Assembly (NCBI RefSeq): GCF_013342985.1
Contig: NZ_CP054490.1
Location: 1,054,001 to 1,118,000 of the forward strand
Length of the DNA stretch: 64,000 nt
Source of the DNA: Candidatus Ruthia endofausta
Lineage (GTDB): Bacteria; Pseudomonadota; Gammaproteobacteria; PS1; Pseudothioglobaceae
Reading direction: 5' to 3'
In this document: positions 1 through 64,000 of the stretch, in pieces
Layout: every line of letters begins with the position of its first letter
Numbering within the stretch: the stretch's first letter is position 1
Notes under the pieces: generated by a model
The model's database searches: none
What the model saw: only the letters and a program-made list of their open reading frames with translations
Told to the model about the DNA's origin: nothing
Translations under genes and position numbers: made by a program

Positions 1-274
<274 letters not shown>

Positions 275-324
275 ACTTTTTTTAGGTATAATTCTAATTT
301 TTTACCTAAAAAAAGGGTGTAAAT

Positions 325-400
325 GGCTACATAGCTCAGTTGGTAGAGCAAGGGACTGAAAATCCCTGTGTCCCTAGTTCAATTCTAGGTGTGGCCACCA
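325..400 (+). tRNA. pheT-tRNA: tRNA-Phe (anticodon GAA)
   Basis: A 76-base cloverleaf can be drawn by hand. The acceptor stem GGCTACA pairs with TGTGGCC with one G-U pair, the D arm is GCTC/GAGC, the anticodon stem AGGGA/TCCCT encloses CTGAAAA with GAA as the anticodon, the T arm carries GTTCAAT, and CCA is encoded. A TATAAT box at 287-292 lies at a suitable distance for its promoter, though no good -35 box is seen. A short hairpin with a T run follows at 412-432. Confidence 0.96.
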
Positions 401-411
401 TATTCAATTAA

Positions 412-432
412 GCGTACTGAAGTGCGTTTTTT
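412..432 (+). terminator. Likely intrinsic terminator of tRNA-Phe
   Basis: GCGTACT at 412-418 can pair with AGTGCGT at 421-427, with two G-U pairs, and six T residues follow. The loop is only two bases so the inner pair probably opens. Its place 12 bases after the tRNA supports a terminator. Confidence 0.6.
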
Positions 433-549
433 GTTAAGGTCATCAGTCAAAAAAATTCTATTTTACGAAACCATCATTTTATCGATTTATTATGCAGCCC
501 TATAGGGTATTTAAGTTTAAAAGTAGCAGGTAATGATGATGTTTGGTGT

Positions 550-584
550 ATTATATAATAAATATTAGAGTTTTATTATATAAT
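550..584. repeat. Perfect all-A/T inverted repeat
   Basis: The 13-base arm at 550-562 (ATTATATAATAAA) is the exact reverse complement of 572-584, with a 9-base loop. It lies just upstream of the promoter at 589-617. It could be a protein binding site or a DNA structure element. In such AT-rich DNA a chance origin is possible. Confidence 0.5.
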
Positions 585-588
585 AAGT

Positions 589-617
589 TTGCAATATTAT
601 TATTATAATGATATAAT
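589..617 (+). promoter_or_regulatory. Sigma-70-type promoter upstream of a hairpin transcript
   Basis: TTGCAA at 589-594 and a perfect TATAAT at 612-617 are separated by exactly 17 bases. The expected start of transcription is near 624, which falls at the base of the hairpin at 622-675. No protein gene on this strand follows until apbE at 3620, so the promoter appears to serve a non-coding RNA. Confidence 0.6.
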
Positions 618-621
618 ACTC

Positions 622-719
622 GCATGTCGCCACTCTCTCCCCCCCCTTCTTTATAGAGATAATGTGGTGACATGCTCATTTATTTAGAATACGTTATTAA
701 AAATAAAACACATATTTTT
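622..719 (+). ncRNA. Candidate small RNA with a C-rich hairpin loop
   Basis: GCATGTCGCCA at 622-632 pairs with TGGTGACATGC at 665-675 along 11 positions with a single G-U wobble. An inner CTCT/AGAG pairing is possible. The loop carries an uninterrupted run of eight C at 639-646 inside a pyrimidine-rich stretch, which is striking in this AT-rich genome. A weak AAAAATA/TATTTTT hairpin with a T run near 699-720 could end the transcript at about 95 bases. No matching RNA family is recognised. C/U-rich loops in known bacterial small RNAs bind ribosome binding sites, so a regulatory role is possible but is inference. The alternative is the leader of a lost gene. Confidence 0.42.
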
Positions 720-807
720 TATCATTAGGCACACTCACACTCTTTGAAGTTTCTGGTTAATAAGTTGCGTTTTCCAACTAGTGTAGTATTTCAGGGCTAA
801 TCTAGTT

Positions 808-1019
808 TTGAGCAATCTTCCTCATTGTCACAAGTAAGTCAGTATCAAGTTTTGATATTTCGTACAAACCTTTAATCATCTTTAGGGCGGTCTTTCATCT
901 GTGGTTGAGATTTTTTGCAAGCTTAAGCCTACTAAATAACCCTGACACATTGTAATAGCTGCTAGGTTTTACGCAAGCAAAGCCGCATAAAATATCATGC
1001 GCACTAGTAGATGATGCAG
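808..1019 (-). pseudogene. Possible decayed coding remnant, family unknown
   Basis: Two stretches on the minus strand, about 1019-905 and 899-808, read as protein-like peptides in different frames; the second includes IKGLYEISKLDTDLL. Both lack a plausible start and are cut by stops. They may be pieces of one former gene downstream of pyrB. Nothing else is seen in the remaining 720-1054 bases. The family is not recognised and the call is weak. Confidence 0.3.
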
Positions 1020-1054
1020 TGTGGTTTCTAATTAATTAAAGTTAAGTTTATTAC

Positions 1055-2017
1055 TTATAATTTGTTAGCAAGAATTTGCATGACTGCCATACGTACTGCA
1101 ATGCCATTAGTAACTTGTTGTAAGATGATTGATTGATTGCCATCAGCCACGCTTGAGTCAATCTCAACGCCACGATTAATTGGGCCTGGATGCATTACAA
1201 TGGCACCTGGTTTTGCCAATGCTAGGCGTTTTGGTGTGAGTCCAAAATTATCAAAGTATTCTTGTTCGTTGGGGATATCGGCTTCAATCATACGCTCTTT
1301 TTGTAATCTTAATACGATTACCACGTCGCAATTTTTAAGCCCTAGCTCAATGTTACCAAAACGTTTAATTGCTGAATAAGGCTTCAAATCATATTGTAAG
1401 ACTTTTGGAGCAATGAGGCGAATATCAGTTGTGCCTAGCGTTTTAAGTGCTTGAATATCAGAGTGAGCAACCCGTGAATGCGTGATATCACCCACAATAG
1501 CGACTGATAAATCCTCAAATGTTTTTTTGTATTGGCGAATACTGAGCATATCAAGCAGTGCTTGAGTTGGGTGGGCATTAATGCCATCGCCTGCGTTTAG
1601 AATGGAGACATCTTTTAAATATTGTGCCACGTGGTGTGGCAGGCCGTTTTGTTTGTGGCGAATCACAAACATATCAATTTGCATGGCTTTAAGTGTGCGC
1701 ATGGTGTCAAGCAAATCTTCATTTTTTTTGAGTGCTGAGTTGGCAAGATCAACGTTGATGATATTAGCACTACTGCGCATTGCAGCAATTTCAAACGTGT
1801 TACGTGTACGCGTTGATGGCTCAAAAAATAAATTAGCAATAGACATATCATCTAGTGCTTTGGATTTTCTTAAATTGCCAGAAGTATCAATTAGGCTATC
1901 GGCCTTATCGAGAATGTGCGTTAAGTGCTGTTTAGAAAGACCTTCAAGACCTAATAGATGAATTAATTGATCAGAGTCATCTAGTTGGATGTGGTTACTA
2001 ATCAAATCTTTTTTCAT
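1055..2017 (-). CDS. pyrB: Aspartate carbamoyltransferase catalytic subunit
   Basis: The 320-residue protein catalyses the first committed pyrimidine step, carbamoyl phosphate plus aspartate giving carbamoyl aspartate. The carbamoyl phosphate motif FFEPSTRTRNTFE lies near residue 65, the HPTQALLD motif near residue 150, and MHPGPINRGVE near residue 275. Length is normal for the catalytic chain of the class without pyrI. The start overlaps the end of ruvX by 20 bases, so the two are probably translated from one mRNA with mltB upstream. The gene order ruvX-pyrB is common in proteobacteria. No pyrC is found next to it. Confidence 0.96.
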   Translation of the reverse strand: MKKDLISNHIQLDDSDQLIHLLGLEGLSKQHLTHILDKADSLIDTSGNLRKSKALDDMSIANLFFEPSTRTRNTFEIAAMRSSANIINVDLANSALKKNEDLLDTMRTLKAMQIDMFVIRHKQNGLPHHVAQYLKDVSILNAGDGINAHPTQALLDMLSIRQYKKTFEDLSVAIVGDITHSRVAHSDIQALKTLGTTDIRLIAPKVLQYDLKPYSAIKRFGNIELGLKNCDVVIVLRLQKERMIEADIPNEQEYFDNFGLTPKRLALAKPGAIVMHPGPINRGVEIDSSVADGNQSIILQQVTNGIAVRMAVMQILANKL

Positions 2018-2426
2018 TGAGCCATGTTTGTAATATTAACTGTGATGATTGTTTGTCGACATCGCCACGTTGTGCATTGTGATGATGATGATTGTATTTT
2101 AAAAGTTTTTTAGCTTCATTTGAGGATAAATATTCATCGATCAATTCGACCTCAATTTGGTAGCGATTTTTTAACTTTTTGCCAAATGATTTAGCGATAA
2201 AAGTCATTGTCTGTTCTTTGCCTTTTTGGTCAAATGGCAAGCCAACAATTAACTTGTTAATATTATGGGCACTAACAACGTCATCAAATGCAGCCCAATT
2301 GGTTGAACCATTTTTATGGTGTTTAATCACCTTAATGCCCGTTGCTTGTGCGGTTAAACTATTGGCGATTGCAACGCCAGTACGCTTAGTACCAACATCA
2401 AATCCCAAGTAAGTGTTAATACTCAC
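1998..2426 (-). CDS. ruvX: Putative Holliday junction resolvase / pre-16S rRNA nuclease (YqgF family)
   Basis: The 142-residue protein starts with the RNase H-like strand YLGFDVGTKRTGVAIANS and carries IVGLPFD near residue 62 and a LIDEYLSS segment near residue 99. These hold the acidic catalytic residues of the YqgF family, which in E. coli trims the 5' end of 16S rRNA and was earlier proposed to cut Holliday junctions. Length is typical. It overlaps mltB by 4 bases upstream and pyrB by 20 bases downstream, which implies coupled translation. Confidence 0.94.
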   Translation of the reverse strand: MSINTYLGFDVGTKRTGVAIANSLTAQATGIKVIKHHKNGSTNWAAFDDVVSAHNINKLIVGLPFDQKGKEQTMTFIAKSFGKKLKNRYQIEVELIDEYLSSNEAKKLLKYNHHHHNAQRGDVDKQSSQLILQTWLNEKRFD

Positions 2427-3607
2427 TGAAGTTGTTGTAATAATTGATAGCCAACGTAGCCATCAATTGGTAAGTTGTTTGCTTTTTGGTAGGCTCGTGT
2501 TGCACGGCGGGTTTTTGGTCCTGGTATACCATCAGGTTCGCCTGTATCAAAGCCAAGTTGATTTAGTGCAGTTTGAATTTGTTTAATATCAACCCGACTC
2601 AGTGAAGGCTCGGTAATAGATTTTGAAAATAATTGATTTGCCCCAGTTAAACGATCAGACAAATGTCCCACAGATAGTGCATACAAGATTGAACGATTCC
2701 ACCTAAGAATGGCGTGAAAATTTCGATAAACTAAGAATGTTGGACCGTTATGGCCCATTGGCAATATGAGGGAGGCTTGCATGTTTGAATTGGGTAAATT
2801 AGTGTTATTAGTTGTACGCACACCTAACGTCTGCCATTCATTGACTGTCTTTTTAGTGCTTAAATTTGCCAGATGATAATTAAAAGTTTTAGGAATGTTA
2901 ACCTCACGACCCCAGCGTTCGCCTTGGTGCCAACCAATCTTTTTTAAAAGGTGTGCTGCACTTGCAAAAATATCCGCTTGCGTGTGCCACAAATCAATCT
3001 TTCCGTCAGTGTTAGCGTCTATGGCGTAAGCGGCAACATTGGTGGGCATAAATTGCATGTTTCCCATTGCACCTGCCCAAGAGCCTTGGGCATTTAAAGG
3101 TAGTTTTTTCTCATCAATCAATTTGAGTAAAGTTAATAATTCATGGGTAAAAAACTTACGTCGGCGCTTGTCAAAACTTAGTGTGGCAAGTGAGCGAATT
3201 AGATGCATTTTGCCAACATTTTTGCCATAATTGGTTTCTAAGCCCCAAAAAGCCACAATAATTTGTGATGGCACGCCGTATTTTTTATAATTTTCTTGTA
3301 GGAGTTGTTGGTGTTGTTGAAGCTTTATCACACCTTTATCAAGCCTATTTTGACTCACTCTTAAGTTTAGGTAACGCCAAAAATTAAGGTTAAATTCTGC
3401 TTGATTGCGGTCATATTCTAATACTTTTGGGTTTGGCGTTAAATCATTAAAAGCACCATCAAGTGTGGCTTGCGAAATGCCTAATTTTGTGGCTTGCAAA
3501 CGAATGTTGCTTAAGAACTGTGCAAAACTATGCGTGTTGGATGAGCCTTGGGTATCATCTGCATATACAAAGGATATCAGTAGCAAACAAAAAATAAATC
3601 TTAACAT
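2423..3607 (-). CDS. mltB: Lytic murein transglycosylase, MltB family with peptidoglycan-binding domain
   Basis: The 394-residue protein has an N-terminal hydrophobic signal segment ending near YADD at about residue 17. The catalytic glutamate sits in FWGLETNYGKN near residue 125, and GAMGNMQFMPTN near residue 183 is the usual family signature. Residues 335-394 form a peptidoglycan-binding module ending DGYVGYQLLQQL. It should cleave the glycan strand of murein in the periplasm giving anhydro-muropeptides. It heads the mltB-ruvX-pyrB run and is only 12 bases from the divergent apbE start, so the two promoters must lie inside the neighbouring coding sequences or in that gap. Confidence 0.93.
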   Translation of the reverse strand: MLRFIFCLLLISFVYADDTQGSSNTHSFAQFLSNIRLQATKLGISQATLDGAFNDLTPNPKVLEYDRNQAEFNLNFWRYLNLRVSQNRLDKGVIKLQQHQQLLQENYKKYGVPSQIIVAFWGLETNYGKNVGKMHLIRSLATLSFDKRRRKFFTHELLTLLKLIDEKKLPLNAQGSWAGAMGNMQFMPTNVAAYAIDANTDGKIDLWHTQADIFASAAHLLKKIGWHQGERWGREVNIPKTFNYHLANLSTKKTVNEWQTLGVRTTNNTNLPNSNMQASLILPMGHNGPTFLVYRNFHAILRWNRSILYALSVGHLSDRLTGANQLFSKSITEPSLSRVDIKQIQTALNQLGFDTGEPDGIPGPKTRRATRAYQKANNLPIDGYVGYQLLQQLQ

Positions 3608-3619
3608 GCTAAAATTATA

Positions 3620-4546
3620 ATGCCTAAATTGTTGACAATTTTTATCTTTTTATCTTTAAGTGCTTGCGGTGTTGATGAAACAACACAAATCATCACCGGC
3701 ACTACAATGGGCACTAGTTATAGTATCAAAATCAACAATAATCATGTTTCAAAACCAGTCATTAATAAACATCTTGATGAAATTGAGCAGATATTTTCTA
3801 CTTGGAATGAAGCTTCTGAGCTTTCGCAATTGAACGAAGCGCCGATTAATCAGTGGATAAAAGTGTCAGATGAGTTGTTTTTTGTTTTAAGTCAGGCAAA
3901 AAAAATACACAGGCAGACGCAAGGTTTTTTTGACCCCGGTATGGGTCGTTTAATTGATGTTTGGGGTTTTGGTGCTGTTAGGGTTGGTGCAAAACCCAGT
4001 CGGGAGAACATAGTTCAAGCATTGGCAATCTCATCTATTGAATATTTACGTTTGAGTAATTCACGAGTTAAAAAACTTAAAGATATTCATATTAATTTGT
4101 CTGCCATTGCTAAGGGCTATGGCGTGGATGCACTGACAAATATGCTTATTAAGCAAGGATTTAAAAATTTTATGGTGGAAATTGGTGGCGAGGTGATGGC
4201 TCAAAGTCAGTGGACGATTGGTATTGAAAAGCCAAATCATGGCATGCCAATTGCCATTGAATTGCAAAACCAAGCCATTGCTACCTCAGGGGATTATCGC
4301 AATTATCTCAAATGGCAAGGAAAAAAATATCAACACATTCTAAATCCTAACACAGGCTTGCCGGTTAATACCGATCTAAGTTCTGTTAGTGTGATTCATA
4401 ACAGCGCCATGATGGCAGATGCTTATGCAACTGCAATGATGGCAATGGGTAGTCAAAAGGCTAAAATATTAGCACAACAACTTAATCTATCAGTGGTGCT
4501 TATTTTGAACCAGCAACATGCTTTTAAAGTGCTGAAAATCAATTAA
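3620..4546 (+). CDS. apbE: FAD:protein FMN transferase (ApbE lipoprotein)
   Basis: The 308-residue protein begins with a lipoprotein signal ending LSLSACG, with Cys at about residue 17. The ITGTTMGTSYSIKI strand, DPGMGRLIDVWGFG near residue 110, the INLSAIAKGYGVD motif near 158, EIGGEV near 188, and HILNPNTGLPV near 237 are all hallmarks of ApbE. It attaches FMN to threonine residues of Rnf or Nqr type redox subunits outside the inner membrane. No rnf or nqr gene is seen in this window. It is divergent from mltB. Confidence 0.94.
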   Translation: MPKLLTIFIFLSLSACGVDETTQIITGTTMGTSYSIKINNNHVSKPVINKHLDEIEQIFSTWNEASELSQLNEAPINQWIKVSDELFFVLSQAKKIHRQTQGFFDPGMGRLIDVWGFGAVRVGAKPSRENIVQALAISSIEYLRLSNSRVKKLKDIHINLSAIAKGYGVDALTNMLIKQGFKNFMVEIGGEVMAQSQWTIGIEKPNHGMPIAIELQNQAIATSGDYRNYLKWQGKKYQHILNPNTGLPVNTDLSSVSVIHNSAMMADAYATAMMAMGSQKAKILAQQLNLSVVLILNQQHAFKVLKIN

Positions 4547-4602
4547 GACAAAATCTTGGTTATAATCTAAGTGTTTGTTTTGTAATTGATTAAAATAAAA
4601 AT

Positions 4603-5608
4603 ATGCCTAACTATAGACCACTTGCTGAAACGTTAAGACTAAAAAGTTTAGATAATTTTTTTGGTCAATCATATCTGTTAAACACTCAGTATCCATTTCG
4701 CCAAGCGATTGATAATCACCGATTGCATTCTATGATTCTATGGAGCCCATTAGGCACAGACAAAACGACTTTAGCAAGGATTATTGTCAGCCAAGTTAAA
4801 GGATATTTTGAACAATTAAATGCCGTGTTAGATGGGGTGAAAGAATTGCGAGCAGTGGTTGAGAATGCTAAGAAATTTCAGAAAATTGGCAAACAACCGC
4901 TACTGCTTGTGGATAAGATTCATCGTTTTAATAAAACCCAGCAAGATGGGTTTTTGCCACATATTGAATCGGATTTATTACTGCTGATTGGGACAACAAT
5001 TAAAAATCTTTCTTTTGAAATTAATAAAGCGTTACTTTCGCATTTAAGCGTTTATATACTAAATGCGCTAAATAACAGGAACTTGAGCAAATATTACAAA
5101 GAGCGTTCAGGCATGAGTCATTAAACTTTGCCAAATTAAAGTGCTTAGAATGCAGACTATTAGTGCAAGTAGTGGTGATGCACGTCGATTGATCAATATT
5201 GTAGAACAAATTTCTTTGTCAGGATTAACCTTGTTAAATGTTGAATCGCTCAATCAGCTATTACAAGACAAAATTAATATCTTTGATAAGGGTGGCGATG
5301 TTTTTTATCAACAATTGTCTGCTTTTCATAAATCAGTACGTGGTTCGTCTCCTGATGGGGCTTTGTATTGGATGGCAAGAATACTGATCCAGATGCGCTA
5401 GAAATTACACTTAATACCTTGGGATGTATTTACGGCGTATAGGCGCTAAAGAAGACAATCGAGCCCGGGGGCTTAAGCTGTGGTGTATTTGTGCAATGCG
5501 CCGACCTATTTTCCCAGTGAATTAGGCGAACAGACTTATTATCAGCCTAGTAATCAAGGTTTAGAGGTTAAAATTGGTGAAAAATTGAAACAATTAAGAG
5601 GTTTGTAA
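4603..5608 (+). pseudogene. rarA: Decayed rarA (mgsA) replication-associated AAA+ ATPase
   Basis: The first 173 codons resemble RarA, opening with MPNYRPLAETLRLKSLDNFF and keeping the GQ..L segment. The Walker A region reads SPLGTDKTTL instead of GPPGTGKTTL, and the Walker B region reads LLVDKIHRFNK with Lys replacing the catalytic Glu/Asp. After a stop at 5124 the frame resumes at about 5141 (SSGDARRLINIVEQI) and breaks again after 5401. The last piece, QTYYQPSNQGLEVKIG, ends at 5608 and overlaps the crcB start by one base. The gene has lost frame and ATPase residues, so it is non-functional. RarA acts at stalled replication forks. Confidence 0.9.
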
Positions 5609-6003
5609 TGAGTGTTTTGCCCACAGTTCTAGCAATTAGTATTGGTGCAACTATTGGTGCTAGTATGCGTTATTACTTAACCCAATTAATGAATGCCACA
5701 CTTGATTCAGGTTTTCCTTACGGTACTTTAGGCGTGAATGTCTTAGGCTCATTTTTGGCAGGTATATTGGTGGTGATTGTGCTTGAAAAAGCTGTTTTAC
5801 ATGAAGCATATCAGTTGATGTTGCTGGTTGGTTTAACGGGCTCATTAACCACCATGTCAACCTTATCTTGGGAGTCTATTGAAATGATTAGTCTTGGATA
5901 TTACGGACAAGCGGGGCTGAATATTCTGCTTAACGTTGTCTTATCTCTGTCTGCTGCCGGTATAGGTGTGGCATTGGCCCGATATTTATTGATTCCTCAA
6001 TAG
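5608..6003 (+). CDS. crcB: Fluoride ion channel CrcB/Fluc
   Basis: The 131-residue membrane protein has four predicted membrane helices, at roughly residues 6-24, 34-54, 68-86 and 98-120. It shows the GASMRYYLTQ segment near residue 17, the YGTLGVNVLGSFLAGI pore helix near residue 38 with the conserved Asn, and GLTGSLTTMSTLSWE near residue 76. CrcB dimers export fluoride. The start codon overlaps the stop of the dead rarA by one base, as it would in the ancestral operon. It converges on gshB with a 7-base overlap. Confidence 0.94.
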   Translation: MSVLPTVLAISIGATIGASMRYYLTQLMNATLDSGFPYGTLGVNVLGSFLAGILVVIVLEKAVLHEAYQLMLLVGLTGSLTTMSTLSWESIEMISLGYYGQAGLNILLNVVLSLSAAGIGVALARYLLIPQ

Positions 6004-6959
6004 CAATTAGTGTTAATCTCTTCTTCAATAACATCAAATAATTTACCTGCAATATTAAGACCAAACTGTGCGTCTAGCTCGCGAATGCAAGTCGGACTGG
6101 TAACGTTAATCTCAGTAATATAATCACCAATGACATCTAGCCCAACAAACATCAAACCTTTGGCTTTAAGTGTGGGCGCGATTTGTTCGCATAGATATCT
6201 ATCTCTATTACTTAATAGCTGTCCAATACCTTTAGCACCGGCAGCAAGGTTGCCTTTAAAACTACCCTTGGCAGGAATGCGAGCAAGTGCATAATCGATT
6301 GGTTTGCCGTTAATCAACAAAATACGTTTGTCACCTTTATCAATGTCAGGCAAAAACTCTTGAGCCATGATTGGGCGCTTGCCATTGTTTGTTAGGCGTT
6401 CTAATATAGTATCTATAGCTGTATCATTCGTTTCAAATTTAAAGATATCACGCCCACCCATCTCATTAAGTGGTTTAATGACCGCAGTATTTTGCGTTTT
6501 AATAAAGGCCTTAATCTTACTTTGATTAGCACTAACCAGCGTTTTAGGCATGCAATGTGGGAAATTAAGAGCAAATAATTTCTCATTAGCATCACGCAAG
6601 GATTGGGGCTTATTAACGACTAATACGCCTTTATTTTCAGCTTGCTCTAATAGATAAGTGCTGTAAATGTAGGTCATATCAAAGGGTGGATCTTTGCGCA
6701 TTAGAATGACGTCAAATTCATCAAGCACCATGACTGTACTGGCTTCTTTTTCAAACCAGTGATTAAAATTATTGCTAACTGTGGTTTTTGCACAATCGGC
6801 AAATACTAAGCCATCTTGAGTGAACAAATCAGCAGTATCAAAGCTGTAAATCTTCCAGCCTCGTTTTGATGCTTCTAACATCATAGCCAAGGAAGAGTCT
6901 TTTTTTGGATTAATAGTGCTGATATCATCCATTAATACAGCAATTTTTATTCTTTTCAT
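5997..6959 (-). CDS. gshB: Glutathione synthetase
   Basis: The 320-residue ATP-grasp enzyme joins gamma-glutamylcysteine and glycine. Visible motifs are IAVLMDDISTINPKKDSSLA at the N terminus, the RKDPPFDMTY loop near residue 88, NKPQSLRDANEKL near residue 116, KPLNEMGGRDIF near 160, and EINVTSPTC near 283. Length and order match proteobacterial GshB. It is transcribed toward crcB and starts 36 bases upstream of the initiator tRNA gene on the other strand. Confidence 0.96.
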   Translation of the reverse strand: MKRIKIAVLMDDISTINPKKDSSLAMMLEASKRGWKIYSFDTADLFTQDGLVFADCAKTTVSNNFNHWFEKEASTVMVLDEFDVILMRKDPPFDMTYIYSTYLLEQAENKGVLVVNKPQSLRDANEKLFALNFPHCMPKTLVSANQSKIKAFIKTQNTAVIKPLNEMGGRDIFKFETNDTAIDTILERLTNNGKRPIMAQEFLPDIDKGDKRILLINGKPIDYALARIPAKGSFKGNLAAGAKGIGQLLSNRDRYLCEQIAPTLKAKGLMFVGLDVIGDYITEINVTSPTCIRELDAQFGLNIAGKLFDVIEEEINTNCY

Positions 6960-6995
6960 ATTGAAATATTATAGTGTATAATTTACATCTTTTAG

Positions 6996-7072
<77 letters not shown>

Positions 7073-7080
7073 GTTAAGTG

Positions 7081-7137
7081 CTCTTTTATTATTTTGTTAA
7101 TAAAAGAGTTGACGACCCCCTTCTCTAGGGGGTTTTT
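7081..7137 (+). terminator. Two tandem hairpins between tRNA-fMet and rimP
   Basis: CTCTTTTATTA at 7081-7091 is perfectly complementary to TAATAAAAGAG at 7098-7108, with a 6-base loop. It is followed by ACCCCC (7115-7120) pairing with GGGGGT (7128-7133) and a T run to 7137. The second is a good intrinsic terminator. Together they probably end or process the tRNA transcript, with partial read-through into rimP possible. Confidence 0.75.
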
Positions 7138-7170
7138 GTTATGCGTAGAAAGGCAAACGAGTAGAAATAT

Positions 7171-7632
7171 ATGGCAAGAGTGACTGATAAAATTACCCAT
7201 TTAATTGAGCCTGTTATTAAGGACATGGGCTATGAATTGGTGGGCATTGAATACGTTGCTAGCGGCAAGCACAGTATCTTAAGGGTTTTTATTGATACAG
7301 ACAAAGGCGTTGGCGTTAATGATTGTGAAAAAGTCTCTCGTCAATTGAGTAGTATTTTTGATGTGGAAGAGCCGATTAGTGGTCAATACATCTTAGAGGT
7401 TTCATCGTCTGGTATTGAGCGCCCATTGTTTCATAAGGGGCATTATCAGCGTTTTTTAGGTGCTGATATTAAGTTGCGTATGGTTAGGCCGATTGATGGA
7501 CAGCGTGATTTTTTTGGTGCAATTGGTTGTGTTAATGAGGTTGATAATACGATTAAGTTGGTCGGTGAATTGGGTCCAGTTATTTTGGATATTGATCTGA
7601 TTGAAAAAGCAAATTTAGTGGTTGATTTTTAA
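7171..7632 (+). CDS. rimP: Ribosome maturation factor RimP
   Basis: The 153-residue protein is needed for maturation of the 30S subunit. It opens with ITHLIEPVIKDMGYELVGIE and carries the LRVFIDTDKGVGVNDCEKVS segment near residue 45 and YILEVSSSGIERPLF near residue 82, all typical of RimP. The C-terminal SH3-like domain ends at VVDF. It heads the translation operon after the initiator tRNA and lies 31 bases before nusA, with a ribosome binding site GGAG before nusA. Confidence 0.95.
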   Translation: MARVTDKITHLIEPVIKDMGYELVGIEYVASGKHSILRVFIDTDKGVGVNDCEKVSRQLSSIFDVEEPISGQYILEVSSSGIERPLFHKGHYQRFLGADIKLRMVRPIDGQRDFFGAIGCVNEVDNTIKLVGELGPVILDIDLIEKANLVVDF

Positions 7633-7663
7633 GCCCAATTGGGTAATTTAGGAGAATAAAGAC

Positions 7664-9139
7664 ATGGACGGCAAAGAATTATTTTTAATGGTTGAGGCAA
7701 TTTCAAACGAGAAAAATATCTCTAAAGAGGAGGTGCTTGAGTCATTAGAAGAGGCATTGGCTATTGCGACAAAAAAACGTAATAATATTGATGTGCATGT
7801 TGAAATCGACAGACAAACGGGCGAGTTTTTAACCTTCAGGCAGTGGATGGTTGTGGCAGATGACGAACCATTTGTTGATGATGACGGCACTGAATTTGAT
7901 TCAGAATTGCATATTTATGCAAAAGAAGCGAGTGGTATAGCAATTGATGATTACGTGCGTAAGTCAATCGAAACACAAGAGTTTGGTCGTATTGCAGCAC
8001 AAATTGTTAAGCAAGTGATTATTCAAAAGGTTCGTGAAGCAGAAAGAGAAGTGATTGTTAATGATTATTCCTCTCGCATTGGCGAGGTAATTATGGTTAC
8101 GGTTAAGCGGGTTGATAGAGGAAATGTTTATGTAGATATGGGTGGTATTGATGGCATGATTCCTAAATTTGACCTTATTCCTAATGAATCAGTGCGTAAA
8201 AATGACCGTTTAAGAGCCTATATTAAAGAGGTGAAATCTTCTGTTCGTGGTGCGCAAATTTTCCTATCGCGTAGTGTGCCTGAAATGATGATTGAACTGT
8301 TTAAAATGGAAGTGCCTGAAATTTCTGAAGGCGTGATTGAAATCATGGGCGGTAGTAGAGACCCAGGTTTGCGCTCGAAACTAGCAGTCAGAGCTAAAGA
8401 CAAGCGTATAGATCCTATTGGTTCTTGTATTGGTATGCGTGGTGCGCGTGTTCAGGCGGTATCAAATGAGCTAAATGCTGAGCGTGTTGATATCATTCTT
8501 TGGGATGAGAGTCCTGCACAATTTGTGATTAATGCAATGGCACCTGCACAGGTGAGTTCAATTATTGTTGATGAAGATAAGCATTCAATGGACATTGCGG
8601 TTGAGGATGACCAGTTAGCATTGACTATTGGTCGTGGTGGCCAAAACATTAAACTTGCTTCTCGTTTGACTGGCTGGAAATTAAATGTAATGTCAACAAC
8701 CCAAGCTGATGAGAAACAAGTACAGGAGACGCTAAAAATTAGCGATAAACTTGCCGATCAATTAGGTGTTGATTCTGAAGTGGCAGGCGTGTTGATTGAA
8801 GAAGGATTTGGCAGTGTGGATGAACTGGTTGATGCAGATGCACAAGTCTTAGAAAGTATAGAAGAATTTGATACATCAATGGTTGGAGAGCTTCAAGAGC
8901 GCGCATCAGATGCACAATTAGTACAGGCTTTGGGAGATGCTGAAGCTTCTGAGGTGCTCATGAGCGTTGAAGGTGTTAGTGAGGATTTGGCGAGTGCATT
9001 AATTGAAGCAGACATTGTCACTGTTGATGACTTAGCGGAGTTATCTATCGATGAATTGCTCGATATTCAAGATATGGATACCGAGACAGTATCCAGTGTT
9101 ATCATGACCGCAAGAGAAAATGAAGGATGGTTTGATTAA
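7664..9139 (+). CDS. nusA: Transcription termination/antitermination factor NusA
   Basis: The 491-residue protein binds RNA polymerase and regulates pausing, termination and antitermination. Domains in order are the polymerase-binding N-terminal domain (1-125), S1 (about 135-200, with MVTVKRVDRGNVYVDMGG), two KH domains with GMRGARVQ near 253 and IGRGGQNIKLA near 321, and two acidic C-terminal repeats at about 365-430 and 440-491. Both acidic repeats are kept, as in E. coli. It follows rimP and precedes infB in the conserved order. Confidence 0.97.
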   Translation: MDGKELFLMVEAISNEKNISKEEVLESLEEALAIATKKRNNIDVHVEIDRQTGEFLTFRQWMVVADDEPFVDDDGTEFDSELHIYAKEASGIAIDDYVRKSIETQEFGRIAAQIVKQVIIQKVREAEREVIVNDYSSRIGEVIMVTVKRVDRGNVYVDMGGIDGMIPKFDLIPNESVRKNDRLRAYIKEVKSSVRGAQIFLSRSVPEMMIELFKMEVPEISEGVIEIMGGSRDPGLRSKLAVRAKDKRIDPIGSCIGMRGARVQAVSNELNAERVDIILWDESPAQFVINAMAPAQVSSIIVDEDKHSMDIAVEDDQLALTIGRGGQNIKLASRLTGWKLNVMSTTQADEKQVQETLKISDKLADQLGVDSEVAGVLIEEGFGSVDELVDADAQVLESIEEFDTSMVGELQERASDAQLVQALGDAEASEVLMSVEGVSEDLASALIEADIVTVDDLAELSIDELLDIQDMDTETVSSVIMTARENEGWFD

Positions 9140-9196
9140 TTTAGTGTTAGAATTTATTTTAAGTTAATAATTATAAAAAAAATATAGGCAAGCATT

Positions 9197-11632
9197 ATGG
9201 CACACACAGTCCAAACACTCTCTAAATTATTGAAAAAGACGCCTGATGAGGTAATCACAATTCTGATTAATGCTGGTGTTGATGGTAAAAATTCAGACTC
9301 TACCATTTCAGCAGAAGAAAGAAAAATTTTGATGAGCGGTCTTTCAAAACGCCCAAGTAGTAAATCTAGTATATCTATCTCTCGTAAGGTAGGCGCTAAG
9401 TCCAGTACCAGTTCAGCAAGTGGTGTTAAGGTGCAAGTTAAGAAAAAACGCCTTACAAAGTCAGCCACAACGACTGATGAACAGCCTGAAATCGCTGCTC
9501 AAGCTGCTCAAGCTGCCTTGGATGCTGGTCGTGATGCAGATGAAAAATTATTAGCCCAAGATGCCAAGCGTTTGAAAATGGTGCGTTTGCAAAAAATCCA
9601 AGCAGAGGCACTAAAAGCCCAGAAAGAAACGATCAAACAAGCACCAGTGCAAGAAACTGCAAAAAAAGTTGAAAAACCCAAAACGGCAGATAAGTCTAAA
9701 GAAGATAAAAAACCTAAACGCTTGCGTAGTGCACCTAGTGGTAATAATACTCGCAGGCAGCTTCACGTTGCTAGACATAATCCAAATCGAAAGCTGAAGA
9801 AAAAAGACAGAACACGCTTGTCACAAAAAGTACAAGAAGAGCAGGCGCAACATGCTTTTCAAAAGCCTGTTGAAAAAGTGATTCATGAAATTGTTATTGT
9901 TGAGAATATTAAAGTAACCGAACTTGCACAAAAGATGGCCACCAAAGCTGGAGAAGTGCTTAAAGTGTTAATGGACATGGGTGTTATGGTAACACTAAAT
10001 GATGTGATCGACCAAGATACCGCCATGTTAGTTGTAGAAGAAATGGGACATAAAGGCATTGCCAGTGTTGAAGAAACCATTGAAGATGTATTAATTGAGC
10101 AGTCAAAATCTAGTGGTAATGAAAGTGCTAGACCACCTGTTGTAACTATTATGGGTCATGTTGACCATGGCAAAACCTCATTGCTTGATTACATTCGTCA
10201 AGCCAAGGTAGTAAACAGTGAAGCTGGTGGTATTACGCAACATATTGGTGCTTACCAAGTTCACTCAAACGGTAACACTATTACTTTTATTGACACACCA
10301 GGACATGCGGCATTTTCAAAAATGCGCTCTCGTGGTGCTAATGCGACTGATATTGTTATTTTGGTGGTGGCCGCTGATGATGGTGTGATGCCACAAACGA
10401 TTGAGTCCATCAAACACGCACAAACCGCAGGTGTGCCAATGATTGTTGCCATTAATAAGATAGACAAAGAAGGGATGGATATTGACAAAATTAAGCAAGT
10501 TCTTTCAACGCATAATGTTATCTCTGAAGATTGGGGTGGCGATGTGATGATGATACCCGTATCAGCGCGTACTGGCGAAGGCATGGATGCTTTATTAGAC
10601 GCAATCTCACTAACTGCTGAGGTTTTAGAATTTTCAGCAGTGATTAAAGCGCCAGCACATGGCACTGTACTAGAGGCACGCCTTGAAAAAGGCCGTGGTA
10701 AGGTCACCACGATCTTGGTGCAATCAGGCACGTTGAATAAAGGCGATATCATGATTGCTGGATTTGAATATGGCAAAGTGAAACAAATTGTGGATGACAA
10801 AGGCAAAGTGCTTAAATTAGCCACACCATCAATGCCTGTAGAAGTGCTGGGCTTGTCTGGTGTGCCTAACTCTGGTGATGAAGTGTTAGTGGTGGATAGT
10901 GAGCGTAAGGCTCGTGAGGTGGCTGATTTTAGAAAAGCCAAAGACCGTGAGGCGCAATTACAAAAACAACAAGCATCGAAGATGGAGAACTTCTTAATGA
11001 AAATGGAAGAAGGCGATGTTTCAACTATTAATGTATTGCTTAAAGCAGACGTTAGGGGTTCAGCGCAAGCATTGATTGAAGCCTTGGAAGAATTATCAAC
11101 GGATGAAGTTAGAGTAAAAGTAGTATCAAGTGGTGTTGGTGGTATTAACAATACTGATATTACATTGGCAGTAACTTCTAATGCTTTGGTGCTTGGCTTT
11201 AATGTACGTGCTGATGCTGTTGCACGTAAAACGGCCGACAATGAAGGTGTTCGTGTTGAATATTACTCAATTATTTATAATTTAATTGATGATGTGAAGG
11301 CAATTATGAGCGGTTTACTTAGCCCTGAACTTAGTGAAAATATTATTGGCATTGCCTTTGTTAAGGATGTATTCAGATCTCAAAAAATGGGTGATATTGC
11401 AGGATGTATGGTTGAGGAAGGTGTGGTTAGACGTGACAGTCCAATTCGAGTATTGCGCGATAACGTGGTTATTTTTGAAGGCGAGCTAGAATCACTAAGA
11501 CGTTTTAAGGACGATGTTAAAGAAGTGAAATCAGGTACTGAATGTGGTATTGGCGTCCTTAATTACACAAGTGTTCAGTCAGGTGACCAGATAGAAGTTT
11601 TTGAACGTGTTGAAAGGGTACGTACCCTTTAG
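9197..11632 (+). CDS. infB: Translation initiation factor IF-2
   Basis: The 811-residue GTPase brings initiator tRNA to the 30S subunit. The N-terminal IF2N-like domain is followed by a long charged Lys/Gln/Glu-rich linker (about 60-220). The GTPase domain has [14 protein letters not shown] near residue 319, [16 protein letters not shown] near 366 and [11 protein letters not shown] near 420. Domain II, the IF-2-specific domain and the C-terminal fMet-binding domain follow. It is about 80 residues shorter than the E. coli long form, mainly in the linker. It ends inside the frame of rbfA. Confidence 0.97.
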
Positions 11633-11645
11633 ATTTTTGATAAAA

Positions 11646-11984
11646 GTGCTAGAACGAGCCTCTTATAGAGTTGAAAGAATTAACGAACTTATTCGTCGTG
11701 AGTTGACGCTATTATTAAGAACAGCCACCAAAGACCCAAGATTAAGTGGCGTGGTGATTACGGATGTATTGGCAAGTCGTGACCTAAGCAGTGCCAGGGT
11801 TTTTTATACAGTCACTAAAGAAGATAGAGCAGTGGTTGAACCGTTACTTGGTAAGGCTAGTGGTTTTTTTCGTTCGTGTTTGTCAAAAACGCTAGAGCTT
11901 CGCTATACACCTGCACTTAGATTTATCTTTGACCCTGCGCCTAACACAGGCGCAAGGATTGAACAACTACTGTCTAAACTTTAA
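11646..11984 (+). CDS. rbfA: Ribosome-binding factor A
   Basis: The protein has a KH-like fold and helps mature the 16S rRNA 5' region. RVERINELIRRELTLLLRTA is followed by KDPRLSGVVITDVLASRDLS and RYTPALRFIFDPA, all in family order. The frame extends back to a TTG at 11601 inside infB, but similarity begins around the codons for LERASYRVERIN, so GTG at 11646 or TTG at 11637 is the more likely start. No strong ribosome binding site is seen, which agrees with translational coupling to infB 13 bases upstream. Confidence 0.9.
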   Translation: MLERASYRVERINELIRRELTLLLRTATKDPRLSGVVITDVLASRDLSSARVFYTVTKEDRAVVEPLLGKASGFFRSCLSKTLELRYTPALRFIFDPAPNTGARIEQLLSKL

Positions 11985-12008
11985 CAAACTGTTGCACCAG
12001 CTCATCCC

Positions 12009-12917
12009 ATGTCAAGACGCAGTCCAAAAGGTAGAGACATTAATGGTATTGTTTTATTAGATAAAGATGTTGGTTTAAGTTCTAATACTGCCTTACAAGA
12101 AGTAAAACGACTTTTTTTTGCCAAAAAGGCGGGACATACAGGTGCGCTAGATCCTTTAGCCAGTGGTATTTTGCCAATCTGTTTAGGGCAAGCGACTAAA
12201 ATTGCACAATTTTTACTAGAGGATAATAAGCGTTATTTTGTGCGTGGTAAGTTGGGGCAAATGAGCGATACAGGTGATTGCGAAGGCAGTATTATCAAAA
12301 CCCAGCCTTTTGAGCATTTGAGTGACAGTGAAATTGCTAAGGCGGCTATAAGCTTTAAGGGTAATATTTTGCAGATTCCACCTATGTATTCAGCACTCAA
12401 AAGAAATGGGCAGCCATTGTATAAACTTGCCAGACAAAGTATAGAAGTAAAAAGAGAGTCACGCCCAGTTACCATTCATAAAATTATTTATCTTGGATAT
12501 GAAAATGGCATGCTTTCGCTTGAAGTAACGTGTTCTAAAGGCACTTATATTCGCACTTTAATAGAAGATATTGGTAAAAGACTAGATTGTAGTGCGCATG
12601 TTGTTGAACTCAGGCGCACAGGTTTTGCACATATTGATACCAGCCAAACCTTTAAATTTTCTGACCTTAAGGTGTTGGCATCAGATGATTATCAAGCGCT
12701 AGATGAGAAAATTTTTGCCAGTGAAGCCATGCTACCAAATCTTGAGGATGTTTACCTGAGTGAGATCCAAAGCGTGGATATCAAGTTTGGCAGAGAAGTT
12801 CAAACAGATAAGCAAGGATTGCTCAAAGTGAAATTATTTGATGATAAAAAACAATTTTTGGGCATTGGACAGCGTCAAGAAAATGGGATAATTGCACCAA
12901 AAAGGTTATTTGTATGA
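12009..12917 (+). CDS. truB: tRNA pseudouridine(55) synthase TruB
   Basis: The 302-residue enzyme makes pseudouridine 55 in the T loop of tRNA. GIVLLDKDVGLSSNTALQEV at the N terminus, the catalytic KKAGHTGALDPLASGILP near residue 39 with its Asp, the FLLEDNKRYFVRGKLG strand, and GTYIRTLIEDIGKRL near residue 180 are diagnostic. It follows rbfA in the usual order and overlaps the next gene by 4 bases. Confidence 0.96.
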   Translation: MSRRSPKGRDINGIVLLDKDVGLSSNTALQEVKRLFFAKKAGHTGALDPLASGILPICLGQATKIAQFLLEDNKRYFVRGKLGQMSDTGDCEGSIIKTQPFEHLSDSEIAKAAISFKGNILQIPPMYSALKRNGQPLYKLARQSIEVKRESRPVTIHKIIYLGYENGMLSLEVTCSKGTYIRTLIEDIGKRLDCSAHVVELRRTGFAHIDTSQTFKFSDLKVLASDDYQALDEKIFASEAMLPNLEDVYLSEIQSVDIKFGREVQTDKQGLLKVKLFDDKKQFLGIGQRQENGIIAPKRLFV

Positions 12918-13540
12918 GCAAAAAAGACGCACTGGTTGGTTATTATTTTAATAACAATTTAATGCACTCTATCAAGGGCGATAAAAGCCTGCGCGAAAGT
13001 GTTTATAACCGCGAACGAGCTTTTAATATTGTAGATGACCACTTAGACGAATTGGTTGATGTTTGGCTGTTTTTGCTACTTAAAACGGGTACATATCGTT
13101 TGGTGATTGGGCTCAATAATGCAGAGGTGCGTATTGCATCAGTGTTTGACCCATTTAATACCGAGGTGCATTTAGCAGGTGATTTGTTAAAGTCTAACTA
13201 TGTTGATTTTCATTTTAATAAAATTAGCCTTGATGAAAAAGAGAAACTTATTAAACGCATTTATTTAATGCTTGAAAAAGATAAGACCTTTGTCCTACTT
13301 TCAAAAGATTGGCAGCAGTCTTTGTTAGATAGAAATCAAAAAATGCAGCAGTTAACTCATGAGGACGATTTGCATTTTATCTTGCAAAACATTCCAAAAT
13401 TACGCCATCTTGAGGGTTATTATTTACGTTCAATTACCATTAATTTGTTTAATTCAACCGTATCAATGTCGTTTAATTGCGATGGTACGCAAATTATGTC
13501 ACATAAAAAATTTAAAGAATTTATTACGGAGTACTTATGA
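12914..13540 (+). CDS. Conserved-looking protein of unknown function
   Basis: The 208-residue product is soluble and has no signal peptide. It is rich in Asp, Leu and Lys and has no motif that I recognise. It overlaps truB by 4 bases and purD by 4 bases, so it is almost certainly translated and coupled to both. It has survived intact in a genome where many neighbours have decayed, which suggests that it is useful. A stretch HEDDLHFILQNIPKLRHLEG near residue 150 separates two beta-rich halves. The function cannot be inferred from sequence. Confidence 0.85.
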   Translation: MSKKDALVGYYFNNNLMHSIKGDKSLRESVYNRERAFNIVDDHLDELVDVWLFLLLKTGTYRLVIGLNNAEVRIASVFDPFNTEVHLAGDLLKSNYVDFHFNKISLDEKEKLIKRIYLMLEKDKTFVLLSKDWQQSLLDRNQKMQQLTHEDDLHFILQNIPKLRHLEGYYLRSITINLFNSTVSMSFNCDGTQIMSHKKFKEFITEYL

Positions 13541-14808
13541 AGATTCTAGTTATTGGCGGCGGCGGTCGCGAACATGCTTTGGCCTGGCAGTGTGCCAAAT
13601 TTGATACAGTCAGTCAAGTATTTGTCGCCTCTGGTAATGCTGGTACACAGTTAGAAAATAAATTGACCAATGTTGATATTGCTGTAGAGGATATAGCGGG
13701 TTTAATTAATTTGGTAAAAATCAATCAAGTCAATTTAACCATTGTTGGTCCTGAAGCGCCACTGGTAATAGGCGTGGTTGATCGTTTTCAAGCCGAAGGC
13801 TTGGCAATTTTCGGGCCAACTCAAGTCGCCTCACAATTGGAGGGATCTAAAGCATTTTGTAAGGATTTTTTAGAGCGTAATAGCATTCCTACGGCGTATT
13901 ACGACGTATTTACCGAAGTAAACTCCGCTATTCAATATGTTAAAAATAAAGGCGTACCTATCGTGATTAAGGCTGATGGCTTGGCTGCAGGCAAGGGTGT
14001 GATTATTGCTCATACGCAAGCTGAAGCCGAGGATGCAATTATTGGTATGTTACAAGGCAATCGTTTTGGTGAGGCAGGTTCATGCGTGGTGATTGAAGAG
14101 TTTTTGAGTGGTGAAGAAGCAAGTTTTATTGTGATGTGTGATGGTAAAAACGTTTTGCCAATGGCAACCTCACAAGACCATAAAGCTCGTGATAACAATG
14201 ATAAAGGTCCAAACACTGGTGGTATGGGTGCTTATTCTCCAGCACCTATTGTTACCGATGAGATTTTTCAGGCAGTGTTGGATAAAGTTATTTATCCAAC
14301 TGTTGATGCAATGGCAGCAGAAGGAAATACCTACACAGGGTTTTTATACGCAGGGCTGATGATTGACCAAGATAATAATTTTAAAGTATTAGAATATAAC
14401 TGTCGCTTTGGCGATCCTGAAACTCAGCCGATTATGATGCGTCTTAAGTCTAATCTGGCAGACTTATGCCTATTGGCAACGCAACAAAAATTAGACCAAG
14501 CGAATATTGAATGGGACAGGCGCTCATCAATGGGTGTGGTTTTAGCGGCTAACGGTTATCCAGATAATTACACTTCTGGTGAAGTGATTGGTTTGCCAAA
14601 AAACAGTGCATCGGCAAAAGTATTCCACGCTGGCACCAAGATGGATGGTGATAATGTTGTTAGTAATGGTGGGCGTGTTTTATGTGCCACTGCACTTGGA
14701 ATAGACATCAAAGATGCACAAAAAAATGCTTATGCGCTACTTGAAAAGATCAACTGGGAAAATGCTTATTATCGAGATGATATTGGTTTTAAAGCGATTG
14801 ATAGTTAG
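13537..14808 (+). CDS. purD: Phosphoribosylamine-glycine ligase
   Basis: The 423-residue ATP-grasp enzyme performs the second step of purine synthesis, joining phosphoribosylamine and glycine. The N terminus MKILVIGGGGREHALAWQ, the TIVGPEAPLVIGVVD motif near residue 69, IKADGLAAGKGVIIA near 145, TGGMGAYSPAPI near 226, and YNCRFGDPETQPIM near 286 all match. Length is normal. Its ATG overlaps the stop of the unknown upstream gene by 4 bases. Confidence 0.97.
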   Translation: MKILVIGGGGREHALAWQCAKFDTVSQVFVASGNAGTQLENKLTNVDIAVEDIAGLINLVKINQVNLTIVGPEAPLVIGVVDRFQAEGLAIFGPTQVASQLEGSKAFCKDFLERNSIPTAYYDVFTEVNSAIQYVKNKGVPIVIKADGLAAGKGVIIAHTQAEAEDAIIGMLQGNRFGEAGSCVVIEEFLSGEEASFIVMCDGKNVLPMATSQDHKARDNNDKGPNTGGMGAYSPAPIVTDEIFQAVLDKVIYPTVDAMAAEGNTYTGFLYAGLMIDQDNNFKVLEYNCRFGDPETQPIMMRLKSNLADLCLLATQQKLDQANIEWDRRSSMGVVLAANGYPDNYTSGEVIGLPKNSASAKVFHAGTKMDGDNVVSNGGRVLCATALGIDIKDAQKNAYALLEKINWENAYYRDDIGFKAIDS

Positions 14809-14828
14809 TATTATACTATGTTTTTATT

Positions 14829-15338
14829 ATGAAAATTGTATCTCCACCCAAATTTTTTATGCAGGATTTGTTAGAATTAGCAGTTGTAAAAATTCAACAA
14901 GAAGTAATACCTCGTATAACTGATGAAAAAAAATCGCTATCTGCATTGGAATAAAATACGCCATCTATAAAGTACCTGAATTCTTTGATGATATTGAGTA
15001 ATATTGGCACTTTATTAAATTTTCACGGATGCAGCAGCAAAGGCTTGTTTTATTATGTGGACAAGAAGCAAAATCAACAACAAACATTAAAACTACTTGC
15101 TGTATATTTAGCCGATAGAAGGCTAAACCCTCGTCAAGCCATGATTGTTCAACACGCTATCAAAGATCCGGGAATGGGTTACACCATTGCAGGGTATAAA
15201 TTATCTTACCATGTTAGTTATGCAACAGCTAAATCAGATTTAGAAAAACTAGACTTATTACAACAATTCAAACGTGAGCGTGCCTTTGTGTTTATTGCGC
15301 CAAATGATTTGGGGCAAGGAATTAAAGCATATCAATGA
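14829..15338 (+). pseudogene. Decayed Fic-family-like protein
   Basis: A 41-codon N-terminal piece starting MKIVSPPKFFMQDLLELA stops at 14954. Nearby frames still read YLHWNKIR and YWHFIKFSRMQQQRLVLLCG, which belong together after frame correction. The last piece, 15120-15338, resembles the C-terminal winged-helix part of Fic-type proteins (LNPRQAMIVQHAIKDPGMGY and SYATAKSDLEKL). The core HxFxxGNGR AMP-transferase motif is absent, so either an internal deletion removed it or the family is related but different. Multiple frameshifts make it non-functional. It overlaps the rnhB remnant start by 4 bases. Confidence 0.65.
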
Positions 15339-15868
15339 TTATTGTCGGCGTGGATGAAGTTGGCAGGGGCTATTTGGTAAGCAATGTTGTGGTAGGTGCC
15401 GTTATTCTGCCAAATAATTCTGATTTGCCTGAGTTGACTGATTCAAAAAAACTGAGTGAGAAAAAACGTAGACTTTATATGCGTTGATTACCAATCAACG
15501 CCAGCGGGGCGGGCAAGTGCGACTGAAATTGATAAAATTAACATTTTGCAGCTCACTATGTTGGCCATGCCCGCCGTGCTATTGAGCGTCTAAATATCAA
15601 ATATGACCAGGTGTTCTGCCTTGAGCTTGAAAATTGTACACCAATTATTAAAGGCGATTTAACTGAGCCAGTTATATCAGCAGCATCGATTATTACCAAA
15701 GTAACGCGTGATAGAGAGATGATTGAATTGGATAAACTTTACCCAAAGTATGGTTTTACCAAACACAAAGGTTATGGCACCAAGGTGCATATTGAAGCTT
15801 TAACAAAGTTTGGCGTTATCAGTGAACACCGGTATTCATTTACTCCGGTGAAAAATTTGTCCCTGTAG
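15335..15868 (+). pseudogene. rnhB: Frameshifted ribonuclease HII gene
   Basis: The start reads [20 protein letters not shown], where the usual GRGPLAGPVV loop is altered to [26 protein letters not shown] follows, then a stop at 15486. Further down, after at least two frame changes, [17 protein letters not shown] and the intact end [20 protein letters not shown] through [13 protein letters not shown] can be read. RNase HII removes ribonucleotides from RNA/DNA hybrids and is nearly universal, so its loss is notable. The final 85 codons (15611-15868) remain open, but a separate start there is unlikely. Confidence 0.93.
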
Positions 15869-15939
15869 TATCCTATCTAACGCCCTAATTTGACGCTGTA
15901 AGTCAACTTTTTTTGCTCAGGTTCAACTCTACGTTTATC

Positions 15940-16569
15940 TTACAAGTGCTTTTTAAGCCTATCGCGTTCTATTTCAGCCTTGGGACGAATTTTTAGATAA
16001 TTAAATAACTTAACAATCTTGTAAACACCCTTGGCTTTAGCAGCAGTTTTGGCGGCCATATCCGCTTCGCGCTTAGTCAAAGCACCCATTAAATAAACTA
16101 CCTGATCTTCAACCATCACCCGAACATGGGTTGGATGAAATACTTCCTGATTTTGAAATAGAAGCTCAACTTGTATGGTGATGGTTGAATCTTTGGCTCG
16201 GCTAAGCAGCCCGCTTGAAGGCCCGAGTTTAATTTCATTAAATATTTGTGAAATTTTTGGCACTTGATGTTGTGCTTGCTTGTTGACATAAACGCGTATT
16301 TCGGGTGTTAGCACTTCTCCAGCAATGAGTACTGTTTTGTTATAAACCATAAAATTAAGATGTGCATCACTTAATGTTGAATCTTCGATAGACCAGGTTA
16401 ATAGCCTTAAGGCAATAGTTTTGTCATCTAATATTTCCCCAATACTACGCCTGTCGTTACTTATTGAAATTACTGAACTAACAGTTGAGACGCCTTGAAT
16501 GGCTGGTGTACAGCTTGTTAGAAATAAAGAGCTTGCTATTAAAAGTATTGATAGAATGATTTTTTTCAT
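15940..16569 (-). CDS. dolP: BON-domain outer-membrane lipoprotein, DolP/YraP-like
   Basis: The 209-residue protein starts with a lipoprotein signal ending LFLTSCTPA, with Cys near residue 20. Two BON-like domains follow at about residues 45-120 and 125-195; the second has HVRVMVEDQVVYLMGALTKR. DolP supports outer-membrane integrity and the BAM machinery. A dead yraN lies directly upstream on the same strand and rsmI is divergent beyond it, which matches the enterobacterial rsmI/yraN/dolP neighbourhood with diaA missing. Confidence 0.9.
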   Translation of the reverse strand: MKKIILSILLIASSLFLTSCTPAIQGVSTVSSVISISNDRRSIGEILDDKTIALRLLTWSIEDSTLSDAHLNFMVYNKTVLIAGEVLTPEIRVYVNKQAQHQVPKISQIFNEIKLGPSSGLLSRAKDSTITIQVELLFQNQEVFHPTHVRVMVEDQVVYLMGALTKREADMAAKTAAKAKGVYKIVKLFNYLKIRPKAEIERDRLKKHL

Positions 16570-16605
16570 AATGCTTAGCTTTCGAAAGCGTCTTTTTATT
16601 TTAAT

Positions 16606-16926
16606 TTATTTTAAATCAGATTCAAGCCCGATAACATTAAACTTGCACAGATAATCTTGATATTTTTGGTGTGTATTGTAAATACAATTCAGCCGTTCGA
16701 ATTATTATGAGTAGCCCTTTCTACTGCAGTGTCAAAACGAATATTAGTCCGATACCGAACTTCAATAAAAACTAATGTTTGGCTAGTTTTATCAAGCATA
16801 ACAATAATCTATTTCACCCAATGGGGTTAAATAATTTTTTTCAATGAGTTTAAGACACTGTTTGAATAAATATGCCAATGCAATGTCTTCTGCCTGATTA
16901 CCAATTTTTCTTTTAAAACTGAACAT
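16606..16926 (-). pseudogene. yraN: Frameshifted yraN (UPF0102 endonuclease-like)
   Basis: Reading down from 16926, the first 44 codons give MFSFKRKIGNQAEDIALAYL and end EIDYCYA with a stop where the family has EIDLI. After one frameshift the text continues LDKTSQTLVFIEVRYRTNIR, which contains the family VFVEVK-type strand. Further damage follows before the end near 16606. The start codon overlaps that of the divergent rsmI remnant by two bases (CATG at 16924-16927). Confidence 0.88.
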
Positions 16927-17677
16927 GAATGGAACGCTTTATACTGTTACCACACCCAATTAGAAACTTAAATGATATCATTTTTAGGGCGGTTGAAACG
17001 CTAAAAATAGTTGATATTACCCTAGCAGAAGGTATACGTCATTCCAAACATTTACTTAATCATTATGATATTGCAACGCCCATGCGTGCTTTCCATGAGC
17101 TATAAATGAAAGACATAAAATACCCGATGTGATTAATGAATTATTGACAGACAGACATATCGCCCGTTCCTGGTTCTGATACAATGATTAGCGCAATTGG
17201 CGCATCAGGGATTGCCAGTGATGAATTCAATTTTTTGGTTTTTTACTCAGTAAATAATCAGCACGCTTGAAGACAATTCGTTCAATTGCTCATATCAATG
17301 AAGTGGCTATTTTTTATGAATCCTCCAAACGCATCCTTTTCTTCCTATGCACAAGATTTACAAGTGGTACTAGACAATGAACGTATTGTTTGCTTTGCCA
17401 AAGAGCTGACTAAGTCGTTTGAGACGATTAAAACAGACACTTTGTCAAATTTGATTGATTATTTACAAGCAGATGACGCACACTAAAAAGGTGAATTTGT
17501 GATTCTTATTTCTGCAATGGATAAAGACAATAAAACATCAGGAGAAGAAATGTTGGATAAAATATTACCCATTTTGCTCACCGAAGATGTGGGGGCATGG
17601 CAAAAGCCGCTAAACTTGCAGCTAAAATGACTGGTTTTGATAAAAAATACTGCTATCAGCGTGCTATTGATATGTAA
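16925..17677 (+). pseudogene. rsmI: Decayed rsmI (16S rRNA C1402 2'-O-methyltransferase)
   Basis: The start MNGTLYTVTTP shifts frame within 12 codons and continues RNLNDIIFRAVETLKIVD and HSKHLLNHYDIATPMRAFHE, which are RsmI-specific. Later pieces include SDTMISAIGASGIASDEF, the long open stretch 17286-17486 with RIVCFAKELTKSFETIKTDT, and a final KMTGFDKKYCYQRAIDM ending at 17677. At least four frame changes and stops are present. The enzyme normally methylates C1402 of 16S rRNA; the partner RsmH is not in this window. Confidence 0.92.
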
Positions 17678-17686
17678 GGATTTTTG

Positions 17687-17878
17687 ATGAATTTTTATAC
17701 ACGGTATATTTTCTTTTGTAACAATATTCGCAAAGACGGTAAAGCGTGTTGCTCACAACTTAATGCTAAAACGATGTATCGTTATATCAAAGATAAGCGC
17801 CGTCAAGAAGGTATTAATGATATTATCATTGAGCATCTAATTAACGGCAATGTTATTAAAAGACTACAAATTGATTAG
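17687..17878 (+). pseudogene. Truncated thioredoxin-like [2Fe-2S] ferredoxin
   Basis: The 63-residue reading frame is open but joins the N-terminal part of a (2Fe-2S) ferredoxin of about 100 residues (MNFYTRYIFFCNNIRKDGKA then CCSQLNAK) directly to its last helix (IIIEHLINGNVIKRLQID). The middle part, with the second pair of cluster cysteines, is gone through an apparent in-frame deletion near 17815. The remaining Cys residues are not enough for a 2Fe-2S cluster in this fold. It overlaps the convergent coaE by 15 bases. Confidence 0.82.
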
Positions 17879-18475
17879 TTTCTTATACAATTGATTAGTT
17901 TTTTGAGTTAAATTGTCAATATCTAGGTTATTTTCAATAATATCAGTGGGCAATTTGCCACACAATTCTAAACGCAGCGAATGGTTAACCTGTGCAAAAA
18001 TCATGCTTTTTGCTTCCTTTAGATTGAGATTGTCACGAGCAATTAACCTTTTAAATTGTTGCTTTTCATTGCAATTAACAATAATTACCCTATCAAACAA
18101 ATGAGTGAGATTCTTCTCAGCTAATAGAGGTATTTCAACCACTACTAGTTTGGTTTTTAGTTTTTCAATTGCAGTTTGCATGTGTATTAATATTTCTGGA
18201 TGCAACACTGCTTCAATCAATTGTTGATTAGATTTATTCTCTAATAAAAGCTTACGTAAGGTGTTACGATTAAGGCTTTTATTAGCATTAAGAATATCAT
18301 TACCAAAGTATTTTATTAATTTTTTAAGTCCAAGCGTGTCAGGTTTGACCACGTCGCGTGCAAGCTTGTCAAGGCTGATAACATCCACGTTCAAACCACT
18401 TAAGATTTGACCCACCCTTGATTTGCCACAAGCAATTCCGCCTGTTAGTGCTATTTTAATGATTGACATAGTCAA
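17864..18475 (-). CDS. coaE: Dephospho-CoA kinase
   Basis: The 203-residue kinase performs the last step of coenzyme A synthesis. The P-loop reads ALTGGIACGKSRVGQIL near residue 8, and DKLARDVVKP near 36 and VVVEIPLLAEKNL near 110 match the family. ATG at 18475 and a second ATG at 18469 are both possible starts; the shorter MSIIKIALTGG form is equally credible. It converges on the ferredoxin remnant. Confidence 0.95.
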   Translation of the reverse strand: MTMSIIKIALTGGIACGKSRVGQILSGLNVDVISLDKLARDVVKPDTLGLKKLIKYFGNDILNANKSLNRNTLRKLLLENKSNQQLIEAVLHPEILIHMQTAIEKLKTKLVVVEIPLLAEKNLTHLFDRVIIVNCNEKQQFKRLIARDNLNLKEAKSMIFAQVNHSLRLELCGKLPTDIIENNLDIDNLTQKTNQLYKKLINL

Positions 18476-18504
18476 TTGATTTTATCAATATTACACTTTA
18501 TCTA

Positions 18505-18533
18505 TTGACATTTACGTTAAATATTTCGATAAT
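18505..18533 (+). promoter_or_regulatory. Promoter of tRNA-Met
   Basis: A perfect TTGACA at 18505-18510 and GATAAT at 18528-18533 are 17 bases apart. The predicted start lies about 8 bases before the tRNA at 18549, as expected for a strong stable-RNA promoter. Confidence 0.85.
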
Positions 18534-18548
18534 ACTCTCTTCTTTTAT

Positions 18549-18625
18549 GGTTATGTAGCTCAGCTGGTTAGAGCACAGCATTCATAATGCTGGGGTCGGT
18601 GGTTCAAGTCCACCTATAACCACCA
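18549..18625 (+). tRNA. metT: Elongator tRNA-Met (anticodon CAT)
   Basis: A 77-base cloverleaf has acceptor GGTTATG/TATAACC with one G-U pair, a D arm GCTC/GAGC, an anticodon stem CAGCA/TGCTG around TTCATAA, a T arm GGTGG/CCACC, and an encoded CCA. The anticodon stem lacks the three G-C pairs of initiators. A CAT anticodon could also mark tRNA-Ile modified to lysidine, but the overall sequence is closer to elongator Met. Confidence 0.92.
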
Positions 18626-18752
18626 CATAATATCAATGTATTTATAATGCACATCTTTTTTATCTATTAAAAAATCAGCTTTATAATTTAGTCAGTTGTT
18701 TCTATTGTATGATTACTTTTTTTTTGTTATAAAACAATCATTTGGATGTGCC

Positions 18753-18781
18753 TTGATTGAAGAGTAGTTTTTACGTATAAT
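18753..18781 (+). promoter_or_regulatory. Promoter of the tkt-gap-pgk-pyk-fba region
   Basis: TTGATT at 18753-18758 and TATAAT at 18776-18781 are 17 bases apart, with the tkt start codon at 18810 and a GGGG-containing ribosome binding site between. It is a good sigma-70-type promoter. Confidence 0.75.
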
Positions 18782-18809
18782 TATTCAGTTTTTATTCAAG
18801 GGGTTTTAT

Positions 18810-20795
18810 ATGCCATCACGCAGAGATTTAGCAAATGCCATTCGCGCTTTAAGCATGGATGCAGTTCAAAAGGCAAATTCAGGCCACCCGGGTGCACCAA
18901 TGGGTATGGCAGATATTGCACAGGTACTTTGGAATGATCATTTGAAGTATAACCCAGCACACGCTAAGTGGGCTAATCGTGACCGTTTTGTGTTATCAAA
19001 CGGACATGCCTCAATGCTGATTTATTCATTGCTACATTTATCAGGTTATGACCTTAGCATGGATGATATTAAAGAGTTTCGTCAATTACATGCCAAAACC
19101 GCAGGCCATCCTGAGTATGGTTATGCAGATGGTATTGAGACAACAACAGGCCCATTGGGCCAAGGCGTTACTAACGCGGTTGGTATGGCAATTGCCGAGC
19201 GTACGCTAGGGGCACAATTTAACAAGCCAGGTTATGATATTGTTGACCATAACACCTATGTATTTATGGGTGATGGCTGTTTAATGGAAGGCCTGTCTCA
19301 TGAGTCTTGCGCTATGGCAGGTACGTTAGGGCTTGGCAAATTGGTTGCGTTTTGGGACGATAATGACATCTCTATTGATGGTCATATTTCTGATTGGATG
19401 GAAAAAGATGTAGCGGGTCGTTTTGAGTCTTATGGTTGGCATGTTGCTTGTGATGTTGATGGTCATGATGCTGATGCAATTAATGCGGCAATTATCGCTG
19501 CCAAAGCTGAAACTACCAAACCTTCACTTATTTGTACACGTACAACTATTGGTTTTGGTTCGCCTAATTTATGTGGCACGCACAATTGTCATGGTGCGCC
19601 ATTGGGTGATGATGAAATTACAGCAACTCGTAAAGAGTTGGGTTGGGATTTTGCGCCATTTGAAATCCCTGCAGATATTTACGCAGGTTGGGATCATAAA
19701 GAAAAAGGTGCTACTGATGAATCAGTTTGGGATGTTAAATTTGCAGCCTATAAGGCTGAGTTTCCAGCAGATGCGGCTGAGTTTGAGCGTCGTATGTCAG
19801 GTGATTTGCCTGCTGATTTTTCAGTTGAAATGGATAAATTTATTGCTAAAACACAAGAAGAAATGCCAAATATTGCTTCCCGTCAGGCCTCTCAACGTGC
19901 GATTGAGGTCATGGGTCCTTTATTGCCAGAAATGTTTGGCGGCTCTGCTGATTTGACCGGTTCTAACCTAACTAATTGGTCAGGCACTGTTAAAGTGAAT
20001 GCACAAAACGCAAACGGTAATTACCTTTCATGGGGTGTGCGTGAATTTGGCATGGCACATATGATGAATGGCATGGTGCTTCATGGTGGTTTTAAGGTTT
20101 ATGGGGCAACCTTCTTTATGTTTATGGAATTTATGCATAATGCATTACGCATGTCAGCACTGATGAAAATTGGCACAATTTATGTTTATACTCATGATTC
20201 TATCGGTTTGGGTGAAGATGGTCCTACACATCAACCAGTTGAGCAGTTGGCAACCATGCGTATGATTCCTAATTTCCAGTCTTGGAGAGGGTGCGATGCC
20301 GTTGAATCAGCGGTATCTTGGAAAATGGCGATGCTTAGAGGTGATGTACCAACAGGGTTGGTCTTTTCGCGCCAAACTTTAACAGCCATGGCGCGAACTT
20401 CTGAGCAAGTGGCAAATATTGAAAAAGGCGGCTATGTCCTTAAAGATTGTGAAGGTACGGCTGATATTATCTTTATTGCAACGGGTTCTGAGGTGGGTTT
20501 GGCAATTGAAGCAGCGATGGCAATGGATGCTAAGGTGCGCGTCGTTTCAATGCCTTGTACAAATGCTTATGACGATCAAGACCAAGCTTATAAAGATTCA
20601 GTTTTAACACCAGGTGTTAAGCGTCTTGCGATTGAGGCAGGTGTTGGTGATGGATGGTATAAGTACGTAGGTCTAGATGGTGATGTGGTTTGTATGACAA
20701 CCTTTGGTGAGTCTGCACCAGCGAATCAATTATTTAAAGTATTTGGCTTTACAACAGATAACGTTATTGCAAAAGCAAAAGCCGTTATTAGCTAG
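18810..20795 (+). CDS. tktA: Transketolase
   Basis: The 661-residue enzyme moves two-carbon units between sugar phosphates in the Calvin and pentose phosphate cycles. The start [20 protein letters not shown] and [18 protein letters not shown] are typical. The thiamine diphosphate motif [12 protein letters not shown]...NDISIDG spans about residues 154-190, and the pyrimidine-domain [16 protein letters not shown] lies near 469. Length is normal. It begins a block of carbon-metabolism genes and has its own promoter at 18753-18781. Confidence 0.97.
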
Positions 20796-20854
20796 ATAAT
20801 AAATTTACAACACGACAAAAGTTGCTAATAATTTTTTTAGTGTTTAAATGAGAT

Positions 20855-20873
20855 TTATGCCCAAACGGCATAA
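20855..20873. promoter_or_regulatory. Short perfect inverted repeat upstream of gapA
   Basis: TTATGCC at 20855-20861 is exactly complementary to GGCATAA at 20867-20873 across a 5-base loop. No T run follows, so it is not a simple terminator. It lies 31 bases before the gapA start codon and could be an operator or an mRNA leader hairpin. Confidence 0.45.
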
Positions 20874-21899
<1,026 letters not shown>

Positions 21900-21911
21900 A
21901 CTATTAAAAAT

Positions 21912-21938
21912 ACGGTTCGTGTCATGAGCCGTGCTTTT
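21912..21938 (+). terminator. Terminator-like hairpin after gapA (possible attenuator)
   Basis: ACGGTTC at 21912-21918 pairs with GAGCCGT at 21926-21932 with one G-U pair, and TTTT follows two bases later. It lies 12 bases after the gapA stop and directly before the ATG at 21939. The short T run suggests partial termination, which would let gapA be made in excess of the following genes. Confidence 0.5.
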
Positions 21939-22331
21939 ATGCCAGATATATATATTAAAAACTCACAACTTAGTGTTAGTGAGGTAATTGAAAAATTCAA
22001 GCAGGCCGTCACAGATAATCAGTTTGGCATTTTGCATGTTTTTGATATTAAACAAACATTGGCTGATAAAGGCCAAGAATTGGCAGAGGAATGCCATATA
22101 TTCGAAGTTTGTAATCCAAAAGTCGCAAAAGATATTCTTGAAAAGGATGTTAATTTAGCCATAATGTTACCGTGTCGAATTTCGGTATATACTCAGGATA
22201 ATGTTACCAAAGTTGGATTGGCATTGCCCTTTAGGCAAATTGCCCAACTGTCAAATATTAATAGGCTGTTGCCATTAGTTGAGCCTGTTGAAAAAAGTCT
22301 GATTAAAATTGTTGATCAGTCTATTGCGTAA
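21939..22331 (+). CDS. DUF302 family protein
   Basis: The product, about 130 residues, resembles DUF302 proteins. The first half has SVSEVIEKFKQAVTDNQFGI and LHVFDIKQTLADKG, and the second half has HIFEVCNPKVAKDIL and MLPCRISVYTQ, the family core. The function is unknown; some relatives occur in sulfur and redox gene clusters. An ATG at 21924 is in frame, but it sits inside the hairpin and adds only MSRAF, so ATG 21939 is preferred. It is placed between gapA and pgk with 18 bases to the next gene. Confidence 0.85.
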   Translation: MPDIYIKNSQLSVSEVIEKFKQAVTDNQFGILHVFDIKQTLADKGQELAEECHIFEVCNPKVAKDILEKDVNLAIMLPCRISVYTQDNVTKVGLALPFRQIAQLSNINRLLPLVEPVEKSLIKIVDQSIA

Positions 22332-22349
22332 ATAAGTAGGAGAATTATT

Positions 22350-23525
22350 ATGTTAGTTATTAATCTATCAGATTTGGATTTAAGTTCAAAACGAGTGTTA
22401 ATTCGTCAAGACCTTAATGTACCAATTTCTAATGGGGTTGTTACTAGTGATAAGCGTATTAAGGCTTCACTGCCAACCATTGAAATGGCAATGAAACAAG
22501 GTGCTAAAGTCATGCTAATGTCACACCGTGGTCGTCCAACTGAGGGTGAGCCAAGTGATGAATCTAGCCTGCAACCTGTTGCTGATCGTTTGAGTGAATT
22601 ATTAAACACCACAGTGCGTTTAGAAAAGGACTGGTTGGATGGTGTTCAGATGAATGATGGTGAGGCGGTACTTTGTGAAAACGTACGCTTTAATGCTGGT
22701 GAAATGGCTAATGACGATAGCTTATCTAAGCGCATGGCTTTGATGTGTGATATTTTTGCGATGGACGCATTTGGTACTGCGCACCGTGCTCAGGCCTCTA
22801 CTCATGGTGTTGCTAAATATGCACCCATTGCTTGTTCAGGTCCATTATTATCGGGTGAACTTGATGCGCTTGGCAAAGCATTAAATAACCCTAAGCGTCC
22901 AATGGTTGCGATTGTTGGTGGTTCTAAAGTTTCAACAAAATTGACCGTACTTGAGTCTTTATCCAAAATAGTGGATCAGCTGGTTGTAGGTGGTGGTATT
23001 GCCAATACTTTTATTGCGGCTCAAGGTTTTAATGTGGGTAAATCTTTGTGTGAACATGATTTAATTCCAACGGCTAAAAAACTAATGGAAGATTGTGAAA
23101 TTCCAGTACCAACAGACGTGGTTTGTGGAAAGGAGTTTTCAGAAACTGCTGAGGCGCAGACCAAAGCATCTATTGATGTTGTTGATGATGATATGATTTT
23201 TGATATTGGACCTGAGTCTGCTAAGCAGTTAGCTGAAATTATGAAAAATGCAGGCACGATTGTGTGGAACGGCCCAGTGGGTGTGTTTGAATTTGATCAA
23301 TTTTCTGGTGGTACCAAGACACTGGGTAGGGCAATTGCTGAATCTGATGCATTTTCAATTGCTGGTGGTGGTGATACTCTGGCAGCTGTTGATAAATACG
23401 GTATTGAAGACAAAATAAGCTATATTTCAACAGGTGGCGGTGCATTTTTAGAGTTTTTAGAGGGTAAAACATTGCCAGCAGTAAAAATTTTAGAACAAAG
23501 GGCTGCGGGTGTAGATTTTGCCTAG
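22350..23525 (+). CDS. pgk: Phosphoglycerate kinase
   Basis: The 391-residue enzyme transfers phosphate between ATP and 3-phosphoglycerate. The N-domain [20 protein letters not shown] and [20 protein letters not shown] and the C-domain nucleotide site [13 protein letters not shown] and [14 protein letters not shown] are intact. Length is typical. An AGGAG ribosome binding site stands before the ATG. It ends by overlapping the pyk start by 8 bases. Confidence 0.97.
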
Positions 23526-24960
23526 AAGAACTAAAATATTAGCCACACTTGGTCCTGCAACAGATAAAGAAGGTGTATTAGCCCGTATTCTTGCTGCAGG
23601 TGTTAATGTTGTGCGCATTAGTTTCTCACACGGTTCAGAGCAAGAACATTTAAATAGAGTGAAGGCAGTAGGCGCTTGGGCGCAAGCTAACCAGACTTAT
23701 GTGGGTGTTTTGATGGATCTTCAAGGCCCTAAAATCCGCATTGCTGCTTTCAAAGATGGCATGAAAATCCAATTGAATAATGGCGACGCCTTTGCACTTG
23801 ATGCTGATTTGGATGAGAATTTAGGCAATCAACATTCGGTGGGTATTGCGTATAAAAAGTTACCACAAGAGGTACAGATTGGTAATGTCTTATTGTTGGA
23901 TGACGGAAAAATAGTACTAGAGGTTACTAGCATTAAAGACAATAAAATTAATACCATTGTGATACAAGGCGGTATTTTATCAGATAAAAAAGGCATTAAC
24001 CTTCGTGGCGGTGGCTTGTCTGCTAATGCATTGACTGAAAAAGATAAAAAAGATATCCTAATTGCAGCAAAAGCTAAAGCAGATTATGTGGCCTTGTCAT
24101 TTCCAGTTAGTGGCGATGATGTGCGTGAAACTAAGCAATTATTAAAACAAGCGGGTTGTAATGCCGGTGTAATTTCAAAAATTGAACGTGCTGAGTCTTT
24201 GATAGAGGATGTTATTTTAGATATTATCAAAGAGTCGGTAGGCATTATGGTAGCACGTGGCGATTTAGGTGTTGAAATTGGTGATGCACAATTACCTGCA
24301 CAACAAAAACGCTTAATTAAGTTGGCCAGATCAAATAATCGAATTGTTATTACTGCAACACAAATGTTGGAATCAATGATTATCAGTCCAATCCCAACTC
24401 GTGCTGAGGTTTTTGATGTTGCTAATGCAGTATTAGATGGCACTGATGCAGTGATGCTTTCAGCTGAAACAGCAGTGGGTGATTTTCCTGAAAATGCTGT
24501 TAAAACTATGCACGATGTTTGTATTGAAGCTGAAAAAAACCCCATTGCTAAAATATCCCATCATCGTCTTGATGAGACCTTTACTTATATTGATGAAACC
24601 ATTGCTATGAGTGCAATGTATGCTGCTAATCATATCGGTGCTAGAGTGATTGCAACCTTAACAGAAAGTGGTAAAACTGCCATATGGATGTCAAGAATTA
24701 GTTCAGGTATTCCTATTGTAGCGATGTCTGATAAAGTATCGACTTTGCAAAAAGCTACGCTTTACAGGGGGGTTCATCCTTGTTTTTTGTCAACTAGAAG
24801 AGATTGGACAGAGATAAACAAGGCGGTCATCAAGCGTTTACAAGTTGGCGATTTTGTTTATGATGGCGATTTTGTTATATTAACCAAGGGTATGTATAAT
24901 AATAAGTCTGGCGGTACAAATCTGATGAAAATTTTGACAGTGGGTGATTCAGAGTATTAA
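23518..24960 (+). CDS. pyk: Pyruvate kinase
   Basis: The 480-residue enzyme makes pyruvate and ATP from phosphoenolpyruvate. The start [20 protein letters not shown], the [11 protein letters not shown] motif near residue 66, the active-site [10 protein letters not shown] near 221, and [12 protein letters not shown] near 243 are intact. The only start that keeps the conserved N terminus is TTG at 23518, inside the end of pgk, so translation is probably coupled to pgk and held at a lower level. Confidence 0.95.
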
Positions 24961-25048
24961 AATAAGAGTAAAAACAAGTAGTCATAATTATTAAATAATA
25001 AAGCACTAAATCTTAACCATCAAGGAAGAACTTAAAAAGGAGAAAAAT

Positions 25049-26110
25049 ATGTTAATCTCATTAAGAGAACTATTAGACCACGCGGCAGCCAACAACTATG
25101 GCATGCCAGCATTCAATGTTAATAATATGGAGCAAGTCCATGCTATTATGCAGGCTGCAGATAAAACCAACAGTCCTGTTATTATGCAAGGCTCTGCTGG
25201 TGCAAGAGGCTATGCAGGCGAGCCGTTTTTACGCCATTTAATTTTAGCAGCAACTGAAATGTACCCATACATTCCAGTGGTTATGCATCAAGATCATGGC
25301 TCTGAGCCATCTGTCTGTCTGCGCTCAATTCAATCGGGTTTTTCATCAGTGATGATGGATGGCTCATTAGAAGCAGACATGAAAACACCGGCTTCATTTG
25401 AATATAATGTTAATGTGACTGCTGAAGTTGTGAAAATGGCACACGCAGGTGGCGTTTCTGTTGAAGGTGAGTTAGGTTGTTTAGGTTCACTAGAAACCGG
25501 CATGATGGGCGAAGAAGATGGCCATGGTGCTGAAGGTAAGTTAGATTTAGATATGTTGCTAACTTCAGTTGAAGAAACCGCTGATTTTGTTAAGGCAACT
25601 AATGTTGATGCATTGGCCATTGCTATTGGCACTTCGCACGGTGCTTATAAGTTTACTCAAGAGCCAACAGGTGATGTGTTGCGCATTGACAGAATTAAAG
25701 AAATTCATGCACGTATTCCAGATACGCATTTAGTGATGCACGGTTCTTCTTCAGTGCCACAAGACTGGTTAAAAATTATTAACGATTTTGGTGGTGACAT
25801 GGGTCAAACTTATGGCGTTCCTGTAGAAGAGATTCAAGAAGGCATAAAACACGGTGTACGTAAAGTTAATATTGATACCGATTTACGCATGGCGTCAACA
25901 GGGGCGGTTCGCAGACACTTGGTTGAAAATACATCAAATTTTGATCCGCGTAAATTTTTAAAAGAAGCAACCAATGCAATGAGTGATATTTGTGCAGCAC
26001 GTTTTGAAGCGTTTGGCTCAGCGGGCAATGCAGATAAGATCAAAGTTTCTTCATTAGACTCTATGAGTCAAAGATATCTCTCTGGTGAATTGGACGCTCA
26101 AGTGAAGTAG
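25049..26110 (+). CDS. fba: Class II fructose-1,6-bisphosphate aldolase (CbbA type)
   Basis: The 353-residue zinc enzyme joins or splits fructose bisphosphate and, in autotrophs, also sedoheptulose bisphosphate. The N terminus has [20 protein letters not shown], zinc ligands lie in [10 protein letters not shown] near residue 80 and [13 protein letters not shown] near 145, and the C-terminal sites are [11 protein letters not shown] near 230 and [13 protein letters not shown] near 271. The Cbb-type length and motifs fit a Calvin-cycle aldolase. An AAAGGAG ribosome binding site precedes it and a terminator follows. Confidence 0.97.
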
Positions 26111-26132
26111 GCGCTTAGCAATCAAGAATCAA

Positions 26133-26157
26133 AAAAGGCTCGTTTTAACGGGTCTTT
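26133..26157 (+). terminator. Intrinsic terminator after fba
   Basis: AAAAGGCTCGTT (26133-26144) pairs with AACGGGTCTTTT (26147-26158) over 12 positions with two G-U pairs, and the 3' arm supplies the T run. It closes the carbon-metabolism block. Confidence 0.75.
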
Positions 26158-26170
26158 TCTATTTTGAGTC

Positions 26171-28045
26171 ATGAACATGGGACAAACTAAACACTATTCA
26201 GTTATTGTCATTGGTGGCGGTCATGCTGGCACAGAGGCGGCACTTGCGAGTGCTCGTGTGGGTGTTAGTACGTTACTTATTTCTCATAATATTGAAACGC
26301 TTGGACAAATGAGTTGTAATCCTGCAATTGGAGGGATTGGCAAGGGACATTTGGTTAAGGAAATTGATGCAATGGGTGGTATTATGGCGCGTGCGATTGA
26401 TAAATCTGGAATACAGTTTCGCACACTGAATGCTTCAAAAGGCCCTGCAGTGCGTGCGACTCGTGCGCAGGCTGATCGTATTTTGTATAAGGCACAAATT
26501 CGTTATGCTTTAGAAAATCAAGACAACCTCTCTTTGTTTCAACAGGCAGTTGATGATTTAATCATTGAGCATTATCAAATTAAAGGCGTAGTAACCCAGA
26601 TGGGGCTTACCTTTATGGCAAATAAAGTCATTCTAACATCGGGTACTTTTTTGGGCGGTGTCATCCATATTGGGCAAAGTAATTTTCAAGGTGGTCGCGC
26701 GGGTGATGCACCATCAAACGCTTTATCAAGAAAATTGCGTTCTTACGATTTAGGTGTTAGTCGACTAAAAACGGGCACACCACCAAGACTAGATGGTAGA
26801 ACGTTAGACTATTCCCTCATGCAAATACAACCAGAGGATATGCCACTGCCAACGTTTTCATTCATGGGTGTTAAAGAAGACCACCCAAGGCAAATTCCTT
26901 GCTATATCACGCATACCAACGAAAAAACCCATGACTTTATTCGCACTGGATTAAAAGACTCACCCATGTTTACTGGCAATATCAAAGGTATCGGCCCTAG
27001 ATATTGCCCATCAATTGAAGACAAGGTGGTGCGTTTTGGTGAGCGTGATTCACATCAAATTTTTGTTGAACCTGAGGGGCTGACCACCAATGAGGTTTAT
27101 CCAAATGGGGTATCTACATCGTTGCCTTATGAGGTGCAACTAGATTTTATTCATTCAATCAAGGGCTTTGAAAATGCACATATCATACGCCCAGGTTATG
27201 CAATTGAATATGATTTTTTTAATCCCAAGGGGTTAAAGCAAACGCTAGAAGTTAAGAAAATCTCAGGGCTGTATTTTGCTGGGCAAATTAATGGCACTAC
27301 GGGCTATGAAGAAGCAGCAGTCCAAGGGTTGTTAGCAGGTGTTAATGCGGCATGTGCTACACTAGAAAAAGATGCTTGGTTACCAAAACGCGATGAATCC
27401 TATATTGGTGTTATGGTAGATGATTTAATTACCAAAGGCGCGAATGAGCCTTATCGAATGTTTACCTCGCGTGCTGAATATCGTTTATTGTTAAGAGAGG
27501 ACAATGCAGATGAGCGTCTTACGCCTAAGGCTAAAGAACTTGGGTTGATTAGTGAGGCGCGTTGGCAGTCTTTTCAAGTTAAATATGAGGCTGTTGCTCA
27601 AGAAAAAAATCGTCTTAAAAATACTTGGATACAGGCGAGTGACAGCCAAATTGGTGCGGTCTTAAATCAAAGTTTAAACCATGAATATTCTTTGTTTGAA
27701 TTGCTTAAACGACCTAAAGTTGATTATCAAATATTAAGCCAAATCGAATCTGGCAAGCCATTTTTAACAGATATTACTTTAATTAATTCAGTTGAAAATC
27801 AAATTAAATATGCCGGTTACATTAAGCGTCAATTAGAGGAAATTGAAAAATACCGTAAAAATGAAAATACAGTATTATCTGTAGATATAGATTATGACTC
27901 AATTAAAGCACTTTCTGCTGAGGTCAGACAGAAACTTGAACTGCACAAGCCAGAAACCATTGGCCAAGCAAGTCGAATTCAAGGCGTTACCCCTGTCTCT
28001 ATTTCTATTTTATTGGTGTATTTAAAAACGCATCAGTCAAAATGA
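26171..28045 (+). CDS. mnmG: tRNA uridine-5-carboxymethylaminomethyl modification enzyme MnmG
   Basis: The 624-residue flavoprotein works with MnmE to modify wobble uridine 34. The FAD site [20 protein letters not shown] opens the protein. [19 protein letters not shown] follows near residue 48 and [20 protein letters not shown] near residue 370. [16 protein letters not shown] lies near residue 433. Length is full. An earlier ATG at 26171 and a second at 26177 are both possible. It starts a six-gene run with tight overlaps. Confidence 0.97.
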
Positions 28046-28653
28046 ATTTTGAAGCGTTGTTAACAGAAGGTGCCAGTTTGATGAGTATTAAACTTGAAAG
28101 CGGGCAAGTCAGTAAGTTGATGAACTATCTTGAGTTGGTTATTAAGTGGAATAAGACTTACAATCTAAGTGCTATCAGAACTATGAAACAAGGCATTTAC
28201 AAGCATTTGTTAGACAGTCTATCAATCATTACGCACATTAAAGATAAGCCCTTATTAGATGTCGGTTCTGGCGCGGGTCTGCCAGGCATTGTGATTAGCA
28301 TTATGAAGCCCGATCTTTCAGTTACTGTGCTTGATACAGTTGGTAAAAAATGTCGTTTTATGCAATTTGTCAAAACCCAATTACAATTAGAAAACCTTAA
28401 TATAATTAATCATAGAGTAGAAAACTATCAGATTGAATCTTGTTTTGGACAGATTATTTCAAGAGCCTTTTCAGAGGTTGAAAAAATATTGAAATTGACA
28501 CAACATTTATTATGCGATAATGGCGAATACTTGCTGATGAAAGGAACGGGCTTTCAACAAGAGACATTGCCTCATGGTATAGATGTTCAGCCGTTATGCG
28601 TTCCAGAAGTTTTGGGCAAGCGATATTTATTAATTCTTAGGAGAGGAAAATGA
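28042..28653 (+). CDS. rsmG: 16S rRNA (guanine527-N7)-methyltransferase RsmG
   Basis: The 203-residue methyltransferase has the family start [16 protein letters not shown] near residue 30 and the S-adenosylmethionine site [18 protein letters not shown] near 70. [11 protein letters not shown] near residue 133 is the usual RAF motif. It overlaps mnmG by 4 bases, the standard mnmG-rsmG pair, and the next gene by 4. Confidence 0.96.
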
Positions 28654-29450
28654 AAAAAATAGGGTATTTTTTATTAGGTTTAATTATTGTTTTAACTCTT
28701 ATTGTGATATTTGTATTTGACCTAATGGGTAAAAAATATGCACAACAATACGTACAAAATTTACTCAAAACGCCAGTAACCATTAGCCAATTTAGCAGCA
28801 GTTTTCTAGATAAGGATTTAAATATTGATTTTATTGAAGTGCAGAACCCGCCAAATTTCAACAATAAAAATGCCTTTTCTCTGGATTATTTTGTATTAAA
28901 AATAAGTGATGAAACTACCTCGGATTTGATTGTTATTGATGAGCTGTCTTTTGATGGCATGCATTTTGTTTTGGAGCAAAATAAGGCCAATGTGAATTTA
29001 GTTACACTGATTGACAACTTAGATAAAGATAGTAGTAATGCTACTTTATCTTCATCTGAGAAGATCCAAAGTGCTGGCAATAAAAGAATAAAGATTAATC
29101 AATTTAATGTCATTAACACCACATTAAAAATTGACACAAGGTGGCTTAAAGAAACCATCAAAGTGCCTAATATTAACCTTGAAAAATTCGGTGGTGGCAG
29201 TGGCATTGCACTTAATCAAGTGGGTCAAGAATTGATGACGGTTGTGCTTAAAAATCTAAAAGGCACTTTAGAGAAAAAAGGCATTGAATTGGGCAAGAAA
29301 GAAATTAAAGGAACCCTAATGCGTAAATTGGGGGTTGATAATATTAAAGAAAAATTTAACTTAGATAAAATTAAAGACTCGCTAGATTTTGGTGGAACGG
29401 AAGAACTACAAAACAAAGCCAAAGATTTATTTAAGCAACTTGGTTTTTAA
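28650..29450 (+). CDS. Single-pass membrane protein, AsmA-like
   Basis: The 266-residue protein has one N-terminal membrane helix (about residues 5-25), then a beta-rich periplasmic part. The start, IGYFLLGLIIVLTLIVIFVF followed by YAQQYVQNLLKTPVTISQFS, looks like AsmA/DUF748-type proteins, which act in outer-membrane lipid or protein homeostasis. The last 60 residues are charged and helical. The exact function is unknown. It overlaps rsmG by 4 bases and ends 6 bases before tatD. Confidence 0.75.
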   Translation: MKKIGYFLLGLIIVLTLIVIFVFDLMGKKYAQQYVQNLLKTPVTISQFSSSFLDKDLNIDFIEVQNPPNFNNKNAFSLDYFVLKISDETTSDLIVIDELSFDGMHFVLEQNKANVNLVTLIDNLDKDSSNATLSSSEKIQSAGNKRIKINQFNVINTTLKIDTRWLKETIKVPNINLEKFGGGSGIALNQVGQELMTVVLKNLKGTLEKKGIELGKKEIKGTLMRKLGVDNIKEKFNLDKIKDSLDFGGTEELQNKAKDLFKQLGF

Positions 29451-29456
29451 TTAATC

Positions 29457-30227
29457 GTGCAAATAGTTGACTCGCATTGTCATCTTGATAGGGTAGATTT
29501 ATCCGCTTTTGGTGGCAGTGTTGAGCGTATGCTTGTTCATGCCAAAGAATTATCAGTAACTCAATTTTTATGTGTGTGTATTGATTTAGAGCATTTTAAT
29601 GAGGTGCTTGCTTTGGCGAAAAAGCACCCACAAATTTATGCTTCAATTGGCGTGCATCCTTGTGAGTTGGAGGGTAAAGACCCAAGCGTTGAAGAGTTAT
29701 TGACCCTGGTAAAACATGACAAAATTATTGCTATTGGTGAAACTGGCTTGGATTATTTTCATGTTGAAAAAGATACCGCTGACTGGCAAAGAAATCGTTT
29801 TAAGCGGCATATTAAAGCCTCAAACCAGTCAGGCAAGCCGATGATTATTCACACACGTAATGCCAAAAAAGACACTATTGCAATTATGCAAGCCGAAAAA
29901 GCTGAACGAGGTGTCATGCATTGTTTTTCTGAAGATTGGGAAACTGCCAAGGCGGCATTGGATTTAGGTTTTTATATCTCTTTTTCTGGCATTATTACCT
30001 TTAAAAACGCTCAAGATTTGCGTGAAGTGGTAAAAAAAGTACCCGGCGATAGATTGTTAGTTGAGACTGATTCGCCCTATTTAACGCCTGTACCTTGCAG
30101 AGGCAAGCCTAATTCACCAGCTTATAGCTATTATGTTGCTGAAAAGTTAGCTGAAATTCGCGGTGTAAGTATTAATGATATTGCCAGCACAACCACAAAT
30201 AATTTTGAACAACTTTTTCTAGCATGA
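29457..30227 (+). CDS. tatD: TatD family metal-dependent hydrolase
   Basis: The 256-residue TIM-barrel hydrolase begins IVDSHCHLDRVDLS with the HxH metal pair. ASIGVHPCELEGKDPS near residue 62, AIGETGLDYFHVEKD near 89, MIIHTRNAK near 123, MHCFSEDWE near 151 and LLVETDSPYLTPVP near 201 complete the metal site. Members act as 3'-5' DNases or exoribonucleases. The start codon is GTG. It overlaps rluC by 4 bases. Confidence 0.95.
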   Translation: MQIVDSHCHLDRVDLSAFGGSVERMLVHAKELSVTQFLCVCIDLEHFNEVLALAKKHPQIYASIGVHPCELEGKDPSVEELLTLVKHDKIIAIGETGLDYFHVEKDTADWQRNRFKRHIKASNQSGKPMIIHTRNAKKDTIAIMQAEKAERGVMHCFSEDWETAKAALDLGFYISFSGIITFKNAQDLREVVKKVPGDRLLVETDSPYLTPVPCRGKPNSPAYSYYVAEKLAEIRGVSINDIASTTTNNFEQLFLA

Positions 30228-31135
30228 GTGTGAGTTTTCAAACCGTTGATGATTTCTCAGAAGGTCAACGCCTGGACAATTATTTACTTAAAGTACTTAA
30301 AGGTGTTCCCAAATCGCACATCTATCAAGTTATTCGCAAAGGCGAGGTGCGTGTCAATAAAGGCAGAAAAAAAGCAGACTACAAATTAAACTTAGACGAT
30401 ATAATTCGCATTCCACCCATTAAAGTATCTGCTAGTAAGCCTGTATATATCTCAGATAGCTTAAAAAAATTATTAACCGATGCTAAGTTGTATGAGGATA
30501 AGGGTCTGCTTATTATCACCAAGCCAAGTGGTTTGGCAGTGCATAGTGGTTCTGGGGTTGATGTTGGTGTTATTGAAGCGCTTAGGCAAATGTATAAAGA
30601 GCCCATTGAATTGGTGCACCGATTAGATTGCGCCACTTCTGGGGTACTTTTAATTGCTAAGAAGCGTAACGTGCTAAAAAACTTGCACGAGCAGCTAAGT
30701 CAACACACCGTTGAAAAACGCTATACAGCTCTGGTTAAAGGAGTTTGGTCAAAAAAGCGTCATACTGTTGATGCACCACTTTATCAAAACTCAAGATACG
30801 TCGTGATAGATGCTAAGGGTAAATATGCAGTTAGTCATTTCCAGCCACTTAAGAATTTTTCCGCTGGGAATTTTTCCGCTTCATTGGTTGAAATTAGTAT
30901 TGAAACTGGACGCACTCACCAAATTCGTGCACACGCAAAGTATGCTGGACATGCACTAGCTTGTGATGACAAATATGGGGACAAAGAATTTGACAGGCAA
31001 GTTAAATTCAAAGGTTTAAAAAGATTATTTTTGCATGCGCATCAGCTTATTTTTACCAATCCATTAACCAATGATATTCAGAAAGTGAATGCACCTTTGC
31101 CAGTCGAACTGAAAAAGTTTTTAGCCAAACTATGA
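30224..31135 (+). CDS. rluC: 23S rRNA pseudouridine synthase, RluC/RluD family
   Basis: The 303-residue protein has an N-terminal S4 domain (QRLDNYLLKVLKGVPKSHIY and KGEVRVNKGRKK) and a catalytic domain with the active Asp in ELVHRLDCATSGVLLIAKK near residue 130. GRTHQIRAHAKYAGHALACD near 230 completes the signature. RluC modifies positions 955, 2504 and 2580 of 23S rRNA; which positions apply here is inferred from family closeness. It overlaps tatD and ubiA by 4 bases each. Confidence 0.93.
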   Translation: MSVSFQTVDDFSEGQRLDNYLLKVLKGVPKSHIYQVIRKGEVRVNKGRKKADYKLNLDDIIRIPPIKVSASKPVYISDSLKKLLTDAKLYEDKGLLIITKPSGLAVHSGSGVDVGVIEALRQMYKEPIELVHRLDCATSGVLLIAKKRNVLKNLHEQLSQHTVEKRYTALVKGVWSKKRHTVDAPLYQNSRYVVIDAKGKYAVSHFQPLKNFSAGNFSASLVEISIETGRTHQIRAHAKYAGHALACDDKYGDKEFDRQVKFKGLKRLFLHAHQLIFTNPLTNDIQKVNAPLPVELKKFLAKL

Positions 31136-32001
31136 GTTCGCAGTCCAAGACCACTTCCTTTAGGGCGTATTTGCACCTAATGCGTTTGGACAAGCCAATT
31201 GGTATTTATTTATTATTATGGCCAACATTATGGGCGTTGTTCTTGGCGGCAGAAGGTGTACCTGATCTAAAATTGTTGTTGATCTTTGTTTTAGGCGTTA
31301 CCTTAATGCGATCAGCAGGTTGTGTGATTAATGACTATGCAGACAGACACATTGATAAACTTATAGAACGCACCAAACATAGACCTATTACCTCAGGTGA
31401 AATTAATCATAAATCTGCGTTTAAATTATTTGTATTATTAATCGTGTTAGCATTTGTATTAGTGCTATTAACCAACTACTTAACAATTCAACTTGCGATG
31501 ATTGCAGCACTATTAGCAATTTTGTATCCATTTACTAAGCGTTGGACTCACTTGCCACAGCTTGTACTAGGCTTGGCATTTGCCATGAGCGTGCCAATGG
31601 CTTTTTCAGCAACCCTTAACACTATGCCAGCTACTGTTTGGTATGTATTTACAGCAACGGTAATTTGGACGATGATTTATGACACGATGTATGCCATGGC
31701 TGACCGAGAAGAAGATTTAAAAATTGGAGTCAAATCAACCGCCATTTTGTTCGCTAAATTTGACCGATTAATCATCGGAATCTTGCAAATTGGATTGTTG
31801 TTAATTTTAATAAAAATATCAGACGTTTTTAATCTAACTATCATTTATGATATTTCATTAGTTCTGGTTGCGTTGTTAATGATTTATCACCAACACCTCA
31901 TTAGAAATCGCAAGAAGGATGCCTGTTTTCAGGGATTTTTACATAATCATTACGTGGGCATGGTTATTTTTGCAGGCATTGTATTATCTGTTGCTTTATA
32001 A
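31132..32001 (+). CDS. ubiA: 4-hydroxybenzoate polyprenyltransferase
   Basis: The 289-residue integral membrane enzyme attaches the polyprenyl tail in ubiquinone synthesis. RLDKPIGIYLLLWPTLWALF lies near residue 18. The first Asp-rich motif is NDYADRHIDKLIERTKHRP near residue 67 and the second is YDTMYAMADREEDLKIGVKS near 183. About eight membrane helices are visible. It ends the mnmG run. No ubiC is next to it. Confidence 0.95.
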   Translation: MSSQSKTTSFRAYLHLMRLDKPIGIYLLLWPTLWALFLAAEGVPDLKLLLIFVLGVTLMRSAGCVINDYADRHIDKLIERTKHRPITSGEINHKSAFKLFVLLIVLAFVLVLLTNYLTIQLAMIAALLAILYPFTKRWTHLPQLVLGLAFAMSVPMAFSATLNTMPATVWYVFTATVIWTMIYDTMYAMADREEDLKIGVKSTAILFAKFDRLIIGILQIGLLLILIKISDVFNLTIIYDISLVLVALLMIYHQHLIRNRKKDACFQGFLHNHYVGMVIFAGIVLSVAL

Positions 32002-32517
32002 GTATTTTTGGCTTTATCTTTCTTTAATGAATTAAATAATGCTAGGCAATTCCTAAAAACTCGTGAATAGCAATTTTTGACTCTTTAAAAGCACCAATAG
32101 TTGGCTGAGTAAGCCATGCCCGATTTTCCCAATGAAAATCTGTAGGCACAGCCAATTGGGTTCATGCTCATATTTTTGCATTGATTATGAGGTTGCTTGT
32201 GAAAACCCTGTATAGCCGTAGAAATCATCTTTAAATTAGGATTGTTAATGGCCTTAAGGATACGAGTACCTTCTATGGTTCTTTTTTAGACTGTCGTTAC
32301 CAATTTAGCTAGACAACGGCCAGTATCTAAAACATGGATATATTCATATTGTATTTTTGGTAAGTGTTCTCTAGTGGTATTATTAAATTATTAGCAACTG
32401 TGGTGGGACTAAAAAATAGCAACAAAAAAGACAGAGGCGCTTAGAAGCACACACCCTAGCCTTTGTATAACTAGACCGATATGAGAAGAAATATAAGCCA
32501 ACAAGTGCTTTTCTTGT
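32002..32517 (-). pseudogene. Decayed gene, family not recognised
   Basis: This 500-base stretch lacks an intact gene. On the minus strand it still reads EKHLLAYISSHIGLVIQRLG near 32515, HVLDTGRCLAKLVTTV near 32320, GTRILKAINNPNLKMISTAI near 32250 and a final WENRAWLTQPTIGAFKESKI then AIHEFLGIA at 32125-32050. The pieces are in different frames with several stops. They look like one former gene of about 160-170 codons or more, but no family is recognised. Confidence 0.55.
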
Positions 32518-33333
32518 TCAAATACCTCGTAAAAGCTTGTTGATATCAACTTTAGAGCGTGTCTTGGCATCAACTTGTTTGACAATTACCGCACAATAAA
32601 GCGAATAAGTGCCATCTTTGCTTGGTAAATTACCAGATACAACTACTGAACCAGCAGGGATACGTCCATACGTGATTTCACTTGTTTTACGATTGAAAAT
32701 TTTGGTGGATTGTCCAATATAAACACCCATTGAGATAACCGCGCCTTGTTCAACAATAACGCCTTCCACAACTTCTGATCTAGCACCAATAAAGCAGTTG
32801 TCTTCAATAATCGTTGGACTGGCCTGTAATGGCTCTAGTACACCACCGATGCCAACACCACCTGATAGATGAACATTTTTACCGATTTGTGCGCATGAGC
32901 CAACTGTCGCCCAAGTATCTACCATCGTGCCTGAGTCCACATAAGCACCAATATTGACATAACTGGGCATCAGCACTGTGTCTTTAGCAATAAAAGAGCC
33001 ACGACGCGCACTTGCTGGCGGCACCACGCGAACACCTGCTGCATTAAATTCATCTACTGACATATCAGTAAATTTAGAAGGTACTTTGTCAAAGTATTGA
33101 GTAAAACCACCTTGCATAACAACATTGTCTTCTAATTTAAAAGACAGTAGGACTGCTTTTTTCAACCATTCGTTAACAACCCAATCGCCCACACCTTTTT
33201 GCTCTGCAACACGCATTTGGCCTGAATTAAGCAAATGGATGGCCCCAGCAACGGCTTGTTTGATTTCCATACTGGCTGATTGTGGGTTAATATTAGCTCT
33301 ATCTTCAAAGGCTTGCTCAATAATATCTTTCAT
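32518..33333 (-). CDS. dapD: 2,3,4,5-tetrahydropyridine-2,6-dicarboxylate N-succinyltransferase
   Basis: The 271-residue acyltransferase belongs to the lysine and murein precursor pathway. It shows the left-handed hexapeptide repeat region [20 protein letters not shown], then [20 protein letters not shown] and [20 protein letters not shown], at about residues 115-205. Length is normal. The start lies 160 bases from the divergent ccoG, and the FNR-type site at 33417 lies between them. Confidence 0.96.
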
Positions 33334-33416
33334 GTTAAATCCTGTCCAAAAAAATTAAACATTATATCAGCAAGCGCGTTTTGTTGATAAGTGGTGGGTT
33401 CAAATTGTTGTATTTT

Positions 33417-33457
33417 TTGATGCAGATCAAGAAAAAAATTATGATTAATGATATGAT
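33417..33457 (+). promoter_or_regulatory. Class II FNR/ANR-type promoter of ccoG
   Basis: TTGATGCAGATCAA at 33417-33430 is a perfect match to the FNR consensus TTGAT-N4-ATCAA. A TATGAT -10 box stands at 33452-33457, which predicts a start near 33465 and puts the centre of the site at about -41.5. That is the classical position for activation by FNR at low oxygen. The gene downstream, ccoG, is needed for cbb3 oxidase, commonly under FNR/ANR control. Confidence 0.85.
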
Positions 33458-33493
33458 ATGCAAGGTTAAAATATCTCTCATTAAGAGGCAAGC

Positions 33494-34888
33494 ATGACAG
33501 ATAAAAAAATCCAAGTAGAAAGCTTATATGAAGAGGGTGAGCAATGGACACAAAACTTAGGAGATAAAACCATTCATGCAAAACACATGAAGGGAAAATT
33601 TCGTAACTTCAAATGGTTGGCCATTATTGTTTGGTCGCCATTTTTTATTGGTCCATACCTTACTTGGAATGATAAACAAGCTATTTTATTTGATATAGAT
33701 AAAAGACAATATCACTTATTTGATATTACTATTTTCCCGCAAGATATTTGGATGCTTACTATGGTGTTGCTATTTTTAGCGATTTTACTAGCAGCAATGA
33801 CTACTGTTCTGGGTCGAGTATTTTGTGGTTATTTTTGTTTCCAAACGATTTGGACGGATATTTTCACCAAAATAGAGCAATGGATTGAGGGAACACCAGC
33901 CCAACGCCGAAAGCTAGACAAGGCACCAATGAGTTTTAATAAACTCAAACTTAAACTGGCCAAGCACTCTATTTGGATAGCAATCGCACTTCTTTCTGGC
34001 ATTACTTGGATGCTGTATTTTGGGGTGACTTGGACTGATTATTTTAAGGGTGATATTACTTTTACAACGATAGCCATCACCGCCGCTATTGCACTTGGTG
34101 CTTATGTATTTGCTGGGTTTATGAGAGAGCAAACTTGCTTATGGATTTGTCCATATGCACGCATTCAAGGGGCAATGGTTGATGGTCAAAGCATTTTGCC
34201 AACTTATGACCATTATCGTGGTGAGCAACGTGGCAGACTTAAAAGAGGTGAGTTTGTTGAAGGATTTGGTGATTGTATTGATTGCCATCAATGCGTTGCT
34301 GTTTGCCCAACAGGTGTTGATATTCGCAAAGGTCAAGAGTATGGTTGTATTACTTGCGGGCTGTGCATTGATGCTTGTGACTCGGTGATGGAGAAAGTTG
34401 GCAAGCCTAAAGGCTTAATTCGTTATACCTCCTTAGCTGAGATGAAATTTAACAAACCAGTTAAGGCGCTTTATAAACGCCCAAGGCTTATTATTTATGC
34501 GTCAATATTATTAGCGGCATTATCAGTATTGACTTATGGAATTTTAAACCTTGCGCAAATGGACTTAAAAGTATTGCACGACAGACAACCATTATTTGTA
34601 CAGCTTTCTGATGGCTCAATTCGCAATAAATACGAACTCAAAGTCATGAATAAGACAAATAAAGTCATGCCAATTAGCATTAGTTTTAGCAGTAAAATTA
34701 AAAATCTAAAATCTAAAAAAGCGTTCAAAACAGTGATGACGCCAAGTGGCAATGTTAAATCTATTTATGTTTATTTAACCGCCTTTGAAAGTGATGTAGG
34801 TGCCGATAACGATGTTATATTTGTGGTTAAAAGCGAACAAGTCATTTTAGAATATGAGACTTCATTTTTCACACCTAAGAGCATGTAA
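33494..34888 (+). CDS. ccoG: cbb3 oxidase copper-maturation ferredoxin-like protein CcoG (FixG/RdxA)
   Basis: The 464-residue membrane protein has about five membrane helices (for example at residues 37-55, 78-98, 155-175, 185-203 and 335-353). Two 4Fe-4S motifs occur, CIDCHQCVAVCPTG and CITCGLCIDACDSV, near residues 258-300. GRVFCGYFCFQTIWTDIF near residue 108 is a family signature. The C-terminal periplasmic Ig-like domain follows. CcoG reduces copper for the cbb3 active site. Its promoter carries an FNR-type site. The fixH-like gene begins at its last base. Confidence 0.95.
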   Translation: MTDKKIQVESLYEEGEQWTQNLGDKTIHAKHMKGKFRNFKWLAIIVWSPFFIGPYLTWNDKQAILFDIDKRQYHLFDITIFPQDIWMLTMVLLFLAILLAAMTTVLGRVFCGYFCFQTIWTDIFTKIEQWIEGTPAQRRKLDKAPMSFNKLKLKLAKHSIWIAIALLSGITWMLYFGVTWTDYFKGDITFTTIAITAAIALGAYVFAGFMREQTCLWICPYARIQGAMVDGQSILPTYDHYRGEQRGRLKRGEFVEGFGDCIDCHQCVAVCPTGVDIRKGQEYGCITCGLCIDACDSVMEKVGKPKGLIRYTSLAEMKFNKPVKALYKRPRLIIYASILLAALSVLTYGILNLAQMDLKVLHDRQPLFVQLSDGSIRNKYELKVMNKTNKVMPISISFSSKIKNLKSKKAFKTVMTPSGNVKSIYVYLTAFESDVGADNDVIFVVKSEQVILEYETSFFTPKSM

Positions 34889-35367
34889 TGAGTATTCACA
34901 AAAGTCCAATAATGATGGCCATGCTAGTGCTGTTTATCACTTTAGTGGGCGCGACTGTTTATCGAATTATTACCGCACTTGAAACTCATCCAGGGTTGGT
35001 GGTTGAAGATGCGTATTTGAGTGGCAAACGCTACGCAGAAATACTCAACCACAAGAACCAATTAGCACAGTTTGGCTGGACATTAAACCTTGTCACTCCT
35101 AAAGTTGTGGTTCATAATATTAAACAAACTTACACGGCTAATAGTGCACAGCGCGGTAAGACTCTAACAGATGCTTTGGTTATAGTATATTTTTATCGTC
35201 CTTTAGAAAAAGCATACGATTTTTCTATCAATATGGCATTTCATCAAGAAATAAATCAATATCAGGCGCAAGTAATACTCCCCTTAAAAGGGCGCTGGGA
35301 TGTGGTGGTTGAAGTGGTTAAGGGGGGGGTTGTACAAAGAACTTCTAGAAAACTATTTGCTCAATAG
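34888..35367 (+). CDS. fixH: FixH-like cbb3 oxidase assembly protein
   Basis: The 159-residue protein has an N-terminal membrane helix (residues 8-28) and a periplasmic beta domain. The position directly after ccoG (one-base overlap at ATGA), the size and the VVEDAYLSGKRYAEILNHKN segment fit the FixH family, linked to copper delivery or assembly of cbb3 oxidase. Sequence features in FixH are weak, so this rests partly on context. The oxidase subunits themselves are not in this window. Confidence 0.85.
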   Translation: MSIHKSPIMMAMLVLFITLVGATVYRIITALETHPGLVVEDAYLSGKRYAEILNHKNQLAQFGWTLNLVTPKVVVHNIKQTYTANSAQRGKTLTDALVIVYFYRPLEKAYDFSINMAFHQEINQYQAQVILPLKGRWDVVVEVVKGGVVQRTSRKLFAQ

Positions 35368-35411
35368 CTATTAGTTTCTTATAGAAGCTATTACAAGGCT
35401 TAGGGTCTATA

Positions 35412-36131
35412 TTAATGTTTGTGGTCATGATTATGGTGATGTTCATAAGTGGCCATAAGCTCATCCATTTGGTCAGCAAATAAATCATTAAATTGAGCAT
35501 CTTTTAAAATGGCTTCTGGTTGCCCCATACAACAAATATGGTGGTACAAACATAAGACTTGGGTTGATTCCTTCATTACTCTATGAAGGTCGTGTGATAC
35601 CATGAGCACAGCACAATTTTGTTGCTTATGAATATCCTGAATGAGTTTATATAGGTGCATTTGACCATTTACATCAAGGTTTTGGGCAGGCTCATCAAGG
35701 ATTAAGACATTGGGCTTTGCAAGTAAGGCACGAGTCAGTAGTACACGCTGTATTTCACCACCAGATAAATTTTTTAATGATAAATGTAGCAATGTTTCAA
35801 TGCCTGTGAGCGCAGTGGTGGTTGTTAAAGACTGGGCATCAATTTTTTGGTTGAGTTTAAGAAAATCAATCACTGAAATAGGAATAAACTCATTGGGAAT
35901 AAATTTTTGTGGTGTGTAACCCAGCTTAATATACTTAGATTTTTTAATCTTGCCATCGTCAGGGGTAATAAACCCAAGCAGAATTTTAATTAACGAACTC
36001 TTTCCAGCACCATTTGGACCAATTAAGGTAATGAATTCACCTATTTTTAATTCAAAGCTAACATCATCAAGCACCTTTTTGCCATGATGACTAAGACTAA
36101 CATGATTTGCACTAATGAGGACTTCTGACAT
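35412..36131 (-). CDS. znuC: Zinc ABC transporter ATP-binding protein
   Basis: The 239-residue ATPase has Walker A GPNGAGKSSLIKILLG near residue 37, the ABC signature LKNLSGGEIQRVLLTRALLA near 118 and Walker B NVLILDEPAQNLDVNG near 140. The His-rich end ATYEHHHNHDHKH is like that of many ZnuC proteins and may bind zinc. No znuA or znuB lies beside it, so it is an orphan here; partners must be elsewhere. A manganese or other metal specificity cannot be excluded. Confidence 0.87.
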   Translation of the reverse strand: MSEVLISANHVSLSHHGKKVLDDVSFELKIGEFITLIGPNGAGKSSLIKILLGFITPDDGKIKKSKYIKLGYTPQKFIPNEFIPISVIDFLKLNQKIDAQSLTTTTALTGIETLLHLSLKNLSGGEIQRVLLTRALLAKPNVLILDEPAQNLDVNGQMHLYKLIQDIHKQQNCAVLMVSHDLHRVMKESTQVLCLYHHICCMGQPEAILKDAQFNDLFADQMDELMATYEHHHNHDHKH

Positions 36132-36237
36132 GGGCTAACAATGATGAATGACTAGTTTGTATTTTATACGTACAATTTATATATCTTAGCTTATCTTATA
36201 CTCGTGTTGACGTTCAAAAATTGGTAAAATTTAGTTC

Positions 36238-38967
36238 ATGCCACATAAACTAATTTTAATGGATGGCTCGGCTTTTTTGTTCCGGGCGTATTTTTCTACA
36301 TTAAAGCAAAACTTAACCAATCAAGATGGTTTTCCAACAGGTGCTATGTTTGGTGTTATCAATGCTATTAAACGCCTTCAGAAGCAGTACCCAGAGGCTA
36401 AGATAATCACCATATTTGACGCCAAAGGTGAAAATTTTAGACACGATATTTACCCGCAATACAAGGCACATAGAAAGCCAGCTTATAGCGAACTGGTGAT
36501 GCAAATTGAGCCTTTGTATGAGATTATCAAAGCCATGGGGTTTCATTTTATGTGTGTGCCTGAGGTTGAAGCGGATGATGTGATTGCTACCTTGAGTTGT
36601 TGTGCAAATCAAAATAATATCAAAACCATTATTGCTAGCAGTGATAAGGACTTAATGCAATTAGTGAATGCTAATATTTCTCAATTAGATATGAAAGGCA
36701 CTGTGTATGATTGCCAAGGTGTGGTTGAAAAAATGGGTGTTGCACCAGAGCAAATTTTAGATCTTTTAGCTTTAACTGGTGATAGTGCAGATAACATTCC
36801 TGGTGTGCCTAGTGTTGGTCCTAAAACAGCCATTAAATGGTTGCAAACTTATAGTGACATTGCGGGTGTTAAGGAAAATGCAACACAAATTAAGGGCAAA
36901 GTGGGCAAAAAGTTACGTGATAATTTTGATTTGTTGGATTTATCTCACCGGCTAGTTAAGCTTAAATTTGATGTTGTTTTGCCTTGTAATATTTTGGATG
37001 ACGAATCAGGACAAGATGTTACTAAACTGGCTGATTTGTATCAGCAGTATGGCTTTTCGATGTGGTTAAAGCAGTTGGGCAATGTGCCTATGTTAGAGCA
37101 AGGGGATACCCAAGCTATTAGAACAGCTGAAAGTACTAGCAATACGGTTGATGTTCTTGAGGATTATTCGCAGACATTGGTACTAGATTCGGATGTATTC
37201 AATACAATAGTTCATCGGCTTAAAACCTCAAAGACATTTGTATTTGACTTAGAAACCACGTCGCTAGATTATATGAATGCCACCATTGTTGGTTGGGTAT
37301 TTTTAGTTGATAAGGATAGTTTTTATGTGCCTGTTGGTCATGATTATTTAGATGCACCAAAGCAGTTGGATTTTAAGGAGGTGCTTAATCAACTAAAACC
37401 AATTTTAGAGGATACCTCTATTGGAAAAGTCGGACAAAATATAAAATATGATGCACATATCTTAGCCAATTACCAAATTGATTTGCAAGGCATTAGTGAT
37501 GACACTATGGTGAAATCTTATTGCTTAAATTCAGTTGCCACAAGGCATAATATGGATGATTTGAGCGAATATTACTTGAACCATCAAACCATTCATTTTG
37601 CTGATGTGGCAGGCAAAGGAAAAAAGCAAATTACTTTTAATCAAGTAGGTTTAGAAACTGCCTTTCCTTACGCTTGTGAAGACGTGATAGTGACGGATTT
37701 GTTAAATTATGTATTGGACGGGGAAATTGCCCAATATCCTAAGTTGGTTAAGTTGTATCAAAACTTAGAATTGCCACTAATCAAGGTGCTATTGCGTATG
37801 GAGCGTAATGGTGTGGAGTTAGATGTGAATGCGCTAAGCATTCAGCAATTAGATATTGTTCAGCAAATGAAGAATATTCAGGCTCAAGCGTTTGAATTAG
37901 CGGGTGGTGTATTTAATCTTGAGTCGCCTAAACAAATCCAGCAAATTCTATTTGAGCCTGAGGGTTTAGGACTAATGCCTTTGAAAAAAACCCCAAAAGG
38001 TGCACCCTCTACTAACGAAGAAGCACTAAAACTTTTAAATCACCCATTGGTTGATTTAGTATTAAGTTATCGCACATTAACCAAGCTTAACTCCACTTAT
38101 CTTGAAGCACTACCTAAGCAAATTGATTTAAATACACACAGACTTCACACCTCTTACCATCAAGCAGTAACTGCTACAGGGCGTCTTTCGTCAAGCAACC
38201 CAAATTTGCAAAATATCCCTATTCGTTCTGAACAAGGCGCACGTATTCGTGGTGCATTTGTTGCTGGCAAAGGTAACGTTATCATTGCTACTGATTACTC
38301 ACAAATTGAGCTGCGAATTATGGCTCAATTATCCCAAGATAAAAGTCTATTAGACGCTTTTAATCATAATAAAGACGTGCATAGTGCAACGGCATCAACC
38401 ATGTTTAATGTATCAATTGATGAAGTAACAAAAGAGCATCGTAGGCGCGCTAAAGCGATTAATTTTGGCTTGATTTATGGCATGAGCGCATTCGGATTGG
38501 CAAAACAAATTGATGTCTCTAGGGCTGAAGCAAAACAATATATTGATGCTTACTTTGATAATTATCCCGGTGTGCTCAACTACATGGGCAACACCAAAGA
38601 AAGCGCAAAAGTACAAGGCTATGTTGAAACCGTCATGGGCAGACGCCTGTATTTGCCACAAATTAATGCCAAGAATAAAACGCGACAACAACATGCGCTT
38701 AGAACCGCTATTAATGCACCTATGCAAGGCTCTTCAGCAGATATCATTAAAAGAGCCATGCTTGATATTCACACGTGGATTGGGCAAGATAATTCAGACA
38801 TTAGAATGATTATGCAAGTACACGATGAATTAGTATTTGAAGTAAGCGCATCAAAGGCTGACGAATTTGCCCATAAAATACAAGACTTAATGGTAAGTGC
38901 TTATCCACTGGATATTCCTCTTAAAGTGGATGTTGGCATTGATAACTCTTGGCAAGAAGCGCATTAA
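36238..38967 (+). CDS. polA: DNA polymerase I
   Basis: The 909-residue protein has three domains. The 5'-3' exonuclease (1-290) has ADDVIATLS and TGDSADNIPGVPSVGPKTA. The proofreading exonuclease (310-505) keeps its acidic residues in FVFDLETTSLDY, NIKYDAHIL and YACEDVIV, so it should be active. The polymerase domain has TATGRLSSSNPNLQNIPIR, ATDYSQIELRIMAQLS, RRAKAINFGLIYGMSAFGLA and MQVHDELVFEV. Length is standard. It starts a run polA-argS-ATPase-helicase with almost no gaps. Confidence 0.97.
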   Translation: MPHKLILMDGSAFLFRAYFSTLKQNLTNQDGFPTGAMFGVINAIKRLQKQYPEAKIITIFDAKGENFRHDIYPQYKAHRKPAYSELVMQIEPLYEIIKAMGFHFMCVPEVEADDVIATLSCCANQNNIKTIIASSDKDLMQLVNANISQLDMKGTVYDCQGVVEKMGVAPEQILDLLALTGDSADNIPGVPSVGPKTAIKWLQTYSDIAGVKENATQIKGKVGKKLRDNFDLLDLSHRLVKLKFDVVLPCNILDDESGQDVTKLADLYQQYGFSMWLKQLGNVPMLEQGDTQAIRTAESTSNTVDVLEDYSQTLVLDSDVFNTIVHRLKTSKTFVFDLETTSLDYMNATIVGWVFLVDKDSFYVPVGHDYLDAPKQLDFKEVLNQLKPILEDTSIGKVGQNIKYDAHILANYQIDLQGISDDTMVKSYCLNSVATRHNMDDLSEYYLNHQTIHFADVAGKGKKQITFNQVGLETAFPYACEDVIVTDLLNYVLDGEIAQYPKLVKLYQNLELPLIKVLLRMERNGVELDVNALSIQQLDIVQQMKNIQAQAFELAGGVFNLESPKQIQQILFEPEGLGLMPLKKTPKGAPSTNEEALKLLNHPLVDLVLSYRTLTKLNSTYLEALPKQIDLNTHRLHTSYHQAVTATGRLSSSNPNLQNIPIRSEQGARIRGAFVAGKGNVIIATDYSQIELRIMAQLSQDKSLLDAFNHNKDVHSATASTMFNVSIDEVTKEHRRRAKAINFGLIYGMSAFGLAKQIDVSRAEAKQYIDAYFDNYPGVLNYMGNTKESAKVQGYVETVMGRRLYLPQINAKNKTRQQHALRTAINAPMQGSSADIIKRAMLDIHTWIGQDNSDIRMIMQVHDELVFEVSASKADEFAHKIQDLMVSAYPLDIPLKVDVGIDNSWQEAH

Positions 38968-38973
38968 ATTATT

Positions 38974-40671
38974 ATGAAAGAACAACTACAAAAAATATTA
39001 AAGCAAGCTTTAAATTCATTAGTAAATGAGGGTGTACTTGAGAGTATACCTGAGAATATTCGTATCGATCATTCTAAAGATAAAACTCAAGGAGATTTTG
39101 CCTCAAATATTGCCATGGTTTTGGCAAAGCGAGCAGGGTTGATTCCAAAAGTATTAGCACAAAGAATTGTTGATAACTTGGGTAATAACACGCAGATTGA
39201 TAAAGTGCAAATTGTAGCCCCTGGGTTTATTAACTTTTTCATTTCCCAAGGTGAAAACATACAAATAATTGAGCAGATTATTAATCAAGCAGAGCACTAT
39301 GGAAAAGCGGACATAGGCAAAGGTCAGCGTATATTGTTGGAGTTTGTGTCTGCCAATCCAACTGGTCCACTCCATGTAGGGCACGGTCGCGGGGCGGCAT
39401 ATGGGGCAACGGTTGCTAATCTTTTACGCGGGATTGGGTTTGAGGTAGATTGTGAATATTATGTGAATGATGCAGGTCGGCAGATGGATATTTTGGCGAC
39501 TTCGGTTTATTTACGTTATGTTGAAACTGAGCAATTTCCAGATAACGGCTACAAAGGTGATTACATCTTCGACATTGCTAAAAAAATTAGTGGTGTAAAA
39601 AAGTTTAATATTTTTGATGGCGTTTGCAAAGATGAGAAAAACGGTGGCAACAAGGAAAAGCATATTGATGATTTAATTGCTAATTGCAAGTCTCAATTGG
39701 GGCATGATTACAAAAAAATTTTTGATTTGGCGATTAATCATATTTTGAGTGGTATTAAAATCGATTTGGCTGAGTTTGGTGTTGAATACCAGCAATGGTT
39801 TTCTGAACAGTCTTTGGTGGATAGTGGATTGAGCGAAAAAACCGTAAAAAAATTACAAGACTCAGGATACATTTATGAAAAAGAAGGTGCGCTTTGGTTT
39901 AAAACTACCGATTTTGGCGATGATTTAGACCGTGTTGTGGTGCGTGATAATGGCATGCACACTTATTTTGCCTCTGATATTGCCTATCATCTTGAAAAGT
40001 TTGAATGGGGCTATGACAAAATTATTAACATTTGGGGTGCTGACCACCATGGCTATATCGCAAGAGTTAAGGCGTCGATTAAGGCACTTGGTCACAATCC
40101 TGACAAATTGGAAATCTTACTGGTGCAGTTTGTTAACCTAATCAGAAAGGGTGAAAAAGTTTCTATGTCCACTCGTAGCGGCTCGTTTATTACTTTAGAA
40201 AAATTGTGCAAGGAAGTTAGCAATGATGCAGCACGTTTTTTCTATATTTTTCGTAAGTCTGAGCAACATATGGATTTTGACTTGGATTTAGCCAAATCCA
40301 AGAGTAATGAAAATCCTGTGTTTTACATCCAATACGCTCACGTTCGAATTTGTTCCGTGCTGGGCAAAGCGCAGGGAAGTCAAATGCCAGATTTGGCATT
40401 GCTTAATAATGAATACGAGCAAACACTCATTAAGCAACTTAGTCGTTATGCCGACACAGTTAAAAACGCCGCCATCAATTATGAGCCACATGTTTTAGCC
40501 TATTATTTGCGTGATTTGGCTGGCGATTTCCACAGTTATTACAACAACAGCGAGTTTTTGATTGAGGATAAAATTCTGCAAGCTTCTCGCTTGAAACTTG
40601 TCATTGCCACAAAGCAAATACTTCGTAATGGATTGGGTTTATTGGGTATGTCTGCACCTGATAAAATGTAA
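38974..40671 (+). CDS. argS: Arginyl-tRNA synthetase
   Basis: The 565-residue class I synthetase charges tRNA-Arg. The N-terminal additional domain precedes the HIGH-type motif [20 protein letters not shown] near residue 125. The helix [20 protein letters not shown] and [14 protein letters not shown] near 355 are specific. The KMSKS-like loop is [13 protein letters not shown], as in many ArgRS. The C terminus [13 protein letters not shown] fits. It begins 6 bases after polA and ends 3 bases before the next start codon. Confidence 0.97.
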
Positions 40672-40674
40672 ATT

Positions 40675-42130
40675 ATGGATAATTTATCGCACATTAAAAT
40701 CAAAGGCTTTAAGTCTATTAAAGAGCTAGATCTAGAAATGAAATCAATTAATGTTTTGATTGGTGCGAATGCCTCTGGCAAGAGCAATTTCATTTCTGTT
40801 TTTAGACTGTTAAATGTTCTTTATCAGAGAAAATTACAAACTTATTTTGCTAAAAATGGAAGAGCAGAGGAGGGGATTCTTGCATTTTGGCAGTAGCACA
40901 ACTGATGAAATATCAATATCTTTAACGCTAAAGCGAAATAAGTATTTCGCAAGATTTATTAAAGATAATGAAAATGATATATTAATTATTAATAGTGATT
41001 TCGCAGGTTTTTATTCGCAAATAAGTGAAATTGATTACAATCCATCTATAAGTTATAACTCTTCTGAAAGTGATATTAAAAATAGTATAAAACCAATAGT
41101 TGTTAAATCTAGAGACTACCTAAAACAATGTAAGTTATATCATTTTCATGACACATCAGAAAAGGCAAAATTTAAGTCACCACAGGATATTGATAATAAT
41201 GATTTCTTATGGAGTGATGCAGGTAATTTGGCGCCGTTCTTATTAGGGTTAAAAAAAGACTTCAATGACGATTATCAAAATATTGTCCAAGCAGTGCAAA
41301 CAGTTGCACCTTATTTCCATGATTTTGATTTAAAAAAAGACAATAAAGATGTTTTATTAAGGTGGCAACATAAAAACGATCTAGAGGGCGCTGGATTTTC
41401 TGCAAACAATTTATCTGATGGTACCGCAAAATTTATTTGTATGGTGACTCTGTTTTTACAGCCTAAGGATATGCATCCTAAAACCATTGTGTTAGATGAA
41501 CCAGAAATTGGACTACATCTGGATGCACTGACTGTATTATCTGAAATTATCAAAGCCGTAGTAAATGATGGCTCACAAGTCATTATTTCCACTCAACCTG
41601 TTACGCTTGCTAATTGCTTTGAACCTGATGATTTTATTGTTGTAGATTATGAAAACGATGAGTTTAAATTTGAAAGATTTGGTAAAGATAAACAAGAGGC
41701 GTTAAAAGAGTGGTTTGAGAATTATCAGATGGGTACAACTTGGGAAGAAAATTTACTCGGCGGGTATGCCAAAATGACAAGACTTCTCATTCCTGTTGAG
41801 GGTAAGTCAGAAAGAAAATTTGTCGACCAAATACTGAAGCTATATTTATCAGATTTTAACGTTTACGCTTACAATCCTCAGGGCATGAAAAGCAATATTA
41901 GTGTTGATAGAGTCAGTGAAAAGTTAAATAGTCTTATACATAATTGTGATTTCGTAACAACCCTGTATGAATTTAACGATTTAGAGGGAGTTAATAATTC
42001 TAAAGAAATATCATCCCAGCGTATTGGAAAGAATGCAAAGTACATCAAAATTCAGAATGCGCTAAAAATACGAGAAGAATGCCAAGGTTTTAACGCTTGA
42101 CTAACGCAATTAGAAAGTCTGAATGAATGA
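40675..42130 (+). pseudogene. Broken predicted ATPase (AAA_21-type) joined to a DUF4276 (TOPRIM-like) domain
   Basis: The first frame (40675-40896) has ABC/SMC-like ATPase features, KIKGFKSIKELDLEM and Walker A LIGANASGKSNFISVFRLL, then ends in a stop. A single +1 shift near 40875 restores LHFGSSTTDEISISL. Downstream are LSDGTAKFICMVTLFLQP and Walker B IVLDEPEIGLHLDALTVL near 41490. From about 41782, MTRLLIPVEGKSERKFVDQI looks like the start of DUF4276, usually a separate gene. Its middle is missing, and IREECQGFNA ends at TGA (42098) where relatives have Trp; LTQLESLNE follows to 42130. These three lesions make it dead. OLD-like ATPase/TOPRIM pairs often act in phage defence; that role is inference. 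Confidence 0.8.
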
Positions 42131-45100
42131 CCAAGTCCAACGCCAACAAGCTTTAGATATTAGCCGGTCTTTTATCGTTCAAGCGCCTGCGGGCTCGGGC
42201 AAAACGGAGCTATTGACTCAGCGTTATTTGAAATTGTTATCAGTTAGTGCTTCACCTGAGAGTGTAATTGTAATGACCTTTACTAAAAAAGCAGTAAGTG
42301 AGTTGACTACTCGAGTGATTGGGTCTTTAAAATCGGCTCAAGGCAATCGACCAAACGAGCCACATAAGCAAATTACTTACGATTTGGCTAAAGTATTAGG
42401 AAAATCTAAGGCATTTGATTGGCAATTACTAAACACGCCTGAACGGCTTAAAATTTCAACGATTGATGGTTTGTCAAGTTTAATTACCAGTCGTTATCCA
42501 AGTAAGAATCAATTAGTGCCCAAGCAAATCATAGCTCAAAACTGGGCAAGAAATGATATTTATCTTCAAGCTGCCAAGCAGACGTTATTGGCAATTGATG
42601 AGTCTGAATATCAAAATAGTATTGAGTCGGTGCTTCTATATTTGGATAATAATGTTAATAAGTTTTATCGGTTGATTACAGATATGCTAGCTAAGCGTGA
42701 TCAGTGGCTTTTGAAATTGTACCAACATGGTGTACTTAATATTGAAACCTTGCAGTTGAGTTCTGAAAGGGTTATCACTCAACATTTATTGTTGTTAAAA
42801 AATGAGGCAGACTGTTATTTTGATGCTACTTTTTTTGAACTGTTAAAAGATAATACTAAGCCAGAGCTTATGAAAATTCAAAGTGTGCCAGATGCCACTA
42901 TTGAATCGCTAGAGACTTGGAGAGACTTGTGTCAGCTGTGTTTAACCACTCAGGGTAAGTGGCGTACATCATTGAATAAAAATAACGGTTTTCCCACAGA
43001 GTTAAAAACGCAAAAACAATCCATTATTAAAATTTTTCAAGATTTGTCTAGCCAACAGCAATTAAAGGAATTATTAGCAGGGGTTAAACAATTGCCTGAT
43101 GTTGATTTTTCAACCAATCAAATTAATGCCCTTCAAGACATTGCACAAGTATTAAAGTTAGCTGTTACTCAATTAAATATTTTGTTTGATGTTCATCAAA
43201 CGCATGATTTTATCCAAGTTGCCTTGGATGCAGAGCAAGCGTTTGATGAACATCAAGTCAGTAATATTGCACTATTTTTAGATAATAAAGTCCAGCATAT
43301 TTTAATTGATGAGTTTCAAGATACGTCAGCCACCCAGTTTGCTTTATTGGAAAAATTGCTTGCTAGTTGGCAAATAGGTGATGGTAAAACACTGTTTTTA
43401 GTGGGTGATCCCATGCAATCTATTTACTTGTTTAGGCAATCTCAGGTGGGTTTGTTTTTGCAGGTACGGGCACGAGGCATTGCTAATATTAAACCTGAAT
43501 TTTTACAACTGAGTACTAATTTTCGTTCCTCTAAATCTGTGGTTGAGGGTAATAATAAAATATTTTCAAAGATATTTCCTCAACATGAAGATGCTTATAA
43601 AGGCGCGATTAAGTATGAATATTCACAGGCTAATTCCGTTGATGAAGATGAAAATGCCATTAACTTTTATCCATTTGCGCATAAACGTTATGATTTTGAG
43701 GCACAAAAAGTGCTTGAAATTATTCAAAATAATCCAACAAAAGAGATTGTTATTTTGGTGAGAAACCGTGCGCATTTAGGTGATATTGTGCCCGTTTTGA
43801 AGTGTGCTAATATTGAATTTGAAGCATTAAAAACAGCCCCATTGAGGGAAGATTTATTTACTCGTGATTTACTTAGTTTGACTCGAGCACTTAAACATTT
43901 AGGTGATAAACTTGCTTGGTTGGCCATTTTAAGAGCGCCTTGGTGTGGCTTGTTGTTAGAAGATTTACTTGTATTGTCACAACAAGACGGGCGTGTTATT
44001 TTTGATTTAATTCAGGATAAGCAAACTTTACAAAATTTAAGCAAAGATGGACAATCACGCATGCGAAATTTTGTCCATACTGTACGTGATATTATTAATC
44101 AGAAATCTAGGTTTAGTTTCACGAGGGTGCTTGAATTTGCCATTAATCAGTTAGCACCTCAGAGTTCCTTATCCGTTAAGCAGTCTATGATTAAAACCCA
44201 ATTCTTGCAAATTATTTATGATTGTGAGTCTGCACAACAGCTTGATATTGGAACCATTAATCAAATGTTAGATGAGTTGTATACACCCAGTGTAAATTCA
44301 CGAATTAAGCTAATGACCATCCATGAAGCTAAAGGTTTGGAGTTTGAGTTGGTTGTTATTCTTGGGTTGGGTAGAGCGCCACAAAATAATAAACCGTCCA
44401 TCATTCACTTGCAAGAGTTTAGCAATCGGTCGTTATTATTAGCCCCGATAAGGCCTTATACGCAACTAGATGACAGCCGTACTTATACCTATTTAAAGCA
44501 TATTGAATCACAGCAAAATAAGTTTGAAACGATGCGTTTATTGTACGTGGCAATGACACGTGCTAAGCATGAAATCTATTTATTAGGAACGTTAAACCAG
44601 AGCAATCAAGCTAGTAGCAATACTTTTTTAAAACTATTAGCACCTATATTTCAGCATCAATTTGACAAGCTTACACTATCAACTATTGAGGATAATCAGC
44701 CACCCATTCGAGCACCAGAGTTGGTTCGTTATGTTAAGCCTTTAGAATATGATAATTTTCTTGATGAGAGTATGGAGGAAATGGATTTTCAGTTGAGTGT
44801 TGATTTACAATATAAAAGCCTGCTTGGCACTCTGTTGCATCAATATTATGAAGACGGATTGTTCTCGCCAGACAGACAAAGTATAAGTGTAAGATTGGTG
44901 GAATGCGGTGTTGGCAATACGGATATTGACAGTTATATCGATTTTATTGTCAACATGCTTAATTTAACGAAACAAGACAAACACTTTTCTTGGCTATTCA
45001 AACAAAGAACATCAACCCAAGTTGAGGCAGAGTTTATAAGTGACAAGCGTAGCGTTATTATTGATCGATTATTTATTGATGAAGATATTTTGTGGATTAT

Positions 45101-45281
45101 TGATTTTAAAACCACAAGACAAGCGAATGATGAATCAATAGCACAATTTATACAAAGGCAAAAAGCCAAACACACTCAACAATTATTATCCTATAAAGTG
45201 GCTTTATCAGCGTGTTATTCAATGGAAATAAAGTGTGTTCTATATTATCCAGCAGTACAAGAATTGATTGAAATTGGCTAA
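42123..45281 (+). CDS. addA: UvrD-type helicase with C-terminal nuclease, AddA/RecB-like
   Basis: The 1052-residue protein begins QRQQALDISRSFIVQAPAGS with Walker A APAGSGKTELLTQRYL near residue 18. MTFTKKAVSELTTRVI (motif Ia), ILIDEFQDTSATQFALLEKL near 398, LVGDPMQSIYLFRQSQVG near 425, MTIHEAKGLEFELVVILGLG near 738 and MRLLYVAMTRAKHEIYLLGT near 805 are helicase motifs. A PD-(D/E)XK nuclease ends it: LLGTLLHQYYEDG and WIIDFKTTRQ with upstream IIDRLFID. It should process double-strand breaks. An addB partner is not visible here; it may be elsewhere. The ATG lies at the tail of the broken DUF4276 gene. Confidence 0.92.
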   Translation: MNDQVQRQQALDISRSFIVQAPAGSGKTELLTQRYLKLLSVSASPESVIVMTFTKKAVSELTTRVIGSLKSAQGNRPNEPHKQITYDLAKVLGKSKAFDWQLLNTPERLKISTIDGLSSLITSRYPSKNQLVPKQIIAQNWARNDIYLQAAKQTLLAIDESEYQNSIESVLLYLDNNVNKFYRLITDMLAKRDQWLLKLYQHGVLNIETLQLSSERVITQHLLLLKNEADCYFDATFFELLKDNTKPELMKIQSVPDATIESLETWRDLCQLCLTTQGKWRTSLNKNNGFPTELKTQKQSIIKIFQDLSSQQQLKELLAGVKQLPDVDFSTNQINALQDIAQVLKLAVTQLNILFDVHQTHDFIQVALDAEQAFDEHQVSNIALFLDNKVQHILIDEFQDTSATQFALLEKLLASWQIGDGKTLFLVGDPMQSIYLFRQSQVGLFLQVRARGIANIKPEFLQLSTNFRSSKSVVEGNNKIFSKIFPQHEDAYKGAIKYEYSQANSVDEDENAINFYPFAHKRYDFEAQKVLEIIQNNPTKEIVILVRNRAHLGDIVPVLKCANIEFEALKTAPLREDLFTRDLLSLTRALKHLGDKLAWLAILRAPWCGLLLEDLLVLSQQDGRVIFDLIQDKQTLQNLSKDGQSRMRNFVHTVRDIINQKSRFSFTRVLEFAINQLAPQSSLSVKQSMIKTQFLQIIYDCESAQQLDIGTINQMLDELYTPSVNSRIKLMTIHEAKGLEFELVVILGLGRAPQNNKPSIIHLQEFSNRSLLLAPIRPYTQLDDSRTYTYLKHIESQQNKFETMRLLYVAMTRAKHEIYLLGTLNQSNQASSNTFLKLLAPIFQHQFDKLTLSTIEDNQPPIRAPELVRYVKPLEYDNFLDESMEEMDFQLSVDLQYKSLLGTLLHQYYEDGLFSPDRQSISVRLVECGVGNTDIDSYIDFIVNMLNLTKQDKHFSWLFKQRTSTQVEAEFISDKRSVIIDRLFIDEDILWIIDFKTTRQANDESIAQFIQRQKAKHTQQLLSYKVALSACYSMEIKCVLYYPAVQELIEIG

Positions 45282-45297
45282 ATATTTGGTTACTCAG

Positions 45298-45535
45298 TTA
45301 GATTATGTTGGTTTGCTCTTTAATGAGTTTATCTACTCCTGCTAGTAGCACCCTACCATCTGTGAGCATAATGCCATTTTTTGTAATATCAACAGATAAT
45401 TCTGACGATCTTTTGTCATCATAAACTGCTACGACCGGATGGCTTATTTAGAACTAGCTCATTATTTAAATAAATAAGTGTATTAACTGTGCCCAAGTCA
45501 ATTGAAAGATTCTTTGGTTTAAATAGCTTGAACAT
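45298..45535 (-). pseudogene. mreB: mreB remnant with nearly all of the gene deleted
   Basis: Reading down from 45535 gives MFKLFKPKNLSIDLGTVNTL then IYLNNELVLNKPS, the N terminus of the actin-like MreB with its phosphate-binding DLGTVNT loop. One frameshift later VVAVYDDKRSSEL continues the N-terminal domain. It is then joined to NGIMLTDGRVLLAGVDKLIK, which matches the distant C-terminal LTGGGALL...LDKLL region of MreB. About 250 codons between are gone. The remnant ends at a stop near 45298. MreB shapes rod cells, so these cells may be round unless another copy exists. Confidence 0.85.
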
Positions 45536-45651
45536 AGGCACTCTAATTTGTATTTGGTTCTTCTTAATGTGCTTATTTAAGAAAATGAGACAGCAAAAAA
45601 TTAAATTGAAAATATTAAACTAACCTAGGCGTACGAAAGAGGTAGTAATTT

Positions 45652-46233
45652 CTAGTGATGTTTTTTAAACAAAATGTTAATCATTGCCACTGCATCACAA
45701 CCAGCATCAAATGCTTGTTGTTGGTTGTGAAAGTCAATGCCACCAATGCCAACAATGGGTATGTGTAATATTCGTTTGGTTTTTGTGATTAGACTAAGCG
45801 GGCAATGTGGCGCATTGGGTTTAGTATTGGAGTTAAATAGCGAGCCAAAAGCTACATAATTAGCACCTTGCTTTTGGGCTTGAAGTGCTAAATCGATATC
45901 ATCATAGCAAGATATGCCAATGATAGCGGCGTTGCCTAATTGCTGCCTTGCTTGTTGTATTGAGCCATCATTCTTACCCAAATGAACACCATTAGCATGG
46001 ATTTTTTCTGCTAGGTTAATATCGTCATTAATGATAAATAAAGTATTATGCTTCAAGCATAAAAGACGTAATGCACACGCCTCTTTGAGTTTAATGTTGT
46101 CGTCGTTAATTTTACGTCGATATTGGAGTATACTAATCTGGTGTTCGATAATGACCCGTTCTATTAAAATAGGATTAAGAGAGGTATTGGGTGTTATGGT
46201 ATAAATATTTGATATTTTTTTATTAAACACCAT
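45652..46233 (-). CDS. thiE: Thiamine-phosphate synthase
   Basis: The 193-residue TIM-barrel enzyme couples the pyrimidine and thiazole parts of thiamine. Visible family features are LQYRRK near residue 37, the FIINDDINLAEKIHANGVHL segment near 67, GISCYDDIDLALQAQKQGAN near 103, VAFGSLFNSNTKPNAP near 124 and IPIVGIGGI near 153. It is slightly short. Its start codon overlaps the lptC start by two bases on the opposite strand (CCATGG at 46230-46235). Confidence 0.9.
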   Translation of the reverse strand: MVFNKKISNIYTITPNTSLNPILIERVIIEHQISILQYRRKINDDNIKLKEACALRLLCLKHNTLFIINDDINLAEKIHANGVHLGKNDGSIQQARQQLGNAAIIGISCYDDIDLALQAQKQGANYVAFGSLFNSNTKPNAPHCPLSLITKTKRILHIPIVGIGGIDFHNQQQAFDAGCDAVAMINILFKKHH

Positions 46234-47191
46234 GGCTAGTTCTCAGTTAAGGCATAATTTATTAAATATAATTCTCATTATAGTGATTATTGGTGTTATA
46301 TGGCTTTTGATGGCGTTATTATTGTCTTCATTTTCCACGTCGGAGAATAAAAAACAAACACCATTAATGCAAAATAAAATCACTTCCAAAGGGGTGACTT
46401 ATCTTGAAAAAATTGATAATTTTTCCTTGCAAGAATTTGATGCTAAAGCGCAATTGTCACATTCTGTTAAAGCCAAAAACTATTTTAGTTTTAAGAATTC
46501 TCCAGCATTGTTAATCGAGCCAAAAGTAACATTTTATGACGAAAAAGGCCTTAAAGATTATATGTTAAATTCTAAGCGTGCTTATTATACCGACACTGGT
46601 GAAATTAAATTTAAAGGCGAAGTGAGTGTTCAATCTAGCAACGGACTTAGTCATAAAATAAATACAGAAGAGTTACTAATCGGCATTAAAACTAGTGACT
46701 TGATGAGCAAAAAACCAGTGACTTATTTGGGTGAAAATATCAAAATTATTTCCCAAGGAATACGTATGCATGCTAAGGATGATAGAATGAAACTAACAGG
46801 TTATACCAAAATCAACCAAGATAGTGGGCAACAAATTTTAACTAAAGATTTGTACATCAATCAATCCAAAGGTCAAAAATATTATTATTCAAACAATAAA
46901 ACCACTTATCTAGCTAAGAAAAATAAAATCTATGCCAGTGGTGTTGATATGGATAGACAAAAACAAGTAATACAACTATTAGGCAAGGTGAAAATTGTAC
47001 AAGATTCTGGTTCTAAGATTAATACCAAAAACCTAACCATTGATCAGTCTAATGGCTTAGAAGTGTACCGAACTAAGGAGAAAATACATTATCAATCTAA
47101 CATTGCTGATATTCATGCTTTTGGCATGAATTATGATGTAGCTGAGCAAAAAATTAAGTTGATGGGTGGCGTGGTGGGACGCTATGAATAA
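46232..47191 (+). CDS. lptC: LptC-like LPS export protein with extended periplasmic part
   Basis: The 319-residue protein has one N-terminal membrane helix (residues 11-32) and a long periplasmic domain of repeated OstA/LptC-type strands. Usual LptC is about 190 residues, so this form is about 120-130 residues longer. The extra part (about 200-319) repeats the pattern INTKNLTIDQSNGLEVYRTK, similar to LptA strands. It overlaps lptA by 8 bases, the usual lptC-lptA order, which supports the call. LptC passes lipopolysaccharide from LptBFG to the LptA bridge. Confidence 0.85.
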   Translation: MASSQLRHNLLNIILIIVIIGVIWLLMALLLSSFSTSENKKQTPLMQNKITSKGVTYLEKIDNFSLQEFDAKAQLSHSVKAKNYFSFKNSPALLIEPKVTFYDEKGLKDYMLNSKRAYYTDTGEIKFKGEVSVQSSNGLSHKINTEELLIGIKTSDLMSKKPVTYLGENIKIISQGIRMHAKDDRMKLTGYTKINQDSGQQILTKDLYINQSKGQKYYYSNNKTTYLAKKNKIYASGVDMDRQKQVIQLLGKVKIVQDSGSKINTKNLTIDQSNGLEVYRTKEKIHYQSNIADIHAFGMNYDVAEQKIKLMGGVVGRYE

Positions 47192-47669
47192 AGCCCTTCT
47201 AATGTGTTTATTGATATTGCCTGGTCATGCAATCGCTTTAGTGATTGACAGCTCTAAGCCTATAGAGATTAGCGCTAATATGGTTGTGATTGATGAGAGA
47301 AAAAATATAAGCACTTACATAGGCAAGGCCAGTATTACCCAGGGTTCTCTTATTTTAAACGCCGAAATCATACAATTATTTAGCAATCAACAAAGTGTTA
47401 TTAAAATTATTGCCAAAGGTACCCACAAACAACTTGCGCATTACCAACAAAATCAGCCAAACCAGTCTCGCTTTATAGAGGCGCGAGCACTTAATATAAC
47501 TTATTTAATCGAACAAGAACTCGTACATCTTAAGGGTAAGGCGCATCTAGTACAAGGGTTTGATTCTTTTAGTGGCGGCACACTTGATTATGACATTAAA
47601 AATGACAAGATAATCACCAGTATGTCAAAAGACGGCACACAAAGAGTTCGATTTAAAATCAAACTTTAA
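47184..47669 (+). CDS. lptA: LPS transport periplasmic protein LptA
   Basis: The likely start is ATG 47184, giving about 161 residues that begin MNKALLMCLLILPGHAIALV, a cleavable signal peptide. The mature part has the LptA/OstA motif PIEISANMVVIDERKNISTY and IGKASITQGSLILNAEIIQL. A longer frame from 47166 would place the signal peptide internally and is not preferred. It forms the bridge across the periplasm. lptB, normally next, is absent; an LPS ATPase must be elsewhere. Confidence 0.88.
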   Translation: MNKALLMCLLILPGHAIALVIDSSKPIEISANMVVIDERKNISTYIGKASITQGSLILNAEIIQLFSNQQSVIKIIAKGTHKQLAHYQQNQPNQSRFIEARALNITYLIEQELVHLKGKAHLVQGFDSFSGGTLDYDIKNDKIITSMSKDGTQRVRFKIKL

Positions 47670-47725
47670 GAGACTCTTACATAAATATGAATAATGATCC
47701 CTATTTATGCAAAGGTCTCTTTAAA
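47665..47725. repeat. Nested inverted repeat after lptA
   Basis: TTTAAGAGAC (47665-47674) pairs with GTCTCTTTAAA (47715-47725) with one bulged base, and inside it CATAAATA (47680-47687) pairs exactly with TATTTATG (47702-47709). The outer arm overlaps the last codon and stop of lptA. No long T run follows. It may be a processing or stability hairpin, or end lptA transcription weakly. Confidence 0.5.
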
Positions 47726-47772
47726 CGTGGTTATTCTTCATTACTGCTACATAGATATTTTTAGCCCATATA

Positions 47773-47804
47773 TCTATGGGGATATCTCCATATATCCCCA
47801 TAGA
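47773..47804. promoter_or_regulatory. Perfect 13-base inverted repeat upstream of sat
   Basis: TCTATGGGGATAT at 47773-47785 is exactly complementary to ATATCCCCATAGA at 47792-47804, with a 6-base loop. It lies 65 bases before the sat start codon. A TATAAT box at 47831-47836 lies between. The repeat could be an operator for a dimeric regulator of sat, or an mRNA hairpin. No known operator matches. Confidence 0.55.
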
Positions 47805-47868
47805 GCAACATAAGCAAAAATGACAGTGTGTATAATTTTTGGTTTTATATTTAAGATAGGATTGTAAC

Positions 47869-49077
47869 ATGTCAAAATTAGTTCCACCGCATGGCAGTGA
47901 TACGCTAAAGCCATTAGCACTAGAAGGTAATGCTTTAACAGCCGAGTTAGAAAGAGCAAAATTACTACCAAAAGTTAACTGCTCTTCAAGAGAAGTGGGC
48001 GACATCATTATGATGGGCATTGGCGGTTTCACGCCGTTAGAAGGCTTTATGGACAAGGCAGATTGGCAGGGTGTTTGTGATAACATGGCCATAGAAAGTG
48101 GTTTATTTTGGCCAATTCCTATTACCTTGTCTACTAATAGTGAAGATGTTAACCAGGGTGATGAAGTTGCTTTGGTCAATAGTGAGACGGATGAAATTAT
48201 TGCAACCATGGTTATCAGTGAAAAGTATTCAATTGATAAAACCCACGAATGTAATACCGTTTATAAAACAACTGAAATGGAGCATCCGGGGGTTGTCATG
48301 GTAATGGCTCAAGGTAAATACAATCTTGCTGGCTCTATTAAGGTATTGTCAGATGGTTGTTTTCCTGAAAAGTATAGTAATTTATATATGACCCCAATGG
48401 AAACTCGTGCTTATTTTGATGATAAAGGTTGGAAAACAGTTGCAGCATTTCAAACACGCAATCCAATGCACCGTTCGCATGAATATTTAGCCAAGATTGC
48501 AGTAGAGATTTGTGATGGTGTTATGATTCACTCAGTATTAGGCGGTCTTAAGGCTGGTGATATTCCTGCTGATGTGCGTTCAGAAGCAATTTCAGTATTA
48601 ATTGAAAACTATTTTTTAGATAATACAATCCTACAATCCGGCTACCCATTAGACATGCGTTATGCAGGTCCTCGTGAAGCATTATTACACGCATTATTCA
48701 GACAAAACTATGGTTGTTCGCACCTGATTGTTGGTCGTGATCATGCTGGTGTTGATGATTATTACGGCCCATTTGATGCACATAATATTTTTGATGAGAT
48801 TGCTGATGACGCATTGGTGACAAAAGCGTTAAAGATTGACTGGACATTTTGGTGTCATAAATGTGGCGGCATGTCTTCAATGAAAACCTGTCCTCATAAT
48901 GCAGAAGATCGTGTATTACTTTCAGGCACCAAAGTTCGTAAGATGCTTTCTGAGGGTGAAGATTTGCCAGAGACTTTTTCTCGTCCTGAAGTAGCCAAAG
49001 TTTTACAAACCTATTATGCAGGTATTAAGGATGAAGACAAAGTAGAAATTAAGTTGAGTGGACACTCGGCAGAATAA
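47869..49077 (+). CDS. sat: ATP sulfurylase (dissimilatory sulfate adenylyltransferase)
   Basis: The 402-residue enzyme, in sulfur oxidisers, converts APS and pyrophosphate to ATP and sulfate. [20 protein letters not shown] near residue 199 carries the [11 protein letters not shown] nucleotide site, followed by [40 protein letters not shown]-type sequence (here [20 protein letters not shown]), then [20 protein letters not shown] near 287 and [20 protein letters not shown] near 365 complete the site. A Cys-rich [15 protein letters not shown] segment suggests a zinc-binding site. It is followed by aprMBA from a separate promoter. Confidence 0.97.
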
Positions 49078-49127
49078 TAAACCATGCCCATAATCAAGAC
49101 ATCTTGAGAAATTAAAGGTTTTTTTGA

Positions 49128-49156
49128 TTGTAACAAAAGTTTTATATAAGTATAAT
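49128..49156 (+). promoter_or_regulatory. Promoter of aprMBA
   Basis: TTGTAA at 49128-49133 and TATAAT at 49151-49156 are 17 bases apart. The predicted start near 49163 leaves a leader of about 115 bases before aprM, which includes a ribosome binding site AAGGAG before the ATG at 49280. The strength agrees with a highly expressed sulfur-oxidation gene set. Confidence 0.75.
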
Positions 49157-49279
49157 GGGTCGGATTTTGACAAAATGTCATTGAACGTTAGAACGAAAAA
49201 AGACTAAATAAGAGCGCTGATTGAAAAAGAATTGGCAAAATTTAGAATGAGAGTGATTTAACTTTAAGGAGAAAAACCA

Positions 49280-50149
49280 ATGATCGATATCAATTCAACA
49301 CCAATTGCTAGTCTATTAGCAGAGGGTATTTCATACGCAGACATGCAAATGTACGTAGTCATTATGATTGCCCTAGTGGTTGTTATGACAGTGCTAGATT
49401 TGTTACATAAGAAAAGTGCAACTTACTTTTTTAATGCAGCGGCAAAAGCTGAAAAAGATTTAGCCGCAGGTGATGCACCATGTTCATTGGGCAAAGAAGA
49501 AGGCAGACTTAAAGCATTAAGCGCTGGTGATAAAGTAAATATATTAGCAAGTACGATTGCAGTAGATGTTGCAACAGCTGGTGAATTTAGCAATGGACTT
49601 CGTAGATTGGTACATATCCTAACCATGTGGGGCTTCATCCTCTTTAACAGCGCAACTGCCATTATTATTTTTGGTGCTCAAGAGACTCAGATATTAGCAC
49701 AAGTATGGAATATTGGCGCAATCATGTTATTTATTGGTACATTTTGGTATTGGTTTGGCTTTAAAGTAGACACTCAAGCAGAAGGTCATTCATGGACAAG
49801 AATTGTTATTAAAAGAGACATGTTTAGTTTGTCATTAATGGCAACTTCAGTAACCGTACTAGGTTGGAACATCTACGGTGGTGGTACTGGCATATGGTTC
49901 ATCTTAGTTCTTTTTGCGACTGTATCACTATTTGGTGGTGTGTATTGGTCTAAATTCTCTCATATGTTCTTTAAGCCTGCTGCTGCATATAATAAGCGCA
50001 TCATCAAAGCTAATGGCACAAACGAGAACTTGCCTCACGAGACAAGAGACGATGTGTGGCAACAAAACAGACATTCAATGGAGCTTTTAAAAGACGCACC
50101 AATGAATATGGGCCTTGGTATTAAGCGTGAAGCGCCTAAGCACTACTAA
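49280..50149 (+). CDS. aprM: AprM membrane anchor of APS reductase
   Basis: The 289-residue membrane protein has about five helices (near residues 22-44, 113-133, 142-160, 185-203 and 206-226). His residues in helices may ligate haem, but this is not proven from sequence. It lies directly before aprBA, where AprM replaces QmoABC as the quinone-linked electron acceptor of APS reductase in several sulfur oxidisers. The hydrophilic C terminus of about 60 residues faces one side of the membrane. Confidence 0.87.
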   Translation: MIDINSTPIASLLAEGISYADMQMYVVIMIALVVVMTVLDLLHKKSATYFFNAAAKAEKDLAAGDAPCSLGKEEGRLKALSAGDKVNILASTIAVDVATAGEFSNGLRRLVHILTMWGFILFNSATAIIIFGAQETQILAQVWNIGAIMLFIGTFWYWFGFKVDTQAEGHSWTRIVIKRDMFSLSLMATSVTVLGWNIYGGGTGIWFILVLFATVSLFGGVYWSKFSHMFFKPAAAYNKRIIKANGTNENLPHETRDDVWQQNRHSMELLKDAPMNMGLGIKREAPKHY

Positions 50150-50180
50150 TATTAATTAAATAAGAAGAGAGGAAAATAAT

Positions 50181-50660
50181 ATGCCAACTTTTGTATATAT
50201 GACTCGTTGTGATGGTTGTGGACATTGTGTAGATATCTGCCCATCTAACATTATGCACATTGATGATAAATATCGTCGTGCTTATAATATTGAACCAAAC
50301 ATGTGCTGGGAGTGTTATTCATGTGTTAAAGCATGCCCACATCAAGCAATTGATGTGCGTGGTTATGCAGACTTTGCACCACTAGGACACAGTGTTCGCG
50401 TTATTCGTGACGAAGAGAAAGGCACCATTGCATGGAGAGTTAAATTCCGTGACGGTCGTGTGAAGAACTTCTTATCACCAATTACAACTCAACCATGGGG
50501 AACTAAGATTCCTGATTTCAGAAATGAGCCTGAGCCTAGTGATGAGATGCGTAACTCGCAGTTATTAGCATTTGAGCCTAAATATATTCGTATGGATGAT
50601 GACGATATTCACACGTTAGAATCTAACGGTTTGAAATTTAAAGAAGGAGTGTACTACTAA
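50181..50660 (+). CDS. aprB: APS reductase beta subunit (iron-sulfur)
   Basis: The 159-residue protein starts MPTFVYMTRCDGCGHCVDIC and carries two 4Fe-4S motifs, CDGCGHCVDICPSN near residue 10 and CWECYSCVKACPHQAI near residue 45. It relays electrons between AprA FAD and the membrane acceptor. The C-terminal tail wraps the alpha subunit in known structures. The stop overlaps the aprA start by one base (TAATG). Confidence 0.97.
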   Translation: MPTFVYMTRCDGCGHCVDICPSNIMHIDDKYRRAYNIEPNMCWECYSCVKACPHQAIDVRGYADFAPLGHSVRVIRDEEKGTIAWRVKFRDGRVKNFLSPITTQPWGTKIPDFRNEPEPSDEMRNSQLLAFEPKYIRMDDDDIHTLESNGLKFKEGVYY

Positions 50661-52543
50661 TGGGTATTAAAACAATTGTAGAAGACAACATTGATATTTT
50701 AGTTGTTGGTGCTGGTTTAGGCGGTACAGGTGCCGCTTATGAGGCTAGATATTGGGGTCGTAATAAAAAGATTATCATTGCAGAAAAGGCAAACATTAAC
50801 CGTTCAGGTGCTGTCGCTCAAGGTTTATATGCAATTAACTGTTATATGGGCACTCGTTTCGGTGAGAACAATCCTGAAGACCATGTGCGTTATGCACGTA
50901 TGGATTTAATGGGTATGGTTCGTGAAGACTTGCTGTTTGACATGGCTCGCCATGTTGACTCTGCAGTGCATAAGTTTGAAGAATGGGGCCTTCCATTAAT
51001 GAAGGATCCTAAAAGAGAAGACATTGGTGCTTACATGCGCGAAGGTCGTTGGCAGATTATGATTCACGGTGAATCATATAAGCCTATTGTTGCTGAAGCT
51101 GCAACTAAGCAAGTTGACAAAGTTTACAACCGTATTATGGTTACCCATTTGCTAATGGATGACGCACAAGAAAATCGTGTTGCTGGCGCTGTCGGTTTTA
51201 ACGTACGTACTGGTAATTACCATGTGTTTAAGTCTAAGACTACTATTGTTGGTGCTGGTGGTGCGTCTAATATCTTTAAGCCTCGTTCAGTGGGTGAAGG
51301 TATGGGTCGTGTATGGTATGCACCATGGTCTTCTGGCTCTGCATATGGCTTACTAATTGAGGCTGGTGCGAAGATGACACAAATGGAAAATCGTATCGTT
51401 CTTGCTAGGTTTAAAGATGGTTATGGTCCTGTTGGCGCATACTTCTTACATCTTAAAACCTACACTCAAAATGGTTATGGTGAGGAGTATGAATCTAAGT
51501 GGTTTCCAGCACTGTCGAAAATGGTAGGTAAAGAATATCTAGATACAGAAGGTCAACATTTATCTCATAAGCCAATTCCAACTTGTTTGCGTAATCATGC
51601 ATTTATCAGTGAGGTAAATGCCGGTCGTGGTCCAATTCACATGGTAACAATGGAGGCATTTCAAGACCCTCATTTAGAAGAAGTTGGTTGGGAAAACTTT
51701 TTAGGAATGACAGTTGGTCAAGCAGTGCTTTGGGCGGCAACAGACGTTGACCCTAAATACGAAAATCCTGAATTAACAACGTCTGAGCCATATGTAATGG
51801 GTTCACATGCTACTGGTTGTGGTGCATGGTGTTCAGGTCCTGAGGACATCTCTCCTGATGAATACTTCTGGGGCTATAATCGCATGACGACGGTAGATGG
51901 TTTGTTTGGTGCAGGTGATACTGTTGGTGGTACGCCACATGCGTTCTCATCAGGCTCATTTACCGAAGGTCGTTTAGCTGCTAAGGCAGCATGCAAGTAC
52001 ATTGATGATGGTAAGGGAGAAGGGATTAAAGTGTCTGATAAGCAAATTTCTGACCGTAAAACGCAAATCTTTAAATTTTTAGAGAATTATACGGTTGGTC
52101 GTAATGAAATTGTTGCCGGTACAGTATCGCCAAGTTACATTTTGCCGATGAGCGGATTGCAACGTTTGCAAAAGCTTATGGACGAGTATTGTGGCGGTGT
52201 TACTGTTTCTTATGTAACCAACGACAAGTTGCTAAATATAGGTTTGAAGAAGTTAGCCATTTTAGAAGAAGATTTAGAGCACATTGGTGCAGAAGATCTT
52301 CATCAGTTGATGCGTGGGTGGGAATTAAGACACCGTCACCGTACTTCTGAATGCGTGACTCAGCATACTTTGTTCCGTAAAGAAACTCGCTGGCCTGGTT
52401 ACTATTATCGTGGTGATGCTATGAAATTAGATGATAAAAATTGGCATGTATTGACAGTTTCTCATCGCGATTGTGTTACTGGTGAATACACACTAGAGAA
52501 GGCACCTTGTTACCATTTAGTTGGCGAGGAAGATGAGAAATAG
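50660..52543 (+). CDS. aprA: APS reductase alpha subunit (flavoprotein)
   Basis: The 627-residue flavoprotein oxidises sulfite plus AMP to APS. The FAD site ILVVGAGLGGTGAAYEARYW starts near residue 13. AEKANINRSGAVAQGLYAIN near 40 is the family signature, and ATGCGAWCSGPEDISPDEYF near 385 and GLFGAGDTVGGTPHAFSSGS near 416 follow. Length is slightly under the usual 630-660 residues but complete. It forms a heterodimer with AprB. It is followed by three small genes without an intervening terminator. Confidence 0.97.
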   Translation: MGIKTIVEDNIDILVVGAGLGGTGAAYEARYWGRNKKIIIAEKANINRSGAVAQGLYAINCYMGTRFGENNPEDHVRYARMDLMGMVREDLLFDMARHVDSAVHKFEEWGLPLMKDPKREDIGAYMREGRWQIMIHGESYKPIVAEAATKQVDKVYNRIMVTHLLMDDAQENRVAGAVGFNVRTGNYHVFKSKTTIVGAGGASNIFKPRSVGEGMGRVWYAPWSSGSAYGLLIEAGAKMTQMENRIVLARFKDGYGPVGAYFLHLKTYTQNGYGEEYESKWFPALSKMVGKEYLDTEGQHLSHKPIPTCLRNHAFISEVNAGRGPIHMVTMEAFQDPHLEEVGWENFLGMTVGQAVLWAATDVDPKYENPELTTSEPYVMGSHATGCGAWCSGPEDISPDEYFWGYNRMTTVDGLFGAGDTVGGTPHAFSSGSFTEGRLAAKAACKYIDDGKGEGIKVSDKQISDRKTQIFKFLENYTVGRNEIVAGTVSPSYILPMSGLQRLQKLMDEYCGGVTVSYVTNDKLLNIGLKKLAILEEDLEHIGAEDLHQLMRGWELRHRHRTSECVTQHTLFRKETRWPGYYYRGDAMKLDDKNWHVLTVSHRDCVTGEYTLEKAPCYHLVGEEDEK

Positions 52544-52614
52544 AGATTTAGTTTAAATTTTTATCTACTGTATGTATATTTTAAGAAAAAACGTTTCGTT
52601 GGAGTATTGAATAA

Positions 52615-52965
52615 ATGAACATTATTGATAAAACAGATGAGGAAATTTTAGCGATTGCAAGTCCAATGTGGGATGACTTGATTAAATATTCTAATAATAG
52701 TAATTATGGTGCTTTTAGTCGTCATTTTTCAGAGGATTTTTTGCGTGGTGCTAATGAAATTGAAATGGGTAAACAGTTTGCCCGTAGCGAGCTAACCAAA
52801 GGTCTTGAAAAAGGTGCAGAATATTTGGGTATGATTCGTCGTGGTCAGCATGTAACCGTGTTATATAAACAAACTCACTCTAAAAAAGAGGGTGAGTACT
52901 TAGGCAGACTCGTGCTTGGTTATGAAGATGATATGGTTAAGATTTTTGGCACAACAATTTTTTAA
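52615..52965 (+). CDS. Small protein of unknown function downstream of aprA
   Basis: The 116-residue soluble protein has no signal peptide. The pattern WDDLIKYSNNSNYGAFSRHF and the later LGMIRRGQHVTVLYKQT resemble small alpha+beta NTF2-like folds, but this is only an impression. It has a GGAG ribosome binding site and lies 71 bases after aprA and 5 bases before the SlyD-like gene, so it may belong to the same transcript. The function is unknown. Confidence 0.75.
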   Translation: MNIIDKTDEEILAIASPMWDDLIKYSNNSNYGAFSRHFSEDFLRGANEIEMGKQFARSELTKGLEKGAEYLGMIRRGQHVTVLYKQTHSKKEGEYLGRLVLGYEDDMVKIFGTTIF

Positions 52966-52970
52966 AAGCT

Positions 52971-53477
52971 GTGGATAATACTATTCAAGATTCTAAATAT
53001 GTCGAACTTATCTATAAGGTCATTGATAAAAAAACCGGTAACGTCTTTTCAGAAATTGAATATCCAGTCGGTTATGTACACGGTGTTAACGATACATTAG
53101 ACAAAAAGGTTATTGCTGAATTAGAAGGTAGAAAGCAGGGCGATATCATTGAGATTAACATTGATGTAGAGAAAATCTACGGATTTCGTGATGAATCTTT
53201 AGTTTTTATTGATAAAATTGAAAATGTCCCACCAGAATATCAAAAAGTTGGTACTAAGGTTGTTATGGAAAATTCTAAAGGAGATCCTAAGGAATTTTTG
53301 GTCACTAAAGTCGATAATAAGACAGTTACCATTGATGGCAATAATCCACTTTGTAGCCGTGAAGTTAAATTTTCGCTCGAAATTCTTTTAGTGCGTGATG
53401 CAACGGATGAAGAGATGGAAGCAGGTGGTATGATAGATGAGCAACCAGATATGGAACAATTATTAACAATGCATTAA
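52971..53477 (+). CDS. slyD: FKBP-type peptidyl-prolyl isomerase, SlyD-like
   Basis: The 168-residue protein has the SlyD layout, an FKBP half interrupted by an insert-in-flap chaperone domain. It has YKVIDKKTGNVFSEIEYPVG then YVHGVNDTLDKKVIAELEGR, followed by the insert domain and TIDGNNPLCSREVKFSLEIL. SlyD usually has N-H-P-L; here the His is Asn. The His/Cys-rich metal-binding tail of E. coli SlyD is absent. The start codon is GTG. Its place after aprMBA suggests folding help for sulfur-oxidation proteins, which is inference. Confidence 0.9.
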   Translation: MDNTIQDSKYVELIYKVIDKKTGNVFSEIEYPVGYVHGVNDTLDKKVIAELEGRKQGDIIEINIDVEKIYGFRDESLVFIDKIENVPPEYQKVGTKVVMENSKGDPKEFLVTKVDNKTVTIDGNNPLCSREVKFSLEILLVRDATDEEMEAGGMIDEQPDMEQLLTMH

Positions 53478-53479
53478 TT

Positions 53480-53839
53480 ATGAGTATTGACTTTACAGAA
53501 TCAGAAATAAAGACTATTCAAAGTGCGGTTGATTTTCGTTGGAGAAAAGAAAAAATTAAAGTTAATTTGGCTGATATTGAAATTACCAAAGAAGATGAAG
53601 ATGAGCTAACGCTTTTTCCGGCAGCTGTTTGGGAGGATAAAAATTCAACTTTTATTATTTTAAAAATAGGCGTATTTTCTTATAAAAGTTTCTTTTATTA
53701 TTTGTCTGATGAACGCTTTGATACTGGTGTTCCTGAGTATAACGATTTGTATGAGTGTGCAGATAAGTTGTTAAAAGCGCAAGCGGATTTTATTCTGAGT
53801 AAAAACACGAAAGATTTAAATCTACATATGCAAAAATAA
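53480..53839 (+). CDS. Small acidic protein of unknown function
   Basis: The 119-residue protein is charged, with many Asp, Glu and Lys, and no membrane segment. FPAAVWEDKNSTFIILKIGV near residue 45 and FYYLSDERFDTGVPEYNDLY near 72 are the most distinctive parts. No family is recognised. It starts 2 bases after the slyD stop, so it is translated from the same message as slyD and the unknown gene before it. Confidence 0.75.
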   Translation: MSIDFTESEIKTIQSAVDFRWRKEKIKVNLADIEITKEDEDELTLFPAAVWEDKNSTFIILKIGVFSYKSFFYYLSDERFDTGVPEYNDLYECADKLLKAQADFILSKNTKDLNLHMQK

Positions 53840-53914
53840 CCCCCTGTTTTAAGTTTTAAAAAAAGACATGCTATGAGATAATAGTTTTCGCCTTTTGATT
53901 GTTTGTTTAGATAT

Positions 53915-53940
53915 AAAAAAAGGGTGAACTTATCAACCCC
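53915..53940 (-). terminator. Terminator of hppA
   Basis: On the minus strand GGGGTTGATAAG then TTCACCC forms a hairpin with one bulged base, followed by seven T residues (A run 53915-53921 on the plus strand). It lies 27 bases beyond the hppA stop. An outer AAAAGGG/CCCTTTT pairing could also serve the plus-strand gene set ending at 53839. Confidence 0.65.
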
Positions 53941-53966
53941 TTCCCTTTTAATGAATCGATTAATGA

Positions 53967-55967
53967 TTATAAAAGAGGAATAATCATAATTGCAACAATA
54001 TTAATAATCTTAATTAGTGGATTAATAGCAGGCCCTGCTGTATCTTTGTATGGGTCGCCCACTGTATCACCAGTAACAGAAGCTTTATGAGCATCTGAGC
54101 CTTTACCACCAAAGTGACCATCTTCGATATATTTTTTAGCGTTATCCCATGCACCACCACCTGTGGTCATTGAGATTGCAACAAAAATACCCGTTGCGAT
54201 AGAGCCGATTAGTAGTCCGCCTAGTGCCTCAGCGCCTAATAGCAAGCCAACGATAACTGGAAATGCAATTGGCAAAATAGAAGGTAATATCATTTCTTTA
54301 ATGGCAGATTTAGTGAGCATGTCAACTGCTTTAGAATAATCAGGCTTTTGTGTGTAATTCATAATACCTGGCATTTCTCTAAACTGGCGACGTACTTCAT
54401 TGACAATACCACCTGCAGCACGACCAACAGCCTCCATTGCCATTGCGCCAAATAAATAAGGCACTAAGCCACCTAAGAATAAACCAATGATTACTTTATG
54501 ATTAGACAAGTCAAATGCAATGTCTTTGAATTGTTCAATAGTACGTAGTTCATTAGTAAAGTCGGCAAATAATACCAGTGCTGCCAAACCAGCAGAGCCA
54601 ATTGCATAGCCTTTAGTTATTGCTTTGGTTGTATTACCAACGGCATCTAGAGGATCGGTAATGTTGCGAATTTTTTCTGGAAGTTCAGCCATTTCTGCGA
54701 TGCCACCTGCATTGTCCGTAATTGGACCATAGGCATCAAGTGCGACAATAACGCCTGTCATTGACAACATAGCTGTTGCTGCAATTGCAATGGCGTATAA
54801 GCCGCCCAATTCATGCGCACCCCAAATACTCGCGCATACTGCAAGTACAGGAAGAGCAGTAGATTTCATACTCAAGCCAATACCGGCAATAACGTTAGTA
54901 CCATCACCTGTGAGTGATGCCTCAGCAACATGTTGTACAGGGCTGTGTTCAGTTGACGTGTAATACTCTGTTACCACAACCATAACAGCTGTTAGCGCTA
55001 AGCCGATCAGTGATGCGTAGAATAAATCCATCCCCATATTCATGTCATTGGTAATAAAGTAAAAAGCAATTGCAGCCAATCCCGCTGAAACGATTAAGCC
55101 TTTATATAGAGCACTCATAATAGAGCCACCATTAGAGACTTTAACAAAAAAAGTACCTATAATAGAGGTAATAATTGAGGCTGAGCCTAAAGCTAAGGGA
55201 TATAAAATAGCATTATTGCCTAAACCTAAGATACCCGCAAGCATCATGGTTGCAACAATAGTAACTGCATAAGTTTCAAATAAGTCAGCAGCCATACCTG
55301 CACAATCACCAACATTATCACCAACATTATCAGCAATCACTGCAGGATTGCGTGGGTCGTCTTCTGGAATGCCAACCTCAACTTTACCAACAATGTCAGC
55401 ACCAACGTCAGCACCTTTGGTGAAGATGCCACCGCCTAAACGTGCAAAAATTGAAATAAGCGAGCCACCAAATGCAAGACCAATAAGCGCGTGCAATGCA
55501 TCTTTTTGTGCAACGCCATATTCAATCATGCCGGCGTAGTAACCAGAAACACCTAATAGTGCCAAGCCAACAACCAATATACCTGTAACAGCACCACCTT
55601 TAAAGGCAACTTGGAAAGCGGCATTCATGCCGTTATTAGCCGCTTGTGCTGTGCGAGAATTAGACTTAACTGACACATTCATACCAATATAGCCTGTTGC
55701 GCCTGACAATACTGCACCAACTAAAAAGCCGAGACCAACGGCGATACCTAAAAAATAAGTAATGATGACAAGCAAAACAACACCTACCATAGCAATGGTT
55801 GAGTATTGACGATTTAGGTAAGCATTTGCGCCTTGTGCAATTGCATCTGAAATTTCTTTCATTTTGTCATTACCTGCAGGCTGTTTGTTAATCCAGGTAA
55901 TTGTAAATAGGCCGTATAAAACAGCGATAATTGATGCCGAAATGGCAAGGATAAGAATTGTATCCAT
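53967..55967 (-). CDS. hppA: Membrane-bound proton-pumping pyrophosphatase
   Basis: The protein of about 666 residues has some 15-16 membrane helices and couples pyrophosphate hydrolysis to ion pumping, or the reverse. Catalytic segments are [19 protein letters not shown] and [20 protein letters not shown] near residues 190-230, with DNAGGIAEM near 430 and [20 protein letters not shown] at the end. [10 protein letters not shown] has Lys where K+-dependent enzymes have Ala, so a K+-independent H+ pump is predicted. The longer frame to 56000 adds 11 residues; ATG 55967 with an AGGAG site is preferred. Confidence 0.96.
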
Positions 55968-56089
55968 TACTTTATTTTCTCCTTTTTGATTTGTGTGCAA
56001 ATTTTCTTCAGGATTGATTATAGTTAATAATTGTCTATATAGTAAGACGATAATCTAATAATTTAATAGAACTAACTTATGTTAACTAT

Positions 56090-57095
56090 TGATAGAGTAT
56101 TATTAAGCGCTAATTTTCGTTCCAATATTTGCTTTTAATGCCATGATCTAAATCTGCCTCAATTAAGTGAGATCTAAGTTTAAGTAGTTTTTTAATAAGG
56201 ACAAGCTCGGCTTTTTTTAGCTTAAAGCGTCTGAGGTACGGTTAACCACGATACCTAAAAGCTCTGTAATAGCATTTTCCAATTGAATTTTGGGAAATAG
56301 GCATTAACTGGGACACCAGAGTTTCTGCTTGATACTTGGGCAAAAAAAACTGCGATTAAAGTCTAAAAATCCTTTTAAAATTTAATCATACTTTTTCCAA
56401 AAATCAATATTTTTGAAACTTTCAATACCACCTTGAATTTTCCAACTAGGGGCAATCCTTGTGGATATCCAGTTAGTTTAAGAGTTAAGACTTTGGGCCA
56501 GTGACGAGTCTAAGTATTTTTAAGTCCAAAGCGGATAAAAATTCAGTATAAACATCCTGCATATAAGCGGTAAATAAGGAACGTTGACCATCGTCTGTTA
56601 GATTAGGGTTGTTAGTGTCGGCTAGTCTTGCGTGTGTAAGCCGCTTCTTTGTCAAAGACGATAAAATGATTATGCAGCATTCTAATGCTAGGTACGTCTG
56701 CATTAGTCATTGGCCAAGTGGCATCAAGTGATGCCTCACCAGCAAGAATGAGATATTTGTCTGGATCTGGGTAATGTTTTAACATAAAGCCAATAATAAT
56801 TTGGTTCATGCGATTTTTACTTTAAGGTAGCTGTGTGCGTCGCACTGGATGATCTAAAGGGTTCAGAATGCTTTTAGAGGTGTTGTAAATAATACAATCG
56901 AATTCATTTGAATGCCCTAAAGTTTTTCGATAAAATCGTTAGGCAATAAGCCGTTATTTTGGGTTAAATCTTGAAGATTTTCAGGCGAGTTAAAAACTTG
57001 TTTGGTTTCCAACCCCCCTTGAGATCCAAAGGATGGGGCGGGGGGGCGAAAGGGATGTTAATTTCTCTTGGATCAAATTTAATCATAAGAGATTA
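56090..57095 (-). pseudogene. Decayed locus between hppA and adk, families not recognised
   Basis: About 1000 bases hold no intact gene. Minus-strand pieces include MNQIIIGFMLKHYPDPDKYL then ILAGEASLDATWPMTNADVP (56809 downwards) and, after a frameshift, TNNPNLTDDGQRSLFTAYMQ near 56620. A further piece near 57088 starts MIKFDPREINIPFAPPP and continues in another frame as QVFNSPENLQDLTQNNGLLP. All have several stops. They may be one or two former genes. No family is recognised. A run GGGGCGGGGGGGCG at 57035-57048 is unusual for this genome. Confidence 0.6.
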
Positions 57096-57101
57096 AATTG
57101 T

Positions 57102-57770
<669 letters not shown>

Positions 57771-57790
57771 TTATTTAATGTCTCTAGTCA

Positions 57791-57844
57791 GAAGCAAAAC
57801 TCCTGGCTATTTTTTTTTACTAAAAAACCAGAAAGCTTTGCTTC
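57791..57844. terminator. Inverted repeat between pfp and adk
   Basis: GAAGCAAA (57791-57798) is complementary to TTTGCTTC (57837-57844), and CTGG (57803-57806) to CCAG (57828-57831), around an A/T-rich loop. On the minus strand it stands after the pfp stop and before adk. It may be a terminator, partial, or a processing hairpin. Confidence 0.5.
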
Positions 57845-57857
57845 CTGAAAGTAATAC

Positions 57858-59102
57858 TTAAACTTCAAATGGGACTAATTTTTTATCTACCACTATCTTC
57901 TTCATCACCACATAATCAGGCAAGCCGTTCTTGTATGGTGGATAATCTTCACCTTCAATAAGTGGTTGTAAATATTCACGACAAGCGTCAGTAATACCAA
58001 AACCATCGTCGGAAATGTAGTTTGTAGGCATCATCTTTTCAACATTAGCGATGTCTTTTAACTCGCTTGAGCCAATTTCCCAAGTGTAGGGGTTATTTGA
58101 GGTGCGAATAATGGTAGGCATGACTGAATTTTTACCTTCAAGTGCCATATTAACAGCCGCTTCACCTAATGCATAAGCTTGTTCAACATCGGATTTTGAA
58201 GCTAAGTGACGAGCAGCACGTTGCAGGTAATCTGCAACTGCCCAGTGGTACTTATAACCTAAGGTGTCTTTGATTAAATTGGCAACCACAGGTGCTGCAC
58301 CACCAAGTTGTGCATGGCCAAAGTCATCGCGAGTGCCTTGTTCTGCCAAAAAGCGACCATCTGGCCATTTTGTACCTTCGGATACAACGATTGTGCAATA
58401 GCCAAATTCTTTGACGTTTTTGTCAATTTTAGCTAAAAATTTCTTTTCATCAAAATCAACCTCTGGGAATAAAATTACCACAGGTATTGAATCATCAACT
58501 AAGCCACCTGCTGCTGCAATCCAACCCGTATGACGACCCATTACTTCAAGGACGAAAATTTTAGTTGAGGTTGCCGCCATTGAGGCCACGTCAAAACTAG
58601 CTTCCATAGTAGAAACAGCAATATATTTAGCAACTGAACCGAAACCTGGACAGTTGTCTGTAATTGGTAAGTCGTTATCCACTGTTTTAGGTACATGAAT
58701 GGCTTGAATTGGGTAGCCCATTGATTCAGATAATTGAGAGACCTTTAAGCAGGTATCTGCTGAATCGCCACCGCCATTGTAGAAAAAATAACCAACATCA
58801 TACGCTTTAAATACTTCAATTAGTCTTTCATATTCTGTTTTGTTGGCCTCTAAAGATTTCATTTTATAACGACAAGAGCCAAAGCCACCAGAAGGCGTAT
58901 GTTTTAAGGCCTTAATATCAGCACTAGATTCTTTTGATGTGTCAATTAAATTTTCAGTGAGTGCGCCGATAATGCCGTTTTGACCTGCATATATCGTGCC
59001 GATTTTATCTGGATGTTTGCGCGTTGTTTCAATCACGCCACAAGCTGATGCATTAATCACAGCAGTCACGCCACCTGATTGGGCATAAAAAGCATTTTTC
59101 AT
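57858..59102 (-). CDS. pfp: PPi-dependent 6-phosphofructokinase
   Basis: The 414-residue enzyme interconverts fructose 6-phosphate and fructose bisphosphate with pyrophosphate. In the phosphate-donor loop, NGGGDSADT has Asp at the place where ATP enzymes have Gly, and PKTVDNDLPITDN has Lys after Pro; both mark PPi use. The first loop AQSGGVTAVINASACG and the later EVMGRHTGWIAAAGGL near 188 are family typical. In several thiotrophic symbionts this enzyme is proposed to replace FBPase and SBPase in the Calvin cycle, linking PPi to HppA. The pathway role here is inference from context. Confidence 0.94.
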   Translation of the reverse strand: MKNAFYAQSGGVTAVINASACGVIETTRKHPDKIGTIYAGQNGIIGALTENLIDTSKESSADIKALKHTPSGGFGSCRYKMKSLEANKTEYERLIEVFKAYDVGYFFYNGGGDSADTCLKVSQLSESMGYPIQAIHVPKTVDNDLPITDNCPGFGSVAKYIAVSTMEASFDVASMAATSTKIFVLEVMGRHTGWIAAAGGLVDDSIPVVILFPEVDFDEKKFLAKIDKNVKEFGYCTIVVSEGTKWPDGRFLAEQGTRDDFGHAQLGGAAPVVANLIKDTLGYKYHWAVADYLQRAARHLASKSDVEQAYALGEAAVNMALEGKNSVMPTIIRTSNNPYTWEIGSSELKDIANVEKMMPTNYISDDGFGITDACREYLQPLIEGEDYPPYKNGLPDYVVMKKIVVDKKLVPFEV

Positions 59103-59150
59103 AATTAGTTTCCTAAAATAACAAACTAATAATTATACTTTATAAACCAA

Positions 59151-59587
59151 TTATGATTTTTCTAAAATGTGTTTAAGGTTTGTAAAACTTTGGTTTAGCT
59201 CAAAGGAAAATTCTTTAGCCAACAACAAGTGTTCAAGTAATTGCATGGTGTCATCTGCATATTCGTGTACCAGTTTATTACGTAATAAACGCATATCTAT
59301 CTAATTGCCAGCATTATTAATAATGCTAAGCTACTCTACTAATCAATGTAGATTACCAATCGCCGTTTTTGGGATTCCGTCAGACTACTTGAGGAAAAGT
59401 GGTAATAATTTATCCACAAACAATGTCTTGCATGCGTGAAAATTTAGACACAAAAAGATTCTAGCCTGTCAATGCCTTCAGGTGTTTACAAGGTGTTTTC
59501 TAACCACTTGGTATTTAAATTATCTTCAGAGAATAAGCGCCCAATTACGCCTTTTACCAACAAATCCTCTTTGTTAAAAATAATCAT
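59151..59587 (-). pseudogene. Decayed HEPN/HepT-like protein
   Basis: From 59587 the text MIIFNKEDLLVKGVIGRLFS stops at about 59490; other frames give IDRLESFCV and the end MRLLRNKLVHEYADDTMQLL followed by FSFELNQSFTNLKHILEKS. The last stretch holds RNKLVHEY, the RX4HXY motif of HEPN ribonucleases such as the HepT toxins. Many stops separate the parts. It is the remains of a HEPN protein, whose nucleotidyltransferase partner is not seen. Confidence 0.65.
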
Positions 59588-59666
59588 AATTTAGTTAATT
59601 CTATTCCTGTCAGTGAGTCTCATATGCTTAATTTATTAATTAATTTCTGTATCATGTTTTATTTGT

Positions 59667-60926
59667 TCAAATGAAGAGTTTAGATACACACCAAGAGTAT
59701 TTGATTGTGTTCTCTTTACTTTGCAAAGATACTGAGGTGTTGCCAAATACAATTAAACTAGAATTGCCATCATTGCTTGATGCAAAACTCAACATGTTGC
59801 CTGATTTTAAAATCACACTGAAATTGGTACTAGCAACAATGCCTGAGCCACAAACCGTTATCATGCAGCCATTTGAATCACGACCAGCAGTGCTATCGGT
59901 ATTGACTGCGGTATTCTTTAACGTAATGATTGAATTATTCAAAACTCGAATGCCATGATTACGACCATTCAGAATCACATACTTGTAAGTAAACTTAACC
60001 TCTGTTGCTTACCCTTAGTGCATGATAACTGGTTGCCTGCATTAATGACCTTGCTGTGTAAGGGGGTGCTCAATCGCTTGTTGTAAAGGGTTAGTACTAC
60101 AGTCAACACTAATAATTGGGTTATCCGCTATACTAAATATTGGGGTTGAGTTACCATTAGAGCTGTCACTGTTTTCTAATATTATTTCCTGCTGGTGTGC
60201 CACTTAGCGTGCCAGTTGCAGTACTAAAAGTCGCCCAGCTGGGTTTATGTTGAACAAACTCTCACTCTCAATATCATTTAGCCGTTGGGGTAAAGTTATA
60301 AGGAACATTAGCCATTGCACTTGTACTCGGGCTACCAGTAATGGTGGGTGCACCATCTTCGCTCATGGTTATTAGGACATTTTGACCTTGGGTGATTACT
60401 GGCGTATCATTAATATTAATAACAACATTATGATTGCCAATATCGTTATTGCTTGGCGTGCCACTTAGTTGTTTTGTACTCTCATTCAGTGTTAGTCATG
60501 CTGGATAAGTAGATTAGGAAAAAACGATTGTATCATTTACTTTATTGTTATCAGTATCGAGTTGTTCTGCACTCTCTAGTGGAAAAGCATCATTAGCATT
60601 GAGCGTTCCATCGCCATCTAAATTGGGATTAGTTTGCGCAGGGGCAATCATAACTTCTATCGTTGTTAAATTTTCTGCATCTGTAATTGTATCTGTGTGG
60701 TGGTTTCGTCTAGTAAAATTTGCTTGACTTGCTTGACTTGCTTGACTTGCTTGACTTGCTTGACTGTCTTGTTGGTATTTGGAATAGACAAAGTATCTGG
60801 GTCTTGCTGTAATACTTGTAGTGTATCTGGGTTGATTTGCGTGCCATTGTCTATTAATTCTTGGGTAATGACTGCTGTTATGCCAGTATTAATGTCTGTT
60901 GTATTTGCACCCATGGTAAACTCCAT
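59667..60926 (-). pseudogene. Remains of a large repetitive surface or secreted protein
   Basis: On the minus strand several pieces in different frames have features of adhesin-type proteins. ANTTDINTGITAVITQELID opens at 60926. NLDGDGTLNANDAFPLESAE then QLDTDNNK, near 60620, is a calcium-binding thrombospondin-type-3 or dockerin-like repeat. QLSGTPSNNDIGNHNVVINI and GQNVLITMSEDGAPTITGSP, near 60480-60330, are Ig/cadherin-like. The open stretch 59978-59667 has NSIITLKNTAVNTDST, beta-helix-like. Stops and frame changes between them show decay. No intact secretion signal was found. Confidence 0.6.
60721..60774. repeat. Six perfect copies of a 9-base tandem repeat
   Basis: TGCTTGACT is repeated six times without mismatch. 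On the minus strand it reads in frame as Val-Lys-Gln repeats inside the adhesin-like remnant (KTVKQVKQVKQVKQ). Perfect copies in an otherwise decayed gene suggest a young expansion by slippage. Confidence 0.9.
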
Positions 60927-61221
60927 AATACAAGCAAGATTAACAGTTTTGTTAAACGTTAGCCGTAGTGCGATTAGTCAACGGGAGTCGGTCGAAGGTT
61001 CATCGCCTAGCACTCAGTATTTATTGCAAATAGCTAGTTTATTAAAGATAAGTTTTGAATGGTTGGCAACGGGTAGCAATACTAACCAAAATAAAATCAT
61101 GAATATTGTTAACGAGCCTGAATTTAGTGCTGAAGAATTAGAAATTTTGCAAATTATAAAGAAGGCGCTTGTCGGCAAAAAATGTGCATTATTAGCAATC
61201 AAGCAAACGTGTAAGGGGTGA
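60913..61221 (+). pseudogene. Truncated XRE-family helix-turn-helix regulator
   Basis: A 102-residue frame begins MVNSIIQARL and then continues LLNVSRSAISQRESVEGSSP and STQYLLQIASLLKISFEWLA. This is the recognition-helix part and helices 4-5 of a Cro/cI-type domain of prophage or plasmid regulators. The first helices (about 15-20 residues between QARL and LLNVSR) are missing and the usual Gln-Trp-Glu of the recognition loop is QRE. It probably no longer binds DNA normally, though the frame is open to 61221. It overlaps the convergent phosphoesterase gene by 23 bases. Confidence 0.65.
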
Positions 61222-61678
61222 TTTTCCATTCTTGAGAGTGACTAACCTCAAGAACAAAGCATTTTGCAGCGCCATAATTACGTACTTGTCCAGCAGCACC
61301 TGGATTGATAACCCAAGGTGTTTTTTCTTGATCGATAATTTGTTTGTGAGTGTGCCCATAAATGATAATTTTTGCATTTGGATGGGCAGCTCTTAGTGAG
61401 TCATGAGAAGGCTGATGAACGCCATGTTCGTGCCCATGCTCAATGACGATTTCTCCATTTGGGAGGTTTAGTTTTTCTATTAAATTTAGATGAGTTATGT
61501 GTACGTCGTTATTACCTTGAATGGCAATTAATTTTTGCTTGGGTTTGAGTGCTTGAAGGGTCTGTGCATCAATAATGTCACCAGCATGGATGATAATATC
61601 GCATTGATTCATTAGCTTAATAATTTCTGGACGAATAAAGCCATGTGTATCTGAAAGAATGCCAATTTTTGTATTCAT
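61199..61678 (-). CDS. YfcE/MJ0936-type metallophosphoesterase
   Basis: The 159-residue protein has the two-metal calcineurin-like fold. GILSDTHGFIRPEIIKLM near residue 6, IIHAGDIIDAQTLQAL near 29, IQGNNDVHITHL near 53, EHGHEHGVHQPSHD near 79 and IIIYGHTHKQIIDQEK near 104 provide all metal ligands. Length matches the family, which cleaves phosphodiesters such as in cyclic nucleotides in vitro; the natural substrate is unknown. It follows the HAD gene by 2 bases. Confidence 0.92.
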   Translation of the reverse strand: MNTKIGILSDTHGFIRPEIIKLMNQCDIIIHAGDIIDAQTLQALKPKQKLIAIQGNNDVHITHLNLIEKLNLPNGEIVIEHGHEHGVHQPSHDSLRAAHPNAKIIIYGHTHKQIIDQEKTPWVINPGAAGQVRNYGAAKCFVLEVSHSQEWKITPYTFA

Positions 61679-61680
61679 TT

Positions 61681-62376
61681 TTATAAATGCGTTCTGATGG
61701 GCAGCATGTGTTCGAAGGTTTCGATATTGATAAATCCTTTTATTGATTTCATGTCCATGTTAGAGCTGGGTTTATTAATGGCAACAATGCTAGCAATGCC
61801 GTATTGTTTGGCGGCATTTAGCACCGATAAAGAATCGTCAAAGAAAATACTTTTTTGCTTGTTCAAATGAATAGCTTTGTTTAACTGGTGCCAAAAATCT
61901 TGCTCTTCTTTAGCTGCGTTGTAGTCATGCGATGAAATAATGGCATTAAAATACTGTGATAAATTAGTGATTCGCATTTTTAATTGAATGGTTTTTCTAT
62001 GGGCGTTGGTGACTAAATAAATGCGCTTTTTGTGCTGTTTGGCTTGTGCTAAAAAATCCAATACAAATGGGTGTATCTGGATTAAATGAGCCACGTCTTC
62101 TTTGAGTTCAGCAATGTTTAGTTTGAACACTTTTTGCCAATAATCCAAACAATACCAATGTAGTTTTCCCTCTTCTGCTCGAAGAATGGGATAGATTTTA
62201 TCCTTTGATTGTTGGTGTGTCAGGTTGTACTTATTGGCAAAGACCAAAGGCATATACTCCATCCAAAAATACAAATCAAAATGTAAGTCTAGTAGAGTGC
62301 CATCCATGTCTAATAAAATGGTGTCTATTGAAGACCAATCAATGTTATTTTCTACGCCAAGTTGTGCCATTGGCAT
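61681..62376 (-). CDS. yrfG: HAD-superfamily hydrolase, YrfG-like (GMP/IMP nucleotidase)
   Basis: The 231-residue protein has HAD motif [15 protein letters not shown] near residue 21, motif [12 protein letters not shown] near 121, and motif [19 protein letters not shown] near 178. [20 protein letters not shown] after motif I is like YrfG, a purine nucleoside monophosphate phosphatase in E. coli. The start overlaps the end of cysS by 32 bases; a later Met is not near, so the overlap is likely real. Confidence 0.88.
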
Positions 62377-63733
62377 TATCCTCTAGTACAATACCAAGCT
62401 CGGCTAACTCGTCTCTGATTTGATCACTGAGTGCAAAATCTTTATTAGCTCTAGCCTTATTTCTACTGGTAATCTTTGCACCAACTTCGCTGTTCGATAA
62501 GGAAACACCTTGCTTTAAAAATTTATCCGCATCCATCTGCAAAATACCAATATAACTACCGAGTTTTTTGAGTAATTGCGCCAAGGCATTAGCTTGCTCA
62601 ATGTCCTCTTCACGTTGTGAATTGACTGTCTTTGCTAATTCAAATAAAACACTCAAAGCGATGGGTGTATTAAAGTCATCATCAAGCGCTTCGTTAAATC
62701 GTACTGAATAATCAAAACGCATGGATACTTTCTCAGTTGTTGCGCTAGAAGCATTGAGACTACGAATAGCAGTATACAAACGAGATAGTGACGACTTGGC
62801 TTTATTAAGATTATTATCTGAAAAATTAAGTGGACTGCGGTAATGAGAACTCATGATGAAATAACGCAAGGTTTCGCCATCATAGCTTTCTAATACGCTA
62901 CGAATGGTGAAAAAATTATTCAGTGATTTACTCATTTTTTCATTATCAATATTGACAAAACCTACGTGCATCCAAGTGTTAACAAAAGTGTAATTATTCG
63001 CACCTTCAGATTGGGCGATTTCGTTTTCATGATGTGGAAAGGCCAAATCCATACCACCACCATGAATGTCAAAGTGATTGCCTAGATAATGTGTGGACAT
63101 GGCAGAGCATTCAATATGCCAACCAGGGCGGCCTTGTCCCCAAGGAGACTTCCAGCTTGGTTCGCTGGGTTTTGACATTTTCCAAAGAACAAAATCCAGC
63201 GGATCTTTTTTAGCACTTTCTATCTCAATTCGAGCACTTGCCACAAGTTCATCAAGATTTCTCCTTGAGAGTTTTCCATAATTTTTAAAACGACGCACTG
63301 AATAATAAACATCGCCATTATGAGCTTGATAAGCAAAGCCTTTTTCAATCAGCGACTTTATCATATAAAACATTTGATTTATCGCATTAGTTGCACGCGG
63401 TTCAACATCAGGTGGTAACACGCCAAGAGCACGCTCATCTTCGTGCATGGCATCAATAAAACGATTAGTTAATGTATATATATCTTCTTTATTTTCAACA
63501 GCGCGTTTGATAATTTTGTCGTCAATATCGGTAATATTACGCACATATTCAACATTTGGGAAATACCGTCTAAGATGGCGAGTGATAACATCAAACATCA
63601 CTAATACTCGTGCATGACCCATATGGCAATAATCATAAACAGTCATACCACAAACGTATATGCTTACTTTATCGGCATTAATTGGGCGAAAAACTTCTTT
63701 TTGTTTACTTAACGTGTTGTAAATTTTAAGCAT
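62345..63733 (-). CDS. cysS: Cysteinyl-tRNA synthetase
   Basis: The 462-residue class I synthetase charges tRNA-Cys. [20 protein letters not shown] near residue 27 has the zinc Cys and the HMGH (HIGH) motif. [20 protein letters not shown] near 202, [20 protein letters not shown] near 225 and the KMSKS loop [13 protein letters not shown] near 262 are complete. Length is standard. It is divergent from the peroxiredoxin gene and is followed by the HAD gene. Confidence 0.97.
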
Positions 63734-63822
63734 GAGCGATATTTTACGTGAGTATTTATCTGATTTTGTCTTGTCAATAACAAACCCCTACTTTTTATAT
63801 GATTTATCGACATAAACAGTTG

Positions 63823-63856
63823 TATAATTAATGGATTTTTTAATTATACATAGGAG
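63823..63856 (+). promoter_or_regulatory. -10 box and ribosome binding site of the peroxiredoxin gene
   Basis: TATAAT at 63823-63828 is a perfect -10 element; no good -35 box is seen 16-18 bases upstream. AGGAG at 63852-63856 lies 8 bases before the ATG at 63864. The second ATG, not the one at 63860, gives the conserved protein. Confidence 0.6.
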
Positions 63857-63863
63857 AAAATGT

Positions 63864-64000
63864 ATGAGCGTTTTAGTCACACAACAAGCCCCAGATTTTA
63901 CGGCTGCTGCTGTTTTAGCAGATGGTACGATTGTTGATAATTTTCAACTTTCTAGCCTTAAAAGTAAGAAAATTATGTTGTTCTTTTATCCACTAGATTT
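63864..64000 (+). CDS. Peroxiredoxin, AhpC/TSA family (partial at window edge)
   Basis: The visible 45 residues, MSVLVTQQAPDFTAAAVLAD and later IMLFFYPLDF, are the N terminus of a 2-Cys peroxiredoxin. The next residues, outside the window, would be the TFVCPTE catalytic Cys motif. The enzyme reduces hydrogen peroxide and organic peroxides. A thioredoxin reductase gene at the other edge may supply reducing power, but the two are not linked here. Confidence 0.93.
   Translation, partial: MSVLVTQQAPDFTAAAVLADGTIVDNFQLSSLKSKKIMLFFYPLD

Follow-up and report, generated by a model that had tools for sequence, protein, structure and literature searches.

A conserved hairpin RNA of SUP05-type bacteria and a few phage contigs, with predicted antisense targets in sox genes

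Between a tRNA gene and a decayed protein gene, a stretch of 64,000 nucleotides from Candidatus Ruthia endofausta (hereafter the window) carries a promoter-like sequence directed straight into a hairpin, which raises the question whether an RNA is made there and what such an RNA would do. A sequence-only reading of this locus had proposed a small RNA with a C/U-rich loop. This proposal turned out to be largely right, in that the RNA is conserved in relatives; the copy in the window, however, looks eroded. The features of the locus are as follows:

325..397, + strand: tRNA gene (Rfam tRNA, 70.4 bits), the anticodon region of which reads Phe (GAA)
572..585, + strand: AT-rich element adjoining the −35 box, found as TTATATAATAA in most relatives (the left arm, 549-562, is not)
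589..617, + strand: sigma70-type promoter TTGCAA-17-TATAAT with an extended −10 TG (window scan, relatives' alignment)
622..633, + strand: 5′ strand of the outer stem P1 (covariance model, compensatory changes in the family)
634..663, + strand: core, TCTCT + C8 TTCTTTAT + AGAGATAAT (alignment of copies, fold)
664..675, + strand: 3′ strand of P1 (covariance model, compensatory changes, fold)
781..1058, − strand: UPF0149 (ygfB-like) pseudogene (tblastn pieces; stops and deletions)

The promoter is present as first described, with TTGCAA at 589-594, TATAAT at 612-617, a 17-nt spacer and the extended −10 TG at 609-610, and it holds equally that no protein gene follows on the + strand before 3620. 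The hairpin at 622-675 is real as well, with a stem slightly longer than the 11 bp claimed: P1 comprises 12 bp (622-633 with 664-675, one G-U), and within it an inner stem TCTCT/AGAGA (634-638/655-659) closes a loop of 16 nt, in which the C8 run occupies 639-646. Folding of the RNA from 622 to 676 yields −23.9 kcal/mol (z −7.9; 0 of 200 shuffles as good), the most significant of the folds tested. The perfect AT inverted repeat noticed upstream exists (549-562/572-585) but is incidental; as an operator it was rejected because its left arm is not conserved in relatives, and its right arm, 572-585, is possibly a promoter upstream element. Taken by itself, the promoter match does not exceed the chance expectation for so AT-rich a sequence (13 promoter-like sites found, 13.9 expected in shuffles), so that the relatives had to decide; since promoter and stem are both conserved there, they stand above chance. 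The UPF0149 gene is intact in several relatives (185 aa; Pfam UPF0149 1.9e-30 for the gene of G004), and its decayed counterpart in the window adjoins the aspartate carbamoyltransferase gene. A second conserved stretch at about 801-974 was considered as another RNA and rejected, being part of this pseudogene.

An initial DNA search revealed that many genomes of the window's family have conserved the site 3′ of the tRNA gene, the tRNA being the left neighbor of the RNA in most relatives. We refer to this family as SUP05/Thioglobaceae type because the named records bearing the core are Thioglobus, Ruthturnera, and Bathymodiolus-symbiont genomes. A covariance model matches the window at 623-674 (44.4 bits, E 3e-9) and detects the RNA in 38 of the 83 genomes of the family, spread over 9 of its 11 genera, with one copy per genome except for G032, which has two. 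Under strict filters, 369 genomes spread over the class gave only three covariance-model matches, all within the window's family; beyond this family, the RNA was not found among the gammaproteobacteria sampled. Rfam has no match over the hairpin, either in the window (gathering threshold) or in 15 relatives (E up to 5), and the 42-nt core, searched against collections of named phages and plasmids, returned nothing relevant. As far as searched, the RNA thus appears confined to SUP05-type sulfur oxidisers and a few phage contigs. G098 holds more intergenic stretches with CTCCCYCCAAGA...TATTCTCTCCTCAAGA (L197 about 520-600 and L198 about 500-580, both on the + strand), which are possible paralogues.

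Loss of both stem and promoter from the relatives had been named as the outcome that would speak against a small RNA; both are retained. Read from the alignment, TATAAT lies about 5-8 nt 5′ of the hairpin in 34 of 35 bacterial loci, the −35 box in relatives being mostly TTGACA or TTGCAA and the −10 box TGATATAAT. The compensatory changes that had been suggested as a check of the stem are found on both sides of 10 of the 11 P1 pairs among 34 distinct sequences (0 of 500 shuffles as high), where 98.4% of outer-stem cells pair; in slid controls the signal collapses. The secondary structure expected of a trans-acting antisense sRNA is thus conserved, as evidenced by P1 covariation.

In its conserved form, the element is a hairpin of ~58 nt at the predicted 5′ end of the transcript, and in the aligned copies the sigma70-type promoter lies directly 5′ of this hairpin with its core CUCUCCCCCAAGAAUUAUUCUCUCCUCAAGAGAUAAGG. 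P1 (about 11 bp, covarying) encloses an unpaired junction, J1/2 (CUCUCCCCCAAGAA), and an inner hairpin, P2 (UUAUUCUCU-CCUCA-AGAGAUAA), in which UUAU[U]CUCU pairs with AGAG AUAA around the loop CCUCA. The C/U-rich core is almost invariant among relatives; in G025, the upper inner stem differs yet pairs (CAUCU/AGAUG). The 5′ strand of P2 together with the loop forms the most conserved segment of the RNA and is antisense, over 10-16 nt, to the ribosome-binding site of soxA. A bulged U within P2, odd for a pure stem, lies inside this soxA-complementary stretch.

Scanning with the complement of the loop led to ribosome-binding sites, above all that of soxA. The soxA site (TTGAGGAGAGATTA/AATAATG) is strikingly conserved across genera and so, where readable, is that of soxX (AAAGAGGAGAGAAA); both (L135-L181) are unusually conserved relative to the variable sequence just upstream. 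Conserved strong ribosome-binding sites may mimic target conservation. In an unbiased whole-genome scan with the complement of the P2-plus-loop 16-mer, carried out in the 29 genomes having both RNA and soxA, the soxA site stands alone at the top of the non-self matches in 17 and shares the top place in 8; in G007, G021, G025, and G030, other sites match better than soxA. In the complete genome G031, with genes taken from simple ORF calls, an exact GAGGAGAG precedes the start of only 2 of 1389 called genes, soxX and soxA, which reside in one cluster, separated by 1.2 kb. When duplexes with the consensus 16-mer are ranked, soxA comes first, soxX second, and third a glycine/asparagine-rich secreted protein, which matched no family and presumably resembles sulfur-globule proteins. 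Shuffled 16-mers never put soxA first, shuffles of the flanks only did so in 33%, and the 16S anti-Shine-Dalgarno sequence as a query ranks soxA 159 and soxX 187. The genome's own P2 plus loop again ranks soxA first; with the whole core as query, soxA takes second place for the consensus and tenth for the genome's own sequence. Other genomes have GAGGAGAG-N2-7-ATG 5′ of the gene for a flavoprotein with a weak sulfide:quinone-reductase match, and likewise 5′ of genes for a rhodanese-domain protein, a DsrE-like protein, and a SoxH-related hydrolase. J1/2 was rejected as the target-binding part, having no coherent mRNA targets. Complementarity to specific translation-initiation regions (soxA, soxX) thus exceeds background, although the target segment was picked after seeing the matches and the search is therefore partly post hoc. 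With these candidates, the early suggestion that a C/U-rich loop binds purine-rich ribosome-binding sites gains support.

RNA and soxA also tend to change together. Neither was found in searches of 29 genomes of genus g2 and of G019 (g9), the absence of soxA being checked with the SoxA family model in seven of the g2 genomes and G019. G001 and G009 show an altered RNA core and an altered soxA ribosome-binding site that no longer matches; the predicted duplex amounts to about −1 kcal/mol in these two as against −12.6 to −24.3 in 29 others. Such co-change represents few independent events, and exceptions exist in both directions (RNA without soxA in G034 and G095, soxA without RNA in G002 and G008).

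On balance, with chances that we put only slightly above even, the RNA would be a lineage-specific trans-acting antisense sRNA that keeps sox and a few further respiratory genes from being translated; its targets and its expression we infer from sequence. By comparison of the relatives, the sigma70-type promoter places the hairpin at the predicted 5′ end of a transcript. The CCUCA loop would make the first contact with UGAGG in the Shine-Dalgarno sequence of the target, whereupon the inner stem would open and its 5′ strand would zip along the ribosome-binding site. The resulting duplex of 10-16 bp, in which CUCUCCUC of the RNA is predicted to pair with GAGGAGAG of the soxA and soxX leaders, would prevent ribosome entry. 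Foremost among the predicted targets are soxA and soxX (SoxXA cytochrome, thiosulfate oxidation), joined by a few other sulfur and respiratory genes, and the RNA probably regulates sulfur use by SUP05-type bacteria.

The element, with an identical core of 38 nt, is also present on four viral contigs; the copies on L066 and L068 appear to be one and the same. The outer stems of L066 and L067 are unlike those of the bacterial copies in sequence, yet still pair. L066 has matches to a T4-type tail-sheath stabiliser and to a tail fiber, L067 to a tail fiber, and where tested the element-bearing contigs appear T4-like. On L067, a second, different hairpin with CUCUCCUCAAG and CUCC motifs (4709-4775, − strand) lies just 5′ of the RNA element. 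Three of seven viral contigs sharing CTCTCCCCCAAGAATTA (L112-L114) lack the structure and were taken as chance matches. That SUP05 bacteria are the hosts we infer from the shared core only. Through this identical core, T4-like phages could retune sulfur oxidation in infected cells. We tentatively suggest an RNA common to SUP05 bacteria and T4-like phages that controls translation of sulfur-oxidation genes, with which phages could retune host energy metabolism instead of, or beside, a metabolic gene; we consider this possible rather than probable.

The neighborhood of the RNA offers a different explanation. In genera g3, g6, g8, and g10, an ORF of ~82 aa for a small secreted protein starts about 30-45 nt after the hairpin, which itself lies at the predicted 5′ end, a position from which stems stabilise mRNAs; the hairpin might accordingly be a cis-acting leader of this gene, either protein-bound, riboswitch-like, or a 5′ stabiliser. 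We regard this as unlikely. In g4 genomes, the ORF is replaced by an intrinsic terminator right after the hairpin, no such gene is seen in g1, the genus of the window, although G011 of that genus keeps a near-perfect core, the phage copies precede unrelated or fragmentary genes, and a stabiliser would not need an invariant core. Because the promoter is present at 34 of 35 loci, the terminator follows in g4, and the core is kept where neighbors have been lost, the RNA has its own promoter and a separable transcription unit, as expected of a trans-acting antisense sRNA, and judging from these loci it can stand free of neighboring genes. The ~82-aa family (PYGVFNPLAMF...NYGNKGYDFVV; L038-L051) has no Pfam match and is followed 3′ by a convergent gene for a ~130-aa exported protein; both genes are absent from the window. 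Divergent from the RNA lies a gene for a small membrane protein of 46 aa (MMKYDGQE...; L038, L040, L044, L047, L196, and others), the ribosome-binding site of which (ATCTTGAGGAGA) is complementary to the RNA loop in several genomes.

Binding of a host protein to a sequestering or decoy RNA would account for the two C/U-rich motifs (CUCUCCCCC and CUCUCC-UCAAG), for similar motifs in the second hairpin of phage L067, and for a J1/2 that is conserved yet without coherent mRNA targets, but leaves the 10-16 nt of complementarity to soxA unexplained, and we judge it improbable. It is still far harder to envisage a leaderless mini-gene in which an ATG at the start of the hairpin encodes a conserved peptide, MSPLSPKNYSLLKR. 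This frame is open in many copies (e.g., L070 and L075) but is broken in several genera, being shifted in g4 copies (L086, L087), and G025 has no ATG; moreover, the core is invariant at third codon positions and the stem changes in compensating pairs.

The window copy retains promoter and P1, whereas C8UUCUUUAU replaces the targeting loop and the CUCCUCAAG loop is lost. The eight C residues that had drawn attention to this locus are thus a window-specific replacement, the conserved element being CUCUCCCCCAAGAAUUAUUCUCUCCUCAAGAG, and by alignment the core at 634-663 is a degenerate form of CTCTCCCCCAAGAATTATTCTCTCCTCAAGAGATAAGG. The copy is probably impaired, its targeting loop lost while promoter and outer stem persist in a reduced genome. 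That it is a non-functional relic in a reducing genome seems fairly probable, given that the core is replaced by C8 and the targeting loop gone, that the neighboring UPF0149 gene is a pseudogene, and that G002 lacks the promoter and 5′ half and the cores of G001 and G009 are degenerate. On the other hand, promoter and 12-bp stem are intact, the fold is significant (z −7.9), and the C8 loop is still predicted to form a duplex of −16.6 kcal/mol with AAGGGGAGAAAC, the soxX site of this genome, a value close to the 1% background level. For soxA of this genome, the predicted pairing ranges from −10.3 (loop part) to −13.4 kcal/mol (longer core). Either decay or a change of target may lie behind the form of the window copy.

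In oxygen-minimum zones, in plumes, and in symbioses with animals, SUP05 bacteria rank among the major sulfur oxidisers. Because the RNA is specific to the family and its list of targets is short, cultured relatives allow a direct test of whether sox is controlled post-transcriptionally; the copies in phages, in turn, hint at a way in which viruses could influence ocean sulfur cycling through an RNA. No literature on a SUP05 sRNA or a sox-targeting sRNA was found among open-licence papers. Phage genomes encode regulatory sRNAs (review PMC12197685), and phages, including SUP05 phages, carry sulfur auxiliary metabolic genes (PMC8190135, PMC4164917); in the text searched, neither of these two papers mentions small RNAs. 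Like the element described here, these genes are phage-borne functions that may alter host sulfur oxidation; they are, however, protein genes (such as dsrA, dsrC, or soxYZ), whereas what phages and bacteria share here is an RNA, with soxX and soxA as its predicted targets. The alpha-r14 or 'cuckoo' sRNAs of alphaproteobacteria, exemplified by NfeR1, consist of three hairpins, each with an unpaired CCUCCUCCC (PMC10746234). Both kinds of RNA present an ultraconserved unpaired C/U-rich anti-Shine-Dalgarno motif on stems of differing sequence, are preceded by their own sigma70-type promoter, and are predicted to block ribosome-binding sites (PMC10746234). In contrast to the three CCUCCUCCC hairpins of the cuckoo family, the SUP05 RNA forms one two-part hairpin with two different C/U-rich motifs, CUCUCCCCC and CUCUCCUCAA, has no Rfam match, and belongs to a gammaproteobacterial family in which its longer complementarity is to sox sites.

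Follow-up and report, generated by a model that had tools for sequence, protein, structure and literature searches.

HEC-01 is a candidate defence system of the PADLOC database that pairs an OLD/Rad50-like ATPase (HEC-01A) with a DUF4276 protein (HEC-01B). Our literature searches found the system named once, in a list, in the accessible text of PMC12724379, and returned no paper on DUF4276. Integrase-free hotspots whose content is exchanged at flanking core genes are described in the available part of Oliveira 2017 (PMC5635113), and for core defence hotspots of P. aeruginosa the available part of PMC10250203 leaves transfer via flanking recombination as an open possibility; a search on argS or addA with defense islands gave nothing relevant among the matches listed. 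Here we analyse a window of 64,000 nucleotides from the single-contig genome (1,188,809 bp) of Candidatus Ruthia endofausta (genome G000), whose nearest relatives are clam symbionts. The window contains a wrecked HEC-01 pair at 40675-42130 on the plus strand, seated between argS (38974-40671) and addA (42123-45281). We consider it very probable that this pair, OLD-like in function and now dead with at least six lesions, arrived by recombination through the ends of the core genes and carried the 3′ end of argS along. The genes and gene pieces are as follows.

38974 to 40671, plus strand: argS (ArgS, 565 aa), intact in the ORF call and mosaic by trees and diagnostic sites, with a native 5′ part and a 3′ part of other-genus type
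40675 to 40896, plus strand: N-terminal piece of HEC-01A with Walker A GANASGKS, recognised by Pfam and PADLOC and out of frame after about 40872
40877 to 41761, plus strand: remainder of HEC-01A in a second frame, with the LSDGTAKF signature and Walker B (PADLOC 2e-88)
41774 to 42130, plus strand: HEC-01B (DUF4276) remnant, start codon kept, middle gone, C-terminus recognisable to the stop at 42128-42130
42123 to 45281, plus strand: addA (1052 aa), intact, with an 8-bp overlap between its start and the former HEC-01B stop that intact relatives also have

Profile searches with the unrepaired pieces against PADLOC-DB 2.0.0 matched HEC-01A (PDLC04175) at E 2e-25 for the N-terminal piece and 2e-88 for the rest, and HEC-01B (PDLC04188) at E 2e-10, directly 3′ of HEC-01A on the same strand. 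Pfam placed AAA_15 (4e-9) and AAA_21 (2e-7) on the N-terminal piece 40675-40896, and AAA_21 (7e-14) together with a partial DUF4276 (2e-5, positions 1-68 of 192) on the ORF 40814-42100, a frame of 428 codons that differs from the frame of the N-terminal piece and carries LSDGTAKF and TIVLDEPEIGLH. Both families named in the original prediction, AAA_21 and DUF4276, were matched even with the pieces left as they stand, and the ATPase it described was recovered with Walker A on the N-terminal piece and Walker B on the remainder. An RNA element or terminator was considered as the feature and set aside, with 0 Rfam matches in 38900-45400; promoter-like sites numbered 9 against 7.7 expected and terminator-like sites 4 against 1.3 expected, and repeats were unremarkable. 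Plasmid copies, sought by DNA similarity, were not found. Inside addA, at 43186-43256 of the window, lies a 21-nt inverted repeat, 95% complementary, with 29 nt between its arms.

Intact counterparts of the pair occupy the same site in related genomes. Seven genomes of the family hold an open pair between argS and addA (G008, G031, G085, G089, G090, G094 and G098), two more have an incomplete one (G088, cut by a contig end, and G084, partial), and the G008 pair matches its profiles strongly (HEC-01A 2.3e-128, HEC-01B 4.4e-56, DUF4276 1.1e-44). In these intact relatives HEC-01A and HEC-01B are two genes, the stop of the first overlapping the start of the second, in agreement with the expectation that DUF4276 is normally encoded separately. 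From a whole-genome collection we fetched 62 loci with the ATPase profile, 45 of which have a full-length HEC-01A ORF; HEC-01B adjoins it in 44 of these, 43 times as a separate gene or gene pieces and once in a deletion chimera (L092), and the 45th locus (L087) is cut by a contig end. Two IMG/VR contigs (L161 and L162, about 37 kb, viral) also encode full-length HEC-01A relatives, at 43% and 39% identity.

Lesions of the window's copy were called against the intact pair of G008 and the remnant of G002 (Ca. Ruthia sp. Cpac_8_S14, the nearest relative), aligned without repair and all read from one assembly.

40868 to 40877, plus strand: first frameshift, four extra bases at about 40872 (net +1) relative to G002 and G008, its placement dependent on the alignment
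41759 to 41765, plus strand: second frameshift, a single additional base within a run of G at about 41762 relative to G002 and G008
41966 to 41967, plus strand: point of a 207-bp deletion in HEC-01B that removes the invariant residues E82, E105 and E107 (D65 reads E)
about 42008, plus strand: 3-bp deletion in HEC-01B, from the alignment with relatives
42060 to 42061, plus strand: point of a 27-bp deletion in HEC-01B, from the alignment with relatives
42098 to 42100, plus strand: in-frame TGA at the invariant Trp187, which is Trp in 32 of 32 HEC-01B proteins of alignment A3

Two frameshifts, three deletions and one nonsense codon make at least six lesions, and neither gene is open and complete. 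The original prediction had listed three independent lesions (a +1 frameshift near 40875, a missing middle of DUF4276, and TGA at 42098 in place of Trp with the family C-terminal sequence continuing to 42130); each of these is present and the sequence beyond the TGA indeed runs on to the stop; the count itself was too low. It had also read the ATPase and the start of DUF4276 in one frame. That frame exists; as an architecture it does not hold, being itself a lesion, since the extra base at about 41762 alone joins the two and relatives have an overlapping stop and start there. A natural ATPase-DUF4276 fusion was accordingly rejected, HEC-01A and HEC-01B being separate elsewhere (43 of 45 loci).

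The damage extends to residues. Eight of the 15 HEC-01B residues that are invariant in 32 proteins are changed or lost (G39, D65, E82, E105, E107, T147, P149 and W187, alignment-dependent near gaps), and of 144 ATPase positions that do not vary among eight relatives, 10 differ in the window, a raw count taken with no leave-one-out baseline. Judged from its sequence the window's HEC-01 system is dead, because the majority of the nuclease's invariant acidic residues are missing and the ATPase no longer keeps its frame. That the open frame 40814-42100 might encode a shortened fusion protein with a kept or gained function is very unlikely: the frame is open and the HEC-01B deletions of 207, 27 and 3 bp are all multiples of three, but it has no Walker A, the nuclease residues E82, E105 and E107 are gone and D65, T147 and others are changed, changes relative to G002 show no third-position excess, and the one further fusion we found is a deletion chimera in G087 that is put together differently. 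The occurrence of three deletions between 41966 and 42061 that all keep the reading frame in a dead gene may be chance or may reflect trimming while the gene was still translated.

Five genomes of the genus (g1) carry HEC-01, namely the window's G000 and G002, G004, G008 and G010, and four of the five are broken in different ways. G002 shares none of the window's lesions and has its own, with Walker A changed to GANDPGKS, a large deletion in the ATPase, and frameshifts; no inactivating lesion common to G000 and G002 was seen in the alignment, and on that alignment their visible lesions arose separately. In G010 only a stub of 24 codons is left, in which the start of the ATPase is joined to the end of DUF4276 at a short repeat, and in G004 the two halves have been separated, each broken end bears IS-like transposase sequence, and argS lies 106 kb from addA. 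G008 (Ca. Ruthturnera CSMAG_640) is the only carrier in the genus with an intact pair. Because genomes of the mussel-symbiont genus g4 are damaged too (G083 and G087, and G084, which is partial or damaged), decay is wider than this genus. The 24-codon frame of G010 (L029) still overlaps the addA start by 8 bp, and the last frame of each damaged copy in G002, G010 and G087 continues into addA, as though coupling of translation had survived. The ATG that replaces GTG at the addA start of G000 and G002 was considered as compensation for lost coupling and dropped; the same ATG and the bases soon after it occur in the g4 relatives G024, G083 and G085, so it probably came with the donor tract.

The G000 and G002 remnants differ at 24, 13 and 19 sites in codon positions 1, 2 and 3, with no third-position excess, and are 91.5% identical over 668 bases, compared with dS of 0.115-0.127 and dN of 0.015-0.020 in argS and addA; this spread and identity, set against the flanks, indicate near-free drift for much of the time since the two lineages split. 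At equal dS, dN/dS is 0.31 for G000-G008 versus 0.11 for G008-G089; values for G000 against seven other relatives are 0.08-0.22, and G008-G031 reaches up to 0.32. Counted by branch with G089 as outgroup, G000 has 21 nonsynonymous and 33 synonymous changes and G008 has 7 and 11, so the nonsynonymous share is not raised on the window branch and the branch counts by themselves do not argue for relaxation. Support for relaxation comes only from the equal-dS comparison with G008-G089, the lost residues and the counts by codon position. Around residues 75-150 of HEC-01A in the window and its relatives, the variable middle appears by eye to be G094-like and the C-terminal part G008-like, and the gene may be a mosaic.

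These comparisons also bear on the possibility of sequencing or assembly errors in an otherwise intact pair. In favour of such errors, two lesions alter a single base or a short run within stretches of G, as read from the assembly; the explanation is nonetheless extremely improbable given deletions of 207 and 27 bp, the loss of invariant residues, the near-equal spread of changes over codon positions relative to G002, the fact that G002, G004 and G010 each broke this pair independently, and intact argS and addA on both sides. As read from the alignments, the window remnant is a recently inactivated HEC-01 pair in ordinary decay.

To place the function of the intact pair we turned to structure. 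A model of HEC-01A (pLDDT 87.2) resembles Rad50/SMC heads, OLD, PtuA, GajA and AriA, and profile A4 of HEC-01A has the OLD-family protein 6p74 as its best PDB match (E 8e-13), which supports its assignment as a predicted OLD/Rad50-type ATPase. For HEC-01B, Foldseek ranked OLD C-terminal nuclease domains first (E 1-3e-3) when given a model of an intact relative's protein (pLDDT 92.4), and VIA Z scores against OLD C-terminal domains were 10.6, 9.8, 9.7 and 9.3, with PH0156 next at 9.1 and unrelated folds then near 7. The fold match to the OLD nuclease is moderate (rmsd about 4 Å, Foldseek E 1e-3) and sequence comparison with solved proteins gave no match at E up to 1; the modelled structure supports a TOPRIM-like nuclease fold for HEC-01B. 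The suggested relation to OLD/TOPRIM pairs is therefore supported, the evidence being structural for the DUF4276 protein and sequence-based for the ATPase. In the intact pair, the OLD/Rad50-type ATPase would sense infection and license the TOPRIM-like DUF4276 nuclease, which would then damage nucleic acid.

We also examined 123 ORFs that flank HEC-01 at 37 loci of genomes outside the family. Genes for type III and type I restriction, HmaA, DISARM and BREX-like functions are common among them, with up to 8 type III methyltransferases, 6 type III restriction enzymes, 3 HmaA, 3 DrmD and 3 BrxH at E ≤1e-20, as raw counts of overlapping categories taken from the 25 most frequent families with no matched background. 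Fold likeness and flanking restriction-type genes together make defence the best reading of HEC-01, and by analogy the pair may have anti-phage activity. The PADLOC calls, the intact pair at the same locus in seven family genomes and these restriction-type neighbours outside the family uphold the proposal of a defence-system remnant.

The junction was sought in 83 family genomes, 72 of which have argS and addA together on a single contig. At most 60 bp separate the two genes in 56 of the 72, and more than that in 16, of which 15 hold HEC-01, AbiL or their remnants: 13 with HEC-01 or a remnant, G024 with an AbiL pair and G011 with an AbiL remnant, in the form of a short AbiLii-like tail read by eye. 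The sixteenth, G019, has a gap of 78 bp and was left out of the content reading. AbiL also lies next to addA in the HEC-01 carriers G083, G085, G089 and G094, and in G084, which lacks argS, assigned by profile match in G085 and by likeness in G083, G084, G089 and G094. RloB gave no match at E 1e-3 in the 12 genomes of the genus. The AbiL cassettes of L066/G085 and L030/G011, lying just after the argS stop or a displaced copy of it, have an apparent shared leader with a TTGACAAAAACTGTCAA-like palindrome, which by its sequence may be the AbiL promoter and operator. In G083 the order is argS, HEC-01, a 5′ addA piece joined to a 3′ argS piece, AbiL and addA, and in G085 a displaced 3′ fragment of argS lies between HEC-01 and AbiL; both arrangements look like scars of one cassette entering next to an older one.

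No integrase or recombinase was recognised by eye in 18 junction stretches of 17 genomes, reading ORFs of at least 60 aa (at least 90 aa on the minus strand), except for transposase-like ORFs in G004, the only such junction, where they break the HEC-01 pair. On this reading, the argS|addA junction is an integrase-free (recombinase-free) hotspot of a kind already described.

The flanking genes indicate how the cassette arrived. In all five HEC-01 carriers of the genus a foreign tract ends inside both argS and addA, with native flanks outside; it comprises the last ~300 bp of argS and the first ~25-45 bp of addA, in the type of another genus (mussel symbionts, g4). We scored 30 diagnostic sites in argS and 16 in addA, chosen without looking at the carriers, which in the window delimit two donor-type segments.

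40366 to 40671, plus strand: donor-type 3′ end of argS, 19 of 21 sites donor-type, 2 neither and 0 native, left breakpoint at about 40189-40366
42123 to 42167, plus strand: donor-type start of addA, sites +22 and +44 donor-type and 14 later sites native, right breakpoint at about 42167-42246

Upstream of the first segment the argS sites are native from 39153 to 39732 and mixed between 39838 and 40189, so the left edge may be layered. Comparable tracts, differently bounded, occur in G010, G004 and G008. In genus members that lack cargo, argS identity to the window is about 73-92% and falls to 28-69% in most of the last sliding windows; the carriers show no such drop. The argS 5′ tree groups the genus (98/98); the 3′ tree places the five carriers inside a g4-type clade (100/99), holding the genus together there is rejected (AU p 0.00028), and the g3 carrier G094 follows the same pattern.

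A single acquisition in the genus followed by vertical descent was rejected, since the carriers are not a clade in trees of polA (AU 2e-7) or addA (AU 1e-39); three or four state changes are needed, in a count where deletion, re-gain and recombination with empty sites look the same. It is likewise improbable that HEC-01 was ancestral to the genus and cleanly lost from the cargo-free members with no transfer. Loss can give polymorphic presence, and recA is present; against this history, cargo-free argS ends group within the genus while those of carriers are of g4 type, a 3′ tree constrained to keep the genus as one group fails the AU test (p 0.0003), and the g3 carrier repeats the pattern. Two g4 genomes, G014 and G086, are without cargo, yet G014 has the foreign-type argS end, and a foreign argS end alone therefore does not require HEC-01.

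Site-specific integrase insertion at the argS 3′ end, with the gene end rebuilt as by islands in tRNA genes, might account for the replaced argS end in five of five genus carriers and for the displaced argS 3′ fragment downstream of HEC-01 in G085. We regard it as unlikely, because no integrase was recognised by eye among the junction ORFs, foreign sequence extends into addA too, the left and right edges vary among carriers, and in G083 an addA piece is joined to an argS piece. In the account we favour, DNA from a mussel-symbiont-like lineage (genus code g4) would have brought the pair in through double homologous recombination, with conserved argS stretches (17 protein letters) and the start of addA serving as arms and no recombinase needed; the donor is defined as a lineage type rather than as one genome. 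recA is found in 7 of the 12 genus genomes, including all five carriers. comEC gave one uninterrupted match in G004 and G008 only, was fragmentary in G003, G007, G010 and G011, and was not found in G000, G001, G002, G005, G006 and G009, a distribution from which a DNA-uptake route existed in the genus and is now closing.

The part of ArgS that was switched is the C-terminal domain, which we take to be the anticodon-binding domain. It is conceivable, at very long odds, that the foreign domain would shield the cell from, or tune it to, the ATPase/TOPRIM pair which that cell carries, as could be the case were tRNA-Arg a target of the nuclease, and that pair and argS end would have to travel as a unit among deep-sea symbionts.

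HsdR is found in 2 of the 12 genomes of the genus, uninterrupted in G008 and broken in G011, and Cas1 in 2 of 12, uninterrupted in G008 and broken in G010; G008, the sole genus genome with an intact HEC-01 pair, also holds these other systems, and their joint survival there alone fits relaxed selection during genome reduction. Relaxed selection under a host-restricted way of life is the probable reason for the loss of HEC-01, and the suggestion that symbionts would lose such a system holds as a pattern, with four of five carriers broken differently and HsdR and Cas1 each so rare; a scarcity of phages, the cause put forward with that suggestion, may lie behind it. The locus offers a natural series for one candidate defence system, from intact pair through frame lesions and large deletions to a stub of 24 codons and, finally, an empty site. 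With a footprint left in each flank it stands above a plain pseudogene, showing the breakpoints of a defence cassette that was exchanged by way of two gene ends, one in a tRNA-synthetase gene and the other in a repair gene. Transfer without an integrase is proposed for core defence hotspots in the available part of PMC10250203, and at argS|addA its footprint can be counted. These observations suggest the junction, in related symbionts and in free-living bacteria alike, as a place to look for new defence genes.

Compared with known systems, the window remnant is closest to PADLOC's HEC-01, since both profiles match its parts in order on one strand and cover the intact pairs of relatives at this site over their full length; it departs from the system in being broken. 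Within this family HEC-01 stands alone or with AbiL between argS and addA, while in other places type III restriction or Hma genes are often found beside it. AbiL (AbiLi and AbiLii; AAA_21 and RloB) resembles it as a pair of ATPase and small protein at the same site in relatives, but is built from other protein families. HEC-01 shares a Rad50/OLD-like ATPase and an OLD-like nuclease fold with OLD-family nucleases, Gabija GajA, PARIS AriA/AriB and the retron-Eco8 OLD, and differs from OLD-family proteins, which hold ATPase and nuclease in one polypeptide, in using two genes and a small HEC-01B. As for the site, argS|addA agrees with the integrase-free core hotspots in the available parts of PMC5635113 and PMC10250203 in its fixed core flanks, changing defence cargo and intact junctions in which no mobile-element genes were recognised, and differs from the hotspots as described there in carrying single cassettes of one or two gene pairs whose breakpoints can be read in both flanks and across genera.
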